From the NCBI RefSeq assembly GCF_029945925.1, contig NZ_JAQSDN010000048.1, forward strand, positions 1-64,000: 64,000 nt of DNA, given 5' to 3'. How positions within the stretch are numbered: the first letter of the stretch is position 1; every line of letters begins with the position of its first letter. The stretch is from Polaromonas sp. Its GTDB lineage: Bacteria; Pseudomonadota; Gammaproteobacteria; Burkholderiales; Burkholderiaceae_C. The position numbers and the translations under genes are program-made. Below, in pieces: positions 1 to 64,000 of this stretch. The notes under the pieces were generated by a model. The model had not been told where the DNA came from, searched no databases, and saw nothing but the letters and a program-made list of their open reading frames with translations.

Positions 1-51
1 CAGATACAAAGCTTGGGCGATACTATGTTTCGAAACTTACGTGTTGATGTA

Positions 52-2175
52 CTAGAAGCGGTAATTCGCCGAAACGCTCACCACATGGTTGCGGCCGGCG
101 GCCGGCTCGAAGTAGCGGCCATTGCCTTCATTGACGATGACCGAGCCCGCGTAGCGGCGGTCGGCCAGGTTGTCGATGCGGGCTGCGGCGGACAGGGTCC
201 AGCGATTGATCTCGGCCACGTAGCCGACATGGGCGCCCAGGGTGACAAAAGACGCCGCCGCATCGCTGTTGACATCGTTGACGGCCACGCTGCCGAGGTA
301 ACGCGCGTCCACGCCGGCACGCCAGCCGGTGGGTGGCCGCCAGCCGATCTCGGCCGCCAGCGCGGTGCGTGCCGTCCCCGGGATGCGATTGCCCGCGGGC
401 ACCAGCGCGGCCGGACACAGGACGGCATTGCCCACGCAGGCGAAACCGTCGCGGTAGCGGGCATCGAGCAGCGTGTAGGACAGCTGCGCCAGCCAGTGGC
501 GCGCCGGCGCGATGCTGCCTGCCAGCTCCAGCCCGCGGCGGCGCGTGGCGCCGGCGTTCTGAAAGGTGCTGCGCCCGCCGACGTTGCTCTGCGTGACGAT
601 TTCGTCCCGGGTCGCGGTGTGAAAAACCGCCAGCGTGGATTCGAGGCGCGGCAAGGTGCCGGCGGCACTGCGCCATTTGACGCCCGCCTCCAGGTTGTCG
701 CTGCGTGACGGACGCAACGCAAAGTTCAGCCCGGTGCCGGCCGGCCGGTAAGCCAGCTCGTTGAAGGTCGGCGTTTCGAAACCCCGGCCGGCGGCCGCGT
801 ACACACGCCACTGCGCCGACGGCGCATAGGTGATACCGGCCGCCGGCAGCGTGGCGCTGTAGCGCACGCTGCCGCTGTCGTCGCGATTGGTCCCGACGAT
901 GTAACGGTCGTCGGAACTGAAACGCACCAGGCTGTGGCGCACGCCGGCATTCACGGTCCAGTGCGGCGCGGGCTTCCAGCTGGCTTGCAGATAAGGGTCC
1001 AGACTGGTGACGCGGTTGTCTTCCTCACGGCGCAGGGCCCCCTGCACGCCTGGTGTTGTTCCCTGGAAGTTCTGCCAGCCGCGCCGCGTTTCCTTCATCG
1101 CGTCATAGGCCAGGCCGCCGACGATCTCCAGCGGGCGCTGCGCCAGCAGGGTGCGGGTGGTCCAGCGCAGGTCCAGCCCGCCGTAGTCGCGCGCCAGGCC
1201 GATCACGCCACCCGGGTGCAGCGGGTTGGCCTGCACGCCCGTGGGGATGGCCTGGAACTGCGTGGTGGCGCGCTCGCCGCCGTACACCATCAAGCGCAAC
1301 TGGTGGTCGGCATTGACCCGATGCTCGTACACCGCACCGAGCTGGCTCTGGCGTACGGTTTTGCGGGTATTGAACGTGGTCGCCGAGGCATCGGCGCTGC
1401 GCGGCGCAACATCGAACTGCGCGCGGCTCAGGCCCAGCGGGTCCTGCGCCGCCACCGACACGGTGTTGGCCAGCAGGGTCAGCTTGCGTTCGCTGTCCAG
1501 CGCCCAGTCCAGCCGCAGGTTGGCCCCCGCGCGCTCGGCGGCGCTGTGCGCGCGATAACCGTCGGTGCTCAGGCGCCCGGCGCTCAGAACGTACCCCAGG
1601 ACCCCGGCGACACCGCCGGCCTTGATGTCGAAACGCCTGAGGCCATGGGAGCCGGTCGCCGCGCTGCTGCTCAGCACCGGGCTGCCCTGGCCTTCCTCGG
1701 TGAAGACCTGCATGACACCGCCCGACGAGTTGCCGTACAGCACCGAAAAAGGCCCGCGTAGCACCTCGAGGCGACCGACCGACGCGAGGTCAATGTGCGA
1801 GAGCTGGCCCTGGCCATCGGGCATGGTCGCGGGAATGCCGTCCACATACAGGCGCACGCCGCGCACGCCGAAGGTGGAACGTGCGCCAAAGCCGCGCACC
1901 GACAGTTGCAGGTCCTGCGCCTGGTTTTGCCGGTCCCGCGCCAGCAGGCCGGGCACCAGCGCCAGGCTTTCCGACAGGTTGACCTGCGCGCGACCATCGG
2001 AGCGCAGGCGCTCGCCGTCGACCACATCCACCGAGGCCGGCACGTCGAAGGGCGGCAGTTCGGTGCGTGTGGCAGTGACGCTGATGGGTGCCAGCGTCTG
2101 CGCGTTGGACGGGGCGGCTCCGGCCAGCGCCAGGCAGGCCAAAACACGGGACAGGTGGGAGCGGGCAGGTTTCAC
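52..2175 (-). CDS. TonB-dependent outer-membrane receptor
   Basis: Outer-membrane beta-barrel receptor that imports a chelate or small solute using TonB energy. A signal peptide (LACLALAGAAPSNAQ) is followed by a plug domain of about 120 residues with the family motifs LALVPGLLARD, LSVRGFGARSTFGVRGVRLY and EVLRGPFSVLYGNSSGGV, then a long barrel ending in YRF with a terminal Phe, as outer-membrane proteins do. The frame is open up to a TTG that overlaps the upstream dadA stop. I place the start at a GTG just before the signal peptide, giving about 707 residues; neither start has a good ribosome site. The substrate cannot be told from sequence. It lies 89 bp behind dadA on the same strand and may be cotranscribed. 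Confidence 0.85.
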   Translation of the reverse strand: MKPARSHLSRVLACLALAGAAPSNAQTLAPISVTATRTELPPFDVPASVDVVDGERLRSDGRAQVNLSESLALVPGLLARDRQNQAQDLQLSVRGFGARSTFGVRGVRLYVDGIPATMPDGQGQLSHIDLASVGRLEVLRGPFSVLYGNSSGGVMQVFTEEGQGSPVLSSSAATGSHGLRRFDIKAGGVAGVLGYVLSAGRLSTDGYRAHSAAERAGANLRLDWALDSERKLTLLANTVSVAAQDPLGLSRAQFDVAPRSADASATTFNTRKTVRQSQLGAVYEHRVNADHQLRLMVYGGERATTQFQAIPTGVQANPLHPGGVIGLARDYGGLDLRWTTRTLLAQRPLEIVGGLAYDAMKETRRGWQNFQGTTPGVQGALRREEDNRVTSLDPYLQASWKPAPHWTVNAGVRHSLVRFSSDDRYIVGTNRDDSGSVRYSATLPAAGITYAPSAQWRVYAAAGRGFETPTFNELAYRPAGTGLNFALRPSRSDNLEAGVKWRSAAGTLPRLESTLAVFHTATRDEIVTQSNVGGRSTFQNAGATRRRGLELAGSIAPARHWLAQLSYTLLDARYRDGFACVGNAVLCPAALVPAGNRIPGTARTALAAEIGWRPPTGWRAGVDARYLGSVAVNDVNSDAAASFVTLGAHVGYVAEINRWTLSAAARIDNLADRRYAGSVIVNEGNGRYFEPAAGRNHVVSVSANYRF

Positions 2176-2264
2176 TACAGGACAGGCGCGTTTGTTGCGC
2201 TGATTCTGCCTGTCGGTGTGCCCGGCTGGCAGGCCCCGTCCACATGACCCCTGGGAAGGATGGA

Positions 2265-3554
2265 TCAAACCCCGAGGAAGCCGAACCCCAGTTCCGGCCG
2301 CTGGCCGTCGATCAACTCGGCGATGGCCTTGCCCGACCCGGCGCCGTGGGTCCAGCCCAGCGTGCCATGGCCGGCGTTCACCCAGAGCTTGCCGACCGGG
2401 GTCTTGCCGATGCAGGGGATGTTGGTCGGTGTGGCGGGGCGCAGGCCCGCCCAGAAGTTGGGCTGGCCGCCCTGCGCTTCATTGCGGGTGTCGCACACGC
2501 CCGGCAGCACCTTCTCGATACGGTCGGCCAGCATCTGGCAACGCGCCCTGGCCAGCGGCGTGTCCAGCGACAGGCCGTAACCCGCCACCTCGATCGTGCC
2601 GGCGACACGCAGGGTGTCGCCCAGACGGCTGATGGCGCACTTGACCTCGTCGTCGATGGTGCTGACATACGGCGCGAGTTCGGGCTTGAGCAGCTTGAAG
2701 GTGGCGCTGTAGCCCTTGCCGGGGTAGATGGACAGGTCCACACCGGCCGTGCGCAGCAAGGGGGCCGACCAGGAACCGCAGGCCACGACGAAGGCATCGG
2801 CCCGCCGGGCCAGCAACTCCCCGGTGCTGCGTTGCCTGAGCTGGACCGCGCTGATCTCGCCGCCGGTTTTCTCCAGCCGCACGATGTCGTGTTCGTAAAT
2901 GAATTGCACCCCGGCCGCTTCGCAGCGTTGCGCCAGTTCCTGGGTGAAGACCCGGGCGTCACCACTTTCGTCGCTGGCAGTGTAGGTGCCGCCCACGATG
3001 TGATCGGCAAACGAGCGGTAGGCCGGTTCGATCTCGAACAGCTCGCTGCAGCTGACCACCCGGCGGTCCACGCCGAAACCCCGCATCAGCGCGGCGGCCT
3101 GCGCTGCCGCGTCAAACGACTTCTGGTCGGTGTAGTAATGCGCGATGCCGCGCTCCAGCCGGTTGTAGGTTATGCTGGTGCCCTGCACGATGTCCTTGAG
3201 CGCCCCATGGCTGTAGGCGCCCAGCGCCACGATCTGCTCGACATTGCGGCGAAAGGCCGCGTCGGTGCAATGGCTCAAAAACTGCAGGCCCCAGCGCCAC
3301 TGGCGCCAGTCCAGCCGGGGCCGGAACAGCAGCGGCGCATCGTTGCGAAACATCCATTTCAGCAGCTTGGCCGGCGCCTCCGGGTTGGCCCAGGGCTCGC
3401 AGTAGCTGACGGAGATCTGCGCGGCATTGGCAAAGCTGGTTTCCATGGCAGCGCCGCTCTGGCGTTCGACCACCGTCACCTCGTGCCCGCGTTGGGCCAA
3501 ATGCCAGGCCGTGCTGACACCGATGATTCCCGCGCCCATGACAATGATTTTCAT
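2265..3554 (-). CDS. dadA: D-amino acid dehydrogenase, small subunit (DadA-type)
   Basis: FAD-dependent oxidase of the DAO fold that deaminates D-amino acids (classically D-alanine to pyruvate) and passes electrons to the respiratory chain at the inner membrane. The N-terminus has the dinucleotide-binding GAGIIGVSTAWHLAQRGHEV stretch, followed by the DadA-typical ETSFANAAQIS and a C-terminal GWTHGAGSGKAIAELI motif. Length (429 aa) is normal for the family, and the ATG start is unambiguous. It is divergent from an ArgP-type LysR gene across 82 bp, which suggests that regulator controls it. Other DadA-like dehydrogenases with different substrates exist, so the precise substrate is inferred. Confidence 0.9.
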   Translation of the reverse strand: MKIIVMGAGIIGVSTAWHLAQRGHEVTVVERQSGAAMETSFANAAQISVSYCEPWANPEAPAKLLKWMFRNDAPLLFRPRLDWRQWRWGLQFLSHCTDAAFRRNVEQIVALGAYSHGALKDIVQGTSITYNRLERGIAHYYTDQKSFDAAAQAAALMRGFGVDRRVVSCSELFEIEPAYRSFADHIVGGTYTASDESGDARVFTQELAQRCEAAGVQFIYEHDIVRLEKTGGEISAVQLRQRSTGELLARRADAFVVACGSWSAPLLRTAGVDLSIYPGKGYSATFKLLKPELAPYVSTIDDEVKCAISRLGDTLRVAGTIEVAGYGLSLDTPLARARCQMLADRIEKVLPGVCDTRNEAQGGQPNFWAGLRPATPTNIPCIGKTPVGKLWVNAGHGTLGWTHGAGSGKAIAELIDGQRPELGFGFLGV

Positions 3555-3636
3555 GCCCGCTAGTCTGGACGCGCTTGTCGCAAATGAACAGCCTCGTTAA
3601 ACTCTTTGTCAAATCATTAGGAAGGCTAATAGGCCT

Positions 3637-4539
3637 ATGTACGATCCCCTTGCCCTCGAATGCCTGGCCGCCATTGTCGAAGAAGGCGGTTTTGAGCGTG
3701 CCGCCCAGCGCCTGAACGTCACGCAATCGGCCATCTCGCAGCGCCTGCGGGTGCTGGAGGGCCAGGTCGGCGCCATCCTGATCGTGCGCAGCCGGCCGCT
3801 GCAAGCGACCTCGGCCGGCAAGCTGCTGCTCAAACACACCCGGCAGTTGCGCCTGATACGCGCCGACCTGGAACGCGACCTCAAGGAACTGGCGCCGGGC
3901 TTGTCGGGCGGCGTCCGCGAGGAAGAGCGCGTCTCGATTGCGGTCAATGCGGACAGCATTGCCAGCTGGGCGCTCAATGCCCTGACCGGCCTGGTCAGGC
4001 AGGGCCTGCCCGTCGAGATCATTGTGGATGACCAGGATTTCACGCACGACTGGCTGCGCCAGGGCCATGTGCTGGGTTGCGTCACCACCCTGAAGCAGGC
4101 CCTGCGCGGGTGCAAGGTGGCCCAGCTCGGCGCCATGAACTATGTCGCCGTGGCCGAGCCCGCTTATGCGAAAAACCATCTGCCCGGCGGGCTGGACGCG
4201 TCGAATTTTCGCGCCCTCACCTATGTGGCGTTCAACCGCAAGGACGACATGCAAAGCGAGTTTGTCGCCCGGGCCGTCGGCCTCAAGCGGGTCTCGCTGA
4301 GCCAGCTGTTTGTCCCCAGCTCCGAGGGGCAGCTGCGCGCCGCCCTGGCGGGATGGGGTGTCAGCGTGTTGCCGGAACTGCTGGTGCGCGGCTTGGTCGA
4401 CGACGGCAAACTGGTCAATGTCGCGCCCCGGCACACGCTGCCGGTGCAACTGTTCTGGCACTGCTGGAACCTGGAGTCGGCCGTGCTGGACTCGATTTCC
4501 GCCGCCCTGACCTCCGAAGCCGACAAGCTGCTGCACTGA
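3637..4539 (+). CDS. LysR-family regulator, ArgP/IciA type
   Basis: DNA-binding transcription regulator of 300 aa. The N-terminal winged HTH (FERAAQRLNVTQSAISQRLR, residues about 19-38) and the following VLEGQVGAILIVRSRP segment match the ArgP branch, which in characterised species senses lysine or arginine and usually drives an exporter gene (argO/lysE). Here no exporter is adjacent; the divergent neighbour is dadA, so regulation of basic or D-amino-acid catabolism is a reasonable inference. The C-terminal two-thirds is the LysR substrate-binding domain. A clean ATG opens the gene. Confidence 0.85.
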   Translation: MYDPLALECLAAIVEEGGFERAAQRLNVTQSAISQRLRVLEGQVGAILIVRSRPLQATSAGKLLLKHTRQLRLIRADLERDLKELAPGLSGGVREEERVSIAVNADSIASWALNALTGLVRQGLPVEIIVDDQDFTHDWLRQGHVLGCVTTLKQALRGCKVAQLGAMNYVAVAEPAYAKNHLPGGLDASNFRALTYVAFNRKDDMQSEFVARAVGLKRVSLSQLFVPSSEGQLRAALAGWGVSVLPELLVRGLVDDGKLVNVAPRHTLPVQLFWHCWNLESAVLDSISAALTSEADKLLH

Positions 4540-4600
4540 CTGACTGAGCCCGGCCCTCTTTGCGCGAAAATGGCGGTTTGTCATCCCACCAAGACCCGCC

Positions 4601-5077
4601 ATGAACATCGAAAAAGACACCGCCGTGACCCTGCGCTTCAAGGTCTCCGAAATCGGGGGCAAGCTGATTGAGGAAAGCAAGGAGCCCATGGTTTACCTGC
4701 ACGGAGGGTATGGCAACACCTTGCCCAGGATCGAGGAAGCACTGGAAGGAAAAACGCGCGGCTACCAGACCACGCTGGAACTGCAACCCGAAGACGCCTT
4801 TGGCCTGCGGGATGAAGCGCTGCTGCGGACCATCCCCAAAAGCCAGTTCCCGCCCGGCGTGAAAGTCGGCGGCCAGCTCGAAGGCCGCGACAACGACGGC
4901 AAGACGCATGCCTTTACCGTGACAAAAATCAAGGGCGACACGGTCCTGATGGACGGCAACCACCCGCTGGCCGGCAAGGCCCTGCGTTTCAGCCTGACCG
5001 TCACCGATGTGCGCAAGGCCAGCGAAGAGGAAATTGCGCATCGCCATGTGCACGGCGAGCACGGACACCATCACTGA
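4601..5077 (+). CDS. slyD: FKBP-type peptidyl-prolyl isomerase, SlyD-like
   Basis: Cytoplasmic prolyl isomerase and chaperone of 158 aa. The N-terminal FKBP half (KDTAVTLRFKVSE, then YLHGGYGNTLPRIEEALEG) is interrupted by an insert-in-flap domain (residues about 70-130: QPEDAFGLRDEALL ... GVKVGGQLEG), the layout of SlyD. The C-terminus is a short metal-binding tail (HRHVHGEHGHHH), shorter than the His/Cys-rich tail of E. coli SlyD. Characterised relatives help deliver nickel to metalloenzymes; that is not shown here. It lies downstream of the ArgP-type gene, 61 bp away and on the same strand, and converges with the PhnA-type gene. Confidence 0.85.
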   Translation: MNIEKDTAVTLRFKVSEIGGKLIEESKEPMVYLHGGYGNTLPRIEEALEGKTRGYQTTLELQPEDAFGLRDEALLRTIPKSQFPPGVKVGGQLEGRDNDGKTHAFTVTKIKGDTVLMDGNHPLAGKALRFSLTVTDVRKASEEEIAHRHVHGEHGHHH

Positions 5078-5112
5078 ACCGAACGGTCCGGCGCCGGATC
5101 AGGCGGGCCGCG

Positions 5113-5454
5113 TCAGGCCTTCCTGAGGTAACACGCCTTGAGCATGAAGCTGCCGGCGTCCATCTTGCAATCCACCTCATGATCACCGCCAACCAGGCGG
5201 ATGCTCTTGACCTTGGTGCCCATCTTGAGGGTGATGGACGACCCCTTGACCTTGAGGTCCTTGATCAGCACCACGGCATCGCCGTCGGCCAGCACCTTGC
5301 CGTTGCTGTCCCTGACCACGGCGTTTGTATCGTCGTCGGCAGCCGCACTTTCGACCATCGACCATTCGTGGCCACAGTCGGCGCACACAAGGTTGTCGCC
5401 ATCGGGGTAGGTATTTTCCTGGCCGCACTGGGGGCAGGCTGGTGGCTTGGGCAT
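5113..5454 (-). CDS. PhnA/YjdM family zinc-ribbon protein
   Basis: Small (113 aa) protein with an N-terminal zinc ribbon (CPQCG ... CADCG, residues about 7-30) and the conserved PhnA C-terminal beta domain (VVLIKDLKVKGSS ... KMDAGSFMLKACYLRK). Despite the historical name alkylphosphonate-uptake protein, the E. coli homologue YjdM is not needed for phosphonate use, and the role is unclear. I choose the ATG two bases after the glmS stop because GGAG lies 5 bp upstream; a GTG six bases earlier overlaps glmS. It is therefore probably the last gene of a glmS-phnA transcript. Confidence 0.85.
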   Translation of the reverse strand: MPKPPACPQCGQENTYPDGDNLVCADCGHEWSMVESAAADDDTNAVVRDSNGKVLADGDAVVLIKDLKVKGSSITLKMGTKVKSIRLVGGDHEVDCKMDAGSFMLKACYLRKA

Positions 5455-5456
5455 GT

Positions 5457-7304
5457 TCACTCCACTGTCACGCTTTTCGCAAGATTGCGCGGTTTATCCA
5501 CATCCGTGCCGCGGGCCAAGGCGGTGTGATACGCCAGCAGCTGCAGCGGCACCACATGCAGCAGCGGGCTCAAGGCGCCGTAATGCTCGGGCATGCGGAT
5601 GACGTGAATGCCGTCACTGCTCTCGATTCTGGTGTCGGCGTCGGCCAGCACGTAGAGCACGCCGCCGCGCGCACGCACTTCCTGCATGTTGCTCTTGAGC
5701 TTTTCCAGCAAGGCGTCGTTGGGCGCGACGGTGACCACCGGCATGGCGCTGGTGACGAGCGCCAGCGGGCCGTGTTTGAGTTCACCGGCCGGGTAGGCCT
5801 CGGCGTGGATGTAGCTGATTTCCTTGAGCTTGAGCGCGCCTTCGAGCGCAATCGGGTAATGCAGGCCGCGCCCCAGGAACAGGGCGTTTTCCATCTTTGC
5901 AAAATCTTCGGCCCAGCTGATGACCTGCGGCTCCAACGCAAGCACGGCTTGCAGGGCGGCCGGCAGATGGCGCATGGCCTTGAGGTGACCCTCTTCCTCC
6001 TGCTCGCTCAGCCGGCCTTTGCTTTGCGCCAGCGCCAGCGTGAGAAGGAACAGGCCCGCCAGCTGGGTCGTGAAGGCTTTCGTCGATGCCACACCGATCT
6101 CGACGCCGGCGCGCGTGATGTAGGCCAGCTTGCACTCGCGCACCATGGCGCTGGTGGAGACATTGCAAATGGTCAGTGTCTGCGTCATGCCCAGTGATTG
6201 CGCGTGGCGCAACGCGGCCAGCGTGTCGGCGGTTTCACCGCTTTGCGTGATGGTGACCACCAGCGTTTTGGGGTTGGGCACCGAACTGCGGTAACGGTAT
6301 TCGCTGGCCACTTCCACCTGCGTCGGAATCCGGGCGATGGACTCCAGCCAGTATTTGGCGGCGCAGCCGCTGTAGTAGCTGGTGCCGCAGGCCAGGATGA
6401 GCACGGAGTCGATGTCCTTGAACACGCGGTAAGCGTCGTCGCCGAAGAGTTCGGGAACGATGCCCTCGACGCCTTCGAGCGTGTCGGCGATGGCGCGCGG
6501 CTGCTCGAAAATTTCCTTTTGCATGTAGTGGCGGTAAGGGCCAAGCTCGGCCGCACCGCTGTGCGCCTGCACGGTTTTGACTTCGCGCTGGACGGCCTTG
6601 TGGTCACGGTTGATGACCCAGTATTTGCCCAGCTGGATGTCGACCATGTCGCCTTCTTCCAGGTAGAGGATCTGGTCGGTCACGCCGGCCAGGGCCATCG
6701 CGTCACTGGCCAGAAAGGTCTCGCTGCCGTCCTTGCCGACCCCCAGGATCAGCGGCGAGCCCGAACGGGCGCCCACCACGCGGTGCGGCTCGTCCTTGCA
6801 GAAAGCGGCAATCGCGTAGGCGCCCTGCAGGCGGGCGGTGGTGGCTTGCAGCGCCTCGAACAGATCACCGTCGTAGAGGCTGTCCATCAGGTGCACGATC
6901 ACTTCGGTGTCGGTCTGGCTGGCAAACACATAACCCTTGGCCTGCAGCGCGGCGCGCAATTCGTCGTGGTTTTCGATGATGCCGTTGTGCACCACCGCCA
7001 CCCTGCCCGGCTTGTGCGCGGCATCCCCGGTGCCATGGCTGAAGTGGGGATGGGCGTTGTGCACGGCTGGCGCGCCATGCGTGGCCCAGCGTGTGTGGGC
7101 AATGCCGGTGCCGCTTTCGAGCTGCTCCGCGCTGACCTGTTCCATCAGCTCGGCCACGCGGGACGTGCTGCGTGTCCGCTTCAGGCCACCTGCATAAACG
7201 GCGACCCCGCAGGAGTCATAACCCCGGTACTCCAGCCTTTGCAAGCCCTGCACGAGGATGGGAACAATATTTCTTGTCGAAACCGACGCCACAATGCCGC
7301 ACAT
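5457..7304 (-). CDS. glmS: glutamine--fructose-6-phosphate aminotransferase (isomerizing)
   Basis: Makes glucosamine-6-phosphate from fructose-6-phosphate and glutamine, the entry step to UDP-GlcNAc for peptidoglycan and LPS. The start is the ATG giving MCGIVASVS, because Cys2 must become N-terminal as the glutaminase nucleophile; AGGAG lies just upstream. The class-II glutaminase domain spans residues 2 to about 220 ([22 protein letters not shown]), followed by two SIS sugar-isomerase domains ([18 protein letters not shown]; later [19 protein letters not shown]) and the family C-terminus [11 protein letters not shown]. Length of 615 aa is normal. No glmS ribozyme sequence is evident in the leader. 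The glmU gene, which finishes the pathway, lies about 2 kb away on the same strand. Confidence 0.97.
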
Positions 7305-7381
7305 AAACCGCTCCTGAAAAAACAATAGGCGGATACTAGGCGTTTTCAGATTTTCTAAATCACCTAAATTTTGCTTTAAAC

Positions 7382-7449
7382 GGAATTAAATTCCATAAAA
7401 ATGCAATGATGAAATAAAATTTCTTGATCAACGGATTTATGGAATAAAT
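7382..7449. promoter_or_regulatory. A+T-rich divergent control region with two palindromes
   Basis: Between glmS and the Lrp-type gene the DNA turns sharply A+T-rich. It holds a perfect palindrome GGAATT-A-AATTCC (7382-7394) and a second one, ATTTAT-GGA-ATAAAT (7435-7449), directly abutting the ATG of the Lrp gene. Lrp-family regulators commonly bind A+T-rich imperfect palindromes and repress their own genes, so autoregulation is the simplest reading. This is an inference; no binding data are available. Confidence 0.5.
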
Positions 7450-7932
7450 ATGAATATTTCCATCGACGGGATTGACGTCAAACTGCTTGAAGCCTTGCAG
7501 GACGATGCCTCGCAGAGCAACCAGGCCCTGGCAGCACGCGCCCACATCTCGCCGCCCACCTGCCTGCGGCGTATCAAGCGGCTGCGTGACGCCGGCCTGA
7601 TCGAACGCGAAATCGCCATCCTCCACGCCGACAAGCTGGCCGACACACTGGGCCACGGCCTGACGGCGCTGGTGGAAATCACCCTGGACCGGCAGGGCGC
7701 GGAGCAGCAGGAAGCGTTTGAAGCCCTTGTGGTGCTGGACGGCGCCGTCCAGCAGTGTTACCGCGTCTCACCGGGTCCGGACTTCGTCCTGGTGGTGCAC
7801 GTGCGCGACATGCCAGCGTACCTGGCGCTCGCGCAGCGGCTGTTCACCAGCGACGCCAATGTGCGCAATGTGAAAGCCTTTTTCAGCGTGAAACGCTCGA
7901 AATTTGAGCCGAAACTACTTCTAGCCCAATAG
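7450..7932 (+). CDS. Lrp/AsnC family transcriptional regulator
   Basis: 160-aa regulator. The N-terminal HTH (DDASQSNQALAARAHISPP then TCLRRIKRLRDAGLIERE) and the C-terminal ligand-binding RAM domain (VSPGPDFVLVVHVRDMPAYL) are complete. Members sense amino acids and act as octamers or dimers on nearby amino-acid genes. It is divergent from glmS across an A+T-rich, palindrome-bearing spacer. The last codons (KFEPKLLLAQ and stop) coincide with the left end of a mini-repeat copy, so the C-terminus may have been reshaped by that element. The effector is unknown. Confidence 0.9.
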   Translation: MNISIDGIDVKLLEALQDDASQSNQALAARAHISPPTCLRRIKRLRDAGLIEREIAILHADKLADTLGHGLTALVEITLDRQGAEQQEAFEALVVLDGAVQQCYRVSPGPDFVLVVHVRDMPAYLALAQRLFTSDANVRNVKAFFSVKRSKFEPKLLLAQ

Positions 7933-7964
7933 ATACGTACGCTGATAGCTACCTAATTCATAGC
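7899..7964 (+). repeat. mini-repeat copy (AGCTAT palindrome family)
   Basis: Copy of the short dispersed element. It opens with AAATTTGAGCC, continues through CTAGCCC, and ends in GCTACCTAATTCATAGC. The first part overlaps the final ten codons of the Lrp gene and supplies its stop; the palindromic end lies in the intergenic space. Confidence 0.65.
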
Positions 7965-8055
7965 ATCTTACGACCCTGCCACTCTGGGTTCCGCTGTTCG
8001 AGGAGCCCGATCACCAAAGCGGGAAGGTCGTTCGGATGCCCTGCCCTTGAGCCGC

Positions 8056-8649
8056 CTATTTGCGCAATGCCGGTGATTCGCCAAGCGCCTTGATCAGCTT
8101 GACAAGGGCATCGTTGGACGCACGCACCGCAGCGAGGGAGAAATTGCTCTTGAACTCCCCAAACGTCGCTGCGCCTTCGCCACTCACACGTATCGTCTCC
8201 ACCGGCCTGCCGTTGGCATCGGCGATGGCGCAAACCAGCCTGACGGTGAATTGGGTTGGAGGCCAGGTAAAAGCGCCATCGGAAGATGAACTGGTTGTGA
8301 CTTCGGGCGTGATCAACAAGACAATGCCATCGGCCTGAAGGGCTGCCGCATCCTTGGGGTTCTGCACCTTGGTCACGCTGGTGAAGGCTTCGGACAAGGC
8401 TTTGTAAAACCCGGGCTCAATGTCGCGGTACGGGAAGTAGCGCACCTTGTCGCCGCCGCCACCGGGCGTAGTCAACTCAACCGATCGCAACGCATCGGGC
8501 ATGTGATAACCCACCTTTTTTCCGATGGGCGCCGCGCCGGCCGGCGCGGCAACAACAGCAAGATCAGGATTCATCGTGATCGGATGCGCGCAGCCGAACA
8601 GAAACACACAGGCCATCGCCGAAAAAACAAGGCTCAATAAGCGGTTCAT
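8056..8649 (-). CDS. hypothetical lipoprotein A of a tandem pair
   Basis: 197-aa predicted lipoprotein: signal peptide with lipobox LFGC, so the mature protein starts at a lipidated Cys near residue 20. No conserved family is recognised. The chain has an extracellular or periplasmic look (GGGGDKVRYFPYRDIEPGFYKA, then a Ser/Thr-rich loop TTSSSSDGAF), and a conserved-looking C-terminal helix. AGGAG lies 8 bp before the ATG. It follows another small lipoprotein gene by 18 bp on the same strand, so the two are almost certainly one operon and may act together in the envelope. Confidence 0.8.
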   Translation of the reverse strand: MNRLLSLVFSAMACVFLFGCAHPITMNPDLAVVAAPAGAAPIGKKVGYHMPDALRSVELTTPGGGGDKVRYFPYRDIEPGFYKALSEAFTSVTKVQNPKDAAALQADGIVLLITPEVTTSSSSDGAFTWPPTQFTVRLVCAIADANGRPVETIRVSGEGAATFGEFKSNFSLAAVRASNDALVKLIKALGESPALRK

Positions 8650-8667
8650 GATTGATCTCTCCTATAT

Positions 8668-9246
8668 CTAGTTGCGAATGGCTTTGACAAAATCCGGATC
8701 GGTCACCAGCGAGGACACCAGCGCTTGGACCATCAGCGGATAGTTATTCGCAGCAAGGGGAATGGCCACCGCGCCTGCAAAGGAGCTTTCCCATTGGCGT
8801 TCTATCCGCTTGATCTTGTCAAACAACACCCTGCCATTGACCTTCACAAGAAAGCGTGCCTCGATCTGCCCGGTATTGACGCTGACGTTGCCTGCGTCGA
8901 TGTTGTTCCTGAGCAGGGTTCCGCTGATTTCAATGCCTGATTGCGGGCTGTACAGCTTTGCCAGCTCCAGCTCCTGCCGCAAGGCCGCGGCAATATAGTC
9001 GCCATAATTCTTGCCCACCGGAGAGAGCATGGTGTTGGCACGCAGCGTGATGGCGTTGCCGCCGGGCATACCCGGCGCCACATCAATGACACCCGTCTTC
9101 ACGGCCGTGTTGCCGCCAATTTTCTTGAGAACTTCGACGTTGTCGATGGACGGTGCGTAGTTGGGCGCCGGCCCGGCACATCCGGCAAGAATGGCGGACA
9201 CGGCAATACCAACGCACAAAGCTGCGCGCCTGACTGTTTGAAGCAT
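8668..9246 (-). CDS. hypothetical lipoprotein B of a tandem pair
   Basis: 192-aa predicted lipoprotein with signal peptide ending in lipobox LAGC. The body resembles small periplasmic proteins with a conserved NYGDYIAAALRQELELAKLY segment and may be related to the YajG-like lipoprotein fold (a guess from the pattern of an ordered beta sheet and an amphipathic helix). It is the first gene of the pair, with GGAGGGG before the ATG. Function unknown. Confidence 0.8.
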   Translation of the reverse strand: MLQTVRRAALCVGIAVSAILAGCAGPAPNYAPSIDNVEVLKKIGGNTAVKTGVIDVAPGMPGGNAITLRANTMLSPVGKNYGDYIAAALRQELELAKLYSPQSGIEISGTLLRNNIDAGNVSVNTGQIEARFLVKVNGRVLFDKIKRIERQWESSFAGAVAIPLAANNYPLMVQALVSSLVTDPDFVKAIRN

Positions 9247-9372
9247 GAGAGACCCCTCCGTATTTTTTTGGAATTGGCGCTGCCAGATGTTGTCAGCGCC
9301 GTTACGGATAGTAACGTCGTAAATCCATTTTTAGCAAAGTCGGCAGCCGCTCCTGTCTCTTGCGGGCAACTC

Positions 9373-10806
9373 CTAGCGGCGGACTTTCGTCGGCCGCTGC
9401 CAGTTGGCAATGCTGACCTGCTTGCCTCGTGCCACGCTCAGGGCGCCGGGCGGCGTGTCCTTGGTGATCGTCGATCCGCCGCCGACGGTGCCGCCTGCGC
9501 CAATCGTGACGGGGGCCACCAGCACGCAGTTGCTGCCGATGTGCACGTCGGCTTCGATCACGGTACGGTGCTTGTTGGCGCCGTCGTAATTGGCGGTGAT
9601 GCTGCCGGCGCCGTAGTTGACGCGTTCGCCCACCGTGGCGTCACCGAGGTAGGCCAGGTGGTTGGCCTTGGCGCCACGGGCCAGCGTGGAATTTTTCACT
9701 TCGACAAAATTGCCGATATGCACCTCGGCGCCCAGTTGCGCGCCGGGGCGCAGGCGGGCAAACGGGCCGATCAGCGCGCCTTCGCCAACCTGCACGCCGA
9801 GCTTTTCGCCGTCGATGTGGGTGAAGGGGTGAATCACCGCGCCGGCGGCAATCGTGGCGTTGGCGATGCAGCAGTTGGCGCCTATGCGGACGTCGTCACC
9901 GAGGCTCACCCGGCCTTCGAACACACAGTTGACATCGATGTCCACGTCCTGCCCGCAGGCCAGCGAGCCGCGCACGTCAAAACGCGCCGGGTCGCTGATG
10001 CGCACGCCCTGCTCCATCAGGGCCGTGGCCTGACGCAGTTGGAACGCACGCTCCAATTCGGCCAGTTGCACCGGGCTGTTGACACCTGCGACCTGCGCGG
10101 CATCCGTGATCTGGTGCGCGACCACGGCCACGCCATCGGCAACGGCAAACTTCACGATGTCGGTCAGGTAATACTCGTTCTGCGCATTTTTGTTGTCCAG
10201 CCGGGCCAGCCAGCTGCGCAGCAATCGCGTGGGCACGGCCATGATGCCGCTGTAGATTTCGCGGATCTCGCGCTGGGCGTCGGTTGCGTCCTTGTGTTCG
10301 ACGATGGCGCGCACCTGGGCAGACGGTTCTACGCCGGCGCGGACGATGCGCCCGTAACCGGTCGGGTCGCCCATGCTCAGCGTGAGCAGGGCCAGGCGCT
10401 GGCCGTCGCACTGCGCCAGCAGGGCCTGCAGGGTGGCGGCTTGGGTCAGGGGGACGTCGCCCGACAGCACCAGCGTGACACCGTCGTCCGCCAGCAGCGG
10501 CAGCGCCTGCTGCACCGCGTGGCCGGTGCCCAACTGGGGCTCCTGGCGGGCGAACTGCAGCTTGGGCACGGAATGCAGGCCGGCAGCGGCTTGCGTCATG
10601 CTGTTGCATGCAGACTCCACTTCGGCGGCACCGTGGCCTGTGATGACCACCGCCTGCCGGGCCGATAACCGCGTTGCGCAGTCAATCACATGCGCCAGCA
10701 AGGCACGGCCGCCCAATCGGTGCAACACTTTGGGCAATGCGCTTTTCATCCGCGTGCCTTTGCCCGCGGCCATGATGACGACATCAACTGGAACTGGAAT
10801 GGCCAT
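9373..10806 (-). CDS. glmU: bifunctional GlcNAc-1-P uridyltransferase / GlcN-1-P acetyltransferase
   Basis: Cytoplasmic enzyme that acetylates glucosamine-1-phosphate and then transfers UMP to give UDP-GlcNAc. The N-terminal nucleotidyltransferase carries MAAGKGTRMKSALPKVLHR; the C-terminal half is a left-handed beta helix of hexapeptide repeats ending in a VNYGAGSITANYDGANKHRT stretch and KDTPPGALSVARGKQ. Length of 477 aa is slightly above the E. coli protein. I choose the ATG preceded by AGGAA; an upstream frame extension is rejected as leader. This ATG overlaps, on the other strand, the ATG of the divergent lipoprotein gene. Confidence 0.96.
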   Translation of the reverse strand: MAIPVPVDVVIMAAGKGTRMKSALPKVLHRLGGRALLAHVIDCATRLSARQAVVITGHGAAEVESACNSMTQAAAGLHSVPKLQFARQEPQLGTGHAVQQALPLLADDGVTLVLSGDVPLTQAATLQALLAQCDGQRLALLTLSMGDPTGYGRIVRAGVEPSAQVRAIVEHKDATDAQREIREIYSGIMAVPTRLLRSWLARLDNKNAQNEYYLTDIVKFAVADGVAVVAHQITDAAQVAGVNSPVQLAELERAFQLRQATALMEQGVRISDPARFDVRGSLACGQDVDIDVNCVFEGRVSLGDDVRIGANCCIANATIAAGAVIHPFTHIDGEKLGVQVGEGALIGPFARLRPGAQLGAEVHIGNFVEVKNSTLARGAKANHLAYLGDATVGERVNYGAGSITANYDGANKHRTVIEADVHIGSNCVLVAPVTIGAGGTVGGGSTITKDTPPGALSVARGKQVSIANWQRPTKVRR

Positions 10807-11722
10807 GAAGTTTCCTGTGAATTGGGGGTCTCGAAAGTGGCGTCCGGCCAGGCCGGAACTGAAACGCAGCACACGGATTATCGGTGTGCTGCTGCTGAGC
10901 GTGACACTGCTGGCCTGCAGTGCGGTGAAATTCGCCTACAACCAGGCGACCGAGCTGGCGTACTGGCAGCTCAACAGCTACTTCGAATTCGACGACACCC
11001 AAAAGCCCCTGATCCGGGAAAAACTGGCCCGTATCCATCAATGGCACCGGCAGACACAGCTGCCGGCCTATGTCGAAACACTGGAGAAATGGACGGCCTG
11101 GCTGCCCGCCGAGATCGACGAGGCGCGGGCCTGCGGCATCTTTCAGGAGGTGAAAACACGGCTGCAAGCCATTTCGGACCGTGCCGTGCCCGCCATGGGT
11201 ACCGTGGCTAGCACGCTGGGGCCGGAGCAGTTGGAGGCCCTGAAACGGAAGTTCTCGAAACTCAACGCGGAGTACCGTGACGACTTTCTCGACGGTAGCC
11301 CAGAAGACCTGATCAACCGGCGCCAGAAAAAAGCGGTCAGCCGTGCCGAGATGCTGTACGGTTCGCTGGACGACAGGCAACTGGCGGTGCTGCGCAGCCG
11401 CATCTCGCAGTCGGTGTTTGACGCGCGGCTTTCGCTGGCCGAATACCAGCGCCGCCAGCGGGACGCCTTGCAGAGCCTGGGGCCGCTGATTGCCGGCCGC
11501 GCCACTTCCGAGCAGGCCAGGCCGCTCATGCAGGCCTACTTTGACCGAGCCGTCAATTCGCCGGACCCCGCTTACCGCAGCTACCAGGAGCGGCTGACGC
11601 GCGACAGCTGCAAGACCTTTGCGGCCCTGCACAACAGCACCACGGCGGCGCAACGCGCCAAGGCGGTGCAAACCCTGCAGGGCTACGCGCAGGACTTCGG
11701 CATTCTGGTCGCCCGGCGCTGA
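10805..11722 (+). CDS. DUF6279-type lipoprotein
   Basis: 305-aa predicted lipoprotein. A hydrophobic stretch with lipobox LLAC near residue 32 is followed by a helical body rich in Arg and Gln with the characteristic opening KFAYNQATELAYWQLNSYFE, which I associate with the DUF6279 family. Its start codon overlaps the reverse-strand ATG of glmU by two bases; another in-frame ATG lies 6 bp further upstream inside glmU. No other start is available because the signal peptide begins soon after. Function unknown; cell-envelope location is inferred from the lipobox. Confidence 0.8.
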   Translation: MKFPVNWGSRKWRPARPELKRSTRIIGVLLLSVTLLACSAVKFAYNQATELAYWQLNSYFEFDDTQKPLIREKLARIHQWHRQTQLPAYVETLEKWTAWLPAEIDEARACGIFQEVKTRLQAISDRAVPAMGTVASTLGPEQLEALKRKFSKLNAEYRDDFLDGSPEDLINRRQKKAVSRAEMLYGSLDDRQLAVLRSRISQSVFDARLSLAEYQRRQRDALQSLGPLIAGRATSEQARPLMQAYFDRAVNSPDPAYRSYQERLTRDSCKTFAALHNSTTAAQRAKAVQTLQGYAQDFGILVARR

Positions 11723-11927
11723 CGCCAAGGCGCCAGTCAGGGCCGTCACCGCTGTGGAGGGTTGCTGCTTCCCGTGAACGCAGAAGAGGACTCACCCGCC
11801 TGCCTGAAGCGACGTGGCTGGAATTCGCCGGAACCACTGCGTTGCTGCTGCTGCCGGTTCGCGGGGTACTGCGGCTGTTGCTGCAGACGGCGCGGCGGAG
11901 AAATGCTTTTGCTGTTCAAGAAAAACT

Positions 11928-11978
11928 CCCGAGGCGGGAAGCCCATGTGTCACAACAACACATCGATGACGCCTCGGG
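11928..11978. repeat. nested inverted repeat
   Basis: Outer arms CCCGAGGCG (11928-11936) and CGCCTCGGG (11970-11978) are perfectly complementary. Inside them sit perfect 6-bp arms ATGTGT (11945-11950) and ACACAT (11958-11963) around a 7-nt loop. It could fold as a two-tier hairpin in RNA or serve as a protein-binding palindrome. No T-run follows on either strand, so a simple intrinsic terminator is unlikely. Confidence 0.6.
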
Positions 11979-12064
11979 TTGAGCGTAAAAAGGCGGGCGG
12001 GCGAAACCTGTCATCAAGCCCAGCCGATTGCTGTCAGACCCGGCCTACAAGGTATTACCAAGCC

Positions 12065-12180
12065 CTAGAGCAAGGGCACTTTGCGCATCGGCAGGTCGTA
12101 ATAATCGGCAATCCGGTGCAGGGCCCTGGGGTTGAGCAGGGACAGTTGCCCGCCCTTGAGCCATGCAGCCCCAGCCGCTC
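12065..12180 (-). pseudogene. remnant of a CRP/FNR-type regulator C-terminus
   Basis: In one minus-strand frame the residues WLKGGQLSLLNPRALHRIAD and following YYDLPMRKVPLL stop look like the end of a CRP/FNR helix-turn-helix regulator, which typically closes with a glycine-rich wing and an LxxPxxLxxIA helix. The upstream part of such a gene is frameshifted or absent. Assignment rests on pattern memory only. Confidence 0.35.
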
Positions 12181-12255
12181 GCCAGCACATCGAGGGCCCC
12201 TGCAAGGCGGTGCTGGCGCTGACCGAACGCATCCGCCCACCGCCGCCGATGACGT

Positions 12256-12346
12256 GGATGTGCTGACCCGGCTGCGGGACGCCGGCGCCGAAGCCGCACT
12301 GGCACAGTTTCTCGCGCTGGGATCGACACTGGATCTGGACAGCTGA
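12256..12346 (+). pseudogene. possible 3' remnant of a second BLUF-type gene
   Basis: The plus-strand frame ends LRDAGAEAALAQFLALGSTL then DLDS stop. This resembles the end of the intact BLUF gene 60 bp downstream (AIAAFQALLSTLDLDA stop). Nothing upstream in this frame resembles a BLUF domain. It may be the stub of a duplicated paralogue. Confidence 0.3.
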
Positions 12347-12408
12347 AACCGCCAGCGGCCTGGTACATTGCCGCAACCACGGCAGACAGCTATAGTTGCG
12401 TACAAGCC

Positions 12409-12822
12409 ATGCACGACACAGATCACTCCGCCGAGCTACACGAAGTCATCTACGTCAGCACCCTCGCCCCCGACGCGCCAACCAGTGTCGTGGCGGACAT
12501 TGTCGGAAAAGCCCGCCTGCACAACCCTTGGCTGGGCATCACCGGCCTGCTCATCTTTGACGGCATGCGTTTTTGCGAGCAGATGGAAGGCAGCCGGATA
12601 GACGTTCTGGCGCAACTCGAGCGCATCCGGCAGGATACGCGTCACGTCAACCTGCGGGTCGTGCACCAGGGGCCTCTTGCCGCGCGCAGGTTCCGGCGCT
12701 TCAGCCTGGGTTACACCACGCTGGACGATGATGATGCGCTGGGCCGGCTTGAAGCACTGACCGGCCAGGACGCCATCGCCGCCTTCCAGGCCCTGCTTTC
12801 AACCCTCGACCTGGATGCCTGA
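12409..12822 (+). CDS. BLUF-domain blue-light sensor protein
   Basis: 137-aa single-domain BLUF protein that should bind FAD and respond to blue light. The residues that define photochemistry in characterised BLUF proteins are present: Tyr15 (VIYVST), Asn39 (HNPWLGITGLL) and Gln58 (FCEQMEG). The FRRFSLGYTTL segment has Phe and Leu where the semi-conserved Trp/Met pair lies in AppA. There is no attached output domain, so signalling must occur by protein contact. The immediate neighbourhood holds only remnants, a metallo-hydrolase and a TetR gene, giving no clear partner. Confidence 0.9.
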   Translation: MHDTDHSAELHEVIYVSTLAPDAPTSVVADIVGKARLHNPWLGITGLLIFDGMRFCEQMEGSRIDVLAQLERIRQDTRHVNLRVVHQGPLAARRFRRFSLGYTTLDDDDALGRLEALTGQDAIAAFQALLSTLDLDA

Positions 12823-12843
12823 CACTGCCGCCTGAATGTGGAA

Positions 12844-12900
12844 TCAGGCTTGCAGCGCAGCCCACATTTCCTTGTCGCGCTCTGCCGTCCAGATGCGTGG
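12844..12900 (-). pseudogene. remnant of a duplicated MBL-fold hydrolase 3' end
   Basis: The minus strand reads PRIWTAERDKEMWAALQA followed by a stop, nearly identical to the last 18 residues of the intact hydrolase directly downstream (PRIWTAERDQEMWAALQA). Differences are mostly synonymous, which points to an old paralogue, since deleted, rather than a recent copy error. Confidence 0.75.
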
Positions 12901-12907
12901 CGAACAG

Positions 12908-12953
12908 TTTTTCGACCCGCGAGGGGCCCGCTTGCGGGGATCGAAGCGAAAAA
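12908..12953. repeat. inverted repeat between gene remnant and MBL gene
   Basis: Arms TTTTTCG and CGAAAAA bracket an inner hairpin (TTCGA CCCGC against GCGGG GA TCGAA). It separates the hydrolase remnant from the intact gene and may be the junction of the old duplication or deletion. The T-run is on the wrong side for an intrinsic terminator. Confidence 0.5.
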
Positions 12954-12989
12954 TTGTGAGATTAATCCGCGCGCCGCCGAGAAACAGGG

Positions 12990-13979
12990 TCAGGCTTGCA
13001 GCGCCGCCCACATCTCTTGGTCGCGCTCGGCGGTCCAGATGCGCGGATTCTTGATCCCGCTGGCTTCGTCATAAGCCCGGCTCACGTCGAACGGCAGGCA
13101 GTGTTCGTAAATGAAGACCTGGCCAAAGATCGGGTCCATGCTTTTTCGCGTGTGAACCATCGCGGCCTTGAGGTCCATCTTGGCGTCGGCGGCTTCCTTG
13201 CCGCAACGAAACAGTGTTTCGACCCACTGCCTGGTGTAGTCAATGGCCTTGTTCACCTCGGCAGCACCTTTCATCGCCTCGCCGCGGCCGGGCACGATGG
13301 CTTCGGCCTGGAGCGCGCGCAGCGCTTCCAGGGTGGCGGGCCACTCTTCGAGCTGGGCATCACCGGTGTAAACGCCGGCCTGGTACTCGACCAGGTCACC
13401 GGAAAACAGCACTTTTTCTTCTTCCACCCAGGCGATGGTGTCGCCACGCGTGTGGCCCGGGCCCGGATGCCAGACCTGCACCTTCACGCCGCCGAGGTCG
13501 ATCACCAGCTTGCCGGGGACCTCGCCCCTGACCGGGTTGCCGCCGGCAATCACCATCGTCGGCCAGGTCAGGCCGGGCACGCTTTCGGCATTGCGGAACA
13601 GTCGCGGAAAACGCTCCATCTCGCTTTGCATGTCCTGGGCGCCGCGCTCGACGATCAGCTCGTAGGTGCCCTGGCTGGCGATGACCTCGGTCGCGCCCTC
13701 GGCGATGTAGGCACTGGCGCCCAATACCCGCACCGCGTGGTAATGCGTCAGCAGCACGTACTTGATGGGCTTGTCGCTGATGGCGCGAATGCGCGCAATC
13801 AAATCCTGCGCCATGGCCGGGGTGGCCGTCGCATCGCTGACCATGATGAACTTGTCGCCAATGATCACGCCGGAGTTCGGGTCGCCCTCGGCGGTGTAGG
13901 CCCAGCAGTGCGCGCTGAGTTGTTCAAACGTGATTTTTTTGTCCGTGAGGTCGGACTGCGAGGCGAAAGCTTTGGACAT
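12990..13979 (-). CDS. MBL-fold metallo-hydrolase with atypical metal motif
   Basis: 329-aa protein of the metallo-beta-lactamase fold, SoxH/quinoprotein-associated branch. The usual HxHxDH metal motif reads H79-Y-H81-A-V-R84, so the site-2 Asp and His are replaced; later ligands are kept (HPGPGHTRGD and FSGDLVEYQAG). Such proteins may bind a single metal or have a different activity. The C-terminal helical region (KSMDPIFGQVFIYEHCLPFD) is family-specific. A strong palindromic operator lies 53 bp upstream, and the TetR gene behind it is on the same strand, so TetR control is likely. Substrate unknown. Confidence 0.85.
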   Translation of the reverse strand: MSKAFASQSDLTDKKITFEQLSAHCWAYTAEGDPNSGVIIGDKFIMVSDATATPAMAQDLIARIRAISDKPIKYVLLTHYHAVRVLGASAYIAEGATEVIASQGTYELIVERGAQDMQSEMERFPRLFRNAESVPGLTWPTMVIAGGNPVRGEVPGKLVIDLGGVKVQVWHPGPGHTRGDTIAWVEEEKVLFSGDLVEYQAGVYTGDAQLEEWPATLEALRALQAEAIVPGRGEAMKGAAEVNKAIDYTRQWVETLFRCGKEAADAKMDLKAAMVHTRKSMDPIFGQVFIYEHCLPFDVSRAYDEASGIKNPRIWTAERDQEMWAALQA

Positions 13980-14031
13980 GGGTGGATTCTCCGTTGGGGA
14001 AGGGCCGAGAGCACGGCCTGGATCGCTGAAA

Positions 14032-14065
14032 TTTTACTATACGTAACTTATTACGAATAGTAAAA
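14032..14065. promoter_or_regulatory. 34-bp near-perfect palindromic operator
   Basis: TTTTACTAT-a-CGTAA-ctta-TTACG-a-ATAGTAAAA. All 14 positions of each arm pair except the a/a step, around a 4-bp centre. It lies just upstream of the MBL-fold gene and downstream of the TetR gene. Size, symmetry and A+T-rich arms fit a TetR-family operator, probably for the adjacent regulator. Confidence 0.7.
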
Positions 14066-14077
14066 CCCCAAAAGCCC

Positions 14078-14130
14078 CCAACCCTTCAACCCGCAACCCT
14101 TCAACCCCTCTACCTTCAACCTCAACCCTT
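14078..14130. repeat. short tandem-like CAACCCTTC repeats
   Basis: Between the operator and the TetR stop, the C-rich motif AACCCTTCAACC recurs about four times with small changes (CCCAACCCTTCAACCCGCAA and so on). It looks like slippage-generated low-complexity DNA with no coding potential. Confidence 0.6.
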
Positions 14131-14148
14131 CTGCGCCGTAGTCAGCAG

Positions 14149-14745
14149 TCAGGACAACCCGCGTTCGAGCATGGCGACCACCTCCTGGGCATAGTCGCGG
14201 TAACTCATGGGCCCGTCGGGACGCATCCAGGTGAAGGTCCAGTTGATCATGCCAAACAGCATCATGGTCACGGCCGTCTGGTTGGCGGGCGTGATGCGCT
14301 GCGGGTAGGCGCGCTTGAGAAAGCGCGTCATGGCCGAGACCACATCGCGCTGCCGGTCCAGGATCAGTTCGCGCTGCACGTCCCCAAGGAACTTGGTGTC
14401 GCCCAGCAAGGCACTGTGGCGCGTGGCCGAGCTTTCGTACTGGTCCAGGAAGTTGCGGATCAATTCATGCAGGGCGGCGCGGTCGTCCAGGTTTTTGCGC
14501 TGGGCGCTGGCCTCGGTCTGGCCGATGATGGCCAGCAGGTGCTGGGTATAGCGGTCCAGCAGGTCAAACAGGATGGCTTCCTTGCTGCCGTAGTAGTGGT
14601 ACAGCCTGGCCTTGGAGGTGCCGCAGGCCGCAGCGATGTCGTTCATGCTGGCGGCCATGTAGCTGCGCTGTGCAAAACACTGGGCGGCCACGTCGAGGAT
14701 GGCCTCGCGCTGGAGCTCGTGGGTGGCGGATTTGGGGCGGGCCAT
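14149..14745 (-). CDS. TetR/AcrR family transcriptional regulator
   Basis: 198-aa repressor. The N-terminal HTH (ILDVAAQCFAQRSYMAASMN then DIAAACGTSKARLYHYYGSK, residues about 16-55) is canonical; the C-terminal ligand domain contains HELIRNFLDQYESSATRH. The pattern is close to regulators of phenylacetate or fatty-acid catabolism, but the ligand is unknown. It precedes the MBL-fold gene on the same strand with a 34-bp palindrome between them. The intervening 169 bp argues for separate promoters. Confidence 0.9.
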   Translation of the reverse strand: MARPKSATHELQREAILDVAAQCFAQRSYMAASMNDIAAACGTSKARLYHYYGSKEAILFDLLDRYTQHLLAIIGQTEASAQRKNLDDRAALHELIRNFLDQYESSATRHSALLGDTKFLGDVQRELILDRQRDVVSAMTRFLKRAYPQRITPANQTAVTMMLFGMINWTFTWMRPDGPMSYRDYAQEVVAMLERGLS

Positions 14746-14785
14746 GCGCTATTGTGAAGCACGCAAGCCGCGCTAAAGTAGCGCC

Positions 14786-15286
14786 ATGCCTGCCGACCTG
14801 TCCTTTGCCCACTACTGCTGCGAGCTGCTCGCCAGCGCCGGGCCGTGCACGGCACGCCGCATGTTCGGCGGGTTTGGCATCGACACCGGAGGACTCAACA
14901 TCGCGCTGCTGGCCGACCTCGGCCGGGGAGACACCCTCTGGCTCAAGGCGGACGAAGAAACCCGCGGCCTTTTTGAAGCCGCGGGCTGTGTGCCTTTTGT
15001 CTACAAGGCCAAAGGCAAGGCCATGAAGCTGAACTACTACAGCGCGCCCGAAGACGCGATGGAGTCGCCTCAGCTGATGGCGCAGTGGGCCCGGCTCTCG
15101 CTGGAGTGTGCCTTGAAAGCACGTGCAGCCAAGGCGGCGCGGGCGCGACCAGCTATCAAATCAGTAGCAAAACGGGGAAGAGCAGCCAGCAATGCCTCGG
15201 CCACCTCGCCAACCAGCCCGGCAACAAGGCGCGCCGATGCGGTGCCCGCCAGCCCAAAAGCCAGCCGCAAGTCGCGCAGCGGCTGA
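14786..15286 (+). CDS. TfoX N-terminal domain protein with low-complexity tail
   Basis: 166-aa protein. Residues about 5-100 are a TfoX N-terminal domain (CTARRMFGGFGIDTGG, FVYKAKGKAMKLNYYSAPED). TfoX/Sxy in other bacteria promotes competence, but single-domain homologues are of unknown role. From about residue 112 the chain becomes an Ala/Ser/Arg-rich tail that lies antiparallel over the C-terminal codons of the convergent DUF2917 gene, a 217-bp overlap. The tail therefore may simply read through into its neighbour. A mini-repeat palindrome lies inside the overlap. Confidence 0.75.
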   Translation: MPADLSFAHYCCELLASAGPCTARRMFGGFGIDTGGLNIALLADLGRGDTLWLKADEETRGLFEAAGCVPFVYKAKGKAMKLNYYSAPEDAMESPQLMAQWARLSLECALKARAAKAARARPAIKSVAKRGRAASNASATSPTSPATRRADAVPASPKASRKSRSG

Positions 15287-15669
15287 GCCACGCCACCGCG
15301 CCATTGCGGGCCAAGCGCCAGGACCGGTGACTGCCTGCTGCTGATGGTCGCCCCTGCCGCGGCCGGTAGCGGATCCCAGCTGAAGTAAGCCGCAGACGGG
15401 GCCGGGGTATTCCACGACTCCATCACCAGCACCTGCCCCGGCAGGAGATTCAATGAGTCGCCAGCGCCCAGGAAGTGGTCGCCGCCACGCACGGCATCGT
15501 CGCCCTGCGCATTGTCGAAAGTGATCCACACCCGCCCGTGCGCGATACGCAACACGCCCGACTGGCTGGGCCGCAGCGTCAGTGCACGACTGTCGCCGAG
15601 CTTCCAGCAGCCCGACACCTTTTCCGTGCCGGCGAATGATTGCAGCTCATGGTGGTGAAGGTGGGTCAT
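15070..15669 (-). CDS. DUF2917 family protein
   Basis: 199-aa protein whose N-terminal half is a DUF2917 cupin-like fold (LRPSQSGVLRIAHGRVWITF, GDHFLGAGDSLNLLPGQVLV). The C-terminal part is Ala/Leu/Arg-rich (PLRDLRLAFGLAGTASARLV) and overlaps the convergent TfoX-like gene. AGGAGAACAGC precedes the chosen ATG; a 23-codon upstream extension is rejected. It is divergent from a LysR regulator, an arrangement I remember as common for DUF2917 genes in this group. Molecular function unknown. Confidence 0.8.
   Translation of the reverse strand: MTHLHHHELQSFAGTEKVSGCWKLGDSRALTLRPSQSGVLRIAHGRVWITFDNAQGDDAVRGGDHFLGAGDSLNLLPGQVLVMESWNTPAPSAAYFSWDPLPAAAGATISSRQSPVLALGPQWRGGVAQPLRDLRLAFGLAGTASARLVAGLVGEVAEALLAALPRFATDLIAGRARAALAARAFKAHSSESRAHCAIS
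15151..15168 (+). repeat. mini-repeat palindromic end (short copy)
   Basis: AGCTATCAAATCAGTAGC, the terminal palindrome of the dispersed mini-element, lies in the region where the TfoX-like and DUF2917 genes overlap. Only the palindromic end is clear; the rest has decayed. Confidence 0.5.
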
Positions 15670-15736
15670 GCTGTTCTCCTGAAGGGCAAAAGTCGTTGAT
15701 GGGAAGGAATGATCGCGCCGCGGCCCTTGGCAGTCC

Positions 15737-15762
15737 AATGAATTCGCGCTACGCTATTCATT
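15737..15762. promoter_or_regulatory. inverted repeat in LysR / DUF2917 divergent spacer
   Basis: AATGAAT and ATTCATT form a perfect 7-bp inverted repeat with a 12-bp spacer, 30 bp before the LysR start. The size and symmetry match a LysR-type binding box (T-N11-A core), so this is a candidate operator for both divergent genes. Confidence 0.6.
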
Positions 15763-15792
15763 CCTGAAACGCATCAATCACCGGATATCCCC

Positions 15793-16776
15793 GTGCAGCA
15801 TTCAAAAACCCATTTGCGCACCCGCCCCATCTCGGCCGGCCAGTTGCGCGCCTTCGACGCCGTCGCCCGGCACCTGAACTTTCGCGCCGCCTCCGAGGAA
15901 CTGGCCCTGACCCAGTCGGCCGTGAGCCGGCAGATCCAGGCGCTGGAAGAGGAAGTCGGCCTGAGCCTGTTTCACCGCCACACGCGGTCCGTGGAGCTCA
16001 CCGGCGCCGGCGGCGTGCTGCTGCGTGCCGTCTCGCCTTCGCTCGAACGCATCGATGGCGCGGTGCGCCAGATCCGCCAGAGCGCCGGCCGCAAAAGTGT
16101 GTCCCTCAGCACGTTCGCGTCGTTCGCCTCGATGTGGCTGATCCCGCGGCTCGAAGCCTTCCAACACGACAACCCCGACATGGACATCCGCATTGATGCG
16201 TCCGACGTCGCCATTGAGCTGGACACCTCGGACCTGGACATGGCCCTGCGTTATGGTCCGGCGTCCACCATGCCGGCCGGGGCGATGCGGCTGTTCGGAG
16301 AACAGCTGACACCGGTGGCCAGCCCCTGGCTGCTCAAAAGCAGCCCGCGCCTGAAAAAACCCGAAGACCTGGTGCACTTCGCGCTGATCGAGGCCGGCGA
16401 TTCACATTCCACCCACATGGAGTGGCTGACCTGGCGGCGCTGGCTCGAAGTCCACGGCACCCCCAAGCTCGAAGGCAAGCGCTGGCTCTACTTCAACTAC
16501 GCCTACCAGATGGTGCAGGCCGCCCTGACCGGCCAGGGCATCGTGCTGGCGCGCCTGCCACTGATTGCCGAAAGCCTGGCCTCGGGCGACCTGATCGAGC
16601 CCCTGCCGCATATGCGGCTGGAGTCGCCGATGGCCTACTGGCTGATCGTGGGCACGCGCAGCGCCCTCCGCCCCGAAGTCAGGGCTTTCTGCGACTGGCT
16701 GATGGCTCAGAGTGCGCTGACACGCCAGGCAATTGGCGACGTGCCGGACCCGGATACGGTGGATGACATCGATTGA
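15793..16776 (+). CDS. LysR-family regulator (GcvA-like)
   Basis: 327-aa LysR regulator starting at GTG. The HTH (FRAASEELALTQSAVSRQIQ, residues about 33-52) is followed by ALEEEVGLSLFHRHTRSVEL and a substrate-binding domain of the GcvA type (STFASFASMWLIPRLEAFQ). It is divergent from the DUF2917 gene with an inverted repeat in the 123-bp spacer. The C-terminal 20 residues (acidic, DVPDPDTVDDID) extend beyond the usual domain. Target unknown beyond its neighbour. Confidence 0.85.
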   Translation: MQHSKTHLRTRPISAGQLRAFDAVARHLNFRAASEELALTQSAVSRQIQALEEEVGLSLFHRHTRSVELTGAGGVLLRAVSPSLERIDGAVRQIRQSAGRKSVSLSTFASFASMWLIPRLEAFQHDNPDMDIRIDASDVAIELDTSDLDMALRYGPASTMPAGAMRLFGEQLTPVASPWLLKSSPRLKKPEDLVHFALIEAGDSHSTHMEWLTWRRWLEVHGTPKLEGKRWLYFNYAYQMVQAALTGQGIVLARLPLIAESLASGDLIEPLPHMRLESPMAYWLIVGTRSALRPEVRAFCDWLMAQSALTRQAIGDVPDPDTVDDID

Positions 16777-16787
16777 GAGCTACGCGC

Positions 16788-16995
16788 AACGACCGCCCGT
16801 GGGGTGCTCTCTCTTTACCAACCGGGGCCGCGGAACCGGCTTTGCCGGGCCGCAGGCGCAGCGGCCCCCTCGGGGCTGGTGCCTGCGGCTCCGAACCTGC
16901 TTGAGCAGGTTTGGACAGGCACCAGAAGCGAAGCCTCTGGCGAGCGGCGGCCTGCAAGGTGCAGCGTAGTACGCGAAGCGACAAGCGTGGGGGCA
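16788..16995 (-). repeat. G+C-rich palindromic intergenic repeat, long form
   Basis: Minus-strand copy of the dispersed repeat built around CCGCTGCGCCTGCGGCCCGG and CGGTTCCGCGGCCCC, filling the gap after the LysR gene. It carries an extra internal segment (TTGAGCAGGTTTGGACAGGC and flanking Ser/Arg-codon-like DNA) shared with the copy at 54366. The whole unit is rich in nested hairpins. Confidence 0.8.
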
Positions 16996-16996
16996 G

Positions 16997-17635
16997 CTAG
17001 ACCGGCCAAACCACCCCTTTGTCATTGAGGATCGCATCAAGCGCCACATCGTGCGGCTCGGGCGCCAGGTCGGGCAACCAGCCGTGGCTGTAGCCCAGCC
17101 CCACGGTGAAGGGTTTGGGCTGCAGCGTTGCCAGCGTGCGGTCGTAGAAACCACCGCCGTAACCGAGGCGAAAGCCGCCCGGCCCGTAACCGACGCAGGG
17201 CACAAACAGCAGCGTCGGCACGATGATCTCGGTGTCCTTGGGTTTGGGAATGCCGTAAGCGTCTTCCTCCATCGGGCAACCGGGGTACCAGGCATGGAAG
17301 GTCAGGGTTTTGTGGACCTTGTTCACCACCGGCAGGCCGATCTTGCGCGGCGACCGGTTTGCTATGTTTTCAGTAGCTGCCTCCGCCCGTCCTTCAAGGG
17401 CTAGGCCTTGATTTCCTTCGGATTCCTGGCTTAAAATGGCGTCTTCCTGCCAGCGGTACAGCGCGGGCAGCGGATCAAACTCTCCCTTGATCGGCCAGTA
17501 GGCCCCAATCACTGCGTCTTCGCGGCCCACCAGCCAGATCCGCATGACCCGTTGCAACAGATCGGCACGCTGTAGCCGATCGGGCAGGTTCAGACGTTGT
17601 TCAATCAAGTCTCTTCGCGCAGATAATTTGTCCAT
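16997..17635 (-). CDS. 5-formyltetrahydrofolate cyclo-ligase with in-frame repeat insertion
   Basis: Converts 5-formyl-THF to 5,10-methenyl-THF with ATP in the cytoplasm. The N-terminal helix, the AYWPIKGEFDPLPAL segment and the nucleotide-binding GFRLGYGGGFYDRTL motif identify the family. At 212 aa it carries an unusual central segment (ILSQESEGNQGLALEGRAEA then ATENIANRS) encoded largely by a copy of the mini-repeat; relatives lack it, as far as I remember. Its ATG is only 9 bp from the start codon of the divergent lytic transglycosylase. Confidence 0.9.
   Translation of the reverse strand: MDKLSARRDLIEQRLNLPDRLQRADLLQRVMRIWLVGREDAVIGAYWPIKGEFDPLPALYRWQEDAILSQESEGNQGLALEGRAEAATENIANRSPRKIGLPVVNKVHKTLTFHAWYPGCPMEEDAYGIPKPKDTEIIVPTLLFVPCVGYGPGGFRLGYGGGFYDRTLATLQPKPFTVGLGYSHGWLPDLAPEPHDVALDAILNDKGVVWPV
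17361..17415 (-). repeat. mini-repeat copy inside the cyclo-ligase gene
   Basis: GCTATGTTTTCAGTAGC palindromic end, followed by CTTCAAGGGCTAGGCC and TGATTT. It reads through in frame in the cyclo-ligase. Confidence 0.8.
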
Positions 17636-17644
17636 AATGACCCG

Positions 17645-19681
17645 ATGCTATCCAAATTTATTCTGAAGGCCCTGATTTCCGGCCTGTCGTCCTGTCTGCT
17701 GATTGCGCCCGCCTGGGCGCAAACCAACCTTACCAGCAGCCCCGCCCGCGCTGACGACGTGCTGCTGGAGATGAACAAGGCTTTCAAGCGCGGCGATAAA
17801 GCCAGGCTGGCCCAGCTGCTGCCGCAGGCCCAGGGCCATGCGCTGGAACCCTGGGCCGCCTACTGGGAACTGCGGGCGCGGCTGGACGAAGCCAGCGCGC
17901 GTGAGGTGCAGGACTTCCTGGCGCGTTACGCCGGCAGCTACCAGGAGGACCGGCTGCGCAACGACTGGCTGCTGCTGCTGGGCCAGCGCCGCGACTGGGG
18001 CGCCTTTGCCGCCGAATACCCGAACTACCGCATGGGCGACGACAAGGACGTGCGTTGTTACGCGCTGCTGGTCGACGGCCTGACGAACCCGGCCGCAGCC
18101 CCGCGCGACGCCGACCAGGTCCGCAAGAACTGGTTCGCCCAGCGCGAGGCCAGTGACGGCTGCACGTCGGCGGCCTCACGGTTGGTCGGCAACAAGAGCC
18201 TGACCACGCATGACGTGTGGATCAAGGCCAGGCTGGCGATGGAGGCGAACCGGCCGCGTGCGGCCCGCGATGCGGTCGAGATCATCGCGCCGGAAGCTTT
18301 GGGGCTGGTGACCGAACTCAACAGCAGCCCGGCGAAATTCCTGGCCAGCAAGGTGATTGCCATCCGGCAGGTGCGCAAGGAAATCATCGTGCTGGCCCTG
18401 GTCAAGCTCGCCACCAGCGACGCCGACGGTGCCGCCCGCTTCGTCGAAGACAAATGGGGCCTGCAACTCACGGCCGAGGAACGCAACTGGGTTTGGGGCG
18501 CCATCGGCAAGCAGGCGGCGAGCCGGCTCAGCAGCGACGCGCTCGGCTACTTCGCCAAGGTCAGCAAGGACACCGACCTGAGCGACGACATGCTGGGCTG
18601 GAAGGTGCGCGCCGCCCTGCGCGCCGGCAGCACGCCGCGCTGGCCGCTGGTGCTGGGCGCCATCAACGCCATGAGCGAAGACGCACGCAAGGACCCGACC
18701 TGGGTCTACTGGAAAGCGCGCGCCCTGCTCAGCAACGCGCCGCCCGCCGTCGCCAGCGCGCCTATGCCGCCACAGCGCGCGGAAGCCCTGGCGCTGCTGC
18801 AATCGATAGCTTCGGTGCGCGGGTTTTACGAACAGCTGGCGCTCGAAGAGCTGGGCCAGAAAATCACCGTTCCGCCGCGGCCGGCCCCCATCACGCCGGA
18901 AGAAAAGGAAGCGGCGCGCCTGAACCCCGGACTGAACCGCGCCGCGTACGCGATCGCCCTCGGCCTGCGCAGCGAGGGTGTGCGCGAATGGAACTACAGC
19001 ACCAACCTGCACCAGCGCGGCGGCATGGGCGAACGCGAGCTGCTGGCCGCCGCACAGTTCGCCTGCGACCGCGCCATCTGGGACCGCTGCATCAACACCA
19101 GCGAACGCACCCAGACCGTGATCGACTTCGAACAGCGCTTTCCCACGCCGTTTCGCGAAGCGGTGGCCCAGCGCAGCCGCGACATCAACCTGGACCCGGC
19201 CTATGTGTATGGCCTGATCCGCCAGGAGTCGCGCTTCATCATGGATGCGCGTTCCGGCGTCGGCGCGTCGGGCCTGATGCAGGTCATGCCAGCCACCGCG
19301 CGCGAGACAGCCCGTTATATCGGCCTGACGGGTTTCACCGCGGGCCAGATCAACGACCGGGACACCAACATCGTGATCGGCACGGCTTACCTCAAGCGCG
19401 CGCTCGATGACTTCGGCGGCTCCATGGCGCTGGCCGCCGCGGCCTACAACGCCGGCCCCGGCCGGCCCCGCAACTGGCGCAACGGTCCGGTGCTGGAGGC
19501 CGCGATCTGGGCCGAAAACGTGCCTTTTGGCGAAACACGCGACTATGTGAAAAAAGTGCTGTCCAACACCACCAACTACGCGGCGCTGCTGAGCGGGCAG
19601 CCGCAGTCACTCAAGGCCAGGCTGGGCAGCGTGGGTCCGCGCGACGCGTCTGCGCCGCCGGTTGACGAGAAGATGCCCTGA
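17645..19681 (+). CDS. soluble lytic murein transglycosylase (Slt70-like)
   Basis: Periplasmic enzyme that cleaves peptidoglycan glycan strands to 1,6-anhydro-muropeptides. The signal peptide ends at APAWAQ; a long superhelical region of helical repeats (residues about 40-480) precedes a C-terminal GH23 domain. The catalytic Glu is E528 in YGLIRQESRF, followed by GASGLMQVMPATARETARYI and ALAAAAYNAGPGRPRNWRNG. Length of 678 aa matches the Slt70 family. The divergent cyclo-ligase starts 9 bp away, so its promoter must lie within that gene or the two share overlapping signals. Later genes in this window (M23, anmK) fit the same recycling theme. Confidence 0.92.
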   Translation: MLSKFILKALISGLSSCLLIAPAWAQTNLTSSPARADDVLLEMNKAFKRGDKARLAQLLPQAQGHALEPWAAYWELRARLDEASAREVQDFLARYAGSYQEDRLRNDWLLLLGQRRDWGAFAAEYPNYRMGDDKDVRCYALLVDGLTNPAAAPRDADQVRKNWFAQREASDGCTSAASRLVGNKSLTTHDVWIKARLAMEANRPRAARDAVEIIAPEALGLVTELNSSPAKFLASKVIAIRQVRKEIIVLALVKLATSDADGAARFVEDKWGLQLTAEERNWVWGAIGKQAASRLSSDALGYFAKVSKDTDLSDDMLGWKVRAALRAGSTPRWPLVLGAINAMSEDARKDPTWVYWKARALLSNAPPAVASAPMPPQRAEALALLQSIASVRGFYEQLALEELGQKITVPPRPAPITPEEKEAARLNPGLNRAAYAIALGLRSEGVREWNYSTNLHQRGGMGERELLAAAQFACDRAIWDRCINTSERTQTVIDFEQRFPTPFREAVAQRSRDINLDPAYVYGLIRQESRFIMDARSGVGASGLMQVMPATARETARYIGLTGFTAGQINDRDTNIVIGTAYLKRALDDFGGSMALAAAAYNAGPGRPRNWRNGPVLEAAIWAENVPFGETRDYVKKVLSNTTNYAALLSGQPQSLKARLGSVGPRDASAPPVDEKMP

Positions 19682-19786
19682 ACGACCCGGCCCGGTGGAT
19701 GAGGGGCCGTTTGTAGGTTTTGGCCTATGTCCTGGCCACCCCGGCCGGGCTACATTGGCAGCTCATCCCAATCAGGAGGGCCCCAG

Positions 19787-20317
19787 ATGAACCCGTGGTG
19801 GCAACAAGTCGGCAACACCATCGTTGCCGAATTCTCGGACTTGACCGACCCAACCCAGGTGACACGCGCCGTCCTGCGCCTGCTGGTAGCGGCCCTGCTG
19901 GGCGGCCTGCTCGGCTGGGAGCGCGAGCACCATGGCAAGGCAGCGGGCATGCGCACCCACATGCTGGTGGCCATGGGCGCTGCCCTGTTTGTGCTGGTGT
20001 CACAGCAGGCCGGCATGGCGGCCGACGACCTGAGCAGGGTCATCCAGGGCGTCACTGCAGGTGTGGGTTTTCTCTGCGCGGGCACCATTCTCAAAGGGGA
20101 TCGGCTCGATGACGTGAAGGGGCTGACCACGGCCGCCGGGCTGTGGCTGACGGCGGCAGTCGGCGTGGCCGCCGGCATGGGACGCGAATCCACCGCCGTG
20201 CTCGGCACCGTGCTGGCCCTGACCGTTCTGGCGGTGGTGCCCATGGTGGTCAGGTTCGGGGGAAAGCCTGCACCCTTGCTGGCAGCGGATGAGCCGCAAT
20301 CCCCCAAGACGCATTGA
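19787..20317 (+). CDS. MgtC/SapB family inner-membrane protein
   Basis: 176-aa membrane protein with the MgtC signature: RLLVAALLGGLLGWEREHHG, AAGMRTHMLVAMGAALFVLV, VTAGVGFLCAGTILK and GLTTAAGLWLTAAVGVAAGM, making four to five membrane helices. Family members inhibit ATP synthase or support growth in low magnesium in pathogens; for environmental homologues the role is unclear. AGGAGG lies 8 bp before the chosen ATG, which rules out an upstream extension. Confidence 0.9.
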   Translation: MNPWWQQVGNTIVAEFSDLTDPTQVTRAVLRLLVAALLGGLLGWEREHHGKAAGMRTHMLVAMGAALFVLVSQQAGMAADDLSRVIQGVTAGVGFLCAGTILKGDRLDDVKGLTTAAGLWLTAAVGVAAGMGRESTAVLGTVLALTVLAVVPMVVRFGGKPAPLLAADEPQSPKTH

Positions 20318-20326
20318 ACTGCCCGG

Positions 20327-20770
20327 TCAGGCTTTCAGGCGCTGCGAGACGAACTCGCCTTCATAGCCCTTGGCCAGCGCCAGCTTCTCGGCTTCGCTGA
20401 GCACCTTGCCGGCAAGCTGGAAAATGCCCTGCTCTTCGTCCTTGAGGTGATGGAAAACCTTGTGGTGCAGCTCTTTGGCGACGGCCAGCCAGGCAGGGGA
20501 ACTGAAGTCCGTGGCCTGCAGTTTTTCCACCAGTTCGTCCATCTCGTGGTGCTCGGCAATGCCGTGGCGCGAGGGCTCCTGCGTCATGTCGTGGGCGATC
20601 AGCGGCACGTAGAAAAACCGCTCTTCCGCCGCCGCGTGGGCCGCCAGTTCGGTTTTCAGTTCCCTGAACAGCAGGTCGCGTTCCTTGCTGTCACCCGAGG
20701 TCTTGATGAGGTTGTCAGCCAGCTCGCGCTGGGTGTCGTGGCTGGTGCGCAGGGCTTCAAAAATATTCAT
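20327..20770 (-). CDS. hemerythrin HHE-domain protein
   Basis: 147-aa four-helix-bundle protein with iron-binding His/Glu positions of the hemerythrin HHE type: SHDTQRE, HAAAEERFFY, EHHEMDELVE and HHKVFHHLKDEEQGIF. These can bind a di-iron site; in bacteria such proteins sense or store O2 or NO, or protect against oxidative damage. It converges with the MgtC gene. No linked partner is obvious. Confidence 0.88.
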   Translation of the reverse strand: MNIFEALRTSHDTQRELADNLIKTSGDSKERDLLFRELKTELAAHAAAEERFFYVPLIAHDMTQEPSRHGIAEHHEMDELVEKLQATDFSSPAWLAVAKELHHKVFHHLKDEEQGIFQLAGKVLSEAEKLALAKGYEGEFVSQRLKA

Positions 20771-20894
20771 TCATCGATTATGTAAAGCCCCCCGCAAAAA
20801 AAATGTAGGCCGACAAGCCGGGGCTTGTTCAGGCCGGGGCCTACACCGACGCCCGGTTTTGCATCGGCCGACCCGAAGGCGTCTAATATTGGCT

Positions 20895-21884
20895 ATGAAG
20901 AAAATATTAATTCTGGGCGGCACCGGTTTTGTGGGCCGCCATGTCTGCGAGAAACTCACGCAACTGCAGTGGCGGGTGACCGTGCCGACCCGGCATGAAG
21001 CGAACGCCAGGGACATCCAGATGCTGCCCGCCCTGGATGTGGTGCAGGCCAATGTGCATGACGAGGCGGCACTGACCCGGCTGGTGGCGGGGCACGACGC
21101 GGTAGTCAACCTCATTGCCATCCTGCACGGCACGCAGGAAGCTTTCCAGCGAACCCATGTGCAGTTGCCGCAAAAGCTGGCGCGCGCCTGCGCCGCGACG
21201 GGTGTGCGGCGCCTGGTCCACGTCAGTGCGCTGGGCGCCGACATGCGCAACCCGGACGTGGCGCCGTCCATGTACCTGCGCAGCAAGGGGCACGGCGAGG
21301 TGGCGCTGCACGCGGCGGCCCTCGAACTCACGGTGTTGCGGCCCAGCGTGATGTTCGGCGCCGATGACAAATTCCTCAACACCTTCGCGCGGTTGCAGAA
21401 GATTTTTCCGGTCATGCCGCTGGCGGCCAGCCACGCGCTGTTCCAGCCGGTGTGGGTCGAGGATGTGGCCAGCGCCATCGTGCATTGCCTGCAGGACGCC
21501 CACACCCATGCCACGGTCGACCAGACCTTCGAGGCCTGCGGTCCGGGCATCTTCACGCTCAGGCAACTCGTCGAGCTGGCCGGCCGGATGAGCGGCATCA
21601 ACGAGGGCCGCGGCCGCCCGGTGATCCCGCTGCCGGCGGCACTCGGCCGCCTGCAGGCGCGCCTGATGGAACTGGCGCCCGGCGAGCCCCTGATGAGCCG
21701 CGACAACCTGGACTCCATGACGTTGCCCAACATTGCCAGCGGCAACCTGCCGGGGCTCGAAGCCCTGGGCATCACGCCGGCGGCCCTGGAAGCGGTGGCG
21801 CCCACTTACCTCGGCCCGCTCAGCGGCGGCTGGGGCCTGCGCAGCCACCTGACGCTCAAGCGCAAGACCGCGGGACGGTTTTAA
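20895..21884 (+). CDS. NAD(P)-binding epimerase-like protein (complex I NDUFA9 family)
   Basis: 329-aa atypical short-chain dehydrogenase. The Rossmann motif ILGGTGFVGRHVCEKL opens the protein, followed by LVHVSALGADMRNP and a SKGHGEVALHAAALELTVLR-type segment in place of the usual catalytic YxxxK (here YLRSKGHGE). This pattern is typical of the NDUFA9-like group that binds NAD(P)H as an accessory rather than as an enzyme. Length and start (ATG) are normal. It is followed by a glutathione-transferase gene on the same strand, but 103 bp separates them. Confidence 0.85.
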   Translation: MKKILILGGTGFVGRHVCEKLTQLQWRVTVPTRHEANARDIQMLPALDVVQANVHDEAALTRLVAGHDAVVNLIAILHGTQEAFQRTHVQLPQKLARACAATGVRRLVHVSALGADMRNPDVAPSMYLRSKGHGEVALHAAALELTVLRPSVMFGADDKFLNTFARLQKIFPVMPLAASHALFQPVWVEDVASAIVHCLQDAHTHATVDQTFEACGPGIFTLRQLVELAGRMSGINEGRGRPVIPLPAALGRLQARLMELAPGEPLMSRDNLDSMTLPNIASGNLPGLEALGITPAALEAVAPTYLGPLSGGWGLRSHLTLKRKTAGRF

Positions 21885-21987
21885 TTTTTCGGTTTTAGTC
21901 AGGACTGCATCAATGAGGCGGTCTTTTGGCATCAATGAAGCTGCGTTCTCCCGGTAGCATGGTGCTTTTTCATCCTGGGTGAGGTCC

Positions 21988-22671
21988 ATGCTCAAACTCT
22001 ACATCGGCAACAAAAATTACTCGTCCTGGTCCATGCGCCCCTGGGTGCTGCTCAAACAGGCCGGCATTCCATTTGAAGAGGTCAAGGTCCGCTTCGACTC
22101 GTTCGAGGCCGTGTCCACCTTCAAGCAGGCCATCCGTACCGTCACCCCCGTCGGCAAGGTGCCGGTGCTGCTGGACGGTGACCTGGCAGTGTGGGACACG
22201 CTGGCGATCGCCGAGTACCTGGCCGAACAATACCCGGACAAACAGCTCTGGCCCGCCGACGTCAAGGCGCGCGCACGCGCACGCAGCATCTGCGCCGAAA
22301 TGCACAGCGGCTTCGGCGCCCTGCGCAGCGCCTGCCCCATGAACATCGAGGCCGACCTGAGCGACACCGGCCGGCTGATCTGGCGCGACAAACCCGCGGT
22401 GCGCGCCGATGTCGCGCGCATCGTGGCCATGTGGGGGGAATTGCTGGCAAGCTACAAGGGACCCCTGCTGTTCGGCGACTTCAGCATTGCCGACGCCTAC
22501 TTCGCGCCGGTCGCCATGCGCCTGAGCAGGTATGCCCTGCCGGTACCGCAGGAGATCAGCGCCTACATCGAGCGTCTGAGCGCGCTGCCCGGGGTCAAGG
22601 CCTGGGTGGATGACGCCCTCGCGGAAAACGACTTTCGGGAATTCGAGGAACCGTACCGGTTGTCGCGCTGA
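21988..22671 (+). CDS. glutathione S-transferase family protein
   Basis: 227-aa thioredoxin-fold enzyme. The N-terminal domain has the active-site Ser region NKNYSSWSMRPWVLLKQ and the cis-Pro glutathione site TVTPVGKVPVLLDG, then the helical C-terminal domain (GDFSIADAYFAPVAMRLS). The pattern fits the zeta/ maleylacetoacetate-isomerase-like or YfcF-like branch. GAGGT precedes the ATG, so a three-codon upstream extension is not used. Substrate unknown. Confidence 0.9.
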   Translation: MLKLYIGNKNYSSWSMRPWVLLKQAGIPFEEVKVRFDSFEAVSTFKQAIRTVTPVGKVPVLLDGDLAVWDTLAIAEYLAEQYPDKQLWPADVKARARARSICAEMHSGFGALRSACPMNIEADLSDTGRLIWRDKPAVRADVARIVAMWGELLASYKGPLLFGDFSIADAYFAPVAMRLSRYALPVPQEISAYIERLSALPGVKAWVDDALAENDFREFEEPYRLSR

Positions 22672-22787
22672 TCATGGCCAGAAGCACCATGGTCAATATT
22701 GACCTGCGCTGTGAACGCATTTTTTTCGTCCCGTCTTTTCCTGATCCACATTCCGGGGGGCGCCAACCCAGCCGCTAAACTGCCCCC

Positions 22788-24083
22788 ATGGAAATTTTCA
22801 TGGTCGGTGGTGCGGTGCGCGATGCCTTGCTGGGCCTGCCGGTGCAGGACCATGACTGGGTGGTGGTCGGTGCAACGCCCGATGAACTGACCGCCCTGGG
22901 CTACCTGCCGGTGGGCAAGGACTTCCCGGTGTTCCTGCATCCGCAGACGCGCGAGGAGTATGCGCTGGCGCGCACCGAACGCAACACGGCGCGCGGCTAC
23001 CGCGGCTTTGCCATCCACGCCGCACCGGACGTGACGCTGGAGGAAGACCTCGCACGCCGCGACCTCACTATAAATTCAATAGCAGCTCCCGCCCTGCCGG
23101 AAAGGGCTGGAGCCGGATTTGAGGCTGATCTCGAGGCCCTCATCGACCCCCATGGTGGGCAGAGGGACATCCGGGACAAGATCCTGCGCCATGTCACCGA
23201 CGCCTTCCGCGAAGACCCGGTGCGCATCCTGCGGCTGGCGCGTTTTGCCGCGCGCTTCGCCGATTTCACGGTGGCGCCTGAAACCCTGGCGCTGATGCGC
23301 GAGATGGTTGCGCATGGCGAAGTCGATGCCCTGGTGGCCGAACGGGTCTGGCAGGAGCTGGCGCGCGGCCTCATGGAGGACACGCCGTCCCGCATGTTCG
23401 CGGTGCTGCGCGATTGCGGCGCACTGCAGCACCTGCTGCCCGAGGTAGAGAAACTCTGGGGCGTGCCGCAACGCCCCGAGTACCACCCCGAAGTGGACAC
23501 CGGGGTGCACCTGATGATGGTGCTGGACATGGCGGCGCAACTGCAGGCCAGCCTGCCCGTGCGTTTCGCCTGCCTGGGCCACGACCTCGGCAAAGGCACC
23601 ACAGCGGTCGAACTGCTGCCCAGACACATCGGCCACGAGGAGCGCGGCGCGCGCCTGCTCAAAGGTCTGTGTGCGCGTCTGCGTGTGCCCACCGAATGCC
23701 GGGAACTGGCCGAAGTGGTGGCACGCGAACACGGCAACATCCACCGCAGCGCCGAATTCGGTGCGGCCGCCCTGGTGCGCTTGCTGGAGCGCTGCGACGC
23801 ATTTCGCAAGCCGCAACGTTTTGACGAGATCCTGCTGGCTTGCGAATGTGATGCGCGCGGCCGCCTGGGGCTGGAGAACGCAGCCTATCCGCAGCGGCAG
23901 CGGCTGGCGCAGGCCTTGCGGGCGGCGCAAGCGGTAGTGACGGCGTCGATCGCAGAAGCAGCGCAGGCGGCGGGCCTGAGCGGCCCCAAAATCGGCGACA
24001 GGATCCATGCCGCCCGGGTGCAGGCCCTCCAGGCGTGGATCGACACTGCAGCGGCGCATGCCGATACAGCCCCGTCCACCTGA
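22788..24083 (+). CDS. cca: CCA-adding enzyme (multifunctional CCA protein), with repeat insertion
   Basis: Adds CCA to tRNA 3' ends; HD-domain versions also have phosphatase and phosphodiesterase activity. The N-terminus shows MVGGAVRDALLGLPVQDHDW and EEYALARTERN, and later LTINSIA and a C-terminal HD domain (CLGHDLGKGTT). Compared with E. coli Cca as I remember it, where LTIN is followed by ALAQDDNG and IIDPYNG, this protein has roughly a dozen extra residues (APALPERAGAGFEADLEALI) encoded by a mini-repeat. The reading frame is intact and all catalytic blocks remain. 431 aa. Confidence 0.95.
   Translation: MEIFMVGGAVRDALLGLPVQDHDWVVVGATPDELTALGYLPVGKDFPVFLHPQTREEYALARTERNTARGYRGFAIHAAPDVTLEEDLARRDLTINSIAAPALPERAGAGFEADLEALIDPHGGQRDIRDKILRHVTDAFREDPVRILRLARFAARFADFTVAPETLALMREMVAHGEVDALVAERVWQELARGLMEDTPSRMFAVLRDCGALQHLLPEVEKLWGVPQRPEYHPEVDTGVHLMMVLDMAAQLQASLPVRFACLGHDLGKGTTAVELLPRHIGHEERGARLLKGLCARLRVPTECRELAEVVAREHGNIHRSAEFGAAALVRLLERCDAFRKPQRFDEILLACECDARGRLGLENAAYPQRQRLAQALRAAQAVVTASIAEAAQAAGLSGPKIGDRIHAARVQALQAWIDTAAAHADTAPST
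23067..23120 (-). repeat. mini-repeat copy inside cca
   Basis: CTATAAATTCAATAGCAGC palindromic end followed by AAAGGGCTGGAGCCGGATTT. In-frame within the nucleotidyltransferase domain of cca, directly after the conserved LTINSI codons. Confidence 0.85.
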
Positions 24084-24172
24084 CGACTGCGGGGCGTCCC
24101 TGCGGCGCGGCTGCGGCAAAAGGGAATCGGGCCTACAGGCGTCACAGAAAAATTCTGCTAAGGTAGAAAGCG

Positions 24173-24940
24173 ATGCACATGCCCTACGACACGCTCCCCC
24201 GTATCGCGCAGGATACGGCGCTTTTTCTGGACTTTGATGGAACCCTGGTGGAGCTGGCCGCCCGGCCCGAAGCCGTGGTCATTCCGCCCACGCTGACCAG
24301 CACGCTGGCTGCGCTGTATGGACAACTCGGCGGCGCGCTGGCGCTGGTATCGGGTCGCCGCCTGAGCGACCTCGACGCTTTTCTGGCACCGCTGCAGTTG
24401 CCGGCAGCGGTTGAACACGGCGGGCAGCGCCGCAACGCCGAAGGTCTCCTGATCAGCGCACCGGCCACCGATCTGCGCGCTGTGCTGCAGGCGGCCGAAG
24501 GGCTGCTGCAGCGCCATCCCGCTCTCCAGCTCGAGCGGAAAAATCTGGCCCTGAGCCTGCACTACCGGCACGCCCCCGACCTGGAGGGCCTGTGCCTGCA
24601 GGTGATGGGCGAGGCCGTGGCAAGCAGCCCGGGGCTGCAACTGATGCACGGCAAATGTGTGGTCGACCTGAAACCCACCGGGGTCAGCAAGGGCACGGCG
24701 ATTGCGGCCTTCATGGACGAAGCACCGTTTGCCGGTCGTGTTCCGGTGTTTGCCGGCGACGACGTCACCGACGAGGACGGCTTCGAGCAGGTGCTGCGCA
24801 TGGGCGGCCACGCGATCAAGGTCGGCCCCGGGCCCACGCTGGCGAAACATCGCTGCGACAGCGTGGCGCAACTGGCCCAATGGCTGCTGTCGGCACGGGC
24901 GCCCTCGCGCGCGAGCGGACCGGAACGGCGGCACGCATGA
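24173..24940 (+). CDS. otsB: trehalose-6-phosphate phosphatase
   Basis: HAD-superfamily phosphatase converting trehalose-6-phosphate to trehalose. The nucleophile motif is D20-F-D22-G-T (FLDFDGTLVELAARPEAV); downstream are SGRRLSDLDAFL, HGGQRRN, KPTGVSKGTAI and the acidic FAGDDVTDEDGFE. Length of 255 aa is typical. It is the first gene of a three-gene operon: its stop overlaps the start of the GH15 gene (ATGA), and otsA follows. Trehalose is an osmoprotectant and desiccation protectant. Confidence 0.95.
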   Translation: MHMPYDTLPRIAQDTALFLDFDGTLVELAARPEAVVIPPTLTSTLAALYGQLGGALALVSGRRLSDLDAFLAPLQLPAAVEHGGQRRNAEGLLISAPATDLRAVLQAAEGLLQRHPALQLERKNLALSLHYRHAPDLEGLCLQVMGEAVASSPGLQLMHGKCVVDLKPTGVSKGTAIAAFMDEAPFAGRVPVFAGDDVTDEDGFEQVLRMGGHAIKVGPGPTLAKHRCDSVAQLAQWLLSARAPSRASGPERRHA

Positions 24941-26757
24941 GCACCTCACTGCCCGCCTCCGGCTTCGCTGCACCCGCGCCGCCCTCGCTGTCGCTGGGCG
25001 TGATCGGCAACTGCGCCTTCAGCGCGCTGGTGGATGCCCGGGGCCGCATTGTCTGGTGCTGCCTGCCGCGTTTCGACGGCGACCCGGTGTTCAACGCCCT
25101 GCTGGACCCGAGTGATAACGGCAGCGCCTTTGCCATCGAGATCGAGAATTTCTCGCACAGCAAGCAGTGGTACGAACCGAACACCGCCGTGCTGCGCACG
25201 CAGCTGTTTGACCACAGCGGCCAGGCGATAGAGATCACCGACTTTGCACCGCGCTTTTACCGGCGCTCCCGCTTTTTCAAGCCCATGACCTTGGTGCGGC
25301 GCGTGCGCCCCCTCCACGGCGCGCCGCGCATCCGGGTTTCACTGGACCTGCGTTACGACTGGGGCCGCAGCCAGCCGGTGGTGACCCAGGGCAGCAACCA
25401 CCTGCGTTATGTCGGCGATGCGCTGACGCTGAGGCTCAACACCGACGCGCCGCTGGCGCACCTGCAGTCCCGGCAAGCCTTTGTGCTGACACGTGAATAC
25501 AACTTCCTGCTGGGCGCCGACGAGTCGCTGGCCGACGGCATTGCCGACACCGTGCGCCTGTTTGAGGAAGAAACGCTCTCCTACTGGCGCAGGTGGAGCC
25601 AGCGCCTGCACATTCCGCTGCAGTGGCAGGAGGCCGTGATACGCGCTGCCATCACGCTCAAGCTCTCGCTGTTTGAAGACACCGGCGCGATTGTGGCGGC
25701 CATGACCACCAGCATTCCCGAGGCGCCCAACAGTGGGCGCAACTGGGACTACCGCTTCTGCTGGCTGCGGGATGCTTTTTTTGTAGTGCGCGCGCTCAAC
25801 AGCCTGTCCGAAGTCGGCACCATGGAAGACTACCTGCGCTGGCTCAGCAACGTGGTGGTGCAGGCCGGCGGCGGCCACATCCAGCCGCTGTACGGCATCG
25901 GCCTGGAGCGCGAGCTGCCCGAGGCGGTGTACGGCCACCTGGGCGGCTACCGCGGCATGGGGCCGGTGCGCGTGGGCAACCAGGCGCAGGAGCATTTCCA
26001 GCACGACGTCTACGGCAACGTGGTGCTGGGTGCGGCGCAGGCCTTTCACGACCACCGACTGCTGCACCGCGCCGGCGAGACTGAATTCCAGCGACTGGAG
26101 GCAGTCGGTGAGCAGGCCGTGCGCAACTACGACCAGCCCGATGCAGGCATGTGGGAGCTGCGCACGCGCGCCCGGGTGCACACCTCCTCGGCCCTGATGT
26201 GCTGGGCGGCCTGCGACCGGCTCGGCAAGATCGCCGTTACCCTCAATCAGCCGGACCGCGCGATCTACTGGCACGGCCATGCCAACGTCATGCGCGAACG
26301 CATCCTGCGCGAATCCTGGAGCGAGGAACGCCAGGCCTTTGCCGAGAGTTTCGGCGGGCGCGACCTGGACGCCAGCGTGCTGCTGATGATCGAGGTCGGC
26401 TTCATCGACCCGAAAGACCCGCGTTTTGTCGCGACAGTGGACGCGCTGGAAAAACACCTGTGCGACGGCCCTTACATGCGGCGTTACGAAGCACCGGATG
26501 ACTTCGGCAAACCTGAAACCGCCTTCAACATCTGCACCTTCTGGCGCATCGACGCGCTGGCCCGTATCGGCCGCAAGGAGCAGGCGCGTAAAATTTTTGA
26601 AACCATGCTGGCTGCGCGCAACCACCTCGGCCTGCTGTCGGAAGACACCCATCCGGTGACCGGCGAGATGTGGGGCAACTTCCCGCAGACCTACTCGATG
26701 GTCGGCATCATCAACGCCGCTGTGCGCCTGTCGGCGCCTTGGGATAGCCAGGTATGA
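24937..26757 (+). CDS. GH15-type glycoside hydrolase (glucoamylase/trehalase-like)
   Basis: 606-aa protein with an N-terminal trehalase-like domain (LSLGVIGNCAFSALVDARGR, WCCLPRFDGDPVFNALLD) and a catalytic (alpha/alpha)6 barrel (RNWDYRFCWLRDAFFVVRAL, VYGHLGGYRGMGPVRVGNQA, FNICTFWRIDALARIGR). Several bacterial members hydrolyse trehalose; others act on alpha-glucans. Position between otsB and otsA, with translational coupling to otsB, argues for a role in trehalose turnover or in tuning the trehalose pool. Substrate is inferred from context. Confidence 0.88.
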   Translation: MSTSLPASGFAAPAPPSLSLGVIGNCAFSALVDARGRIVWCCLPRFDGDPVFNALLDPSDNGSAFAIEIENFSHSKQWYEPNTAVLRTQLFDHSGQAIEITDFAPRFYRRSRFFKPMTLVRRVRPLHGAPRIRVSLDLRYDWGRSQPVVTQGSNHLRYVGDALTLRLNTDAPLAHLQSRQAFVLTREYNFLLGADESLADGIADTVRLFEEETLSYWRRWSQRLHIPLQWQEAVIRAAITLKLSLFEDTGAIVAAMTTSIPEAPNSGRNWDYRFCWLRDAFFVVRALNSLSEVGTMEDYLRWLSNVVVQAGGGHIQPLYGIGLERELPEAVYGHLGGYRGMGPVRVGNQAQEHFQHDVYGNVVLGAAQAFHDHRLLHRAGETEFQRLEAVGEQAVRNYDQPDAGMWELRTRARVHTSSALMCWAACDRLGKIAVTLNQPDRAIYWHGHANVMRERILRESWSEERQAFAESFGGRDLDASVLLMIEVGFIDPKDPRFVATVDALEKHLCDGPYMRRYEAPDDFGKPETAFNICTFWRIDALARIGRKEQARKIFETMLAARNHLGLLSEDTHPVTGEMWGNFPQTYSMVGIINAAVRLSAPWDSQV

Positions 26758-26763
26758 AGGGAT

Positions 26764-26878
26764 GGTTCACCCCCGTCGGCGGCTCACTGCGTGTAGCCCC
26801 TTCCCCCCTTGCAGGGGGCAGGCGCCTGCGGCCCGGCAGAGCCGGTTCCGCGGCCCCCGCTTGGATCGGCCATTCTGT
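26764..26878 (+). repeat. G+C-rich palindromic intergenic repeat
   Basis: Copy beginning with a CCCCGTCGGCGGCTCACTGC-type lead and the GGCGCCTGCGGCCCGGCAGA core, ending in CCGGTTCCGCGGCCCCCGCT. It lies between the GH15 gene and otsA, inside the operon, and creates a spurious upstream extension of the otsA frame. Confidence 0.75.
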
Positions 26879-26905
26879 CAGCCCGCTCTATGGAGACCCA
26901 ATGCA

Positions 26906-28291
26906 ATGAGCAGGCTTGTCGTGGTGTCCAACCGTGTCGCGGACCCGCGCAAGGCCACGGCGGCGGGCGGTCTGGCGGTGGCGCTGGGCGATGCGCTGTC
27001 CGTCAACGGAGGGCTGTGGTTCGGCTGGAGCGGAAACATTGTCGAAGGCGGCACCCCCGGTGAAGGGGAGATGCACACCCAGCAGGCCGGCAATGTCACG
27101 CTGACCACGGTGGACCTGTGCCGCGAAGACCACGACAGTTATTACCTGGGTTACAGCAACGGCGTGCTCTGGCCGGTGTTTCATTACCGGCTGGACCTGG
27201 CCGACTTCGACGCCGGCTTCATCGGTGGCTACCGCCGCGTCAACCAGATGCTGGCGCGCAAGCTGATGCCGCTACTGCGGCCCGACGACACCATCTGGGT
27301 ACACGACTACCACCTGATCCCGCTGGCGGCCGAGCTGCGCGCGATGGGCTGCAAGAACCGCATCGGCTTCTTCCTGCACATCCCGCTGCCGCCACCGCTG
27401 ATCCTCGCGGCCGTGCCCCAGCATGAATGGCTGATCCGCTCGCTGTTTGCCTATGACCTGGTGGGCTTCCAGAGCCAGGCGGATGTGGACCACTTCTCGC
27501 GTTATGTCGGCCAGGAGGCGGGCGCCGAGGCCCTGGACCGGCACCAGTTCCGAGCCTTCGGGCGCACGGTGCATGCGCAGGCCTTTCCCATTGGCATCGA
27601 TGTCGATGAATTTGCGGCCCTGACGCATGGCAAGGAAGCGCGCGAGATGTACGAGCGCATGAAGGAAGAATACTCGCGGCGCCGCCTGCTGCTGGGCGTG
27701 GAGCGGCTGGATTACTCCAAGGGCCTGCCGCAGCGCCTGCGTGCCTTCAGGCAGTTGCTGAAGATGTACCCGGAAAACCTCAACAGCGCGACGCTGATCC
27801 AGATTGTTTCGCCCAGCCGCGAGGCCATCGACACCTACAGCGGCCTGCTCCAGGAACTGGAGAGTCTGTGCGGCGCCATCAATGGCGACTACGGCGAGCT
27901 GGACTGGATGCCGGTGCGTTACATCCACCGCAACGTGGCGCGCAAGCGCCTGCCCGGCCTGTACCGCGTGGCCAGTGTGGCCCTGGTCACGCCGCTGCGC
28001 GACGGCATGAACCTCGTCGCCAAGGAGTTCATCGCGGCGCAGGACCCGGCCGACCCCGGGGTGCTGGTGCTGTCACGTTTTGCCGGCGCGGCCGAACAGC
28101 TCAAGGAAGCGCTGCTGGTCAACCCCTACGACACCCACGGCACGGCCGAGAGTATCCAGCTGGCGCTGCAGATGCCGCTGCACGAGCGCCAGCGGCGGCA
28201 CCAGGCGCTGCTCGAGCGCATCCGCAGCCAGGACGTGCACTGGTGGCGCAAGACCTTTCTGCAAACCCTGTCCGGCACCACCCCCGGCTAG
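26906..28291 (+). CDS. otsA: alpha,alpha-trehalose-phosphate synthase (UDP-forming)
   Basis: GT20 enzyme joining UDP-glucose and glucose-6-phosphate. Motifs in order: [63 protein letters not shown] and [19 protein letters not shown]. The chosen ATG ([11 protein letters not shown]) is the normal family start; an in-frame extension of 48 codons runs through the G+C-rich repeat and is rejected. Length of 461 aa is normal. With otsB and the GH15 gene it forms a complete trehalose synthesis and turnover operon. Confidence 0.95.
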
Positions 28292-28365
28292 AACAAACAC
28301 CGTCTGGCGCGCTTCTGGCAGGAACACCGGAAATGTGCAACCATTCAGTCATGAATTGAACTGAC

Positions 28366-28767
28366 ATGGTCAAACGCAATTACCTCAACCACTCGCTGGC
28401 CGATGGCATACGCAAGGTGGGCTTTCGCAAATGGTATGAACGCGAGCTGATGTCCAGCCATGCCCACATGCTGCTGGCCCTGTTGTGCACGATTGCCCTG
28501 ATGGCCACGCTGGAGCTTTTTCAAGGCGGCACCCTCACCGAAAAACTGGTGGACGTGGTCCTGTTCATCATCAGCGGCGCGGTGGGACTGTGGGCCCTGC
28601 GCCGCTACCTGTACTTGCTGCTGCATGCCGAAACCGTGGCCGACCAGGCCAATTGCCCGAAATGCGCCGAATACGGCCGGCTCGATGTTGTCGAGGAAGA
28701 CCACCGCAATGGCCAGCTTCTCGTCAAGTGCCGCAAATGCGGCGAGCCCTGGACGCTGATCCCCTGA
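28366..28767 (+). CDS. small membrane protein with C-terminal zinc ribbon
   Basis: 133-aa protein: a basic N-terminus, two membrane helices (AHMLLALLCTIALMATLELF and VDVVLFIISGAVGLWALRRY) and a C-terminal zinc-ribbon pair (CPKCAEYG ... CRKCGEPW). The cytoplasmic ribbon suggests binding of nucleic acid or protein partner. No family name is recognised. It ends 14 bp from the stop of the convergent ROK gene and lies on the same strand as the trehalose operon but 74 bp after it. Confidence 0.75.
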   Translation: MVKRNYLNHSLADGIRKVGFRKWYERELMSSHAHMLLALLCTIALMATLELFQGGTLTEKLVDVVLFIISGAVGLWALRRYLYLLLHAETVADQANCPKCAEYGRLDVVEEDHRNGQLLVKCRKCGEPWTLIP

Positions 28768-28780
28768 GACCCGGGCCGCT

Positions 28781-29779
28781 TCAGACCACCAGTGCCAGCG
28801 CCGCGTAGTCGCCCACCCGGTCCTGCAGGCCGGCCGGCACCAGCACAAAGCCGTCCGTCAGCGCCGGCAGCCTGCCGCTGATGTGGGCCTGCAGGCGCGG
28901 CAGCAGGTAATCGTGGTGGTGCCAGAACACAGCGCCGCCGATGCTGATGCACTGCAGGTCCAGCGTCACGACCAGGTTGTACAGGGCCCGGCCCATCACC
29001 CGGCAGATGTCATCAATAATGGCCACAGCGCCCGTCTCTCCTGCGCGAGCAGCTATCAAAATAGAAGCAGCGTCGGCATAACCGAGCGCACCAAAACGCC
29101 GCGGCATCGCGTTGCCCGCCACCAGCGCCTCGACATCGCCGATGTTGCCGCAACCGCACAGCGCATCGTTGTTGTCGCTGACGAACATGTGGCCGGCATG
29201 GCCGGCGTTGCCGTTTTTTCCGCGCAGCATCTGCCCGTCCACACACAGGCCGACACCGATGCCGGTGCTCCAGGTCACGTAAGCGCAATGGGCCATGCCC
29301 TGCAGCGCGCCCCAGCGACGCTCGGCCTTGAGCGCGGCCAGACCGTCATTTTCAACCCGCACCTGGGCGAACACCTCGCGCAACGGCGCTTCGAGCAAGG
29401 CCGTGGTCCAGTGGTTAGGCAGCCCGCGCGCCGCCCCGGCCAGGCCGCCGCAGATGTTGGGCGCCGCGAGTTCGACCTGGCCGTCGTTGAGCACAAAGGG
29501 GCCGCAGGACGCCACGCCGACGGCCGCCAGGTCCTCACGGCGGATCTGCGCCGCAGCGCTGCTTTCCTCTATCATCCGCAACACCTGCCGCGCCAACGCA
29601 TCGCTGGCGCCCTCCTTGGCCGTCGGCTCCACCCGCCGGCCCAGAATGCCGCGCTGATCGACCACCGCAACCGCCACCTTGGTGCCACCAATGTCCACGC
29701 ACGCCACCGGCGCGGCGCCGGCAGGCAGGCGAATGTCGGGGCCGGCGAAGGGTGGAGCGGTAGGTAGAGGGCTGTTCAT
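28781..29779 (-). CDS. ROK-family sugar kinase
   Basis: 332-aa ASKHA kinase. The phosphate-1 motif is VACVDIGGTKVAVAVVDQRG; the catalytic region (AYVTWSTGIGVGLCVDGQML) and zinc-binding segment (GHAGHMFVSDNNDALCGCGN) follow. The usual CxCGxxGCxE zinc cluster reads CGCGNIGDVEA, so the last Cys is missing. Candidate substrates are glucose or N-acetylglucosamine/mannosamine. A mini-repeat copy adds an in-frame stretch (ADAASILIAARAGETGAVAI). N-terminal 24 residues are Pro-rich and may be non-essential. Confidence 0.85.
   Translation of the reverse strand: MNSPLPTAPPFAGPDIRLPAGAAPVACVDIGGTKVAVAVVDQRGILGRRVEPTAKEGASDALARQVLRMIEESSAAAQIRREDLAAVGVASCGPFVLNDGQVELAAPNICGGLAGAARGLPNHWTTALLEAPLREVFAQVRVENDGLAALKAERRWGALQGMAHCAYVTWSTGIGVGLCVDGQMLRGKNGNAGHAGHMFVSDNNDALCGCGNIGDVEALVAGNAMPRRFGALGYADAASILIAARAGETGAVAIIDDICRVMGRALYNLVVTLDLQCISIGGAVFWHHHDYLLPRLQAHISGRLPALTDGFVLVPAGLQDRVGDYAALALVV
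29016..29068 (+). repeat. mini-repeat copy inside the ROK gene
   Basis: AATAATGGCCACAGCGCCC at one end and GCAGCTATCAAAATAGAAGC at the other, in the standard arrangement. Reads through in frame. Confidence 0.75.
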
Positions 29780-29789
29780 GGCAGGCGGT

Positions 29790-29984
29790 TCAAATCATCT
29801 GGCTGATGAGGCTGGCCACGAGGCTCAGGACGATGGTGGTTGTCAGCGGAATGAACCATTCGCGCCCGAACAGTTTGAACCGCAAGTCGCCCGGCAGTTT
29901 CCCAAAGCCCAGCTTGTGCAGCAAGGGCGTGAACCAGCTGATGAAGATCAGCGCCAGGAAAATCACCAGCATCCAGCGAATCAT
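29790..29984 (-). CDS. DUF2905 small membrane protein
   Basis: 64-aa protein with two membrane helices (MLVIFLALIFISWFTPLLHK and PLTTTIVLSLVASLISQMI) separated by the conserved GFGKLPGDLRFKLFGREWF segment of DUF2905. Function unknown. It is 10 bp upstream of the ROK gene start on the same strand, so probably cotranscribed with it. Confidence 0.85.
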   Translation of the reverse strand: MIRWMLVIFLALIFISWFTPLLHKLGFGKLPGDLRFKLFGREWFIPLTTTIVLSLVASLISQMI

Positions 29985-30045
29985 GGGGCTAGTTTAGGGG
30001 CAAGCGCCGGCCCCGGTCTGAACAGCCGGATCGCTGCGCCCTCCG

Positions 30046-31167
30046 CTACAAGGTGTGGCTTCTGTCAACTTGGGAAAACCCCAGCGCCTGCCAGCCGCTC
30101 CAGGGCCGGGCCGGTGAATTGACGGCAAAACCGATGACCTTGAACAACTCACCCATCTCATGTTCATTGATCAGTTTCTGCACCATGACGCGCTCGGACA
30201 GCGGCACGTCTTCCATGCCGTCCAGCACGCCGCAGTTCAGCAAAAAACGCGCCTGGCTGGTGTAACCCAGCACCTGGAAACCGGCGTCCTGCCCGGCCAG
30301 CGCAATGCCGCTGAAGTTGACGTGCGCGGTGATGTCTTTCTCGCCCACGTCCTGCAGCGCATCCGCGTCGGCCAGGTGAGCGCGGTGGCACATGACCGTG
30401 CCCATGCTGCGCTGCGGGTGGTAATACTCGTGTTCAGGGAAGCCGTAATCCAGCAGAAACACCGCGCCGGCCTGCAGCCGGTCGGCCAGGGTGCGCACGA
30501 ATGCTTCGGCCTGCGGGTGGACCTCGGTCAGGTAGTCGTGGCTGCCGGCCACCTCGAGCGGCGGCCGCAGGGCCGTGGGCTGATCCGCCGGAACAAAAAC
30601 ATCGTCGTGAACGGCGACGCCGCGCTCCTGCCAGGCGCCGTCCACGCGGGCCAGCAACTGCACCGGCATGGCGTCCAGCACCTCGTTGCCGACCACCACG
30701 CCCTGCATCTGCGCCGGCAACTCGCTGACCCATTGCACGGTGTCGCCCCAGGCGGCTAGGCGCTCACGCTGGCGCGCCTGCAGGCTGCCGGAGAGATCCA
30801 CAATCGTGTAGCGCCTGACCTGCGGCCCCAGGGCTTGCAGCAGTTGCTGCGCCAGCGCGCCGGAACCCGCGCCGAACTCCCAGACCTCCGTGGTCTCCGT
30901 GGCCGCCAGGGCCTGCGCCACCTGCCGCGCCAGCGCCTGGCCAAAATGCAGGGAAAGCTCGGGCGCGGTGACAAAATCGCTGCCGCCGCCCTTCACGCCG
31001 GCGGGCATGAGGCCGAACTGGCGCGCATCGCGAGCGTAGTAGCCCAGACCGGGGGTGTACAAGGCCATGGCCATGAAACGGTCAAAACCGATCCAGCCAC
31101 CGGCAGCGGTTATGGCCCCGCGGATGTGGGCGGCCAGGGGGCTCGTTAAACTAGGGGGTATCGTCAT
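30046..31167 (-). CDS. MidA/NDUFAF7-like class I SAM methyltransferase
   Basis: 373-aa protein of the DUF185/MidA family. In mitochondria the homologue (NDUFAF7) methylates an arginine of a complex I subunit. Motifs: GGWIGFDRFMAMALYTPGLG, SDFVTAPELSLHFGQALARQ, VWEFGAGSGALAQQLL (SAM-binding) and AVFLLDYGFPEHEYY. The chosen ATG (MTIPPSLTSPLAAHI) gives a family-length protein; a longer frame covers the divergent leader. It is divergent from the SDR gene 66 bp away. Confidence 0.88.
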   Translation of the reverse strand: MTIPPSLTSPLAAHIRGAITAAGGWIGFDRFMAMALYTPGLGYYARDARQFGLMPAGVKGGGSDFVTAPELSLHFGQALARQVAQALAATETTEVWEFGAGSGALAQQLLQALGPQVRRYTIVDLSGSLQARQRERLAAWGDTVQWVSELPAQMQGVVVGNEVLDAMPVQLLARVDGAWQERGVAVHDDVFVPADQPTALRPPLEVAGSHDYLTEVHPQAEAFVRTLADRLQAGAVFLLDYGFPEHEYYHPQRSMGTVMCHRAHLADADALQDVGEKDITAHVNFSGIALAGQDAGFQVLGYTSQARFLLNCGVLDGMEDVPLSERVMVQKLINEHEMGELFKVIGFAVNSPARPWSGWQALGFSQVDRSHTL

Positions 31168-31233
31168 GGGGGAGGTGCTCACCCCCGGATTGTCGGCGAT
31201 TGCCCTGCCTCCAGCACCCCCAGCCTTCACCAC

Positions 31234-32028
31234 ATGAACCCAGCGTCCTCTGCTCCTGTTGTTCTCGTTACCGGCGCCGCCAGGCGGCTGGGCCGCGAGA
31301 TCGCGCTTGCGCTGGCAGCCGGCGGCTGGCACGTGGCCGTGCACTACCGGAGCTCGGAGGCAGATGCTACCAAAACAGTAGCTGACTGCGCCCGACTGGC
31401 GGGGGATTCAGCCTCTTTTTGCACTGATCTTGAGGATGAAGCTGCGGTCCGCGGCCTGTTGCCGCAAGTGATCAAACATTTCGGCCAGGTCGATGCGGTG
31501 GTCAACAACGCTTCCACCTTCGAACACGACAGCGCCGCCAGTTTCGGTTTTGCGTCCCTTGAAAAACACATGCGCAGCAACACCGGCGCGGCGATCATTC
31601 TGGCGCAGGCCCTGCATGCCCACGTGCTGGCGCGGCAGGCCACCGACGCCGTGACCGGGCCAACCGGCCGGTTTGCGGTGATCAACCTGCTGGACCAGAA
31701 ACTCTGGAACCTCAACCCCGATTTTTTCAGCTACACCCTGTCCAAGGCGGCGCTCGAAGCCGCCAACACCATGCTGGCCATCGCACTGGCGCCGCAGGTG
31801 CGCGTGGTGGGGGTGGCCCCCGGGCTGACACTGACCAGCCATCTGCTGAGTGACGAGAAATTCCAGGCCCTGCACAAACTCTCGCCGCTGGGCCGTTCGT
31901 CCAGCGCGGCCGATGTGGCGGCCACCGTCAGGTTCGCGCTGGAAAATGCATCCATCACCGGCACCACGCTGCTGGTGGACGGCGGACAGCACCTGCTGAA
32001 ATTCGAGCGCGATTTCTCACTGATGTGA
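31234..32028 (+). CDS. SDR oxidoreductase, possible pteridine reductase
   Basis: 264-aa short-chain dehydrogenase: cofactor motif VTGAARRLGREIALALAAGG, VDAVVNNAS, and catalytic YTLSKAALEAAN. The N-terminal HYRSS after the first strand (His-Tyr-Arg) is typical of NADPH-linked pteridine reductases such as FolM, and the next gene is folB, so a role in tetrahydrofolate or tetrahydromonapterin synthesis is plausible. A mini-repeat inserts DATKTVADCARLAGDSASFC and a few more residues in frame. Enzyme specificity is inferred from context. Confidence 0.8.
   Translation: MNPASSAPVVLVTGAARRLGREIALALAAGGWHVAVHYRSSEADATKTVADCARLAGDSASFCTDLEDEAAVRGLLPQVIKHFGQVDAVVNNASTFEHDSAASFGFASLEKHMRSNTGAAIILAQALHAHVLARQATDAVTGPTGRFAVINLLDQKLWNLNPDFFSYTLSKAALEAANTMLAIALAPQVRVVGVAPGLTLTSHLLSDEKFQALHKLSPLGRSSSAADVAATVRFALENASITGTTLLVDGGQHLLKFERDFSLM
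31366..31420 (-). repeat. mini-repeat copy inside the SDR gene
   Basis: GCTACCAAAACAGTAGC palindromic end, then a GCGCCCGACTGGCGGGGGAT spacer and TTCAGCCTCTTTTT. Reads through in frame between two secondary-structure elements. Confidence 0.75.
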
Positions 32029-32062
32029 GCGCACCCTCCTACACCGCCACCTCTTGCCCTCC

Positions 32063-32452
32063 ATGCAGACTGACTTCACCATGTTCAACACCCGTGGCAC
32101 CCAGATCCTGACGCTGACCGGACTGCGCTTCAACGCCAACCTCGGCATCCTGGAGCAGGAAAAAAGCGCGCCGCAACCGATTCAGGTAGACGCCGAACTC
32201 AACCTCGGCACGCAGCCGCTGCTGCCCAGCGACGACGACATCCACCACGTGCTGGACTACCGCAAGGTGCGCCAGATCATCATCAACGAATGCACGGCCG
32301 AACATGTGAACCTGCTGGAAAGCCTGATCGGCAAGCTGGCACACCGGCTGATGCTGCTGCCCGGCGTGCTGGGTGTGCGCGTGAAAATTGCCAAACTTGA
32401 AATTTTTGACGACTGCGAAGTGGCCATTCGTGTCGAGACCGGCCAGTGGTAA
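32063..32452 (+). CDS. folB: dihydroneopterin aldolase
   Basis: 129-aa tunnelling-fold enzyme that converts dihydroneopterin to 6-hydroxymethyl-dihydropterin in folate synthesis. Features: LTGLRFNANLGILEQEKSAP near the start, VLDYRKVRQIIINECTAEHV, and the Glu-containing NLLESLIGKLAHRLMLLPGV (family EtLae region). The ATG is preferred over a TTG three codons earlier. It lies 34 bp after the SDR gene and probably shares its transcript. The low-G+C two-gene insert follows directly. Confidence 0.93.
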   Translation: MQTDFTMFNTRGTQILTLTGLRFNANLGILEQEKSAPQPIQVDAELNLGTQPLLPSDDDIHHVLDYRKVRQIIINECTAEHVNLLESLIGKLAHRLMLLPGVLGVRVKIAKLEIFDDCEVAIRVETGQW

Positions 32453-32476
32453 GGTTTAGAAGCCTCAAGGAAAAGC

Positions 32477-33622
32477 ATGCTTATTACACGTCTTGTACTC
32501 AAAAATTGGCGTAACTTCCGCAATTTGGACGTCCCTTTTAGGGAGGTTTCTTTCTTGCTGGGGCCTAATGCCTCTGGAAAATCAAACATTCTTGACGTAT
32601 TCCGGTTTTTGCGTGATGTAAGCAAAACTCAGGGAGGTGGGCTGCAAAAGGCTGTCGCCGACCGGGGGGGCATGACCAAGCTACGCTGTCTTCACGCTCG
32701 ACAAGATCCCGGTGTGCAAATTGAGGTCACCTTGTCAGAAACGGCAGATGGCCCGCCGTTATGGCGGTACATCTTGGGTTTTGAGGGAAAGGGTTCGAAG
32801 GAAGTCCTTATTTCGAAAGAGCAGGTATGGCAAGGCGGTAAGTTACTCATTGATCGTCCTACAAAGGAGGACAAGAGCGACCCGATGCTGTTAACCCAAA
32901 CGCATTTGGAGCAAATTCAAACGAATACCAAGTTTCGCGACCTTGTCGATTTTTTCGGTGCAACCACCTACCTTCATCTGGTTCCTCAATTGTTGAAGTT
33001 CGCCGACAAAATAGGTGGACAGCGACTTGAGGACGATCCTTTTGGACAAGGTTTTCTTGAGCGCTTGGCCAAGACGCCCGAAAAGACCCGTAATGCCCGG
33101 CTAAGAAAGATCGAGATTGCATTGGCAATGGCAGTGCCGCAATTCAAGCAACTCGACTTCAAAACGGATGTTCTGGGACACCCGCACTTGCACGCGAGAT
33201 ATGAACATCATCGGCCTAATGCTGGATGGCAGTCAGAGGAACATTTTTCGGATGGCACCTTGCGGTTGCTTGGCTTGCTTTGGGCTCTGCAGGAAGGAAG
33301 TTCCTTACTTCTTCTTGAAGAGCCAGAGATTTCCTTGAATGACGCCATCGTCAAAGAGATACCTTTGATGTTGAATCGCCTCCAACGTACCAAGAAGGTC
33401 CGGCGCCAGGTGATTTTGAGCACCCACAGCGAAGCGCTGTTAAGCAACCCGGGGATTGACGGTCGAGGTGTCATATTGCTCGAAACAAGCAAAGATGGCT
33501 CCACAGCGCGGACAGTGACCTCCGAAGAGTCGCTTGATATCAAAGCGGGCCTTAGTGTGGCAGACGTAGTGCTTCCCAAGACCCGCCCAACAACTGTGAA
33601 TCAGTTGGGATTGTGGCAATGA
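32477..33622 (+). CDS. RecF/OLD-like AAA family ATPase of a two-gene insert
   Basis: 381-aa SMC-like ATPase of the AAA_15/AAA_21 kind. The N-terminus LVLKNWRNFRNLDVPF is followed by Walker A G29-PNASGKS (LLGPNASGKSNILDVFRF), a signature-like HFSDGTLRLLGLLWAL, Walker B with the double Glu E281-E282 (LLLLEEPEISLN) and a switch His in ILSTHSEALLSN (about 317). There is no C-terminal TOPRIM domain; that domain appears to be in the next gene, which starts inside this stop (ATGA). Base composition is visibly poorer in G+C than the flanks. The split ATPase plus TOPRIM arrangement resembles abortive-infection systems such as AbiL or PARIS. Confidence 0.85.
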   Translation: MLITRLVLKNWRNFRNLDVPFREVSFLLGPNASGKSNILDVFRFLRDVSKTQGGGLQKAVADRGGMTKLRCLHARQDPGVQIEVTLSETADGPPLWRYILGFEGKGSKEVLISKEQVWQGGKLLIDRPTKEDKSDPMLLTQTHLEQIQTNTKFRDLVDFFGATTYLHLVPQLLKFADKIGGQRLEDDPFGQGFLERLAKTPEKTRNARLRKIEIALAMAVPQFKQLDFKTDVLGHPHLHARYEHHRPNAGWQSEEHFSDGTLRLLGLLWALQEGSSLLLLEEPEISLNDAIVKEIPLMLNRLQRTKKVRRQVILSTHSEALLSNPGIDGRGVILLETSKDGSTARTVTSEESLDIKAGLSVADVVLPKTRPTTVNQLGLWQ

Positions 33623-34233
33623 CATTTGTTGCTCTCGCTACAGAGGATGAATTGAGCGAGGCGGTGGGCAAGCGTCTTTTGATCGATGCGGGCTATCAAC
33701 TTGAGCCAGCGCCACTGCTGCGCAGAAATGGATCCGGTTACCTGCGCTCCAAAATGGATAGTTGGTGCGAGATGGCCAAAAGAAAACCCGTTTTCTTGTT
33801 AACGGACCTCGATAGAACAGTCTGTCCAGCTGAATTACGCGCGGCTTGGATTGGCAATCGCAAACCATCTGAAAATCTTGTTATGCGTGTTGCCGTACAG
33901 GAGATTGAGGCTTGGATCTTGGCAGATCATCAGGCTTTGAAAACTATTGTCGGAAGTCGTGGATCGCTTCCAATGGACCCAGACGCGCTCCCAGACCCGA
34001 AGCAGTATTTTCTTCGACTTATCGCGAAGCAAGCGCGCCGGGAGATTCGAGAAGAATTAGTGGCAGATGCCGGAGCGATCGCAAGCCAAGGCATTGGATA
34101 CAACGCGCGACTTAGCCATTTAGTTTCCACGATATGGAGTCCCGAACGAGCGGCCCTCCGATCAAAAAGCCTACACAAAGCCCGAATTCGGCTCCGTGAA
34201 TTGGTTCACCGCATGCATCTCAATCAGGATTAA
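33619..34233 (+). CDS. TOPRIM/DUF4276-like partner protein
   Basis: 204-aa protein translationally coupled to the ATPase gene (ATGA overlap). An N-terminal acidic ALATEDELSEAVG (E9 region), a DxD at D63/D65 (VFLLTDLDR) and E95-x-E97 in VQEIEAWILAD match the acidic pattern of TOPRIM-type nucleases and the EiEAWlLaD motif I associate with DUF4276. It may provide the nuclease activity of the pair. A start at GTG six bases earlier is less likely. Stop lies 3 bp before ttcA. Base composition matches the ATPase gene, not the neighbours, so both arrived together. Confidence 0.75.
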   Translation: MTFVALATEDELSEAVGKRLLIDAGYQLEPAPLLRRNGSGYLRSKMDSWCEMAKRKPVFLLTDLDRTVCPAELRAAWIGNRKPSENLVMRVAVQEIEAWILADHQALKTIVGSRGSLPMDPDALPDPKQYFLRLIAKQARREIREELVADAGAIASQGIGYNARLSHLVSTIWSPERAALRSKSLHKARIRLRELVHRMHLNQD

Positions 34234-34236
34234 AAA

Positions 34237-35163
34237 ATGAACGCAAGATGGATTGAAGAGGATTCTGCCGTTGCAGCGACTTCCTCTGTAAAAATGAAGA
34301 TAGAACGCGAGGAACACAAGCTTGAAAAACGCCTGTGCCGCGAGGTGGGCCGCGCGATTGTCGACTTCAACATGATCGAGGAAGGCGACAAGGTCATGGT
34401 CTGCGTCTCGGGCGGCAAGGACAGCTACGCGATGCTGGACATCCTGCTCAAGCTGCAAAAACGCGCACCGATCAACTTCGAGCTGATCGCCGTCAACCTC
34501 GACCAGAAGCAACCCGGCTTTCCCGACCACATCCTGCCGCAGTACCTGGAAAAACTCGGTGTGCCTTTCCACATCGAGACGCAGGACACCTACAGCATCG
34601 TCAAGCGCGTGATCCCCGAAGGCAAGACCATGTGTTCGCTGTGTTCGCGCCTGCGCCGCGGCATTTTGTACCGGGTTGCCGAGGAGCTGGGCGCGACCAA
34701 GATCGCGCTGGGCCACCACCGCGACGACATGCTGCAGACCTTCTTTTTGAACATGTTTTTTGCTTCGCGCCTCAAGGGCATGCCGCCCAAGCTGGTCAGT
34801 GACACCGGCAAACACGTGGTGATCCGGCCCATGGCCTATGTGCCCGAGAAAGATCTCATCAAGTGGGCGCAGGTGCGCGACTTTCCGATCATCCCGTGTT
34901 CGCTGTGCGGCAGCCAGCAGAACCTGCAGCGCGTGCAGGTCGGCAACATGCTGCGCGAGTGGGACAAGAAATTCCCGGGGCGCCTGGAGAACATGTTCAC
35001 CTCGCTGCAAAACGTCGTGCCCTCGCACCTGATGGACGGCAAGCAGCACGACTTCAAGGGCATACGCAGCACCGGCATGCCGGACCCGGAAGGCGACAAG
35101 GCCTTTGACATGGAAGAGTTTTTTGAACCCGTCCGGCCCGGGCTGGGCGTCGTGACGCTGTAA
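34237..35163 (+). CDS. ttcA: tRNA 2-thiocytidine biosynthesis protein
   Basis: Iron-sulfur enzyme that thiolates C32 of tRNA using ATP. PP-loop motif [14 protein letters not shown] (about residue 58) and two CxxC pairs: C133/C136 ([12 protein letters not shown]) and C221/C224 ([12 protein letters not shown]). Length of 308 aa matches the family. The first 20 codons are unusually A+T-rich, like the upstream insert, but the N-terminal pattern still fits ttcA relatives, so the start is kept. The insert therefore ends immediately upstream of this gene. Confidence 0.94.
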
Positions 35164-35194
35164 GTTTTACAAACCATTCAGACCTGGAGGCCTT

Positions 35195-35824
35195 ATGTCG
35201 AAAGCGCTGACAGCTATCATTTTTGCAGTAACCCTGGCAGGGCTGCTGGGCGGTTGCGCGAGCACCCGCATGGTCGGCAGTGAGGTCAACAGCTTCGCCC
35301 GATGGGCGCCGACACCGCCTGCGCCGGGCAGCAGCTACCGCTTCGAGCGTTTGCCCTCGCAGCAGTCGGACATGTCCCAGGCCCGGCTGGAAGGACTGAC
35401 CCAGGCCGCGCTGGCCAAAGTGGGCCTGCAGCACAACCCGCAGGCGGCGAGCCTGAGCGTGCAGGTCAGCGCCAGCTCCCAGCCCATGCTGCGCTCGCGC
35501 TGGGACGGTGGCTACTACCCATATGGCGGTGGTCCCAACATCTTCATCGGCGGCGGCAGCGGCGTGGGTGTCAGCAATGTTGGTGTGGGTTTCGGCTTCG
35601 GTTTTCCGCTGGGCGGCATGGACACGCCGATGTACCGGCGCGAAGTCAGCATCGTGATGCGCGAGCTGCGCAGCAACGTGGCCGTGTATGAAACACGCGC
35701 GGTCAGCGAGGAACCCTGGCTGGACACCGACCCGGTGCTGTCGGCCATGCTGGACGCCGCCCTGCGCGGCTTCCCCGTGCCGCCGGCCGGGCCGCGCCGC
35801 GTTAGCGTGGAAGTACCCCGCTAG
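35195..35824 (+). CDS. DUF4136-type lipoprotein
   Basis: 209-aa predicted lipoprotein: signal peptide with lipobox LLGGC, then a body of beta strands resembling DUF4136 (FERLPSQQSDMSQARLEGLT, later SVQVSASSQ) with a Gly-rich segment (IGGGSGVGVSNVGVGFGFGF) before the last third. Envelope protein of unknown role. A GGAGG sequence precedes the ATG by 8 bp. The gene stops a few bases before a copy of the G+C-rich repeat. Confidence 0.8.
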   Translation: MSKALTAIIFAVTLAGLLGGCASTRMVGSEVNSFARWAPTPPAPGSSYRFERLPSQQSDMSQARLEGLTQAALAKVGLQHNPQAASLSVQVSASSQPMLRSRWDGGYYPYGGGPNIFIGGGSGVGVSNVGVGFGFGFPLGGMDTPMYRREVSIVMRELRSNVAVYETRAVSEEPWLDTDPVLSAMLDAALRGFPVPPAGPRRVSVEVPR

Positions 35825-35827
35825 ATG

Positions 35828-35935
35828 TGGGCCCCCACGCTCGTCACTGCGTGTACTGCGCTGCCCCCCGAGGGGGCCGCTGCGCCTGCGGCCCGGCGGA
35901 GCCGGTTCCGCGGCCCCTGCTTGAAGGGGATGCTG
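35828..35935 (+). repeat. G+C-rich palindromic intergenic repeat
   Basis: CCCCCACGCTCGTCACTGCG lead, then CGAGGGGGCCGCTGCGCCTG and CGGAGCCGGTTCCGCGGCCC. Directly follows the DUF4136 stop. A separate short motif, TTCGTCCTGAGCCTGTCGAA, sits at about 35963-35982 and is also repetitive in this bacterial group, from memory. Confidence 0.85.
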
Positions 35936-36008
35936 TCCCAACGTTTGGGCACTGGTTTTCCGTTCGTCCTGAGCCTGTCGAAGGATGCTCCGAAAGGGGC
36001 GCTGCGCG

Positions 36009-36656
36009 GTGAGTGAATCCGCGCGCGTGCTGGCCATTCGCCATGGCGAAACCACCTGGAATGTGGATACCCGCATCCAGGGCCAGCTCGATGTCGGGCT
36101 CAACGACACCGGCCGCTGGCAGGCCGAGCGCCTGGCCCGCGCGCTGGCGGAAGAACCCATACGCGCCATTTACGCCAGCGACCTCGGGCGTGCCCATGAA
36201 ACGGCGATGGCGATCAGCCGCGTCTCCGGTGTGGCGGTCACCGCCGAACAAGGCCTGCGCGAGCGGCATTTCGGCGAATTCCAGGGCAAGACCTTTGCCG
36301 AGATCGAAGCCGTTCTGCCCGAGCAGGCCAGGCTCTGGCGCACACGCGACCCGGCTTTTGCCCCGACCGGCGGCGAGTCGCTGCTGCAGTTGCGCGAACG
36401 CGTGGTTGCCACCGCTGAAAACCTCGCGGCGCGCCATGCCGGCGAGCTGATCGTGCTGGTCGGCCACGGCGGCGTGATGGACGTGTTGTACCGGGCCGCG
36501 ACGCGGCTGGACATCCAGGCGCCGCGCACCTGGGCCCTGGGCAATGCGGCCATCAACCGCCTGCTCTGGACGCAGGACGGTTTCACCCTGGTCGGCTGGG
36601 CCGACACCCAGCACCTGGACAACGACAACAACCCCCTCGATGAAACGACGACCTGA
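36009..36656 (+). CDS. histidine phosphatase family protein (phosphoglycerate mutase-like)
   Basis: 215-aa enzyme of the histidine phosphatase superfamily: catalytic RHG motif in LAIRHGETTWNVDTRIQG, then IYASDLGRAHETAMAI, LRERHFGEFQGK and LIVLVGHGGVMDVLYR with the second catalytic His. It could act on a small phosphorylated metabolite; GpmB-type naming would over-claim. I choose the GTG that has AAGGGG 10 bp upstream over an ATG eight codons earlier that has no ribosome site. Its stop overlaps the start of the next gene (TGATG), so the two are coupled. Confidence 0.85.
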   Translation: MSESARVLAIRHGETTWNVDTRIQGQLDVGLNDTGRWQAERLARALAEEPIRAIYASDLGRAHETAMAISRVSGVAVTAEQGLRERHFGEFQGKTFAEIEAVLPEQARLWRTRDPAFAPTGGESLLQLRERVVATAENLAARHAGELIVLVGHGGVMDVLYRAATRLDIQAPRTWALGNAAINRLLWTQDGFTLVGWADTQHLDNDNNPLDETTT

Positions 36657-37783
36657 TGCACCTGCTGTCTGACCTGCTGGGCCGCCCTGCCGCGGCCATC
36701 GACACCCCCGCGCTGGTGATCGACCTCGACGCGATGGAGCGCAACCTGGACCGCATGGCGGCGTTCGCGGCGCAACACGGCGTCATGCTGCGGCCACACG
36801 CCAAGATGCACAAAAGCGCGACCCTGGCCAGGCTGCAGATGGCCCACGGCGCGGTCGGCGTCTGCGTTCAGAAAACCTCGGAGGCGGAAGCGCTGGCGGC
36901 GCTGGGCGTGAACAACATCTACATCAGCAACGAGGTGGTCTCGCCCTTCAAGCTCAAGCGCGTCATGTCGGTTGCCAGGGAGCTGCAGGCGCTGGGCGGC
37001 CAGCTGGCCATCGCGGTCGACAGCCTCGAGGGCCTGCGCCGGCTGGCCCAGGCTGCGCACGGCCAGCATGCGGCCATTCGTGTTTTCATCGAGATCGATG
37101 TCGGCCATGGGCGCTGCGGCCTGGCGCCCGGCACGCCCGCCGTCGCACTGGCCGATGAAATGGCGCTGCACCCGGCGTTGCAGTTTGGCGGTCTGCAGGC
37201 CTATCATGGACGCGCCCAGCATCTGCGCACCGTGGCCGAACGGCAGGCGGCGATTGCGCAGGTCATCACCCATGTGCAGGCCACCCGGGCCGCGCTGCAG
37301 GCGGCAGGCCACGCGGTGCCGTTGGTCACCGGCGCAGGCACCGGCACCTTTGCGCTGGAAACCGCCAGCGGCGTGTATGGCGAGTTGCAGGCGGGCTCCT
37401 ACCTGTTCATGGACCGCGACTACGCCGGCAACGAGCGCGACCCGGCGCAGCCGCCCTTCGAACACGCGCTGTTCGTCAAAAGCCAGGTCATGAGTGTCTG
37501 CGCCAGCCATGCGGTGGTGGATGCGGGGCACAAAAGCCATGCGATTGATTCGGGCCTGCCGGCGGTGCACGGCCTGGCGCTGGACTATGCCAACGGCGGC
37601 GACGAACACGGCATCCTGCGCGGCGCGGTGCTGCCGGCGCTGGGCGACACGGTGTGGCTGATCCCCGGCCACTGCGACCCGACCGTCAACCTGCACGACC
37701 ACCTGCTGGGCGTGCGCGGCGGTCTGGAACATGGCACGGTCGAGCAGATCATCAGGGTTGATGCCAGAGGCGCTTTGACCTGA
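36656..37783 (+). CDS. D-threonine aldolase / D-serine dehydratase-like PLP enzyme
   Basis: 375-aa fold-type III PLP enzyme. The lysine that should carry PLP is K50 in LRPHAKMHKS. The C-terminal metal-binding pattern (IPGHCDPTVNLHD) is typical of D-threonine aldolase and 3-hydroxy-D-aspartate aldolase relatives. It would cleave beta-hydroxy-D-amino acids to glycine and an aldehyde. It is coupled to the phosphatase gene and followed, 19 bp later, by the AGMO-YhhN fusion gene. The substrate is not determined by sequence. Confidence 0.85.
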   Translation: MHLLSDLLGRPAAAIDTPALVIDLDAMERNLDRMAAFAAQHGVMLRPHAKMHKSATLARLQMAHGAVGVCVQKTSEAEALAALGVNNIYISNEVVSPFKLKRVMSVARELQALGGQLAIAVDSLEGLRRLAQAAHGQHAAIRVFIEIDVGHGRCGLAPGTPAVALADEMALHPALQFGGLQAYHGRAQHLRTVAERQAAIAQVITHVQATRAALQAAGHAVPLVTGAGTGTFALETASGVYGELQAGSYLFMDRDYAGNERDPAQPPFEHALFVKSQVMSVCASHAVVDAGHKSHAIDSGLPAVHGLALDYANGGDEHGILRGAVLPALGDTVWLIPGHCDPTVNLHDHLLGVRGGLEHGTVEQIIRVDARGALT

Positions 37784-37802
37784 GCTGCGACAAAATGGCG
37801 GG

Positions 37803-39527
37803 ATGACCCCCAGCCAGATCATCGTCCTCGCCACCCCCGTCTTCTTTCTCCTGATTGCGATCGAATTCGCCTGGGGTTACGCGAAGGGCCGCAACACCTA
37901 CCGCCTGAACGACGCGATCAACAGCATCAGCCTGGGCATGCTGAGCCAGATCAGCGCGGTGTTCACCCGGCTGTTTCGCGTCGGCATCTACACCGCCATC
38001 TATTCGTCGGTCGCGCTGTTCCCCGACGAAGCCTTCTGGACCACCTGGTATGGCTGGCTGATCGCCCTGGTCTTTTACGACTTCTGCTACTACTGGCTGC
38101 ACCGCGCCGGCCATGAAAGCGCGGTCTTCTGGGCCGCGCATGTGGTGCACCACCAGAGCCAGGACTACAACCTCTCGACCGCGCTGCGCCAGACCAGCAG
38201 CGGCGCCCTGCTCGGCTGGATTTTCTACGTGCCGATGGCGATTGCCGGCGTGCCGCCGCTGGTCTTCGGCGTGGTGGTGCTGATCGACCTGCTCTACCAG
38301 TTCTGGGTGCACACCGAACACGTGCCCAAGCTCGGCTGGTTCGACCGCTGGTTCTGCTCGCCGTCCAACCACCGCGTGCACCACGCGGTCAACGACCACT
38401 ACCTCGACAGAAACTACGGCGGCATCCTGATCGTCTGGGACCGGCTCTTCGGCAGCTTCCGCGAGGAGGACGAAAAATGCATCTACGGCACACGCAGCCC
38501 GCTCAACAGCTGGGACCCGCTGTGGTCCAACGCCGAGGTCTACTGGGCCCTGGCCAAAGACGCCTGGCACGCCAGCAACTGGGGCGACAAGCTCCGCATC
38601 TGGTTCAAGCCGCCCGGTTGGCGCCCGGCCGATGTGGCCGCGCGTTTTCCGCGGCAGGCCTTTGACATCACGCGGCTGCAGCGTTACCACCCACCCATGA
38701 CCCGCGCCCTGATGTGGTTCGGCGCCGTGCAGTTTGTCGTGCTGTTGCAGGGCGTCGCCCTGTTCCTCTGGTACGCCGACAACCTGCCGGCCTTGCAGTC
38801 GGCCGTCTGGCTGGGGGTACTGGCCATCGGGCTCTGGGCCGTGGGTGCCGCGCTGCAGGGCCGCCTGACGATGACCGAGGTGCTGCTGATCGAGGCCGCG
38901 GCGCTGGCAACGGCGACCAGCGCCCTGGGGCTGGTGGAGCTGCACCGCGTGTTCAAGCCGCTGGCGCTTGGTTTTGCTCTTGTTTTTGTAGCTGCTCGCG
39001 CACACCCCATAAGGGCTGAGAGCCGATTTGATCTGATTTTGGGGGCAGGTCTGGTCTTTTCCCTCGCCGGCGATGTTCTCCTGATGTTTCCCGGCTTCTT
39101 CATCCCCGGCCTGCTGTCTTTCCTGGTCGCCCACCTGTTCTACATTGCCCTGTTCAAGCAGGGCCAGGCCTGGTTCCCCAGCCGGCGCGCGCTGGCCGCC
39201 ACCTTGGGCGTCGGTGCGCTGATGTACGCCTTCCTGTTTGCCGGGCTCAACCCGGTGCTGCGTTTTGCGGTGGCCGCCTACGTGATCGTGATTGCATTGA
39301 TGGCCGCGCAGGCCATCGGCCGGGCCACGGTGCTGCGTGACAAGGCTTCACTGGGCGTGGCCGTCGGTGCCGGCTTTTTCATGCTGAGCGACGCGCTGCT
39401 GGCCACCAACAAGTTCGCCCAGCCCCTGCCCATGGCACAGCTGTGGGTGCTGGGAACCTACTATCTCGCGCAAGTCCTGATCGTGCACAACGCGCGGCCT
39501 GCCACTGCAGGGCAGCGGGCGGGCTGA
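37803..39527 (+). CDS. fusion of sterol-desaturase/AGMO-like and YhhN domains
   Basis: 574-aa membrane protein. The N-terminal domain is a fatty-acid-hydroxylase/sterol-desaturase with the eight-His di-iron pattern: H100-RAG-H104, H113-VV-H116-H117 and H190-RV-H193-H194 (LHRAGHESAVFWAAHVVHHQ; NHRVHHAVNDHYLDRNYGG), closest to the alkylglycerol monooxygenase (TMEM195) type. The C-terminal 200 residues are a multi-helix YhhN/TMEM86 domain (LVFSLAGDVLLMFPGF, FMLSDALLATNKF), a family that includes lysoplasmalogenase. Both domains can act on ether-linked lipids, so an ether-lipid cleavage protein is inferred. A mini-repeat encodes the loop at the YhhN start. Confidence 0.85.
   Translation: MTPSQIIVLATPVFFLLIAIEFAWGYAKGRNTYRLNDAINSISLGMLSQISAVFTRLFRVGIYTAIYSSVALFPDEAFWTTWYGWLIALVFYDFCYYWLHRAGHESAVFWAAHVVHHQSQDYNLSTALRQTSSGALLGWIFYVPMAIAGVPPLVFGVVVLIDLLYQFWVHTEHVPKLGWFDRWFCSPSNHRVHHAVNDHYLDRNYGGILIVWDRLFGSFREEDEKCIYGTRSPLNSWDPLWSNAEVYWALAKDAWHASNWGDKLRIWFKPPGWRPADVAARFPRQAFDITRLQRYHPPMTRALMWFGAVQFVVLLQGVALFLWYADNLPALQSAVWLGVLAIGLWAVGAALQGRLTMTEVLLIEAAALATATSALGLVELHRVFKPLALGFALVFVAARAHPIRAESRFDLILGAGLVFSLAGDVLLMFPGFFIPGLLSFLVAHLFYIALFKQGQAWFPSRRALAATLGVGALMYAFLFAGLNPVLRFAVAAYVIVIALMAAQAIGRATVLRDKASLGVAVGAGFFMLSDALLATNKFAQPLPMAQLWVLGTYYLAQVLIVHNARPATAGQRAG
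38980..39034 (-). repeat. mini-repeat copy inside the AGMO-YhhN gene
   Basis: TTGTTTTTGTAGCTGCTCGC end, then ATAAGGGCTGAGAGCCGATT. In frame; it codes for a short loop (VAARAHPIRAESRFDL) between helices of the YhhN domain. Confidence 0.75.
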
Positions 39528-39649
39528 ACGCAAAGCCGCTCAGCACGCAAAGTGCATCTCGCGGCGATATGGAAGCGCTTCCGTCGGTGCGGGCCTACAG
39601 ATGGCGGCCCGCCGGGTTCCTATGCTTTTGCATTTCAACAGGAGTTTTC

Positions 39650-39889
39650 ATGCAAGAGCAATCCACCGACCGCCACCCCATCAGCAACCTTGAATATGAC
39701 TGGATCACGCTGATCCAGAACAAGGCGCAAGCGCTCATGGCCTACGACCAGTACATCAAGGATGCCGAGCAGGCTGGCTCCGCCGAATGCGCCGCATTTT
39801 TCCAGAAAGTGCACGACAGCGACAAGGCACAGCTGGCCGAGGCCAAGGGGCATCTGGTGGCCGTGCTTCAGGGAAAAATGGGCAAGTAG
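39650..39889 (+). CDS. small helical hypothetical protein
   Basis: 79-aa protein, strongly helical by composition (SNLEYDWITLIQNKAQALMA, KDAEQAGSAECAAFFQKVHD). AGGAG lies 7 bp before the ATG and coding bias is good. It may be a short ferritin-like or stress-related helical protein, but no family is recognised. It stands alone, 123 bp after the AGMO-YhhN gene and 48 bp from the convergent oxygenase gene. Confidence 0.7.
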   Translation: MQEQSTDRHPISNLEYDWITLIQNKAQALMAYDQYIKDAEQAGSAECAAFFQKVHDSDKAQLAEAKGHLVAVLQGKMGK

Positions 39890-39937
39890 GCGCAACACGC
39901 CCGGCCAGCCGCCGCCAGGCGGAGTTCGCCGGGACAG

Positions 39938-40678
39938 TCAGTCTGCCTGGCACCACCGACCGGACGCCGTGCACACACTGGCCGGTGCGCCGTTCAGCCA
40001 GACCTGCTCATCGCCCAGCAGCAAGGCGGTCGAAGGGTCGATGTCGAAGCTGATCCCCAGTGCCTGCCCGACAGCGGCGTTCTCCATGGGAAGCTCCCAG
40101 GTCAGGAACACCAGGCTGCAATCCTGCCCGGGCGGGAAATCGGCCGCATCAAAGCCAGGGCTGCGGCGCTTGATCACGGCATGCGGCTGACCGGTATCGA
40201 AGACCACCACCGTGCCCCGGCGCAGGGGAATGCGAAGACCTGTTGCCGGAAAATGCAGGTCCAGGCCCTTGTCCTCGCTCAGAAAGAGATTGCAGAAGGC
40301 CGCGCCACCATACGACACGCCATCGTGGTGGTACCTCGCGCCGCGGCAAGCCATCAAGGCGCCCTCAGAAGAAGCAAGCGCCTCGTGCAGACCCAGCGTG
40401 TGCGTCCAGTCCGACGCCGCCTGCACGCAGTGCTTGTAGTCCGGCCAGCGCGCACGCGCACGCACCAAAGGCAAGGCCTCGACGTCGCCGGGTTCCAGTT
40501 CCAGGTGTATCGAGATCTCCCTTTCCCAATCGGCCACGAGCCGGGCAGAGGGCGTAGGCACATCGACCGTGCCCGACAGCACAACATCACTCACGCTGCG
40601 GCTGCGCATGGCATCGCCACTGCGGAAATAGGCAACCAGGCGGTCTCGCACGCGGGGTGGTGGAAGGGGGGCGCTCAT
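39938..40678 (-). CDS. 2-oxoglutarate/Fe(II)-type oxygenase-like protein
   Basis: 246-aa protein with features of the double-stranded beta-helix oxygenases: the iron-binding HxD-like YHHDGVSYGGAAFCNLFLSE, a strand GTVVVFDTGQPHAVIKRR supplying the distal His and a possible 2OG-binding Arg. The N-terminal 70 residues are unusual. The start at ATG (MSAPLPPPRVRDRL) avoids an 11-codon extension. Substrate unknown; could be a small-molecule or protein hydroxylase. Confidence 0.7.
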   Translation of the reverse strand: MSAPLPPPRVRDRLVAYFRSGDAMRSRSVSDVVLSGTVDVPTPSARLVADWEREISIHLELEPGDVEALPLVRARARWPDYKHCVQAASDWTHTLGLHEALASSEGALMACRGARYHHDGVSYGGAAFCNLFLSEDKGLDLHFPATGLRIPLRRGTVVVFDTGQPHAVIKRRSPGFDAADFPPGQDCSLVFLTWELPMENAAVGQALGISFDIDPSTALLLGDEQVWLNGAPASVCTASGRWCQAD

Positions 40679-40941
40679 CTGCACCAGTGTAGTCAGGCGG
40701 CGCGAGTCCACGAGCGAGGGTAAGGCCGCAGAGCTGGCCTAAACGCAGCAGTTGCCTGAGAATGGCACACCTTGAACTGAAATCGTGACAGCCACTTTGT
40801 CAATGAACACGTAATCAATTAGGTCAACCGTATGACTACAACCAGCTTTTTAGATTTTTCTGCGCCGTGTTGTCTGGCAAGCTGCCATGTTATTCCGCGC
40901 TTTTGCGGGGTATATCAAAGTTAGATTTCACGAACACGTGC

Positions 40942-41781
40942 ATGCCGACACAAGCCGCAATCACCGCCCTTTCACCGTCATCTACCGCTTCCATGGTGAA
41001 GCCGGCGCAGTCCGCCGCATCTGCCATTGACGCTGCAAACTCTGTCACTTCGGGCTCGTCGCCGGCTGACCTAGTCACTCTAATCAAGCCCTTCACCGCG
41101 GATGCGCTGGCGAATGGGTTCGCGACGTTAGTCGGAGCATTGGTGGGCGCAATGCTCGCCTACGCTTTGCAGCGCCGTTTTCAACGGTCGCTGGAGCTCA
41201 AGGGCGAATTGACCTCAGCACACCGCCTGATGTTCGCGTTGCTTCAGCAGATAAACACCATCGTGCTCATTCAGCGCGACTACGTATTCGGCGAACTGAA
41301 GAATCCCGGCAGGTTTCTTTCCATTCCGGCCACACCGGCCTTCGACACTGGGAAAAACGTGTTGGAGCTGCCAGAGCTTGCCTTCTTGTTAGGCTCTAAG
41401 GCGGGCCGGGCAATCCTGTACGACTTCTACTTGGCTCAAGAGAACTATGTCGAAGCGCTGAATCAGTGGAATCTCCGGTCCGCGTTGCATCTGGAAAAGA
41501 TTCAGCCGGCGTTCGCAGCGTCGGGCATCCCGATGGGCGCAACCGTGACTGAGGCCGATCTGCAACGAGCCCTCGGCGCACATCATTTCGGAGCAATTGT
41601 GAACTCCACGAACAACACCATTGATTCCCTGAAGAGGGCATTCGAACGGCTTGCCGCCGTGAAGAAGCAGGCTCGACCGTATTTGGTGAAACGCTTCGAT
41701 ACTGACGACTTTACGGAATTCGATTTTCCCGACACCTACGGCCTGACTGACGCCGGCGCGGCGGCAAAGGCTACCCCGTGA
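40942..41781 (+). CDS. hypothetical protein in a putative integron cassette
   Basis: 279-aa protein with one membrane helix (ALANGFATLVGALVGAMLAY) after a Ser/Ala-rich N-terminus, then a helical cytoplasmic domain ending in a Gly/Asp-rich tail. No family is recognised. The gene begins 16 bp after a GTTAGAT core-like site and ends one base before the ATCTAAC that starts an attC-like element, the geometry of an integron gene cassette. An earlier ATG 25 codons upstream would start before the putative recombination point. Confidence 0.65.
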   Translation: MPTQAAITALSPSSTASMVKPAQSAASAIDAANSVTSGSSPADLVTLIKPFTADALANGFATLVGALVGAMLAYALQRRFQRSLELKGELTSAHRLMFALLQQINTIVLIQRDYVFGELKNPGRFLSIPATPAFDTGKNVLELPELAFLLGSKAGRAILYDFYLAQENYVEALNQWNLRSALHLEKIQPAFAASGIPMGATVTEADLQRALGAHHFGAIVNSTNNTIDSLKRAFERLAAVKKQARPYLVKRFDTDDFTEFDFPDTYGLTDAGAAAKATP

Positions 41782-41782
41782 A

Positions 41783-41863
41783 ATCTAACAAATTGATCGA
41801 CACGGACGTCCTGGCGTCCGGCTTCGCCGACCAACTGTCCGCCAGTCATCTCCGACGTTAGAC
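41783..41863 (+). other. attC-like recombination site
   Basis: An 81-bp imperfect hairpin whose ends are ATCTAAC (matching RYYYAAC) and GTTAGAC (matching GTTRRRY), the core sites of integron attC elements. Inside are paired arms CTGGCG/CGCCAG and CGGC/GCCG around a TTC loop, plus GGA/TCC flanks. A second core-like GTTAGAT lies at 40920-40926, at the left border of the cassette gene. No intI gene is in the window, so this may be a cassette captured at a secondary site. Confidence 0.65.
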
Positions 41864-41872
41864 GCTCACTCC

Positions 41873-42133
41873 ATGTCCATCGCCGATCTTCCGAACCTGG
41901 GACCCAAGTCGCAGCAAATGCTGGCGCTCGCTGGTGTTACCTCCGTTGAGCAGCTGAGGTCCTTGGGGTCGGTTGCGACTTATGCACTGGTAAAGCGCAG
42001 CGGTGGAAATCCAAGCCTGAATCTCTTGTGGGCCCTGGAGGGCGTGCTGACCGGCCTTCCCTGGCAGGTGGTCGCCAGGGACCATCGGACAAGTCTCCTC
42101 CTGGCGCTGGACGACCATGAGCAACAGGCATAG
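41873..42133 (+). CDS. TfoX C-terminal-domain protein
   Basis: 86-aa protein that consists only of a TfoX C-terminal (helix-hairpin-helix-like) domain: LPNLGPKSQQMLALAGVTSV, then LRSLGSVATYALVKRSG and NLLWALEGVLTGLPWQ. It starts 9 bp after the GTTAGAC core, as a cassette-borne gene would, but no attC follows its stop. It may be the second cassette, whose own attC has decayed. The TfoX_C role in isolation is unknown. Confidence 0.75.
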   Translation: MSIADLPNLGPKSQQMLALAGVTSVEQLRSLGSVATYALVKRSGGNPSLNLLWALEGVLTGLPWQVVARDHRTSLLLALDDHEQQA

Positions 42134-42232
42134 CCAGTCGGGCGAGATTGCTGAGCCCATACGCTGGTGACTGCCTTCTGAGAACGCTCCGAAATAACCA
42201 CATTTCCACTCTTCCCCAGCGCCACTCCGGGA

Positions 42233-42961
42233 TCAACCAGCCGGCGCGTGGGTCACAGCTTCATCGCGCGCGATACGCCCGTCGATCAGCTCGACCAGCC
42301 GGTCGCAGCGCGCAGCCAGGCGCGGGTCGTGGGTGACCACGACAAAGGTGGTGCCGAGTTCGACGTGCATACGCCGCAGCTGCACAAAGACCTCGTCGGA
42401 CGAGGCGGTGTCCAGGTTGCCGGTCGGTTCGTCGGCCAGCACCAGCGCCGGCTCCATCACAAGCGCGCGGGCAATCGCCACGCGCTGCTGCATGCCGCCC
42501 GACAGTTCGGCCGGCCGCTTGTCCATCGCGTTGGCCAGGCCCACCGAGGCCAGCAGCGCGCGGGCGTGCTCGCGTTGCTTGACACTGACATGGCCGCCGC
42601 GCATCAGCGCGGGCAGCGTGACGTTTTCCAGCGCCGTGAAGGCCGGCAGCAGGTGATGGAACTGGAACACAAAGCCCAAGGTGCTGCGCCGCAGCAGGGT
42701 CAGGGCCGCATCGTCCAGGCCATACACCTCCTGGCCCTGCAGCCGGTAGCTGCCGGCCGTCATGCCTTCGAGCAGGCCGACGATGTTGAGCAGCGTGCTT
42801 TTGCCGGAGCCGGAGGGGCCGATCAGTGCAATGAATTCGCCGCGTTGCACCTGCAGCGACACGCCGTGCAACACCTCGGCCTCACTGGGCAGGCCCAGGT
42901 TGTAACTCTTGCGAACCTCGCCCATGTCGATCAGCGCGCGGGAATTGTCGGCGGCCGTCAT
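42233..42961 (-). CDS. ABC transporter ATP-binding protein (LolD/MacB type)
   Basis: 242-aa ATPase: Walker A GPSGSGKSTLLNIVGLLEG, signature LSGGMQQRVAIARALVMEPA, Walker B ALVLADEPTGNLD and a switch His (VVVTHDPRLAARCDR). The subclass (NLDTASS, HHLLPAFTALENVTLP) is that of the MacB/LolD/DevA exporters. It is the last gene of an adaptor-permease-ATPase operon; its ATG is 4 bp after the permease stop. A 26-codon N-terminal extension is rejected. Confidence 0.93.
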   Translation of the reverse strand: MTAADNSRALIDMGEVRKSYNLGLPSEAEVLHGVSLQVQRGEFIALIGPSGSGKSTLLNIVGLLEGMTAGSYRLQGQEVYGLDDAALTLLRRSTLGFVFQFHHLLPAFTALENVTLPALMRGGHVSVKQREHARALLASVGLANAMDKRPAELSGGMQQRVAIARALVMEPALVLADEPTGNLDTASSDEVFVQLRRMHVELGTTFVVVTHDPRLAARCDRLVELIDGRIARDEAVTHAPAG

Positions 42962-42965
42962 GGGG

Positions 42966-44192
42966 TCACATCCGTATCGCCTGCGCCGGGTCCAGCGCCG
43001 CAGCGCGGCGCGCCGGTGCCACCGCGGCCAGCACCCCACACACGGTGGCGATCAGCGCCACCTGCAGGGCCGTGGCCAGCGGCAGGCCGATGACAAACAG
43101 CGGCAGCCCGTCGGAGCCGCGCACGAATTTCGTGAACAGCCAGATCATCAGCACGGCCAGCGCAATGCCAAGCGCCGAGCCGAGCGCGCCCACCACCGCG
43201 CCCTGCACCAGGAAAAGCCGCAGGATCTGACCGCGCGTGGCGCCCATGGCGCGCAGGATGCCGATCTCGCGGCGCTTTTGCACGACAGACACCACCAGCA
43301 CGCTGGCAATGCCCAGCACCACCACCACCAAGACCACCCCGCGTATCAGCGCGGTGCTGACCGACTGGGCGTTGAGGGCCGACACCAGCTGCGCGTTGCT
43401 CTCCTGCCAGCTTTCGACCTTGTAGGGAAACTGCCGGCGCAGCTCACCGGCCAGGTCCTGGGCCGACCAGACGTCTTTCACGGTCAGGTCCAGGCTGGTG
43501 GCGCCGCCGGGCAGGCCTAGCAGGTTTTGTGCCGCGCGTAGCGGCACGATGACGGTGCGACGGTTCAGGTCCTTGATACCCAAGTCCACCAGCGCGGTGA
43601 CACGCACCGAGTCGCTGACCAGGCCGGTCTGCACGGTCAGGCGGTCACCGGCGCGCACGCCCAGGTCGGCGGCCAGTTCACGGCCCACGATGGCCTCGCC
43701 CGGCGCCAGCCGCGCGCTGCCGCTGATCACCTTGCTGCGCAGCCCGACGACGCGGTCGTAGCGGTCCAGGTCCACACCCATCAGCGCAATCGCCTGGGTG
43801 GCCTCGCCGCGCAAGGCCAGGCCGGCGCCCGACACCATGGGGGACACGCCGGCAATGGCCGGCATGGCTTCAAGCAGCGGCACCAAAGCCTGCCAGTTGG
43901 CGACCGAGCGCAGGCGCTGTGCGCGCGGCTGGGTGTCGGTCAGTGTGATGGTGCCAGGCGCGGCCGGCCAGGCGGTCGTGACCACATCGTCCGGCGCATG
44001 CACGCTGATGTGCGCCTGCGCGCCCAGGGTCTTGGTCAAGGTGCTTCCCTGCAGGCCGCTGATCAGCGCCGAAATGTAGGCAATGACCGCCACACCGGCG
44101 GCCACGCCGACGATGATGAGCACGGTCTGCATGCGGCCCTCGCGCAGGAAACGCAGCGCCACGCGCCATTCAAAACCGAGCCCGGGGATCAT
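42966..44192 (-). CDS. ABC transporter permease (FtsX/MacB_PCD type)
   Basis: 408-aa inner-membrane permease. A first membrane helix (MQTVLIIVGVAAGVAVIAYI) precedes a periplasmic MacB-like domain of about 200 residues, then three C-terminal helices with the FtsX motif VVVLGIASVLVVSVVQKRRE and GILRAMGATRGQILRLFLVQ. Together with the adaptor and ATPase it should form a DevBCA/MacAB-like efflux or lipoprotein-release pump that moves a substrate from the membrane or periplasm outward. Substrate unknown. Confidence 0.9.
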   Translation of the reverse strand: MIPGLGFEWRVALRFLREGRMQTVLIIVGVAAGVAVIAYISALISGLQGSTLTKTLGAQAHISVHAPDDVVTTAWPAAPGTITLTDTQPRAQRLRSVANWQALVPLLEAMPAIAGVSPMVSGAGLALRGEATQAIALMGVDLDRYDRVVGLRSKVISGSARLAPGEAIVGRELAADLGVRAGDRLTVQTGLVSDSVRVTALVDLGIKDLNRRTVIVPLRAAQNLLGLPGGATSLDLTVKDVWSAQDLAGELRRQFPYKVESWQESNAQLVSALNAQSVSTALIRGVVLVVVVLGIASVLVVSVVQKRREIGILRAMGATRGQILRLFLVQGAVVGALGSALGIALAVLMIWLFTKFVRGSDGLPLFVIGLPLATALQVALIATVCGVLAAVAPARRAAALDPAQAIRM

Positions 44193-44198
44193 GCCGCT

Positions 44199-45503
44199 TC
44201 AGCGCCCGATGGCGTTGCTCATGGCCGAGCCCGCTTCGGACGCGGCCGCAGCTTTGGCGACCGGCTGCCCCGGCGCCCAGGCCACGGCGCGCGCGCGAAT
44301 CCGGGCGCCGGCCGGGACGCTGCTGCCCAGCAGCACGGCGTCCCCTTCAGCCAGGCCCTCGAGCACTTCGGCCGCGTCCAGCGTGCGCAAGCCCAGGCGC
44401 AGCGGGCGCTCCTGCGCGCGACCCGCGTCGGCGACCAGCACCGTCGCCGTGGCGGGTGACGGCTGGCCGCGCAAAGCGCTCAGCGGCAGCACCAGGGCGC
44501 GTTCGCGCCGGCCGGTTTCAACCTCGACCGACAGCGTCATGTCTTCCCGCAAAAAGGCCGGCGCCTGCTGCTCGAGCGCAAACTTGACTTCGATCGCGCC
44601 GCGCTGGGCATCGACGGCAGGGGCAATCGACAACACGCGGGCGGCAAAACGCTGGTCGGCAAAAGCATCAGCCACCACGGCCGCCTTCTGCCCCGGCTGC
44701 AACTGGTCGAGGAAACGCTCGTCCACCTGCGCCGTGAGTTGTGTGGGGCCGGCCAGCGCCAGGCTCATCAGGGCCTTGCCGGGCTGCACGATCTGCCCCG
44801 GCTCGACATCGCGTGTCAACACGCGTGCATCGGTCGGTGCCAGCACGGCCGCCTGCGCCAGGCGGGCGCGCGCCGCCGCCGTGGCGGCGCTGGCCAGGGC
44901 CAACTGCGCCTGGGCCTGGGCCACGTCGGTACCGGCATCGGCGTTGGCCTGGGTCTGTGCGCGGGCGCCGGCCTGCTGCGCCCGGGCCACTTCGACGGCA
45001 CGCCGGACTTCATCGAGCCGCGCTTCGCTGAGAAAACCTTGCTTCACGAGTTGCTGGGTGCGTGCCAGCTCGGCCTCGGCCGCCTTCAGCGTCGAGTCGG
45101 CCTGCGCAAGGCCGGCCTGCGCGGACGTGCGGCCGGTGCTGCGCAAGCCTGCCAGCCGCGCCTGGGCCTGGCGCTCGGAAGCCAGCGCCTGCGTCACGGC
45201 GGCGCGCAGCTCCTCGGTCTCCAGCTGGACCAGCACGTCGCCCCGGCGCACCTGCGCACCTTCGGCCACCCGCACCTGCGCGACGCGCCCGGTCACGGTG
45301 CTGCCCACGTCCACGCGCGACAGGGTCGCCACGCGGGCAGAAAACTGCAGGGTCCGCAGCAGCGGCGCATAACGCAATTCCAGCACATCGACCCGGGGAC
45401 TTTTCTGGACAAACCAGGCCACGCCGGCTGCCACCACAAGCATGGCCACGACCCCCATCCAGATCCAGCCGCGTTTCAGGGAAAGGGTATGGGCCAGGCT
45501 CAT
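44199..45503 (-). CDS. HlyD/MacA-type periplasmic adaptor protein
   Basis: 434-aa membrane-fusion protein: N-terminal membrane anchor (GWIWMGVVAMLVVAAGVAWF), then lipoyl-like half (VGSTVTGRVAQVRVAEGAQV), a long alpha-hairpin rich in Ala/Gln (residues about 110-220), and the barrel-domain half (LAPTDARVLTRDVEPGQIVQ-like segment). It starts at the ATG 8 bp after the ruvB stop; an earlier TTG lies inside ruvB. First gene of the exporter operon. Confidence 0.9.
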   Translation of the reverse strand: MSLAHTLSLKRGWIWMGVVAMLVVAAGVAWFVQKSPRVDVLELRYAPLLRTLQFSARVATLSRVDVGSTVTGRVAQVRVAEGAQVRRGDVLVQLETEELRAAVTQALASERQAQARLAGLRSTGRTSAQAGLAQADSTLKAAEAELARTQQLVKQGFLSEARLDEVRRAVEVARAQQAGARAQTQANADAGTDVAQAQAQLALASAATAAARARLAQAAVLAPTDARVLTRDVEPGQIVQPGKALMSLALAGPTQLTAQVDERFLDQLQPGQKAAVVADAFADQRFAARVLSIAPAVDAQRGAIEVKFALEQQAPAFLREDMTLSVEVETGRRERALVLPLSALRGQPSPATATVLVADAGRAQERPLRLGLRTLDAAEVLEGLAEGDAVLLGSSVPAGARIRARAVAWAPGQPVAKAAAASEAGSAMSNAIGR

Positions 45504-45510
45504 GGAAGGT

Positions 45511-46584
45511 TCAGGTTCCGGGTTCAAACAGGCCTGCGCCGGTGCCGGGCGGTGTCACGCCCAGATGCCGGTAGGCGGCCAGCGTCGCGATGCGGCCGCG
45601 CGGCGTGCGCTGCAGATAACCCTGCTGGATCAGATAGGGCTCGATCACGTCTTCAATCGTGTCGCGCTCCTCGCCGATGCTGGCGGCGATGTTGTCCAGG
45701 CCCACCGGGCCGCCGTCGAATCTGTGAATGACAGCCTCAAGCAGTTTCCTGTCCATCACGTCGAAGCCCTGGGGGTCGACGTCGAGCATGGCCAGCGCCT
45801 TGTTGGCGATGTCCAGCGTGATGTGGCCTGCACCCTTGACCTCGGCATAGTCGCGCACGCGGCGCAGCAGGCGGTTGGCAATGCGCGGTGTGCCGCGCGA
45901 ACGGCGTGCAATTTCAAAACCACCGTCTTCGTCCATGGGCACGTTGAGCAAGCCCGAGCTGCGCCGCACGATGCGGGCCAGCTCTTCGGCGCTGTAGAAC
46001 TCCAGCCGCGCGACGATGCCGAAACGGTCGCGCAGCGGGTTGGTCAGCATGCCAGCGCGGGTGGTGGCGCCCACCAGCGTGAAGGGCTGCAGGTCGAGCT
46101 TGATGGAACGTGCCGCCGGACCTTCACCGATCATGATGTCGATCTGGTAGTCCTCCAGAGCAGGGTACAGAATTTCTTCAACGACCGGGCTCAGGCGGTG
46201 AATCTCGTCGATAAAGAGCACATCGTTTTTTTCGAGGTTGGTCAGCAGCGCGGCCAGGTCTTTCGGCTTTTCCAGCACCGGGCCCGAGGTCTGGCGCAGG
46301 TTCACGCCGAGTTCGTGCGCAATGATGTGACTCAGCGTGGTCTTGCCCAGGCCGGGCGGACCGAACAGCAGCACATGGTCCATGGCTTCGCTGCGTTTTC
46401 TGGCAGCCCCGATAAAAATCTCGAGCTGCTCGCGCACCTTGGACTGGCCCACGTAGTCGTCGAACAGCTTGGGCCGCAAGGCGCGTTCGATCGCTTCCTC
46501 GTTGGGCGAGGCCGGCACGGCCGACATGACGCGTTTGACGGGCGGCACGCCGGACATGTCGAAGTCGTCGGTCTGGATGGTCAT
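45511..46584 (-). CDS. ruvB: Holliday junction helicase RuvB
   Basis: 357-aa AAA+ motor that drives branch migration with RuvA. Motifs: [20 protein letters not shown], Walker [21 protein letters not shown], Walker [40 protein letters not shown] and the C-terminal winged domain ([20 protein letters not shown]). Its start overlaps the ruvA stop by four bases (ATGA), so translation is coupled. RuvC is not in this window. Confidence 0.97.
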
Positions 46585-47153
46585 TTAGCGAGGGCCTTCA
46601 AAGCCAGCTTGATGCCGTCACTGACACCAATGTCTTTCGGCAGCGCCTTCAGCGCCAGCGCCGCATCACGGTCGCTGTAACCGAGGGCCACCAGCGCCTG
46701 CAGGATGTCAGACTGCATGTCGTCGGCCACGCTGACGGTGATGCCCATGTCGGCGCCGAGCTTGCCCTTGAGTTCGAGCAGCAGGCGCTCGGCGGTTTTT
46801 TTGCCGATGCCGGGCACCTTGATGATGCGGCCGGCTTCCTGGCTGGTCACGGCCTGGGCCAGTTCGTCGACGCTCAGGCCGCTGAGCACGCTGAGTGCCG
46901 TGCGCGGGCCGACGCCGGAAATCTTGATCAGCTGGCGAAAGGCGGCGCGTTCGCTGGCGCTGCCGAAGCCGTAGAGGATTTGCGCGTCCTCGCGCACCAC
47001 AAAATGGGTCAGCAGCGAAACTTTTTCGCCCAGACCGGGGAGGTTGTAGAAGGTGCTCATGGGCACCAGCACCTCGTAACCCACGCCGTTGCAGTCCACC
47101 AGCAGTTCCGGGGGGTTCTTTTCGGCCAGCAGGCCACTTATTCTTCCGATCAT
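46581..47153 (-). CDS. ruvA: Holliday junction helicase subunit RuvA
   Basis: 190-aa DNA-binding subunit. N-terminal OB fold ([20 protein letters not shown]), two helix-hairpin-helix motifs ([40 protein letters not shown]) and the C-terminal RuvB-contact domain. The ATG at MIGRIS is the standard start; a TTG two codons earlier is rejected. First gene of the ruvAB pair. Confidence 0.97.
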
Positions 47154-47248
47154 GGGCAAATCTTAGCAGTCGGGACCGCGCGCCCGCTGGCTTGAATATC
47201 GGGGGACAATCACCCATCTGTCTGCCTTGCCCCAAGGAAAACACCCTT

Positions 47249-48262
47249 TTGATCCTCCGTCACACTTTCACCCCGCCCAACAACACCCGCATGGGCCACC
47301 TGTGCGGCCCCATGGACTCGCACATCCGCACCGTCGAGGCGGCGCTGCAGGTCACGATTGCGCACCGCTTCGAGCAGTTCAAGATCGACGGGCCCAAGGC
47401 CAAGGCGCAGCAGGCGCTGGAAGTGCTGCAGGCGTTGTATGAAATGGCGCAGCGCCCGATTCCCGAGGAAACCGTGCAGCTGATGCTGGCCGGTGACACC
47501 GCGCTGAGCATCGCCCCCGACGGCGCGATGGCGCTGTCCACCCGCCGCGCCGACCTGCGGGCGCGCACCACCAACCAGGGCGCCTACCTGGAAAACATCG
47601 CCACGCACGACATCACCTTCGGCATCGGCCCGGCCGGCACCGGCAAGACCTACCTGGCTGTGGCCTGCGCGGTGGATGCGCTGGAGCGCAGCGCGGTGCA
47701 GCGCATCGTGCTGACACGCCCGGCGGTCGAGGCCGGTGAGCGCCTGGGTTTTCTGCCCGGCGACCTGAACCAGAAGGTGGACCCTTACCTGCGCCCGCTC
47801 TACGACGCGTTGTACGAGCTGATGGGTTTTGAGCGTGTGCAGAAGGCCTTCGAGCGTCAGCAGATCGAAATCGCGCCGCTGGCCTTCATGCGCGGGCGCA
47901 CGCTGAACCATGCTTTTGTCATCCTCGACGAGGCGCAGAACACCACGCCCGAACAGATGAAGATGTTTTTGACCCGCATCGGCTTTGGCGCCAAGGCGGT
48001 GATCACCGGCGACGTGAGCCAGGTCGATTTGCCGCGCACGCAGCTCAGCGGGCTGATCGACGCCGAACGTGTGCTCAAGCGCGTCAAGGGCATTGCGATC
48101 ACCCGCCTGACCAGCGCCGACGTGGTGCGGCACCCGCTGGTGGCGCGCATCGTGGACGCCTATGACGGCTACAAGGGCAAAACCCCGGGCATTGACGACG
48201 CTATCGATTCGATAGTGCCCGTCGCCCGCCCCACAAGGACAAAGAGCCGAAATGGCTCTTAA
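47249..48262 (+). CDS. ybeZ: PhoH-family ATPase (YbeZ-like)
   Basis: 337-aa NTPase associated with RNA metabolism; in E. coli YbeZ works with YbeY. Walker A GPAGTGKTYLAVACAVDALE, Walker B AFVILDEAQNTTPEQMKMFL, plus RIVLTRPAVEAGERLGFLPG. I choose the TTG start (LILRHTFTPPNN) because relatives begin MILRHTF and AAGGA lies 10 bp upstream; an ATG 14 codons later is the fallback. The gene overlaps ybeY by 11 bp, and its last codons are supplied by a mini-repeat (DDAIDSIVPVARPTRTKSRN). The pair is a conserved operon. Confidence 0.92.
   Translation: MILRHTFTPPNNTRMGHLCGPMDSHIRTVEAALQVTIAHRFEQFKIDGPKAKAQQALEVLQALYEMAQRPIPEETVQLMLAGDTALSIAPDGAMALSTRRADLRARTTNQGAYLENIATHDITFGIGPAGTGKTYLAVACAVDALERSAVQRIVLTRPAVEAGERLGFLPGDLNQKVDPYLRPLYDALYELMGFERVQKAFERQQIEIAPLAFMRGRTLNHAFVILDEAQNTTPEQMKMFLTRIGFGAKAVITGDVSQVDLPRTQLSGLIDAERVLKRVKGIAITRLTSADVVRHPLVARIVDAYDGYKGKTPGIDDAIDSIVPVARPTRTKSRNGS
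48200..48253 (-). repeat. mini-repeat at the phoH/ybeY junction
   Basis: GCTATCGATTCGATAGTGCC end and ACAAAGAGCCGAAAT end. It encodes the final PhoH residues, and the ybeY ATG sits at its right edge, so the overlapping gene junction has been rebuilt around the element. Confidence 0.8.
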
Positions 48263-48707
48263 ACAGCTGAGCCTGTCGCTGCAGTTCGGCGACATCAAGG
48301 ACGCCCGGCGCCACCGTGCCGCCCTGCCGCGCCACAGCGTGGCGCGCTGGATACGCCATGCGCTGGACAGCGATGCCGAGATCACCGTGCGCATCGTCGA
48401 CGCCGAAGAAGGCCAGGCGCTGAACCGCGGCTACCGTCAGAAAGACTACGCCACCAACGTGCTGACTTTCGATTACACACAGGCACCGCTGGTCACGGCC
48501 GATCTGGTGCTGTGTGCGCCGGTGATTGCCAAAGAGGCGCGCGATAACAAGAAAACATTGCAGGCGCACTATGCGCACCTGCTGGTGCACGGCGTGCTGC
48601 ATGCGCAGGGCTGGGACCATGAGACGGGTGATGCTGATGCGCAGGCCATGGAGGCGCGCGAGATTGAAATCCTCGCCGGCCTGGGCGTCAAAAACCCTTA
48701 CCGCTGA
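48252..48707 (+). CDS. ybeY: endoribonuclease YbeY (rRNA maturation factor)
   Basis: 151-aa single-strand-specific metallo-RNase for 16S rRNA 3'-end maturation and ribosome quality control. The zinc motif H-G-V-L-H-x5-H is complete (LLVHGVLHAQGWDHETGDAD), and RQKDYATNVLTFDY is the family strand. Length is normal. It overlaps phoH by 11 bp. Confidence 0.95.
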   Translation: MALKQLSLSLQFGDIKDARRHRAALPRHSVARWIRHALDSDAEITVRIVDAEEGQALNRGYRQKDYATNVLTFDYTQAPLVTADLVLCAPVIAKEARDNKKTLQAHYAHLLVHGVLHAQGWDHETGDADAQAMEAREIEILAGLGVKNPYR

Positions 48708-48718
48708 GTTTTCATATA

Positions 48719-48774
48719 TCAAATTGGCCGTGGGCCCTTATCGGACGGACACCAGAAGCTATTAAATCGATAGC
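48719..48774 (+). repeat. mini-repeat between ybeY and dtd
   Basis: TCAAATTGGCCGTGGGCCCT at one end and GAAGCTATTAAATCGATAGC at the other. The latter supplies the last codons and stop of the convergent dtd gene (LSI then TAA). Confidence 0.75.
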
Positions 48775-49214
48775 GTGTTCATGCGCAAGGGAATCGTCAC
48801 CGGCCCGTCATTGACCAGGTGCACCTGCATGTCTGCCGCAAACTGGCCGGTCTCTACCTGCGGATGCGCCAATCTGGCCTGCATCACGAAGTAGTCGTAG
48901 AGTCGCCGGCCCTCGTCAGGTGCCGCGGCGCCGGTGAAGCTGGGCCGGTTGCCGCCCGACACATCGGCGGCCAGGGTGAACTGGCTCACGACAAGCAGGC
49001 CGCCGGCCACGTCCTGCACGCTGCGGTTCATCTTGCCGGCCTCGTCTGAAAAAATCCGCAGCTTGAGGATTTTTGCCAGCAGCTTGTCGGCCTGGGCATC
49101 GCTGTCGCCGCGCTCGGCGCACAGCAGCACCAGCAAGCCGGCGCTGATCTGGCCAACTACTTCACCGCCCACCACCACACGCGCCTGGCTCACGCGCTGT
49201 ATCACGCTGATCAA
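48762..49214 (-). CDS. dtd: D-aminoacyl-tRNA deacylase
   Basis: 150-aa proofreading enzyme that hydrolyses D-aminoacyl-tRNA. Motifs: [40 protein letters not shown] (SQFTL catalytic) and [13 protein letters not shown] (the GP motif). The start is TTG (MISVIQRV, the standard N-terminus), overlapping the cation-efflux gene stop by four bases. The final codons coincide with a mini-repeat end. Confidence 0.93.
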
Positions 49215-50125
49215 ATCAGGTCCTTTTTGTCGTCAAAGTGCGCTTCCACGTCCGAAGGCAACAGTTCGATGGTGGCGCGCAGGCCCGGCACGGCGCTCAT
49301 CAGCGCCTGCTCGACACTGGCGCGAACCGCAGCTGCGCGCCCGAGTGACCAGCTGGCCGGCATGTGCATGTGCATGTCCACAAAACGGCGCTGGCCCGAG
49401 CGGCGCGTGCTGATGTGATCAAAGCGGATGGTGTGGTGCTGGAACTCCTCCAGGGTCTCGTGAATGTCGGCCAGCACCTCGGGCTCCACCGCCTCGTCCA
49501 TCAGGCCCTGCGACGAGCGCCACATCAAATGGCCACCTTCCCACAGAATGTTCAGTGCCACCCCGATCGCCACCAGCGCATCGAGCCACAACCAGCCCGT
49601 CAGCGCAACGGCAACAATGCCCACCACCACGCCCGCCGAAGTCCAGACGTCGGTGACCAGGTGCCTGGCATCGGCTTCGAGCGCGATCGAGCGGTGCGCT
49701 CTTGCGGAGCGGAACATGATCCAGGCCAGCAGGCCGTTGAGACCCGAGCTGGCCACGGACAGCGCCAGACCCCAACCCACCTGCTGCAGGGGCCGCGGAT
49801 CAAAAATCCGGTGACCGGCCGCCCAGATGATGGCCAGTGCCGCGGCAATGATCAGCACCCCCTCAAACCCGGAGGAGAAATACTCGGCCTTGTGGTGACC
49901 GTAGGGATGCTCGTCGTCGGCAGGCCGCTGCGCAATCGTGACCATGGTCAGCCCGAAGATCGCGCTGGCCAGGTTGACGAAGGACTCCATGGCGTCGGCC
50001 AGCAATCCCACCGAGTCGGTGATGTACCAGGCCCCGGTTTTCAGCACGATGGTGACAAGCGCAACCACCACCGAAGCCATCAGCAGGCGTTGCGGAGTCA
50101 GGGATTGCAGTGTTGGCAGCTTCAT
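49211..50125 (-). CDS. cation diffusion facilitator (CDF) transporter
   Basis: 304-aa inner-membrane antiporter exporting divalent metal (Zn, Fe, Co or Mn) against protons. Six helices: [20 protein letters not shown] with metal-site Asp in [18 protein letters not shown] (D...D pattern), then [20 protein letters not shown] with the second HxxxD. A cytoplasmic C-terminal metal-sensing domain ([20 protein letters not shown]) follows. The frame extends far upstream across tyrS, but the real start is the ATG (MKLPTLQSL). Coupled to dtd downstream. Confidence 0.92.
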
Positions 50126-50139
50126 GGCCAGCCAACAAT

Positions 50140-51372
50140 TCAGGAAAGCGTCACACGCGCAAACTTGCGTTTGCCCACCTGCACGACGTAGATCCCGGCA
50201 TCCAGCTTGAGCGCCTTGTCGCTGACCACGCTGGAGTCCACGCGCACACCGCCACCCTCGATCAACCGGTTGCCTTCGCCGGTGGAGGCGGCCAGCCCCG
50301 CCATCTTGAGCAGCGCGGCCATGCCCAGCGGCGCCCCGCTCAGGGCGATTTCGGGAATCTCGTCGGGCACGCCGCCCTTGCTGCGGTTGATGAAGTCCTG
50401 CTCGGCGGCGTCTGCCGCGGCGGCAGAATGGAAACGGGCCGTGATCTCCTTGGCCAGCGCCACCTTGGCGTCTTTCGGGTTGCGCCCGCCCTCGACCTCC
50501 TTCTTCAGCGCGGCAATCTCGGCCTCGGTCCTGAAGCTCAGCAGGGTGAACCACTTCCACATCAGCACGTCGGAGATCGACAGCACCTTGGCAAACATGG
50601 TGTTGGCGTCTTCGGAAATGCCGATGTAGTTGTTCTTGCTCTTGGACATCTTCTCCACGCCGTCCAGCCCCTCGAGCAGCGGCATGGTCAAAATGCACTG
50701 CGGCTCCTGGCCGTATTCGACCTGCAGGTGGCGGCCCATCAGCAGGTTGAACTTCTGGTCGGTGCCGCCCAGCTCCAGGTCGGACTTGAGGGCCACCGAG
50801 TCGTAGCCCTGCATCAGCGGGTAGAGGAACTCATGCACGCTGATCGGCGTGCCGGCCTTGAAACGGTCATGGAAGTCGTTGCGCTCCATCATGCGCGCCA
50901 CCGTGTATCTGGCGGCCAGCTCGATCATGCCGCGCGCGCCCAGCGGGTCGCTCCACTCGCTGTTGTAGCGGATCTCGGTGCGGGCCGGGTCCAGCACCAG
51001 GGAAGCCTGGCGGTAGTAGGTGTCGGCGTTGGCCTTGATCTGCTCCGGGGTGAGCGGAGGACGCGTGTTGTTGCGGCCCGACGGATCGCCGATCAGGCTG
51101 GTGAAGTCGCCAATGAGAAAGATGACGGTGTGACCCAGATCCTGAAGCTGACGCATTTTGTTCAGCACCACGGTATGTCCGACATGAATGTCAGGCGCGG
51201 TCGGGTCCAGCCCCAATTTGATGCGCAGCGGAACGCCGGTAGCCTCTGACCGCGCGAGTTTTTTCAGCCATTCATCCTGGGGAATCAGTTCTTCACAGCC
51301 CCGCAGGGACACGGCCAAGGCCTCCCTGGCACGGTCCGTCACGGGAAAGTTTGTAACAAGCTCTTGATTCAT
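50140..51372 (-). CDS. tyrS: tyrosyl-tRNA synthetase
   Basis: 410-aa class I aminoacyl-tRNA synthetase. The HIGH-like motif is DPTAPDIHVGHTVVLNKMRQ, the KMSKS motif is exact (VEKMSKSKNNYIGIS), and a C-terminal S4 RNA-binding domain (LIEGGGVRVDSSVVSDKALK) ends the protein. This is the TyrZ-like form of some bacteria. It is divergent from the M23 peptidase gene, 194 bp away. Confidence 0.96.
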   Translation of the reverse strand: MNQELVTNFPVTDRAREALAVSLRGCEELIPQDEWLKKLARSEATGVPLRIKLGLDPTAPDIHVGHTVVLNKMRQLQDLGHTVIFLIGDFTSLIGDPSGRNNTRPPLTPEQIKANADTYYRQASLVLDPARTEIRYNSEWSDPLGARGMIELAARYTVARMMERNDFHDRFKAGTPISVHEFLYPLMQGYDSVALKSDLELGGTDQKFNLLMGRHLQVEYGQEPQCILTMPLLEGLDGVEKMSKSKNNYIGISEDANTMFAKVLSISDVLMWKWFTLLSFRTEAEIAALKKEVEGGRNPKDAKVALAKEITARFHSAAAADAAEQDFINRSKGGVPDEIPEIALSGAPLGMAALLKMAGLAASTGEGNRLIEGGGVRVDSSVVSDKALKLDAGIYVVQVGKRKFARVTLS

Positions 51373-51408
51373 AAGGGTTTTTCACAGATCGGGCAGTTGT
51401 CTGACAGA

Positions 51409-51414
51409 TATAAT
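51409..51414 (+). promoter_or_regulatory. candidate -10 element (TATAAT) before the M23 gene
   Basis: A consensus TATAAT in the tyrS / M23 spacer, oriented toward the peptidase gene about 150 bp upstream of it. No strong -35 at the right distance was found, so this is only a candidate. Confidence 0.35.
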
Positions 51415-51566
51415 CACGTTTCTGCCGTTGCGGGGCCCCGAAGCAGGTTGGCCCGCAAATTGCAAACCGATTCTAAGTTGTTGCACCGTCCGCCTTTTGC
51501 AGGGGAGTGCACAACACCATCATCAGTCGCTATCAGGCCGCTTCTGCAGCCTGAAGCCTACAAAGG

Positions 51567-52943
51567 TTGGGAACCCCAGTTTTGATCAAGACCGATCTCG
51601 CGTACGCGCTGCAAGCAGTCACCAACCTGCTTCGCCGCCATCCTAAAAGAATCACAGGCACGCTGGCCGCCTTGCTGCTGGGAACCGGAGTCACCGCCTT
51701 CGGCGTCGCACCGCTCGCACCCGATGCCGCCGACCTGCCGGTCCGCCAGGTCCTGGAAGCCGTCCAGAGCCTGCCCACCGAGGCACAGACCGAAGCCTTA
51801 AGCAATTTCCAGTTCAAGCTGTTTCGCAGCGAAACCACGCGCAGCACCGACACGGCCGACGCCCTGCTCAAGCGCCTGAACATTGACGACGCCGCAGCCG
51901 CTGCCTTTTTGCGCAGCGACGCCAACGGCCGCCTGACCCTGATGGGCCGCCCCGGCAAGAATGTAACGGTTGAAGCGACGGACAACAACCAGTTGCTCAA
52001 GCTGACCGTGCGCTGGGCCACCGACGACGAGGAAAAATTCACCCGGCTGGTGGTCGAACGTGCGGCAGACAACCGTTTTACGTCCCGCGTGGAAACCGCG
52101 GCCTACACCAGCTCGACCCAGCTGGCCGGCGGCACCATCCGGACCTCGCTGTTTGCCGCCACCGACGATGCGGGCATCCCCGACGCCGTGGCGATCCAGA
52201 TCGCGGAAATTTTCTCGGGTGATATCGACTTCCACCGCGCCCTGCGCAAAGGCGACCGTTTCAGCGTGGTCTACGAAACGCTGGAAGCCGATGGCGAAGC
52301 GCTGCGGACCGGCCGGGTGGTCAGCACCGAATTTGTCAACAGCGGCAAGACCCTGCAGGCCATGTGGTTCCGCGACCAGGCGGGCGGCACCAGCGCAGCC
52401 AAAGGTGGCTACTACACGCTCGACGGCCAGAGCCTGCGCCGCGCCTACCTGGCCTCGCCCATGGAGTTTTCGCGTGTCAGCAGCGGCTTCAAGATGCGTT
52501 TTCATCCCATCCTGCAGACATGGCGCGCCCACCTCGGCGTCGATTACGCCGCACCGACAGGCACGGCCGTGCGCAGCATCGGCGATGGCGTGGTCGAGTT
52601 TGCCGGCGTGCAAAACGGGTTTGGCAACGTCGTGTTCATCAAACACCGCAACAACCACACCACCGTTTACGCCCACCTGAGCCGTATCAACGTGCAAAGA
52701 GGCCAAAGCGTGAGCCAGGGGCAGAACGTCGGGGCCGTCGGCGCGACCGGCTGGGCCACCGGGCCGCACCTGCACTTCGAGTTCCGCGTCAACGGCGCCC
52801 ACCAGGACCCGATGACCATTGCCCAGCAGAACGAAACCGTTCCCCTGTCAGCGGCAGCGCAACCCCTGTTCCGCCAACTCGCGGGCCATGTGAAGCAACA
52901 GTTGCAGGCTGCAGCGGACATCACGCAGACCCGGGCTGAATAA
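51567..52943 (+). CDS. M23-family peptidoglycan endopeptidase
   Basis: 458-aa periplasmic or membrane-anchored LytM/M23 zinc peptidase. An N-terminal hydrophobic helix (GTLAALLLGTGVTAFGVA) is followed by a periplasmic domain and the C-terminal peptidase: HLGVDYAAPTGTAVRSIGDG supplies H and D, and GWATGPHLHFEFRVNG the HxH. It cuts peptide cross-links or activates amidases during septation. The start is uncertain: a TTG at 51567 and another 15 bp later are both in frame, and no clean ribosome site marks either. anmK follows on the same strand. Confidence 0.9.
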   Translation: MGTPVLIKTDLAYALQAVTNLLRRHPKRITGTLAALLLGTGVTAFGVAPLAPDAADLPVRQVLEAVQSLPTEAQTEALSNFQFKLFRSETTRSTDTADALLKRLNIDDAAAAAFLRSDANGRLTLMGRPGKNVTVEATDNNQLLKLTVRWATDDEEKFTRLVVERAADNRFTSRVETAAYTSSTQLAGGTIRTSLFAATDDAGIPDAVAIQIAEIFSGDIDFHRALRKGDRFSVVYETLEADGEALRTGRVVSTEFVNSGKTLQAMWFRDQAGGTSAAKGGYYTLDGQSLRRAYLASPMEFSRVSSGFKMRFHPILQTWRAHLGVDYAAPTGTAVRSIGDGVVEFAGVQNGFGNVVFIKHRNNHTTVYAHLSRINVQRGQSVSQGQNVGAVGATGWATGPHLHFEFRVNGAHQDPMTIAQQNETVPLSAAAQPLFRQLAGHVKQQLQAAADITQTRAE

Positions 52944-52949
52944 AACAGA

Positions 52950-53128
52950 GCCCCCACGCTCGCTCACTGCGTGTAGCTCGCTGCCCCCCGAGGGGGTGCA
53001 TTTTTCCTTGGGGCGGCCCTGCGGAAAAACAGAGCCGCCGCGCTCGCTCACTGCGTGTAATGCGCTGCCCCCCGAGGGGGCCGCTGCGCCTGCGGCCCGG
53101 CGAAGCCGGTTCCGCGGCCCTGGCTTGA
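52950..53128 (+). repeat. two tandem copies of the G+C-rich palindromic repeat
   Basis: Two copies of the CCCCACGCTCGCTCACTGCG / CCCCCCGAGGGGG / CTGCGCCTGCGGCCCGG unit stand head to tail directly after the M23 stop. The first copy is short and ends after a CATTTTTCCTTGGGGCGG segment; the second is complete and ends in CGGTTCCGCGGCCC. Its first hairpin could act as a terminator for the M23 transcript, though no long T-run follows. Confidence 0.85.
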
Positions 53129-53225
53129 TTTTTTAGCTCGCGTGGCGCGTCTGGCGGACACACGGCCCTCGCGCTTGCTCGTCCCATGGAGCGTTGCCTC
53201 TGGCCACCTTACGGCAAAATGAGGC

Positions 53226-54392
53226 ATGGCTGATTACTACATGGGGTTGATGTCGGGCACCTCGCTCGATGGCGCGGACGGCGTTCTGGTGGATTTCGAG
53301 CCGGCGGTGCCGCGTGTCATGGCCTCTGCGTCCGTCCCCTTCCCTGCCGCCTTCCGGGCCGAGCTGCTGGCCCTCAACTCCGCTGGCCACAACGAACTGC
53401 ACCGCGCTGCGCTGGCCGCCAACCAGCTGGCCATGGTGTACGCACAAGTGGTCCAGGCCCTGCTCGCGCAGGCGGGCCACCAGGGCATCACGACCGACCA
53501 GGTGCGCGCCATAGGCGCCCACGGGCAGACCGTGCGCCACCGGCCGCAGGAATTCGGGGACGACACGCTCAGCGGCGGATCAGAGGCAGGCTACACGCTG
53601 CAACTGAACAACCCGGCCCTGCTGGCTGAACTCACCGGGCTGGACGTGGTCGCCGATTTCCGCACCGCCGACCTCGCGGCCGGCGGCCAGGGCGCGCCGC
53701 TGGTGCCTGCGTTTCACCACGCTGTTTTTGCGCAGCCCGAACGGGACGTCGCGATTCTCAACATCGGCGGCATCAGCAACCTCACCCTGCTGCCGGCGCA
53801 CGGCGGCCCGGTCAAGGGTTTTGACTGTGGCCCGGGCAACGCCCTGATGGACTTCTGGTGCCTGCAGCACACCGGCCAGCCTTACGACGCGCAGGGTGCC
53901 TGGGCCGCGTCAGGGACCGTGCTTCCCGGCCTGCTGGCGCGCCTGCTGGCGGCGCCTTACTTTGCCAAGGCCCCGCCCAAAAGCACAGGGCGCGACCTGT
54001 TCAACCCCGAATGGCTGGCCGGGCAGCTCAACGGCCTGGAGGTCAGCGCACCGCAGGATGTGCAGGCCACCCTCACAGCCCTGACGGCGCAGGCCTGCGC
54101 GCGCGACCTGATGCACCATGCACCCCACACCAATGAACTGCTGGTCTGCGGCGGCGGCGCCTTCAATGACGAACTGATGCGGCAACTGGCCTTGGCCCTG
54201 CCGGGGGTGAGCGTCCAGCCGACCACCGCGCGTGGCCTGCCGCCGCTGCAGGTGGAAGCTGCCGCCTTTGCATGGCTGGCGCGGGCCTGGCACCACCGGC
54301 AGCCGGGCAGTTTGCCCGCCGTCACGGGCGCCCGCGGCCCGCGCGTTCTGGGCGCCCTGTATTTGGCCCCCACGGTCGCTCACTGCGTGTAG
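53226..54392 (+). CDS. anmK: anhydro-N-acetylmuramic acid kinase
   Basis: 388-aa sugar kinase that phosphorylates and opens 1,6-anhydroMurNAc released by lytic transglycosylases, feeding the recycling path to GlcNAc-6-P. Motifs: [64 protein letters not shown]. The last seven residues and stop (PTVAHCV) are encoded by a G+C-rich repeat, so the natural C-terminus (GALYLA) has been extended. It follows the M23 gene and completes a cell-wall recycling group with glmS, glmU and the transglycosylase. Confidence 0.95.
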
Positions 54393-54552
54393 CTCCCGAG
54401 GCCTTGCAGGCCGCGGCTCGCGAGACGCTTCGCCTCTGTCGCCTGTCCAAAGCTGCTCAAGCAGCTTTGGAGCCGCAGGCTCCAGCCCCGAGGGGGCCGC
54501 TGCGCCTGCGGGCCGGCGGAGCCGGACCCGCGGCCCCTGCTGGAACAGAGAG
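54366..54552 (+). repeat. G+C-rich palindromic repeat supplying the anmK stop
   Basis: Begins inside the anmK coding end (CCCCCACGGTCGCTCACTGC, whose in-frame TAG is the anmK stop), then carries the long internal segment seen at 16788 (CTGCTCAAGCAGCTTTGGAG) and the core GCCGCTGCGCCTGCGGGCCG. It separates anmK from the DUF4149 gene. Confidence 0.85.
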
Positions 54553-54599
54553 CCCTCGCTGCCGTTCATTCGGCGTCCGGGGCACCCCTTTAAGCAATC

Positions 54600-55043
54600 A
54601 TGAACACCCGATCACGCTTCAGCATCTTGCTCGCCGCCCTCTGGTGGGGCAGCCTGACGGGTCTGGGTTTTGTCGTGGTGCCGATGTTGTTCATTCACCT
54701 GCCCAGCCCCGCCGCGGCCGGTGCCATGGCCGCGAAACTGTTCACGGCCCAGACCTGGCTCAGCGTGGCCTGCGCCATGCTCCTGCTGCTGGTTGTGAAT
54801 AAAAAAGAGGCTCCAGCCCTTGCCCCGCCTGCGCAAGCAGCTATGAAATTCATAGTGGCCGGCCTGCTGCTGGCGGTGCTGGTGGAGTTCGGCGTGGCGC
54901 CGCGCATCGTCAATGCACGCGCCGACGGCGGCAACCTCCGGTTCTGGCACGGCCTGGGCAGCGCGATGTACCTGGCCCAATGGCTGGCTGCGAGCTGGAC
55001 GCTGTGGTGCCTGAGCCGTTCGACGAAGGATGGCGCCGCCTAG
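54600..55043 (+). CDS. DUF4149 family membrane protein
   Basis: 147-aa inner-membrane protein with about four helices (FSILLAALWWGSLTGLGFVV, WLSVACAMLLLLVV, MKFIVAGLLLAVLVEFGVAP, LGSAMYLAQWLAASWTLWCL), matching DUF4149/TMEM205. Function unknown. The central loop (NKKEAPALAPPAQAA) is encoded by a mini-repeat copy, which adds length between helices without breaking the frame. Confidence 0.85.
   Translation: MNTRSRFSILLAALWWGSLTGLGFVVVPMLFIHLPSPAAAGAMAAKLFTAQTWLSVACAMLLLLVVNKKEAPALAPPAQAAMKFIVAGLLLAVLVEFGVAPRIVNARADGGNLRFWHGLGSAMYLAQWLAASWTLWCLSRSTKDGAA
54800..54856 (+). repeat. mini-repeat copy inside the DUF4149 gene
   Basis: AAAAAAGAGGCTCCAGCCCT start and GCGCAAGCAGCTATGAAATT then CATAG end. 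It is one of the best-preserved copies and is in frame in a cytoplasmic or periplasmic loop. Confidence 0.85.
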
Positions 55044-55065
55044 CCGGCGCAACCGGGGACCGCAG

Positions 55066-55170
55066 CACTCTTTTCAAGCAGGGGCCGCGGGTCCGGCTTT
55101 GCCGGCCCGCAGGCGCAGCGGCCCCCTTGGGGGGCAGGGCGCTACGCGAAGCGAGCAACCGTGGGGGCCA
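55066..55170 (-). repeat. G+C-rich palindromic intergenic repeat (minus orientation)
   Basis: Same core seen from the other strand (GGGGCCGCGGGTCCGGCTTT ... GCAGGCGCAGCGGCCCCCTT), ending in CGAAGCGAGCAACCGTGGGG. It lies between the convergent DUF4149 and folD genes and ends two bases from the folD stop. Confidence 0.85.
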
Positions 55171-55171
55171 A

Positions 55172-56017
55172 TCAGCCGCGCTCTGCAGCCTCGAGGGTAT
55201 TGACCAGCAACATCGTGATGGTCATGGGGCCCACACCGCCAGGCACCGGCGTGATCCAGCCGGCGACTTCCTTCACGCCGTCGAAATCCACGTCGCCGCA
55301 GAGCTTGCCTTCGTCATTGCGGTTCATGCCCACGTCGATCACCACCGCGCCGGGTTTGACCATGTCGGCCGTCAGCACGTTGCGCTTGCCCACGGCGGCG
55401 ACCACCACGTCGGCCTGAAGCGTCAGGGCCTTGAGGTTTTGCGTGCCGCTGTGGCAGATCGTGACCGTGGCATTTTTCTGCAGCAGCATCAATGCCATCG
55501 GTTTGCCGACGATGTTGCTGCGGCCTATCACCACCGCATGTTTGCCCTTCAGGTCGTAGTTGATGCTCTCGAGCATCTTCATGCAGCCGTAAGGTGTGCA
55601 GGGCCAGAAACCGGGCTGGCCAACCATCAGGGCACCGGCGCTGGCGACGTGGAAACCATCGACGTCCTTGGCCGGGGAAATCGCCTCGATCACCTTGTGC
55701 GCATCGATGTGGGCGGGCAGGGGAAGCTGGACCAGGATGCCGTGGATGGCGGGGTCGCGGTTGAGCGCGTCCACGCGCGCCAGCAGCTCGGCTTCGCTCA
55801 GCGTCGCCGGGTAGCGCTCCAGCACCGAATGCAGGCCGCTGTCCTCGCAGGCCTTGACCTTGTTGCGCACATACACCTGGCTGGCCGGGTTCTCGCCGAC
55901 CAGCACCACGGCCAGGCCGGGCACCACACCGCGTGCGCGCAGGGCGGTGGCCCGTTTTGCGACGTCGGCGCGCAGTTGCTTGGACAGGGCGATGCCATCA
56001 ATGATGTGAGCGGTCAT
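55172..56017 (-). CDS. folD: methylenetetrahydrofolate dehydrogenase / cyclohydrolase
   Basis: 281-aa bifunctional enzyme interconverting 5,10-methylene- and 10-formyl-THF. Motifs: [80 protein letters not shown] and the C-terminal [20 protein letters not shown]. With the cyclo-ligase and folB elsewhere in the window it completes folate interconversion. An intrinsic terminator for the upstream operon lies 19 bp before its start. Confidence 0.96.
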
Positions 56018-56035
56018 GGTGTCGGGTCTTCAAGT

Positions 56036-56070
56036 AAAAACGCCCGCCAGTCCTTGAACCACGGGCGCCG
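56036..56070 (-). terminator. intrinsic terminator after the response regulator
   Basis: On the minus strand a hairpin with stem CGCCCG / CGGGCG and a 15-nt loop is followed by TTTTT, located just downstream of the two-component operon and before folD. It also carries a half mini-repeat (CAGCTATAAAAAAAGG) upstream of the stem. Confidence 0.65.
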
Positions 56071-56101
56071 TCAGCTATAAAAAAAGGAGTGAAGGTGGGA
56101 G

Positions 56102-56731
56102 TCAGGCGACCTTGGGGGCGCTCGAGCCCAGGGCAATTTTCAGCAGGTCGGCCACGGTGTTGGCGTTGAGCTTTTCCATGATGTTAGCGCGGTGCGCCTC
56201 CACCGTCTTGATGCTGATGCCCAGGTCGTCGGCGATCTGCTTGTTCAGGCGGCCAGCGACGATGCGCTCCAACACCTGCGCCTCGCGCGAGGTGAGCTTG
56301 GCCAGCAGGGCGTCGCGGCTGGCGGACTGCTGGTGTTCGCTGAAGGCTTCCTTGGCCTGGTCCAGCATGCGTTCCACCAGGCTCACCAGGGCTTCTTCCT
56401 GGAAAGGCTTCTGGATGAAATCCATCGCGCCTTTTTTCATGGTGTCGACGGCCATGGGCACGTCGCCGTGCCCGGTGATGAACACGATGGGCAGGGGGGA
56501 CTTGCGTTCGACCAGGCGGTCCTGCAGCTCCAGGCCGGTCATGCCGCCCATGCGGATGTCGACGATCAGGCAGGCGACTTCGCGCGGGTCGTAGCGGCTC
56601 AGAAAGGTTTCGGCAGAGTCGTAACAGCGAACGCGGTAGTCCTTGCCTTCCAGCAGCCACTGGAGCGAGTCGCGCACGCCTTCGTCGTCATCCACGACGT
56701 AGACGGTACCTTTTTTCGGAATCAAGCTCAT
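56102..56731 (-). CDS. FixJ-type response regulator
   Basis: 209-aa response regulator: acidic pocket D14-D15-D16 with phospho-acceptor D58 (CLIVDIRMGGMTGLELQDRL), Thr in VFITGHGDVP, Lys in FIQKPF, and a C-terminal LuxR/GerE HTH (LTSREAQVLERIVAGRLNKQ then IADDLGISIKTVEAHRANIM). It is 34 bp downstream of the sensor kinase on the same strand and is surely its partner. Targets are unknown; the divergent aceE operon is the closest candidate. Confidence 0.93.
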   Translation of the reverse strand: MSLIPKKGTVYVVDDDEGVRDSLQWLLEGKDYRVRCYDSAETFLSRYDPREVACLIVDIRMGGMTGLELQDRLVERKSPLPIVFITGHGDVPMAVDTMKKGAMDFIQKPFQEEALVSLVERMLDQAKEAFSEHQQSASRDALLAKLTSREAQVLERIVAGRLNKQIADDLGISIKTVEAHRANIMEKLNANTVADLLKIALGSSAPKVA

Positions 56732-56765
56732 GCCAAACCTTTGCGTAAACGGTTTCAGAACCCTG

Positions 56766-59330
56766 TCAGGAAATGCCAGTCGGGGCGGCGGGCGCTTCTG
56801 CGGCAGCCGGCGCTGGCGAGAGCAGGGGTGTCACGGGGATCCAGAAGGTAAACCGGCACCCCACCACTTCGTCCCCATTGTAGAGGTTCTCGGCCTGCAT
56901 TCTGCCCTGGTGCGACTCCACAATGCTGCGGCACAACTTCAGGCCGATGCCCATGCCTTCGGCCTTGGTCGAGTAGAAGGCTTCGTAGAGCCGTCCCATC
57001 ACTTCGGGCGACAGGCCCTTGCCCGAATCGAGCACCGAAAACTCGATCACGTTCTGCTCGGCGATGGTTTTGGGCACCACGCGCAGCTCCACACTGCGCC
57101 GCGCGGTGGGGCGCTGCGCCTGCGCGATCGATTCGGCGCCGTTTTTCATCAGGTTGATCAGCACCTGCTCGATCAGGATGGGGTCCACCATCACGGGCGG
57201 CAGGCGCGCGGCGATGTAGTGGCTCAGGCGCACGTTGTGGCGGCGCAGTTCGATGTCGGCCAGCTCCATCGCATTGCTGACCATGGTGGCCACGTCGGCC
57301 AGGCTGCGGTTCGGTTCGCTGCGTTTGACGAAGGAGCGGATGCGCTGGATGATCTGCCCGGCGCGGTGTGCCTGCCTGGCGGTTTTTTCGAGCGCGACCA
57401 GCAGGTCCTCGTTGCTGATCTGCTGACCCTTGATGCGCGAGACCATGCCGTTGCAGTAGTTGTTGATGGCGGTCAGCGGCTGGTTCAGTTCGTGCGCCAC
57501 GCTCGACGCCATCTCGCCCATGGTGATCAGGCGGCTGGCCGCCTGGGCCCGCTCGGCCTGCAGTGCGGCCTGCTCTTCGGCATGGCGGCGCGGCGTGATG
57601 TCGGTGGCAATCACCATCTGTGCGAGGCGACCGTCCACCCAGGTCAGGTAGCGCGACCGCACCTCCAGCCATTTGCCGAGTTCAGGCACAAAAATCTCGG
57701 CGTTTTCGGTCTGGGCCGTGGTCAGGGTATCGGTCGGAAAACCCGCCAGTCCGTCGACCGCGTCCAGGGTATCGTCCGTCGGTGTCGCGGCCGGCACGCC
57801 GGCCTGGGCGATCAGGCTCATGTGGCCGGCGACTTCACTGCCGAACCAGGCGCGGTAGAGTTTGTTGGCGAACAGCAGCTCCTCGCTGCCCAGCGGTGCC
57901 ACCGACACCGCCGCGTCCAGCCCCTCGAGCACCGTGGTGAAACGTTCGTACGACGCGGACAGTTCTTCCCGGATGCGCTTGGGTTCGGTGATGTCGGTCA
58001 TCGAGGTCATCCAGCCGGTCTGCTGGCCGCGCGGGTCGATCAGCGGCGAGACATACATGCGGCCGTCGAAAATCGCGCCGCTTTTGCGTTTGACCCGCAC
58101 TTCGAAACCGCCCGGCGTGGAGCGGCCGTGCAACTCGTCGTCGAGCCGGGCCGCAAGCATTTCGCGGTCCTGCTCCGGCCAGTAGGGGAAGGGCGCGGTG
58201 CGGCCCACCAGCTCGCCTTCGCTCCAGCCCGTCATCTGGCAAAACGCCGGGTTGACGTAGGTGATGCGGCCCTGCAGGTCCAGCGCCCGCATGCCCGTCA
58301 GCATGGAGTTCTCCATGGCGCGGCGGAAGTTGGTTTCCGAGATCAGCGCTTCCTGGGCCTGCACGCGCCGGCGCGTGTGGCGCCAGGTGCCCAGCAGCAT
58401 CCACACGGTCAGCGCGCTCAGGGCGCTGACGAGCCAGAAGAAGCCGCTGCCCACCACACCCAGCGAGGCCCGGTAGCCCTGGGCCTTGAGCAGCAGGCCA
58501 TTGCCAACCGGTGACACCGGAATCTCGTACTCCTGCGCCTCGTCGGAAAGCGGCAGCAGCCTGGCCGCCGTGTTTCTGGGCGGCGGCAGGTTGCCGGCCA
58601 GCACCTTGCCCTGGTCGTCGAGCAGGGCCACCGCGTATTTTGCGGTCACTTCATTGGGAACCCCAAAGCGCAGCAGGCCGTCGATGGAATATTCGCCCAT
58701 GATGACGCCATCGAATTTGCCCTGGTCGTCGAGCGGCACCTGCAACTGCAGGCTGGGGGCGTTGTAGCTGGGGTCGTCCTTGACGGTCAGCGGGCGCGAA
58801 TAGACCGGCTGCCGCAAGTCGCGCGCCAGGCCGAAGGTGCTTTCCGTTTCCCCGCGTTTGAGCTGTTCGCCGGGCGCCTGCTGCTGCGACGAATTCGCGC
58901 TCGGCGAGACATAGGCAGAGCGGACCCGGCGGCGCGCGTCTATCCAGGTCACGGCCAGCAGTTCGGGGTACTGGTTGACCAGGGATTCGGCCTGCGCAAT
59001 GAACTCCTCGCTGTCCACGTCCTTGTTGGACACGTCGCGGCCCAGCCGCATCAACTGCTCCTGACGCTCCAGCAGGCGCAGGCGCAGCCTTTGCTGCGCG
59101 TACTCCACATCGCGCTTGACGGCCTGCTGCTCGCGGTCGATTTCCTCGATGCGCAGGTAGGCAAACGCGGCAATCACCGCGGCCAGGAAAAGCATCACCG
59201 CCAGCAGGGGGCCGAGGGTGACGAAGCGGTCCTGGCGGGTCGGTGATTGTTTGCGCCACCAGCGCCGCCAGCGGGCCAGCGGCGCGCTGCTGGCAGGGGC
59301 GTCAAAAGTGGAGGGTGTGGGCTGAGTCAT
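56766..59330 (-). CDS. PAS-domain sensor histidine kinase (FixL-like)
   Basis: 854-aa membrane sensor. TM1 lies around residues 38-58 (FVTLGPLLAVMLFLAAVIAA), a large periplasmic sensor domain follows, TM2 around 300-320 (SGFFWLVSALSALTVWMLLG), then two PAS/PAC modules (MRALDLQGRITYVNPAFCQM; LEGLDAAVSVAPLGSEELLF), HisKA with phospho-acceptor His in MASSVAHELNQPLTAINNYC and a HATPase domain (GIGLKLCRSIVESHQGRM). The arrangement resembles FixL-type or C4-dicarboxylate-sensing kinases. It is divergent from aceE across 271 bp, so it may report on carbon or redox supply. Confidence 0.93.
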   Translation of the reverse strand: MTQPTPSTFDAPASSAPLARWRRWWRKQSPTRQDRFVTLGPLLAVMLFLAAVIAAFAYLRIEEIDREQQAVKRDVEYAQQRLRLRLLERQEQLMRLGRDVSNKDVDSEEFIAQAESLVNQYPELLAVTWIDARRRVRSAYVSPSANSSQQQAPGEQLKRGETESTFGLARDLRQPVYSRPLTVKDDPSYNAPSLQLQVPLDDQGKFDGVIMGEYSIDGLLRFGVPNEVTAKYAVALLDDQGKVLAGNLPPPRNTAARLLPLSDEAQEYEIPVSPVGNGLLLKAQGYRASLGVVGSGFFWLVSALSALTVWMLLGTWRHTRRRVQAQEALISETNFRRAMENSMLTGMRALDLQGRITYVNPAFCQMTGWSEGELVGRTAPFPYWPEQDREMLAARLDDELHGRSTPGGFEVRVKRKSGAIFDGRMYVSPLIDPRGQQTGWMTSMTDITEPKRIREELSASYERFTTVLEGLDAAVSVAPLGSEELLFANKLYRAWFGSEVAGHMSLIAQAGVPAATPTDDTLDAVDGLAGFPTDTLTTAQTENAEIFVPELGKWLEVRSRYLTWVDGRLAQMVIATDITPRRHAEEQAALQAERAQAASRLITMGEMASSVAHELNQPLTAINNYCNGMVSRIKGQQISNEDLLVALEKTARQAHRAGQIIQRIRSFVKRSEPNRSLADVATMVSNAMELADIELRRHNVRLSHYIAARLPPVMVDPILIEQVLINLMKNGAESIAQAQRPTARRSVELRVVPKTIAEQNVIEFSVLDSGKGLSPEVMGRLYEAFYSTKAEGMGIGLKLCRSIVESHQGRMQAENLYNGDEVVGCRFTFWIPVTPLLSPAPAAAEAPAAPTGIS

Positions 59331-59533
59331 GGCGGGATGTCGAGTTTACGGGACTTCCCCCTGCGGCCGTGCGCCATCACCGGCGGTGAGGGCGGTCCCG
59401 GCGTGGCAGGCGTCGGCGGCGCGTCCGATGGGCCTGGCTGACGAAGGTTGCCAATATTTCATAATGCGAAAGTAAAAGGCACTATTTGAAAAGTCCTGAA
59501 AATTGTGGGAAACTGGAGCCTGGAATCCAAATT

Positions 59534-59581
59534 GCGTTAACGTGATGTTGACGCCACCAAATCAACAGCTAGGAATCTAGC
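59534..59581 (+). promoter_or_regulatory. palindromes in the aceE leader
   Basis: Two palindromes lie shortly before the aceE ribosome site. GCGTTAAC-gtgat-GTTGACGC (59534-59554) has one mismatch; GCTAG-gaat-CTAGC (59568-59581) is perfect. They are plausible operators or RNA hairpins for pyruvate dehydrogenase control. The rest of the 271-bp gap to the sensor kinase contains an A+T-rich block around 59447-59510 where a promoter is expected, but no clear -35/-10 pair was identified. Confidence 0.5.
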
Positions 59582-59601
59582 GACCAGCAGGAGACAAAAC
59601 C

Positions 59602-62379
59602 ATGGCTGCAAATCCGGAACAGGCACGTGCCGACACATTGGGCAAGGCTGCCAACGAGGTCCAGGACACGGACGCCCAGGAAACCCGCGAGTGGATTGAT
59701 GCGCTCAGTGCCGTCATTGCCAACAGCCCCAGCAACGACGAGGGCCGCGCACGGGCCCACTTCCTGCTGGAGCAGTTGCTCGAGCAGGCGCGCCAGGAGG
59801 GCATCGACACGCCGTTCTCCGCCACCACCGGGTACGTCAACACCATCGAACCCAGCGACGAGGTGCCTTCTCCCGGCAACCTCCTGATCGAGCAGCGCCT
59901 GCGCGCCTACATGCGCTGGAATGCCATGGCCATGGTCGTCAAGGCCAACCGCCTGCACCCGGCCGACGGTGGCGACCTGGGCGGGCACATTGGCTCGTTC
60001 GCTTCCCTGGCCAGCCTGTTCGGCGCCGGCTTCAACCACTTCTGGCATGCCGAAAGCGCCGAGCCTGGAAAGGAGCACGGCGGCGACTGCCTGTACATCC
60101 AGGGCCATGTGTCGCCCGGTGTGTATGCCCGTGCCTACCTCGAAGGGCGGCTGACGGAAGAGCAGTTGCTGAACTTCCGCCAAGAGGTCGACGGCAAGGG
60201 CCTGTCGAGCTACCCGCACCCCAAGCTGATGCCCGAGTTCTGGCAGTTCCCCACCGTCTCCATGGGCCTGGGCCCGCTGATGGCGATTTACCAGGCGCGT
60301 TTCCTCAAGTACCTGCACGCGCGCGGCATTGCCAACACCGAGAACCGCAAGGTCTGGGTGTTCTGCGGCGACGGCGAGATGGACGAGGTGGAATCGCTCG
60401 GCGCGATCAGCCTGGCGGCCCGCGAGAACCTCGACAACCTCATCTTCGTCATCAACTGCAATTTGCAGCGCCTGGACGGCCCGGTGCGCGGCAACGGCAA
60501 GATCATCCAGGAGCTTGAGGGCGAGTTCCGCGGCTCAGGCTGGAACGTGATCAAGCTGGTCTGGGGCAGCAACTGGGATCCGCTGCTGGCGCGCGACAAG
60601 AACGGCGCGCTGCGCAAGGTCATGATGGACACGCCCGACGGCGACTACCAGGCCATGAAAGCCAATGACGGTGCCTACGTGCGCAAGCATTTCTTCGGCC
60701 AGAACCCCGAGACGCTGGAGATGGTCTCCAGGATGAGCGACGAGGAAATCTTCGACCTGCGCCGCGGCGGCCACGACTCGAAAAAAGTCTACGCGGCTTT
60801 CCACAAGGCGGTCAACCACACCGGCCAGCCGACCGTGCTGCTGATCAAGACCGTCAAGGGTTTTGGCATGGGCAAGATCGGCGAAGGCAAGAACAACGTC
60901 CACCAGACCAAAAAACTGTCCGACGAGGACATCAAGGCCTTCCGCGACCGCTTCAACATCCCGATTCCCGACAGCCAGTTGCCGGAGGTCCCGTTCTACA
61001 AGCCGGCCGACGACACGCCTGAAATGAAATACCTGCACGAGCGCCGCAAGGCCCTCGGGGGCTACCTGCCGCACCGCCGGACCAAGGCCGACGAGAGCTT
61101 CACGGCGCCGTCCCTGGAGACGTTCAAGGCAGTGATCGAGCCCACGCCGGAAGGCCGTGAGATTTCCACCACGCAAGCCTATGTGCGTTTTCTCACGCAG
61201 TTGCTGCGCGACCAGGCGCTGGGTGCGCGCGTGGTGCCCATCCTGGTGGACGAGGCCCGCACTTTCGGCATGGAAGGGCTGTTCCGCCAGATCGGCATCT
61301 ACAACCCGGCAGGCCAGAAATACACCCCGGTCGATAAAGACCAGGTGATGTATTACAAGGAAGACAAAAAGGGCCAGATCCTGCAGGAAGGCATCAACGA
61401 GGCCGGCGGCATGAGCAGCTGGATCGCGGCGGCCACCTCCTACAGCACAAACAACCGGATCATGATCCCGTTCTACGTGTATTACTCGATGTTCGGCTTC
61501 CAGCGCGTCGGCGACCTGGCCTGGGCCGCGGGTGACATGCAGGCGCGTGGTTTCCTGCTGGGCGGCACTTCGGGCCGTACCACGCTCAACGGCGAAGGCC
61601 TGCAGCACGAGGACGGCCACAGCCACATCCTGGCCGGCACGATTCCCAACTGCGTCAGCTACGACCCGACCTATGCCCATGAGGTGGCGGTGATCATGCA
61701 GGACGGCCTCAAGCGCATGGTCGAGCGCCAGGAAAACGTCTTCTACTACATCACGCTGCTCAACGAGAACTACGCGATGCCGGGCCTGACCCCGGGCACC
61801 GAGGCGCAAATCGTCAAGGGCATGTACCTGCTCCAGGAAGGCGGCCAGGGGCTGGCCAAGGGGCAGGCCGGGACGGCGCCGCGCGTGCAGCTGCTGGGCT
61901 CGGGCACCATCCTGCGCGAGTCCATCGCTGCCCGGGAACTGCTGGAAAAAGACTGGGGCGTCGCCGCCAACGTCTGGAGCTGCCCGAGCTTCAACGAACT
62001 CACGCGTGACGGCCAGGATGCCGAGCGCTGGAACCTGCTGCACCCGCTGGACACACCGCGTGTTCCCTTTGTGGGCCAGCAGCTCGAAAAACACACGGGA
62101 CCGGTGGTCGCCTCGACCGACTACATGAAAGCCTATGCCGAGCAGATTCGTCCCTTCATTCCCCGGGGCCGTACCTACAAGGTGCTCGGCACCGACGGTT
62201 TTGGCCGCAGCGATTTCCGCAGCAAGCTGCGCGAGCACTTCGAGATCAACCGCCACTACATCGTGGTGGCCGCGCTGAAGGCCCTCAGCGAAGAGGGCAC
62301 CGTGCCGGTGGCCAAGGTCGCCGAGGCGATCAGGAAGTACGGCATCCATGCCGACAAGGTCAACCCGCTTTACGCCTGA
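59602..62379 (+). CDS. aceE: pyruvate dehydrogenase E1 component (homodimeric)
   Basis: 925-aa thiamine-diphosphate enzyme decarboxylating pyruvate in the PDH complex. The ThDP motif is FCGDGEMDEVESLGAISLAA through VINCNLQRLDGPVRGNGKII; SYPHPKLMPEFWQFPTVSMG, DEARTFGMEGLFRQIGIYNP and AVASTDYMK-like (VASTDYMKAYAEQIRPF) follow. It is slightly longer than E. coli AceE (887 aa), with an extended N-terminus and a small Gly/Gln-rich insert (QEGGQGLAKGQAGTA). GGAG lies 8 bp before the ATG. The aceF gene follows 52 bp later. Confidence 0.96.
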   Translation: MAANPEQARADTLGKAANEVQDTDAQETREWIDALSAVIANSPSNDEGRARAHFLLEQLLEQARQEGIDTPFSATTGYVNTIEPSDEVPSPGNLLIEQRLRAYMRWNAMAMVVKANRLHPADGGDLGGHIGSFASLASLFGAGFNHFWHAESAEPGKEHGGDCLYIQGHVSPGVYARAYLEGRLTEEQLLNFRQEVDGKGLSSYPHPKLMPEFWQFPTVSMGLGPLMAIYQARFLKYLHARGIANTENRKVWVFCGDGEMDEVESLGAISLAARENLDNLIFVINCNLQRLDGPVRGNGKIIQELEGEFRGSGWNVIKLVWGSNWDPLLARDKNGALRKVMMDTPDGDYQAMKANDGAYVRKHFFGQNPETLEMVSRMSDEEIFDLRRGGHDSKKVYAAFHKAVNHTGQPTVLLIKTVKGFGMGKIGEGKNNVHQTKKLSDEDIKAFRDRFNIPIPDSQLPEVPFYKPADDTPEMKYLHERRKALGGYLPHRRTKADESFTAPSLETFKAVIEPTPEGREISTTQAYVRFLTQLLRDQALGARVVPILVDEARTFGMEGLFRQIGIYNPAGQKYTPVDKDQVMYYKEDKKGQILQEGINEAGGMSSWIAAATSYSTNNRIMIPFYVYYSMFGFQRVGDLAWAAGDMQARGFLLGGTSGRTTLNGEGLQHEDGHSHILAGTIPNCVSYDPTYAHEVAVIMQDGLKRMVERQENVFYYITLLNENYAMPGLTPGTEAQIVKGMYLLQEGGQGLAKGQAGTAPRVQLLGSGTILRESIAARELLEKDWGVAANVWSCPSFNELTRDGQDAERWNLLHPLDTPRVPFVGQQLEKHTGPVVASTDYMKAYAEQIRPFIPRGRTYKVLGTDGFGRSDFRSKLREHFEINRHYIVVAALKALSEEGTVPVAKVAEAIRKYGIHADKVNPLYA

Positions 62380-62431
62380 TCCGGCCTGATCACCACGCGC
62401 AGAAAAACACGGACGAACTGGAGACAAGAAC

Positions 62432-64000
62432 ATGGCATTGGTAGACATACAGGTTCCCGACATCGGGGACTTTGACGAGGTGACGGTCATCGAGCTGCTG
62501 GTCAAGCCGGGCGACAACGTCAAGGCAGAGCAGTCGCTGATCACGGTTGAATCGGACAAGGCCTCGATGGAAATTCCCTCGAGCCAGGCCGGCGTGGTCA
62601 AGGAAGTCAGGGTCCAGCTGGGCGACAAGGTCAAGCAAGGCTCCGTCGTGCTGGTGCTCGAAGGCGAGGGCGCTGCGACGACCGCTGCGCCTGCTGCGGC
62701 TCCCGTTGCAGAACAAAATAAGGCTCCAGCCCCCGCTGCACCTGCGCCGGCAGCTACCGATTCAGTAGCATCCGCGGCCGCGCCGGTTGCCACCGCCGGC
62801 CCGGTCGAGGTCCGCGTGCCGGACATCGGCGACTTCAAGGACGTGGCCGTCATCGAGGTGCTGGTCAAGGTCGGCGACACGGTGAAGGCCGAGCAGTCGC
62901 TGGTGACCGTGGAGTCCGACAAGGCCTCGATGGAGATTCCGTCGTCGGTGTCGGGTGTGATCCGTGAACTCAAGGTCAAGCTCGGCGACAAGATCAACAT
63001 TGGCGACCTGCTCGCGATTCTGGAGGGCGCGGCGGCACCGGCCGCCGCTTCGGCACCGGCTCTGGCCGCGGCGCCCGCCGCCGCAGCTTCAGCGCCCGCT
63101 GCCAGCCAAACCAGCGCACCGGCGCCGGCCGCCGTGGCGCCGGCGCACGAACCGTCTGCACCCACCGGTAACCTGCCGCATGCCTCGCCGTCGGTGCGCA
63201 AGTTTGCGCGCGAACTCGGCGTTCCCCTGGCGGATGTCAAGGGCAGCGGCCCCAAGGGCCGCATCACGCTGGACGACGTGCAGGGTTTCACCAAGGCCGT
63301 GATGGCCGGCGAAGCACGCACCCAGGCGCAGGTTGCCAAAGCCCCGGCTTCGACCGGCGGCGGCGCTGGCCTGGACCTGCTGCCCTGGCCCAAGGTGGAC
63401 TTCACGAAGTTCGGCCCGGTCGAGCGCAAGGACATGTCGCGCATCAAGAAGATCAGCGCCGCCAACCTGCACCGCAACTGGGTCATGATTCCGCACGTCT
63501 GCAACCACGACGATGCGGACATCACCGAGCTGGAAGCCTTCCGCGTGCTGATGAACCTGGAATACGAAAAAGCCGCGAAAGCTGGAAACAACGCAGGCGT
63601 TGTGAAAATCACCATGCTGGCTTTCCTGATCAAGGCCTCGGTGGCGGCGCTGAAGAAATTCCCCGAGTTCAATGCCTCGCTGGACGGTGATCAGCTGGTG
63701 CTCAAGCAGTATTACAACGTGGCATTCGCCGCCGATACGCCCAACGGCCTGGTTGTGCCTGTCATCAAGGACGCCGACAAGAAGGGCGTGGTGCAGATTT
63801 CGCAGGAGATGGGCGAACTCGCGAAAAAGGCGCGTGACGGCAAGCTCAGCCCGGCCGACATGCAGGGCGCGTGTTTCACCATCTCGTCGCTGGGCGGCAT
63901 AGGCGGGCGTTATTTCACGCCCATCATCAACGCGCCCGAAGTCGCCATCCTCGGCGTCTGCAAGTCGAGCACCGAGCCGGTGTGGGACGGCCAGGCCTTC
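62432..64000 (+). CDS. aceF: dihydrolipoamide acetyltransferase, PDH E2 (3' truncated by window)
   Basis: Partial gene, open to the window end (523 codons seen). Two tandem lipoyl domains (each with the lipoyl-Lys motif ESDKASMEIPSS, at about residues 45 and 160) are joined by Ala/Pro linkers, then a peripheral-subunit-binding domain (SPSVRKFARELGVPLADVKG) and the start of the catalytic core (PHVCNHDDADITELEAFRVL). The first linker contains a mini-repeat (EQNKAPAPAAPAPAATDSVA). The E2 carries acetyl groups on lipoate to CoA. Active-site HxxxD lies beyond the window. Confidence 0.95.
   Translation, partial: MALVDIQVPDIGDFDEVTVIELLVKPGDNVKAEQSLITVESDKASMEIPSSQAGVVKEVRVQLGDKVKQGSVVLVLEGEGAATTAAPAAAPVAEQNKAPAPAAPAPAATDSVASAAAPVATAGPVEVRVPDIGDFKDVAVIEVLVKVGDTVKAEQSLVTVESDKASMEIPSSVSGVIRELKVKLGDKINIGDLLAILEGAAAPAAASAPALAAAPAAAASAPAASQTSAPAPAAVAPAHEPSAPTGNLPHASPSVRKFARELGVPLADVKGSGPKGRITLDDVQGFTKAVMAGEARTQAQVAKAPASTGGGAGLDLLPWPKVDFTKFGPVERKDMSRIKKISAANLHRNWVMIPHVCNHDDADITELEAFRVLMNLEYEKAAKAGNNAGVVKITMLAFLIKASVAALKKFPEFNASLDGDQLVLKQYYNVAFAADTPNGLVVPVIKDADKKGVVQISQEMGELAKKARDGKLSPADMQGACFTISSLGGIGGRYFTPIINAPEVAILGVCKSSTEPVWDGQAF
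62714..62770 (+). repeat. mini-repeat copy in the aceF linker
   Basis: AAAATAAGGCTCCAGCCCCC start and GCAGCTACCGATTCAGTAGC end. In frame in the flexible Ala/Pro linker between the two lipoyl domains, where extra length should do little harm. Confidence 0.85.

Follow-up and report, generated by a model that had tools for sequence, protein, structure and literature searches.

A coupled ATPase/TOPRIM gene pair between folB and ttcA

In the environmental bacterium Polaromonas sp. (assembly GCF_029945925.1; genome of 4.78 Mb in 71 contigs), contig NZ_JAQSDN010000048.1 carries two genes for an ATPase and a smaller TOPRIM-like protein, which we examined within a stretch of 64,000 nucleotides, hereafter the window (Table 1). 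The genes folB, ATPase, TOPRIM and ttcA are co-directional; the successive spacings are 24, -4 and 3 bp. Both open reading frames of the pair, and the ATGA overlap that joins them, are present as the initial annotation had described; the second frame encodes 204 aa when read from its ATG at 33619, where the mechanical ORF list uses a GTG at 33613 (206 aa).

Table 1. Features at the folB-ttcA site, in window coordinates.
Feature	Position	Strand	Basis
folB, left neighbour, native lineage	32054..32452	+	ORF as listed; dS 0.07 to L021 vs 0.46 to L086, 123 codons
Segment best read as horizontally acquired, in place of ~105 bp of empty folB-ttcA site	32451..34294	+	homology breaks, flank identity, G+C 0.503
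HEC-01A-type ABC ATPase (AAA_21), P0001, presumed sensor/repressor, 381 aa	32477..33622	+	ATG 32477 to TGA 33622
ATGA stop-start overlap of ATPase and TOPRIM genes (translational coupling)	33619..33622	+	sequence
HEC-01B-type DUF4276-like TOPRIM protein, P0002, presumed two-metal nuclease effector, 204 aa	33619..34233	+	ends TAA 34233
3 bp gap and putatively imported 5' end of ttcA	34234..34294	+	closer to L086 (0.85 over 34237-34316) than to L021/L022 (0.60/0.59)
ttcA, right neighbour, native from ~34295	34237..35163	+	dS 0.147 to L021 vs 0.573 to L086, 288 codons

The composition of the pair is unlike that of both neighbours, as had been noted. The segment 32451-34294 has a G+C of 0.503, the average for the window being 0.645 (sd 0.034; 1844-base windows, step 100), and all 1844-base windows with a G+C below 0.55 start at 31701-33201, so that every one of them overlaps the insert. 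G+C at third codon positions (GC3) is 0.54 in the ATPase gene and 0.48 in the TOPRIM gene, against 0.80 in folB and 0.82 in ttcA. The surroundings are of the housekeeping kind, again in agreement with the initial annotation: a scan of 53 window ORFs gave no other clear defence gene, and its single mad3 and CARF_LolE matches are probably transporter ATPase and LolE-like proteins. An Rfam scan of 31000-36000 at gathering thresholds returned no match. Elsewhere in the window, a strong negative AT skew (down to -0.43) was seen at 38500-39500, within the ORF at 37803-39527.

An OLD-type ATPase and a candidate two-metal nuclease

Judged by its motifs and its predicted structure, the first gene encodes an ABC ATPase of the PtuA/AriA/OLD kind. 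We aligned P0001 with the ATPases of 53 of the 79 loci that hold one (see below), chosen for spread. The Walker A (G29, N31, G34, K35, S36) and Walker B (E281-E282-P-E) residues that had been read from the single sequence proved invariant in 54 of 54 proteins, as did the signature S258-D-G-T, and the switch histidine, H317, is kept in 53 of 54. An AriA-like ATPase fold is present in the predicted structure. Among PADLOC models, the protein matches HEC-01A (E 1.1e-149) and AbiLi (1.6e-19).

For the second protein, a TOPRIM or DUF4276 fold had been named as the point on which the reading would turn. The TOPRIM part stood: the TOPRIM alpha/beta core is present in the predicted model (pLDDT 95.3), and VIA structural ranks 1-3 and 5 were OLD TOPRIM regions, with chain D of the AriA-AriB complex at rank 6 and GajA and retron-Eco2 at ranks 11-12. 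With the DUF4276 model, PF14103, P0002 scores 25.1 bits, below the gathering cut-off of 30.2; 59 of 71 aligned members of the family match that model at E 0.001. Foldseek gave TM values of 0.51/0.52 to 6nk8 and no PDB match for the TOPRIM protein at E <0.001, its top two rows being an unrelated PTS protein. A search of PDB sequences found none up to E 1, and one match at E 1.4 was taken as chance. Profile alignment (hhalign) against seven OLD TOPRIM stretches gave a probability of 25% (E 8e-4), compared with 0.1% for two controls, with the DxD aligned and E9 four residues off.

The acidic pattern noticed in the 204-aa protein is confirmed by its relatives. An alignment of 71 proteins, P0002 and those from 70 of the best 80 loci (of 362), has E9, D63, D65, E95, E97 and K128 in all 71. 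Left out were L086 and L093, because of a stop codon within the stretch taken; L122, L125, L132, L109 and L143, which were truncated or of odd length; and L089, L100 and L114 as near-duplicates. The conservation of E95 and E97 is partly selected, because the search pattern spans residues 95-104; E9, D63, D65 and K128 lie outside it. In a set of 14 assembled without the pattern, E9, D63, E97 and K128 are again invariant; in the distant L017 and L018 (identity 26 and 22%), glutamate takes the place of D65 and methionine that of E95. In the model, E9 follows the strand at 2-8 and D63-x-D65 stands at the end of the strand at 58-63.

A Class 2 OLD nuclease uses E400, D455 and D457 at metal A, E404, T506 and E508 at metal B, and K562 (PMC6755086). 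E9, D63-x-D65, E95-x-E97 and K128 follow the same order, with the same two x+2 spacings, as E400, D455-x-D457, T506-x-E508 and K562 (PMC6755086), and S13 falls at the place of the metal-B glutamate E404; residues were matched here by order and spacing, with no superposition. On these sequence grounds the second protein looks like the carrier of a candidate two-metal nuclease site, largely complete and of the OLD type. The genome that holds the window also contains an OLD-like TOPRIM match (L183, G000:C68:1516-1710; PF20469, 52.8 bits) in a 534-residue open frame.

Boundaries of the insert

The edges of the foreign segment were placed by comparison with the nearest relatives that have an empty site. 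Homology stops at 32450-32452, at the folB stop codon, and resumes at 34295, within ttcA; the ~105 bp replaced (as in L021) take in the space between the two genes and roughly 19 codons at the start of ttcA. The extent first given, 32477..34233, stands for the genes themselves, but the foreign segment reaches ~34294, inside ttcA. Identity of the flanks to L021/L022 in 80-base bins is 0.91-1.00 in 18 bins, and only the bin 34237-34316 departs (0.60/0.59); because L086 reaches 0.85 there, the first codons of ttcA appear to have been swapped by the import. The 5' end of ttcA (34237-34294, ~19 codons) is now donor-like and starts 3 bp past the TOPRIM gene.

With the pair in place, the insert is too short to hold an integrase gene as well. 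We found no terminal repeats in it; one 17-nt direct and one 19-nt inverted pair occur, neither at the ends.

The site comparison covered 29 other loci of the genus; 25 more genomes with a ttcA match are not among these. Twenty-eight of the 29 have up to ~200 bp at this position, and L028 has a different insert. Among 20 further genus loci, L061 (~2.7 kb) and L064 (~0.9 kb) hold other inserts. By eye, the L028 insert is a membrane ORF, that of L061 a long membrane/GGDEF-like ORF, and that of L064 a peptidase-like ORF. We considered whether the folB-ttcA gap is a defence hotspot and rejected the idea on the character of these three inserts; because they are of unrelated kinds, the gap looks merely permissive. 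In five of the further loci, L059, L065, L067, L068 and L069, the folB-like gene found here is only 26-30% identical to the folB of the window.

Arrival of the pair

Two relatives, L086 (Polaromonas sp. C21) and L087, carry the pair at the identical folB-ttcA site. Synonymous divergence (dS) from L086 is 0.33 for the ATPase gene and 0.23 for the TOPRIM gene. For six flanking genes it is 0.46 (folB), 0.57 (ttcA), 0.59 (SDR), 0.61, 0.66 and 0.69; in the gene with 0.61, the frame used has a stop at one end. The pair's dS to its nearest copy is thus about half that of the flanks, and the same flanks are 0.07-0.20 from L021/L022, both of which lack the pair; some of these comparisons cover only 44-61 codons. 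Because the dS of the pair to L086 is lower than that of all six flanks, the best reading is that homologous recombination across the shared flanking DNA brought the pair in once the species had separated, with the caveat that the differing base composition of the insert could disturb the contrast. Vertical inheritance with loss in the sister lineages is disfavoured by the same comparison, under the same caveat.

Relative to L086, dN/dS is 0.04 for the ATPase and 0.115 for the TOPRIM protein, indicating purifying selection. In comparison with L087, the raw synonymous differences of the pair are 0.83 and 0.74, close to saturation, with flanks at 0.32-0.49, and the L087 copy is therefore probably older or separately acquired. 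If this history is right, the locus shows, in a clean case from nature, a lone defence-type cassette that moved between species without an integrase, the start of a housekeeping gene being swapped in passing.

Distribution and pairing across genomes

The occurrence of the pair is sporadic, which, with the dS contrast, speaks against the fixed, vertically inherited pair that the initial annotation had set against its own proposal. Including the source genome in each count, the pair is present in 4 of 87 genus genomes (P0002, E 1e-10), relatives of P0002 occur in 17 of 299 family genomes (E 1e-5), and P0001 is found in 8 of 398 phylum genomes (E 1e-60) and in 1 of 61 genus genomes of an earlier draw (E 1e-20).

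A scan of genome contigs yielded 362 relatives, of which the best 80 were used. These 80 come from Pseudomonadota, Planctomycetes, Acidobacteria, Synergistetes, Bacteroidetes, an ANME archaeon and others, many of them metagenome bins. In these loci together with L168, the ATPase gene lies directly upstream in 79 of 81 cases, at a gap of -7 to +8 nt (one of the 79 ATPases is cut by a contig end), so the same pair does recur elsewhere, as had been asked of it. At the two loci without an upstream ATPase, L109 and L143, a contig end is 62 and 115 bases away. A first set from the family gave the same picture, with 15 of 16 distinct loci paired and the sixteenth at a contig start; several of its genomes recur in the later scan.

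On a tree of the ATPases, built from 79 rows by a quick method and with 28 of its 75 inner branches open, the class labels require 24 changes, against a minimum of 13 and a shuffled mean of 39.6, and inheritance within groups and transfer between groups are therefore both likely. In four betaproteobacterial loci (L099, L100, L108 and L143) the pair stands next to a gene that by eye resembles an hrpA-type helicase gene. This is a further shared site and suggests that recombination drove a similar spread there.

Genomic context of the relatives

We looked for defence genes beside the relatives by scanning their first neighbours of 170-1500 aa, with the three near-duplicates excluded and four long proteins (one each of L094, L099, L108 and L163) omitted, which left 100 of 104. 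In PADLOC (25 of 103 families listed) these gave at least five matches to type III methyltransferase models and at least one each to HmaA, HmaB, REase_III, type I specificity and REase_I; in Pfam (25 of 135 families listed) they gave at least seven to N6_N4_Mtase and at least four to ResIII. As a control, 104 of 115 fifth and sixth neighbours were run through PADLOC, both sets coming from a simple ORF caller and containing spurious ORFs. Among the 25 of 60 families listed for these distant genes there was no MTase_III, but there were other defence matches, among them HmaC, a type IIG enzyme and two HEC-01A-type proteins. Because the distant control genes also match defence models, we take the restriction link to concern a minority of copies.

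Single scans identified that minority. The pair is preceded by a DNA methylase gene in L096, L122, L153, L156, L158 and L160, by an EcoEI_R-type type I restriction gene in L128 and by a type I specificity gene in L142; L135 has an SNF2-type helicase gene in this position, and L149 a DEAD helicase gene. On the other side of the pair, L096 and L160 have a ResIII gene, L135 one for a DUF1156 protein and L158 a UvrD-like gene. The corresponding genes of L153 and L156 show 47-48% identity to that of L160, with no ResIII match at E 1e-8. With L149 set apart, 9 of 81 loci have a clear restriction- or Hma-type neighbour, and, judged by similarity, L076 and L079 from the family set have this gene order too. 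In L153 (3347-7267), the product of the gene that follows the pair shares 48% identity with the L160 restriction-type protein over 947 residues and has an extra DUF900 alpha/beta hydrolase region at its end. In L096 (4781-13698; Pseudomonas) the pair lies between methylase and type III restriction genes, with an OLD-like ATPase gene downstream (by eye).

Most other copies stand alone between ordinary genes, without defence islands (by eye). Searches that start from islands can overlook such systems, since many of the solo copies lie among housekeeping genes. We also weighed and rejected a functional link to ttcA, a tRNA modification gene, which the tRNase precedent had suggested: of the 81 loci, only L086 and L087 have ttcA directly after the pair (by eye), and its adjacency therefore looks like a matter of place, not function. 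At least 2 of the 100 nearest neighbours match the ttcA Pfam family.

A tblastn search of phage records with P0002 gave no match, and a single-sequence search of viral contigs found none. A profile search of viral contigs later found three relatives, all of which hold both genes. In L192 (4841-6582) the pair lies behind tail, endolysin and DNA methyltransferase genes, and in L193 (4838-6603) near both terminase genes; L194 is the third such contig.

A proposed role for the pair

We think it likely, on sequence, predicted structure and analogy, that the pair is a PARIS/AbiL-like sensor ATPase with a TOPRIM nuclease effector, a defence-type module of the HEC-01 family. The proposal is made because the pair has the same parts as PARIS-like pairs, an antitoxin-first gene order and, in a minority of copies, a restriction context. 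An oligomer of the ATPase would bind the TOPRIM protein and hold it inactive. An infection cue would act on the ATPase and change it; the cue may be altered DNA or a product of the phage, perhaps a blocker of restriction. The TOPRIM nuclease would then be freed or activated, like AriB in PARIS. Once active, it would cut RNA or DNA and halt the infected cell, the toxicity, the cutting and the protection against phage all being predicted from the analogy. A point against the proposal is that the only AAA-neutralised pair screened against coliphages in PMC10440598 gave no protection.

A more specific version is possible, and we offer it tentatively: HEC-01 may be a self-standing restriction guard that occurs in methylase-restriction operons and phage genomes and moves alone by recombination at housekeeping genes, its TOPRIM protein cutting tRNA or DNA upon an anti-restriction or other cue.

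The strongest competing explanation, which we nevertheless hold to be unlikely, is a toxin-antitoxin or addiction module in which the ATPase neutralises a TOPRIM toxin and the pair persists by post-segregational effects, not by phage defence. The antitoxin-first order and tight coupling in 79 of 79 pairs would fit it, and AAA antitoxin/TOPRIM_OLD toxin pairs are documented by neutralisation assays, in a paper that calls a defence role speculation (PMC10440598). Addiction modules would be expected on plasmids, yet tblastn with P0002 found no relative in 72,556 plasmid records at E 1e-5, and the occurrence of some relatives beside restriction genes and in viral contigs points to a role in biological conflict. 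The addiction and defence readings do overlap; many toxin-antitoxin-type modules abort infection.

Less probable still is a restriction or repair accessory, in which the ATPase would load the TOPRIM nuclease on DNA and cut or damaged DNA would be degraded on behalf of methylase/helicase systems. Most copies appear to have no adjacent restriction gene (by eye); because most copies are solo, the pair should work by itself. An ordinary cellular pair with a housekeeping role and frequent loss is very improbable: its usual lodging among housekeeping genes (by eye), the purifying selection and the clustering of class labels on the ATPase tree would all suit it, but the sporadic occurrence at every level sampled, the dS contrast that suggests import, the copies in viral contigs and the 24 label changes against a minimum of 13 do not.

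Comparison with known systems

The pair in the window adds to a family already catalogued as a candidate, HEC-01 of PADLOC-DB 2.0, which is called from adjacent HEC-01A and HEC-01B genes. Here the second protein matches HEC-01B at E 4.2e-56, both models are matched over nearly their full length, and the gene order is the same, with the ATGA overlap between the two. HEC stands for Hma-embedded candidate. For several HECs, HEC-06 by name, antiviral activity is reported from the founding preprint, as cited in PMC12988326, and one paper's table enters the HEC mechanism under unknown (PMC10855318). In the literature searched, which did not extend to the founding preprint, we found no statement of an antiviral test of HEC-01 itself, and no mechanistic paper on DUF4276, HEC-01 or related names, a search judged partly by titles. 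This analysis adds the structural match to TOPRIM proteins, an OLD-type site that is largely complete and the history of recombination at the locus; the first two may already stand in the founding preprint.

The kinship with the split ATPase/TOPRIM pairs AbiL and PARIS that the initial annotation had suspected is supported by the parts and the predicted folds, and sequence models keep the second protein distinct from the effectors of both. In PARIS, an AriA hexamer keeps AriB inactive until a phage protein frees AriB, which dimerises and cleaves tRNA(Lys) (PMC12409363). The likeness lies in the AriA-like ATPase fold and in AriB among the structure matches. AriB has 305 residues in the matched chain against 204 aa here, and the TOPRIM protein has no match to an AriB sequence model: in PADLOC, 15 families match it up to E 1, none of them AriB and none AbiLii. 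AriA model matches to the ATPase were taken as unspecific, because the model lengths equal those of Pfam AAA_21 and AAA_15. AbiL (AbiLi/AbiLii) likewise consists of an ATPase and a TOPRIM-type effector in two genes, and the ATPase matches AbiLi, but there is no AbiLii match.

Other relatives differ in architecture. OLD and the GajA protein of Gabija are single-chain ATPase-TOPRIM proteins, joined in Gabija by a helicase, whereas here there are two ORFs with folB and ttcA as neighbours and no helicase. In Septu and retron PtuA/PtuB the partner PtuB is an HNH nuclease (PMC10440598), whereas here it is TOPRIM-like and of the DUF4276/HEC-01B type. A comparison with DUF4435 covered three loci. The OLD classes have been reviewed, with the place of PARIS among them open (PMC10568477), and PARIS-like OLD/TOPRIM modules have been proposed as backup effectors of BREX against anti-restriction (PMC12839542).

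Within HEC-01, some relatives adjoin methylase or helicase genes, and the copy in the window is alone among housekeeping genes. HEC-01 stands in a widely used defence catalogue, and the results here give it a candidate mechanism with named residues, in which a two-metal TOPRIM nuclease would be held by an ABC ATPase. If the more specific restriction-guard version is true, HEC-01 would be a compact and widespread split OLD/TOPRIM system, present in Bacteria and in one ANME archaeal genome and set apart from PARIS and AbiL by its sequences.
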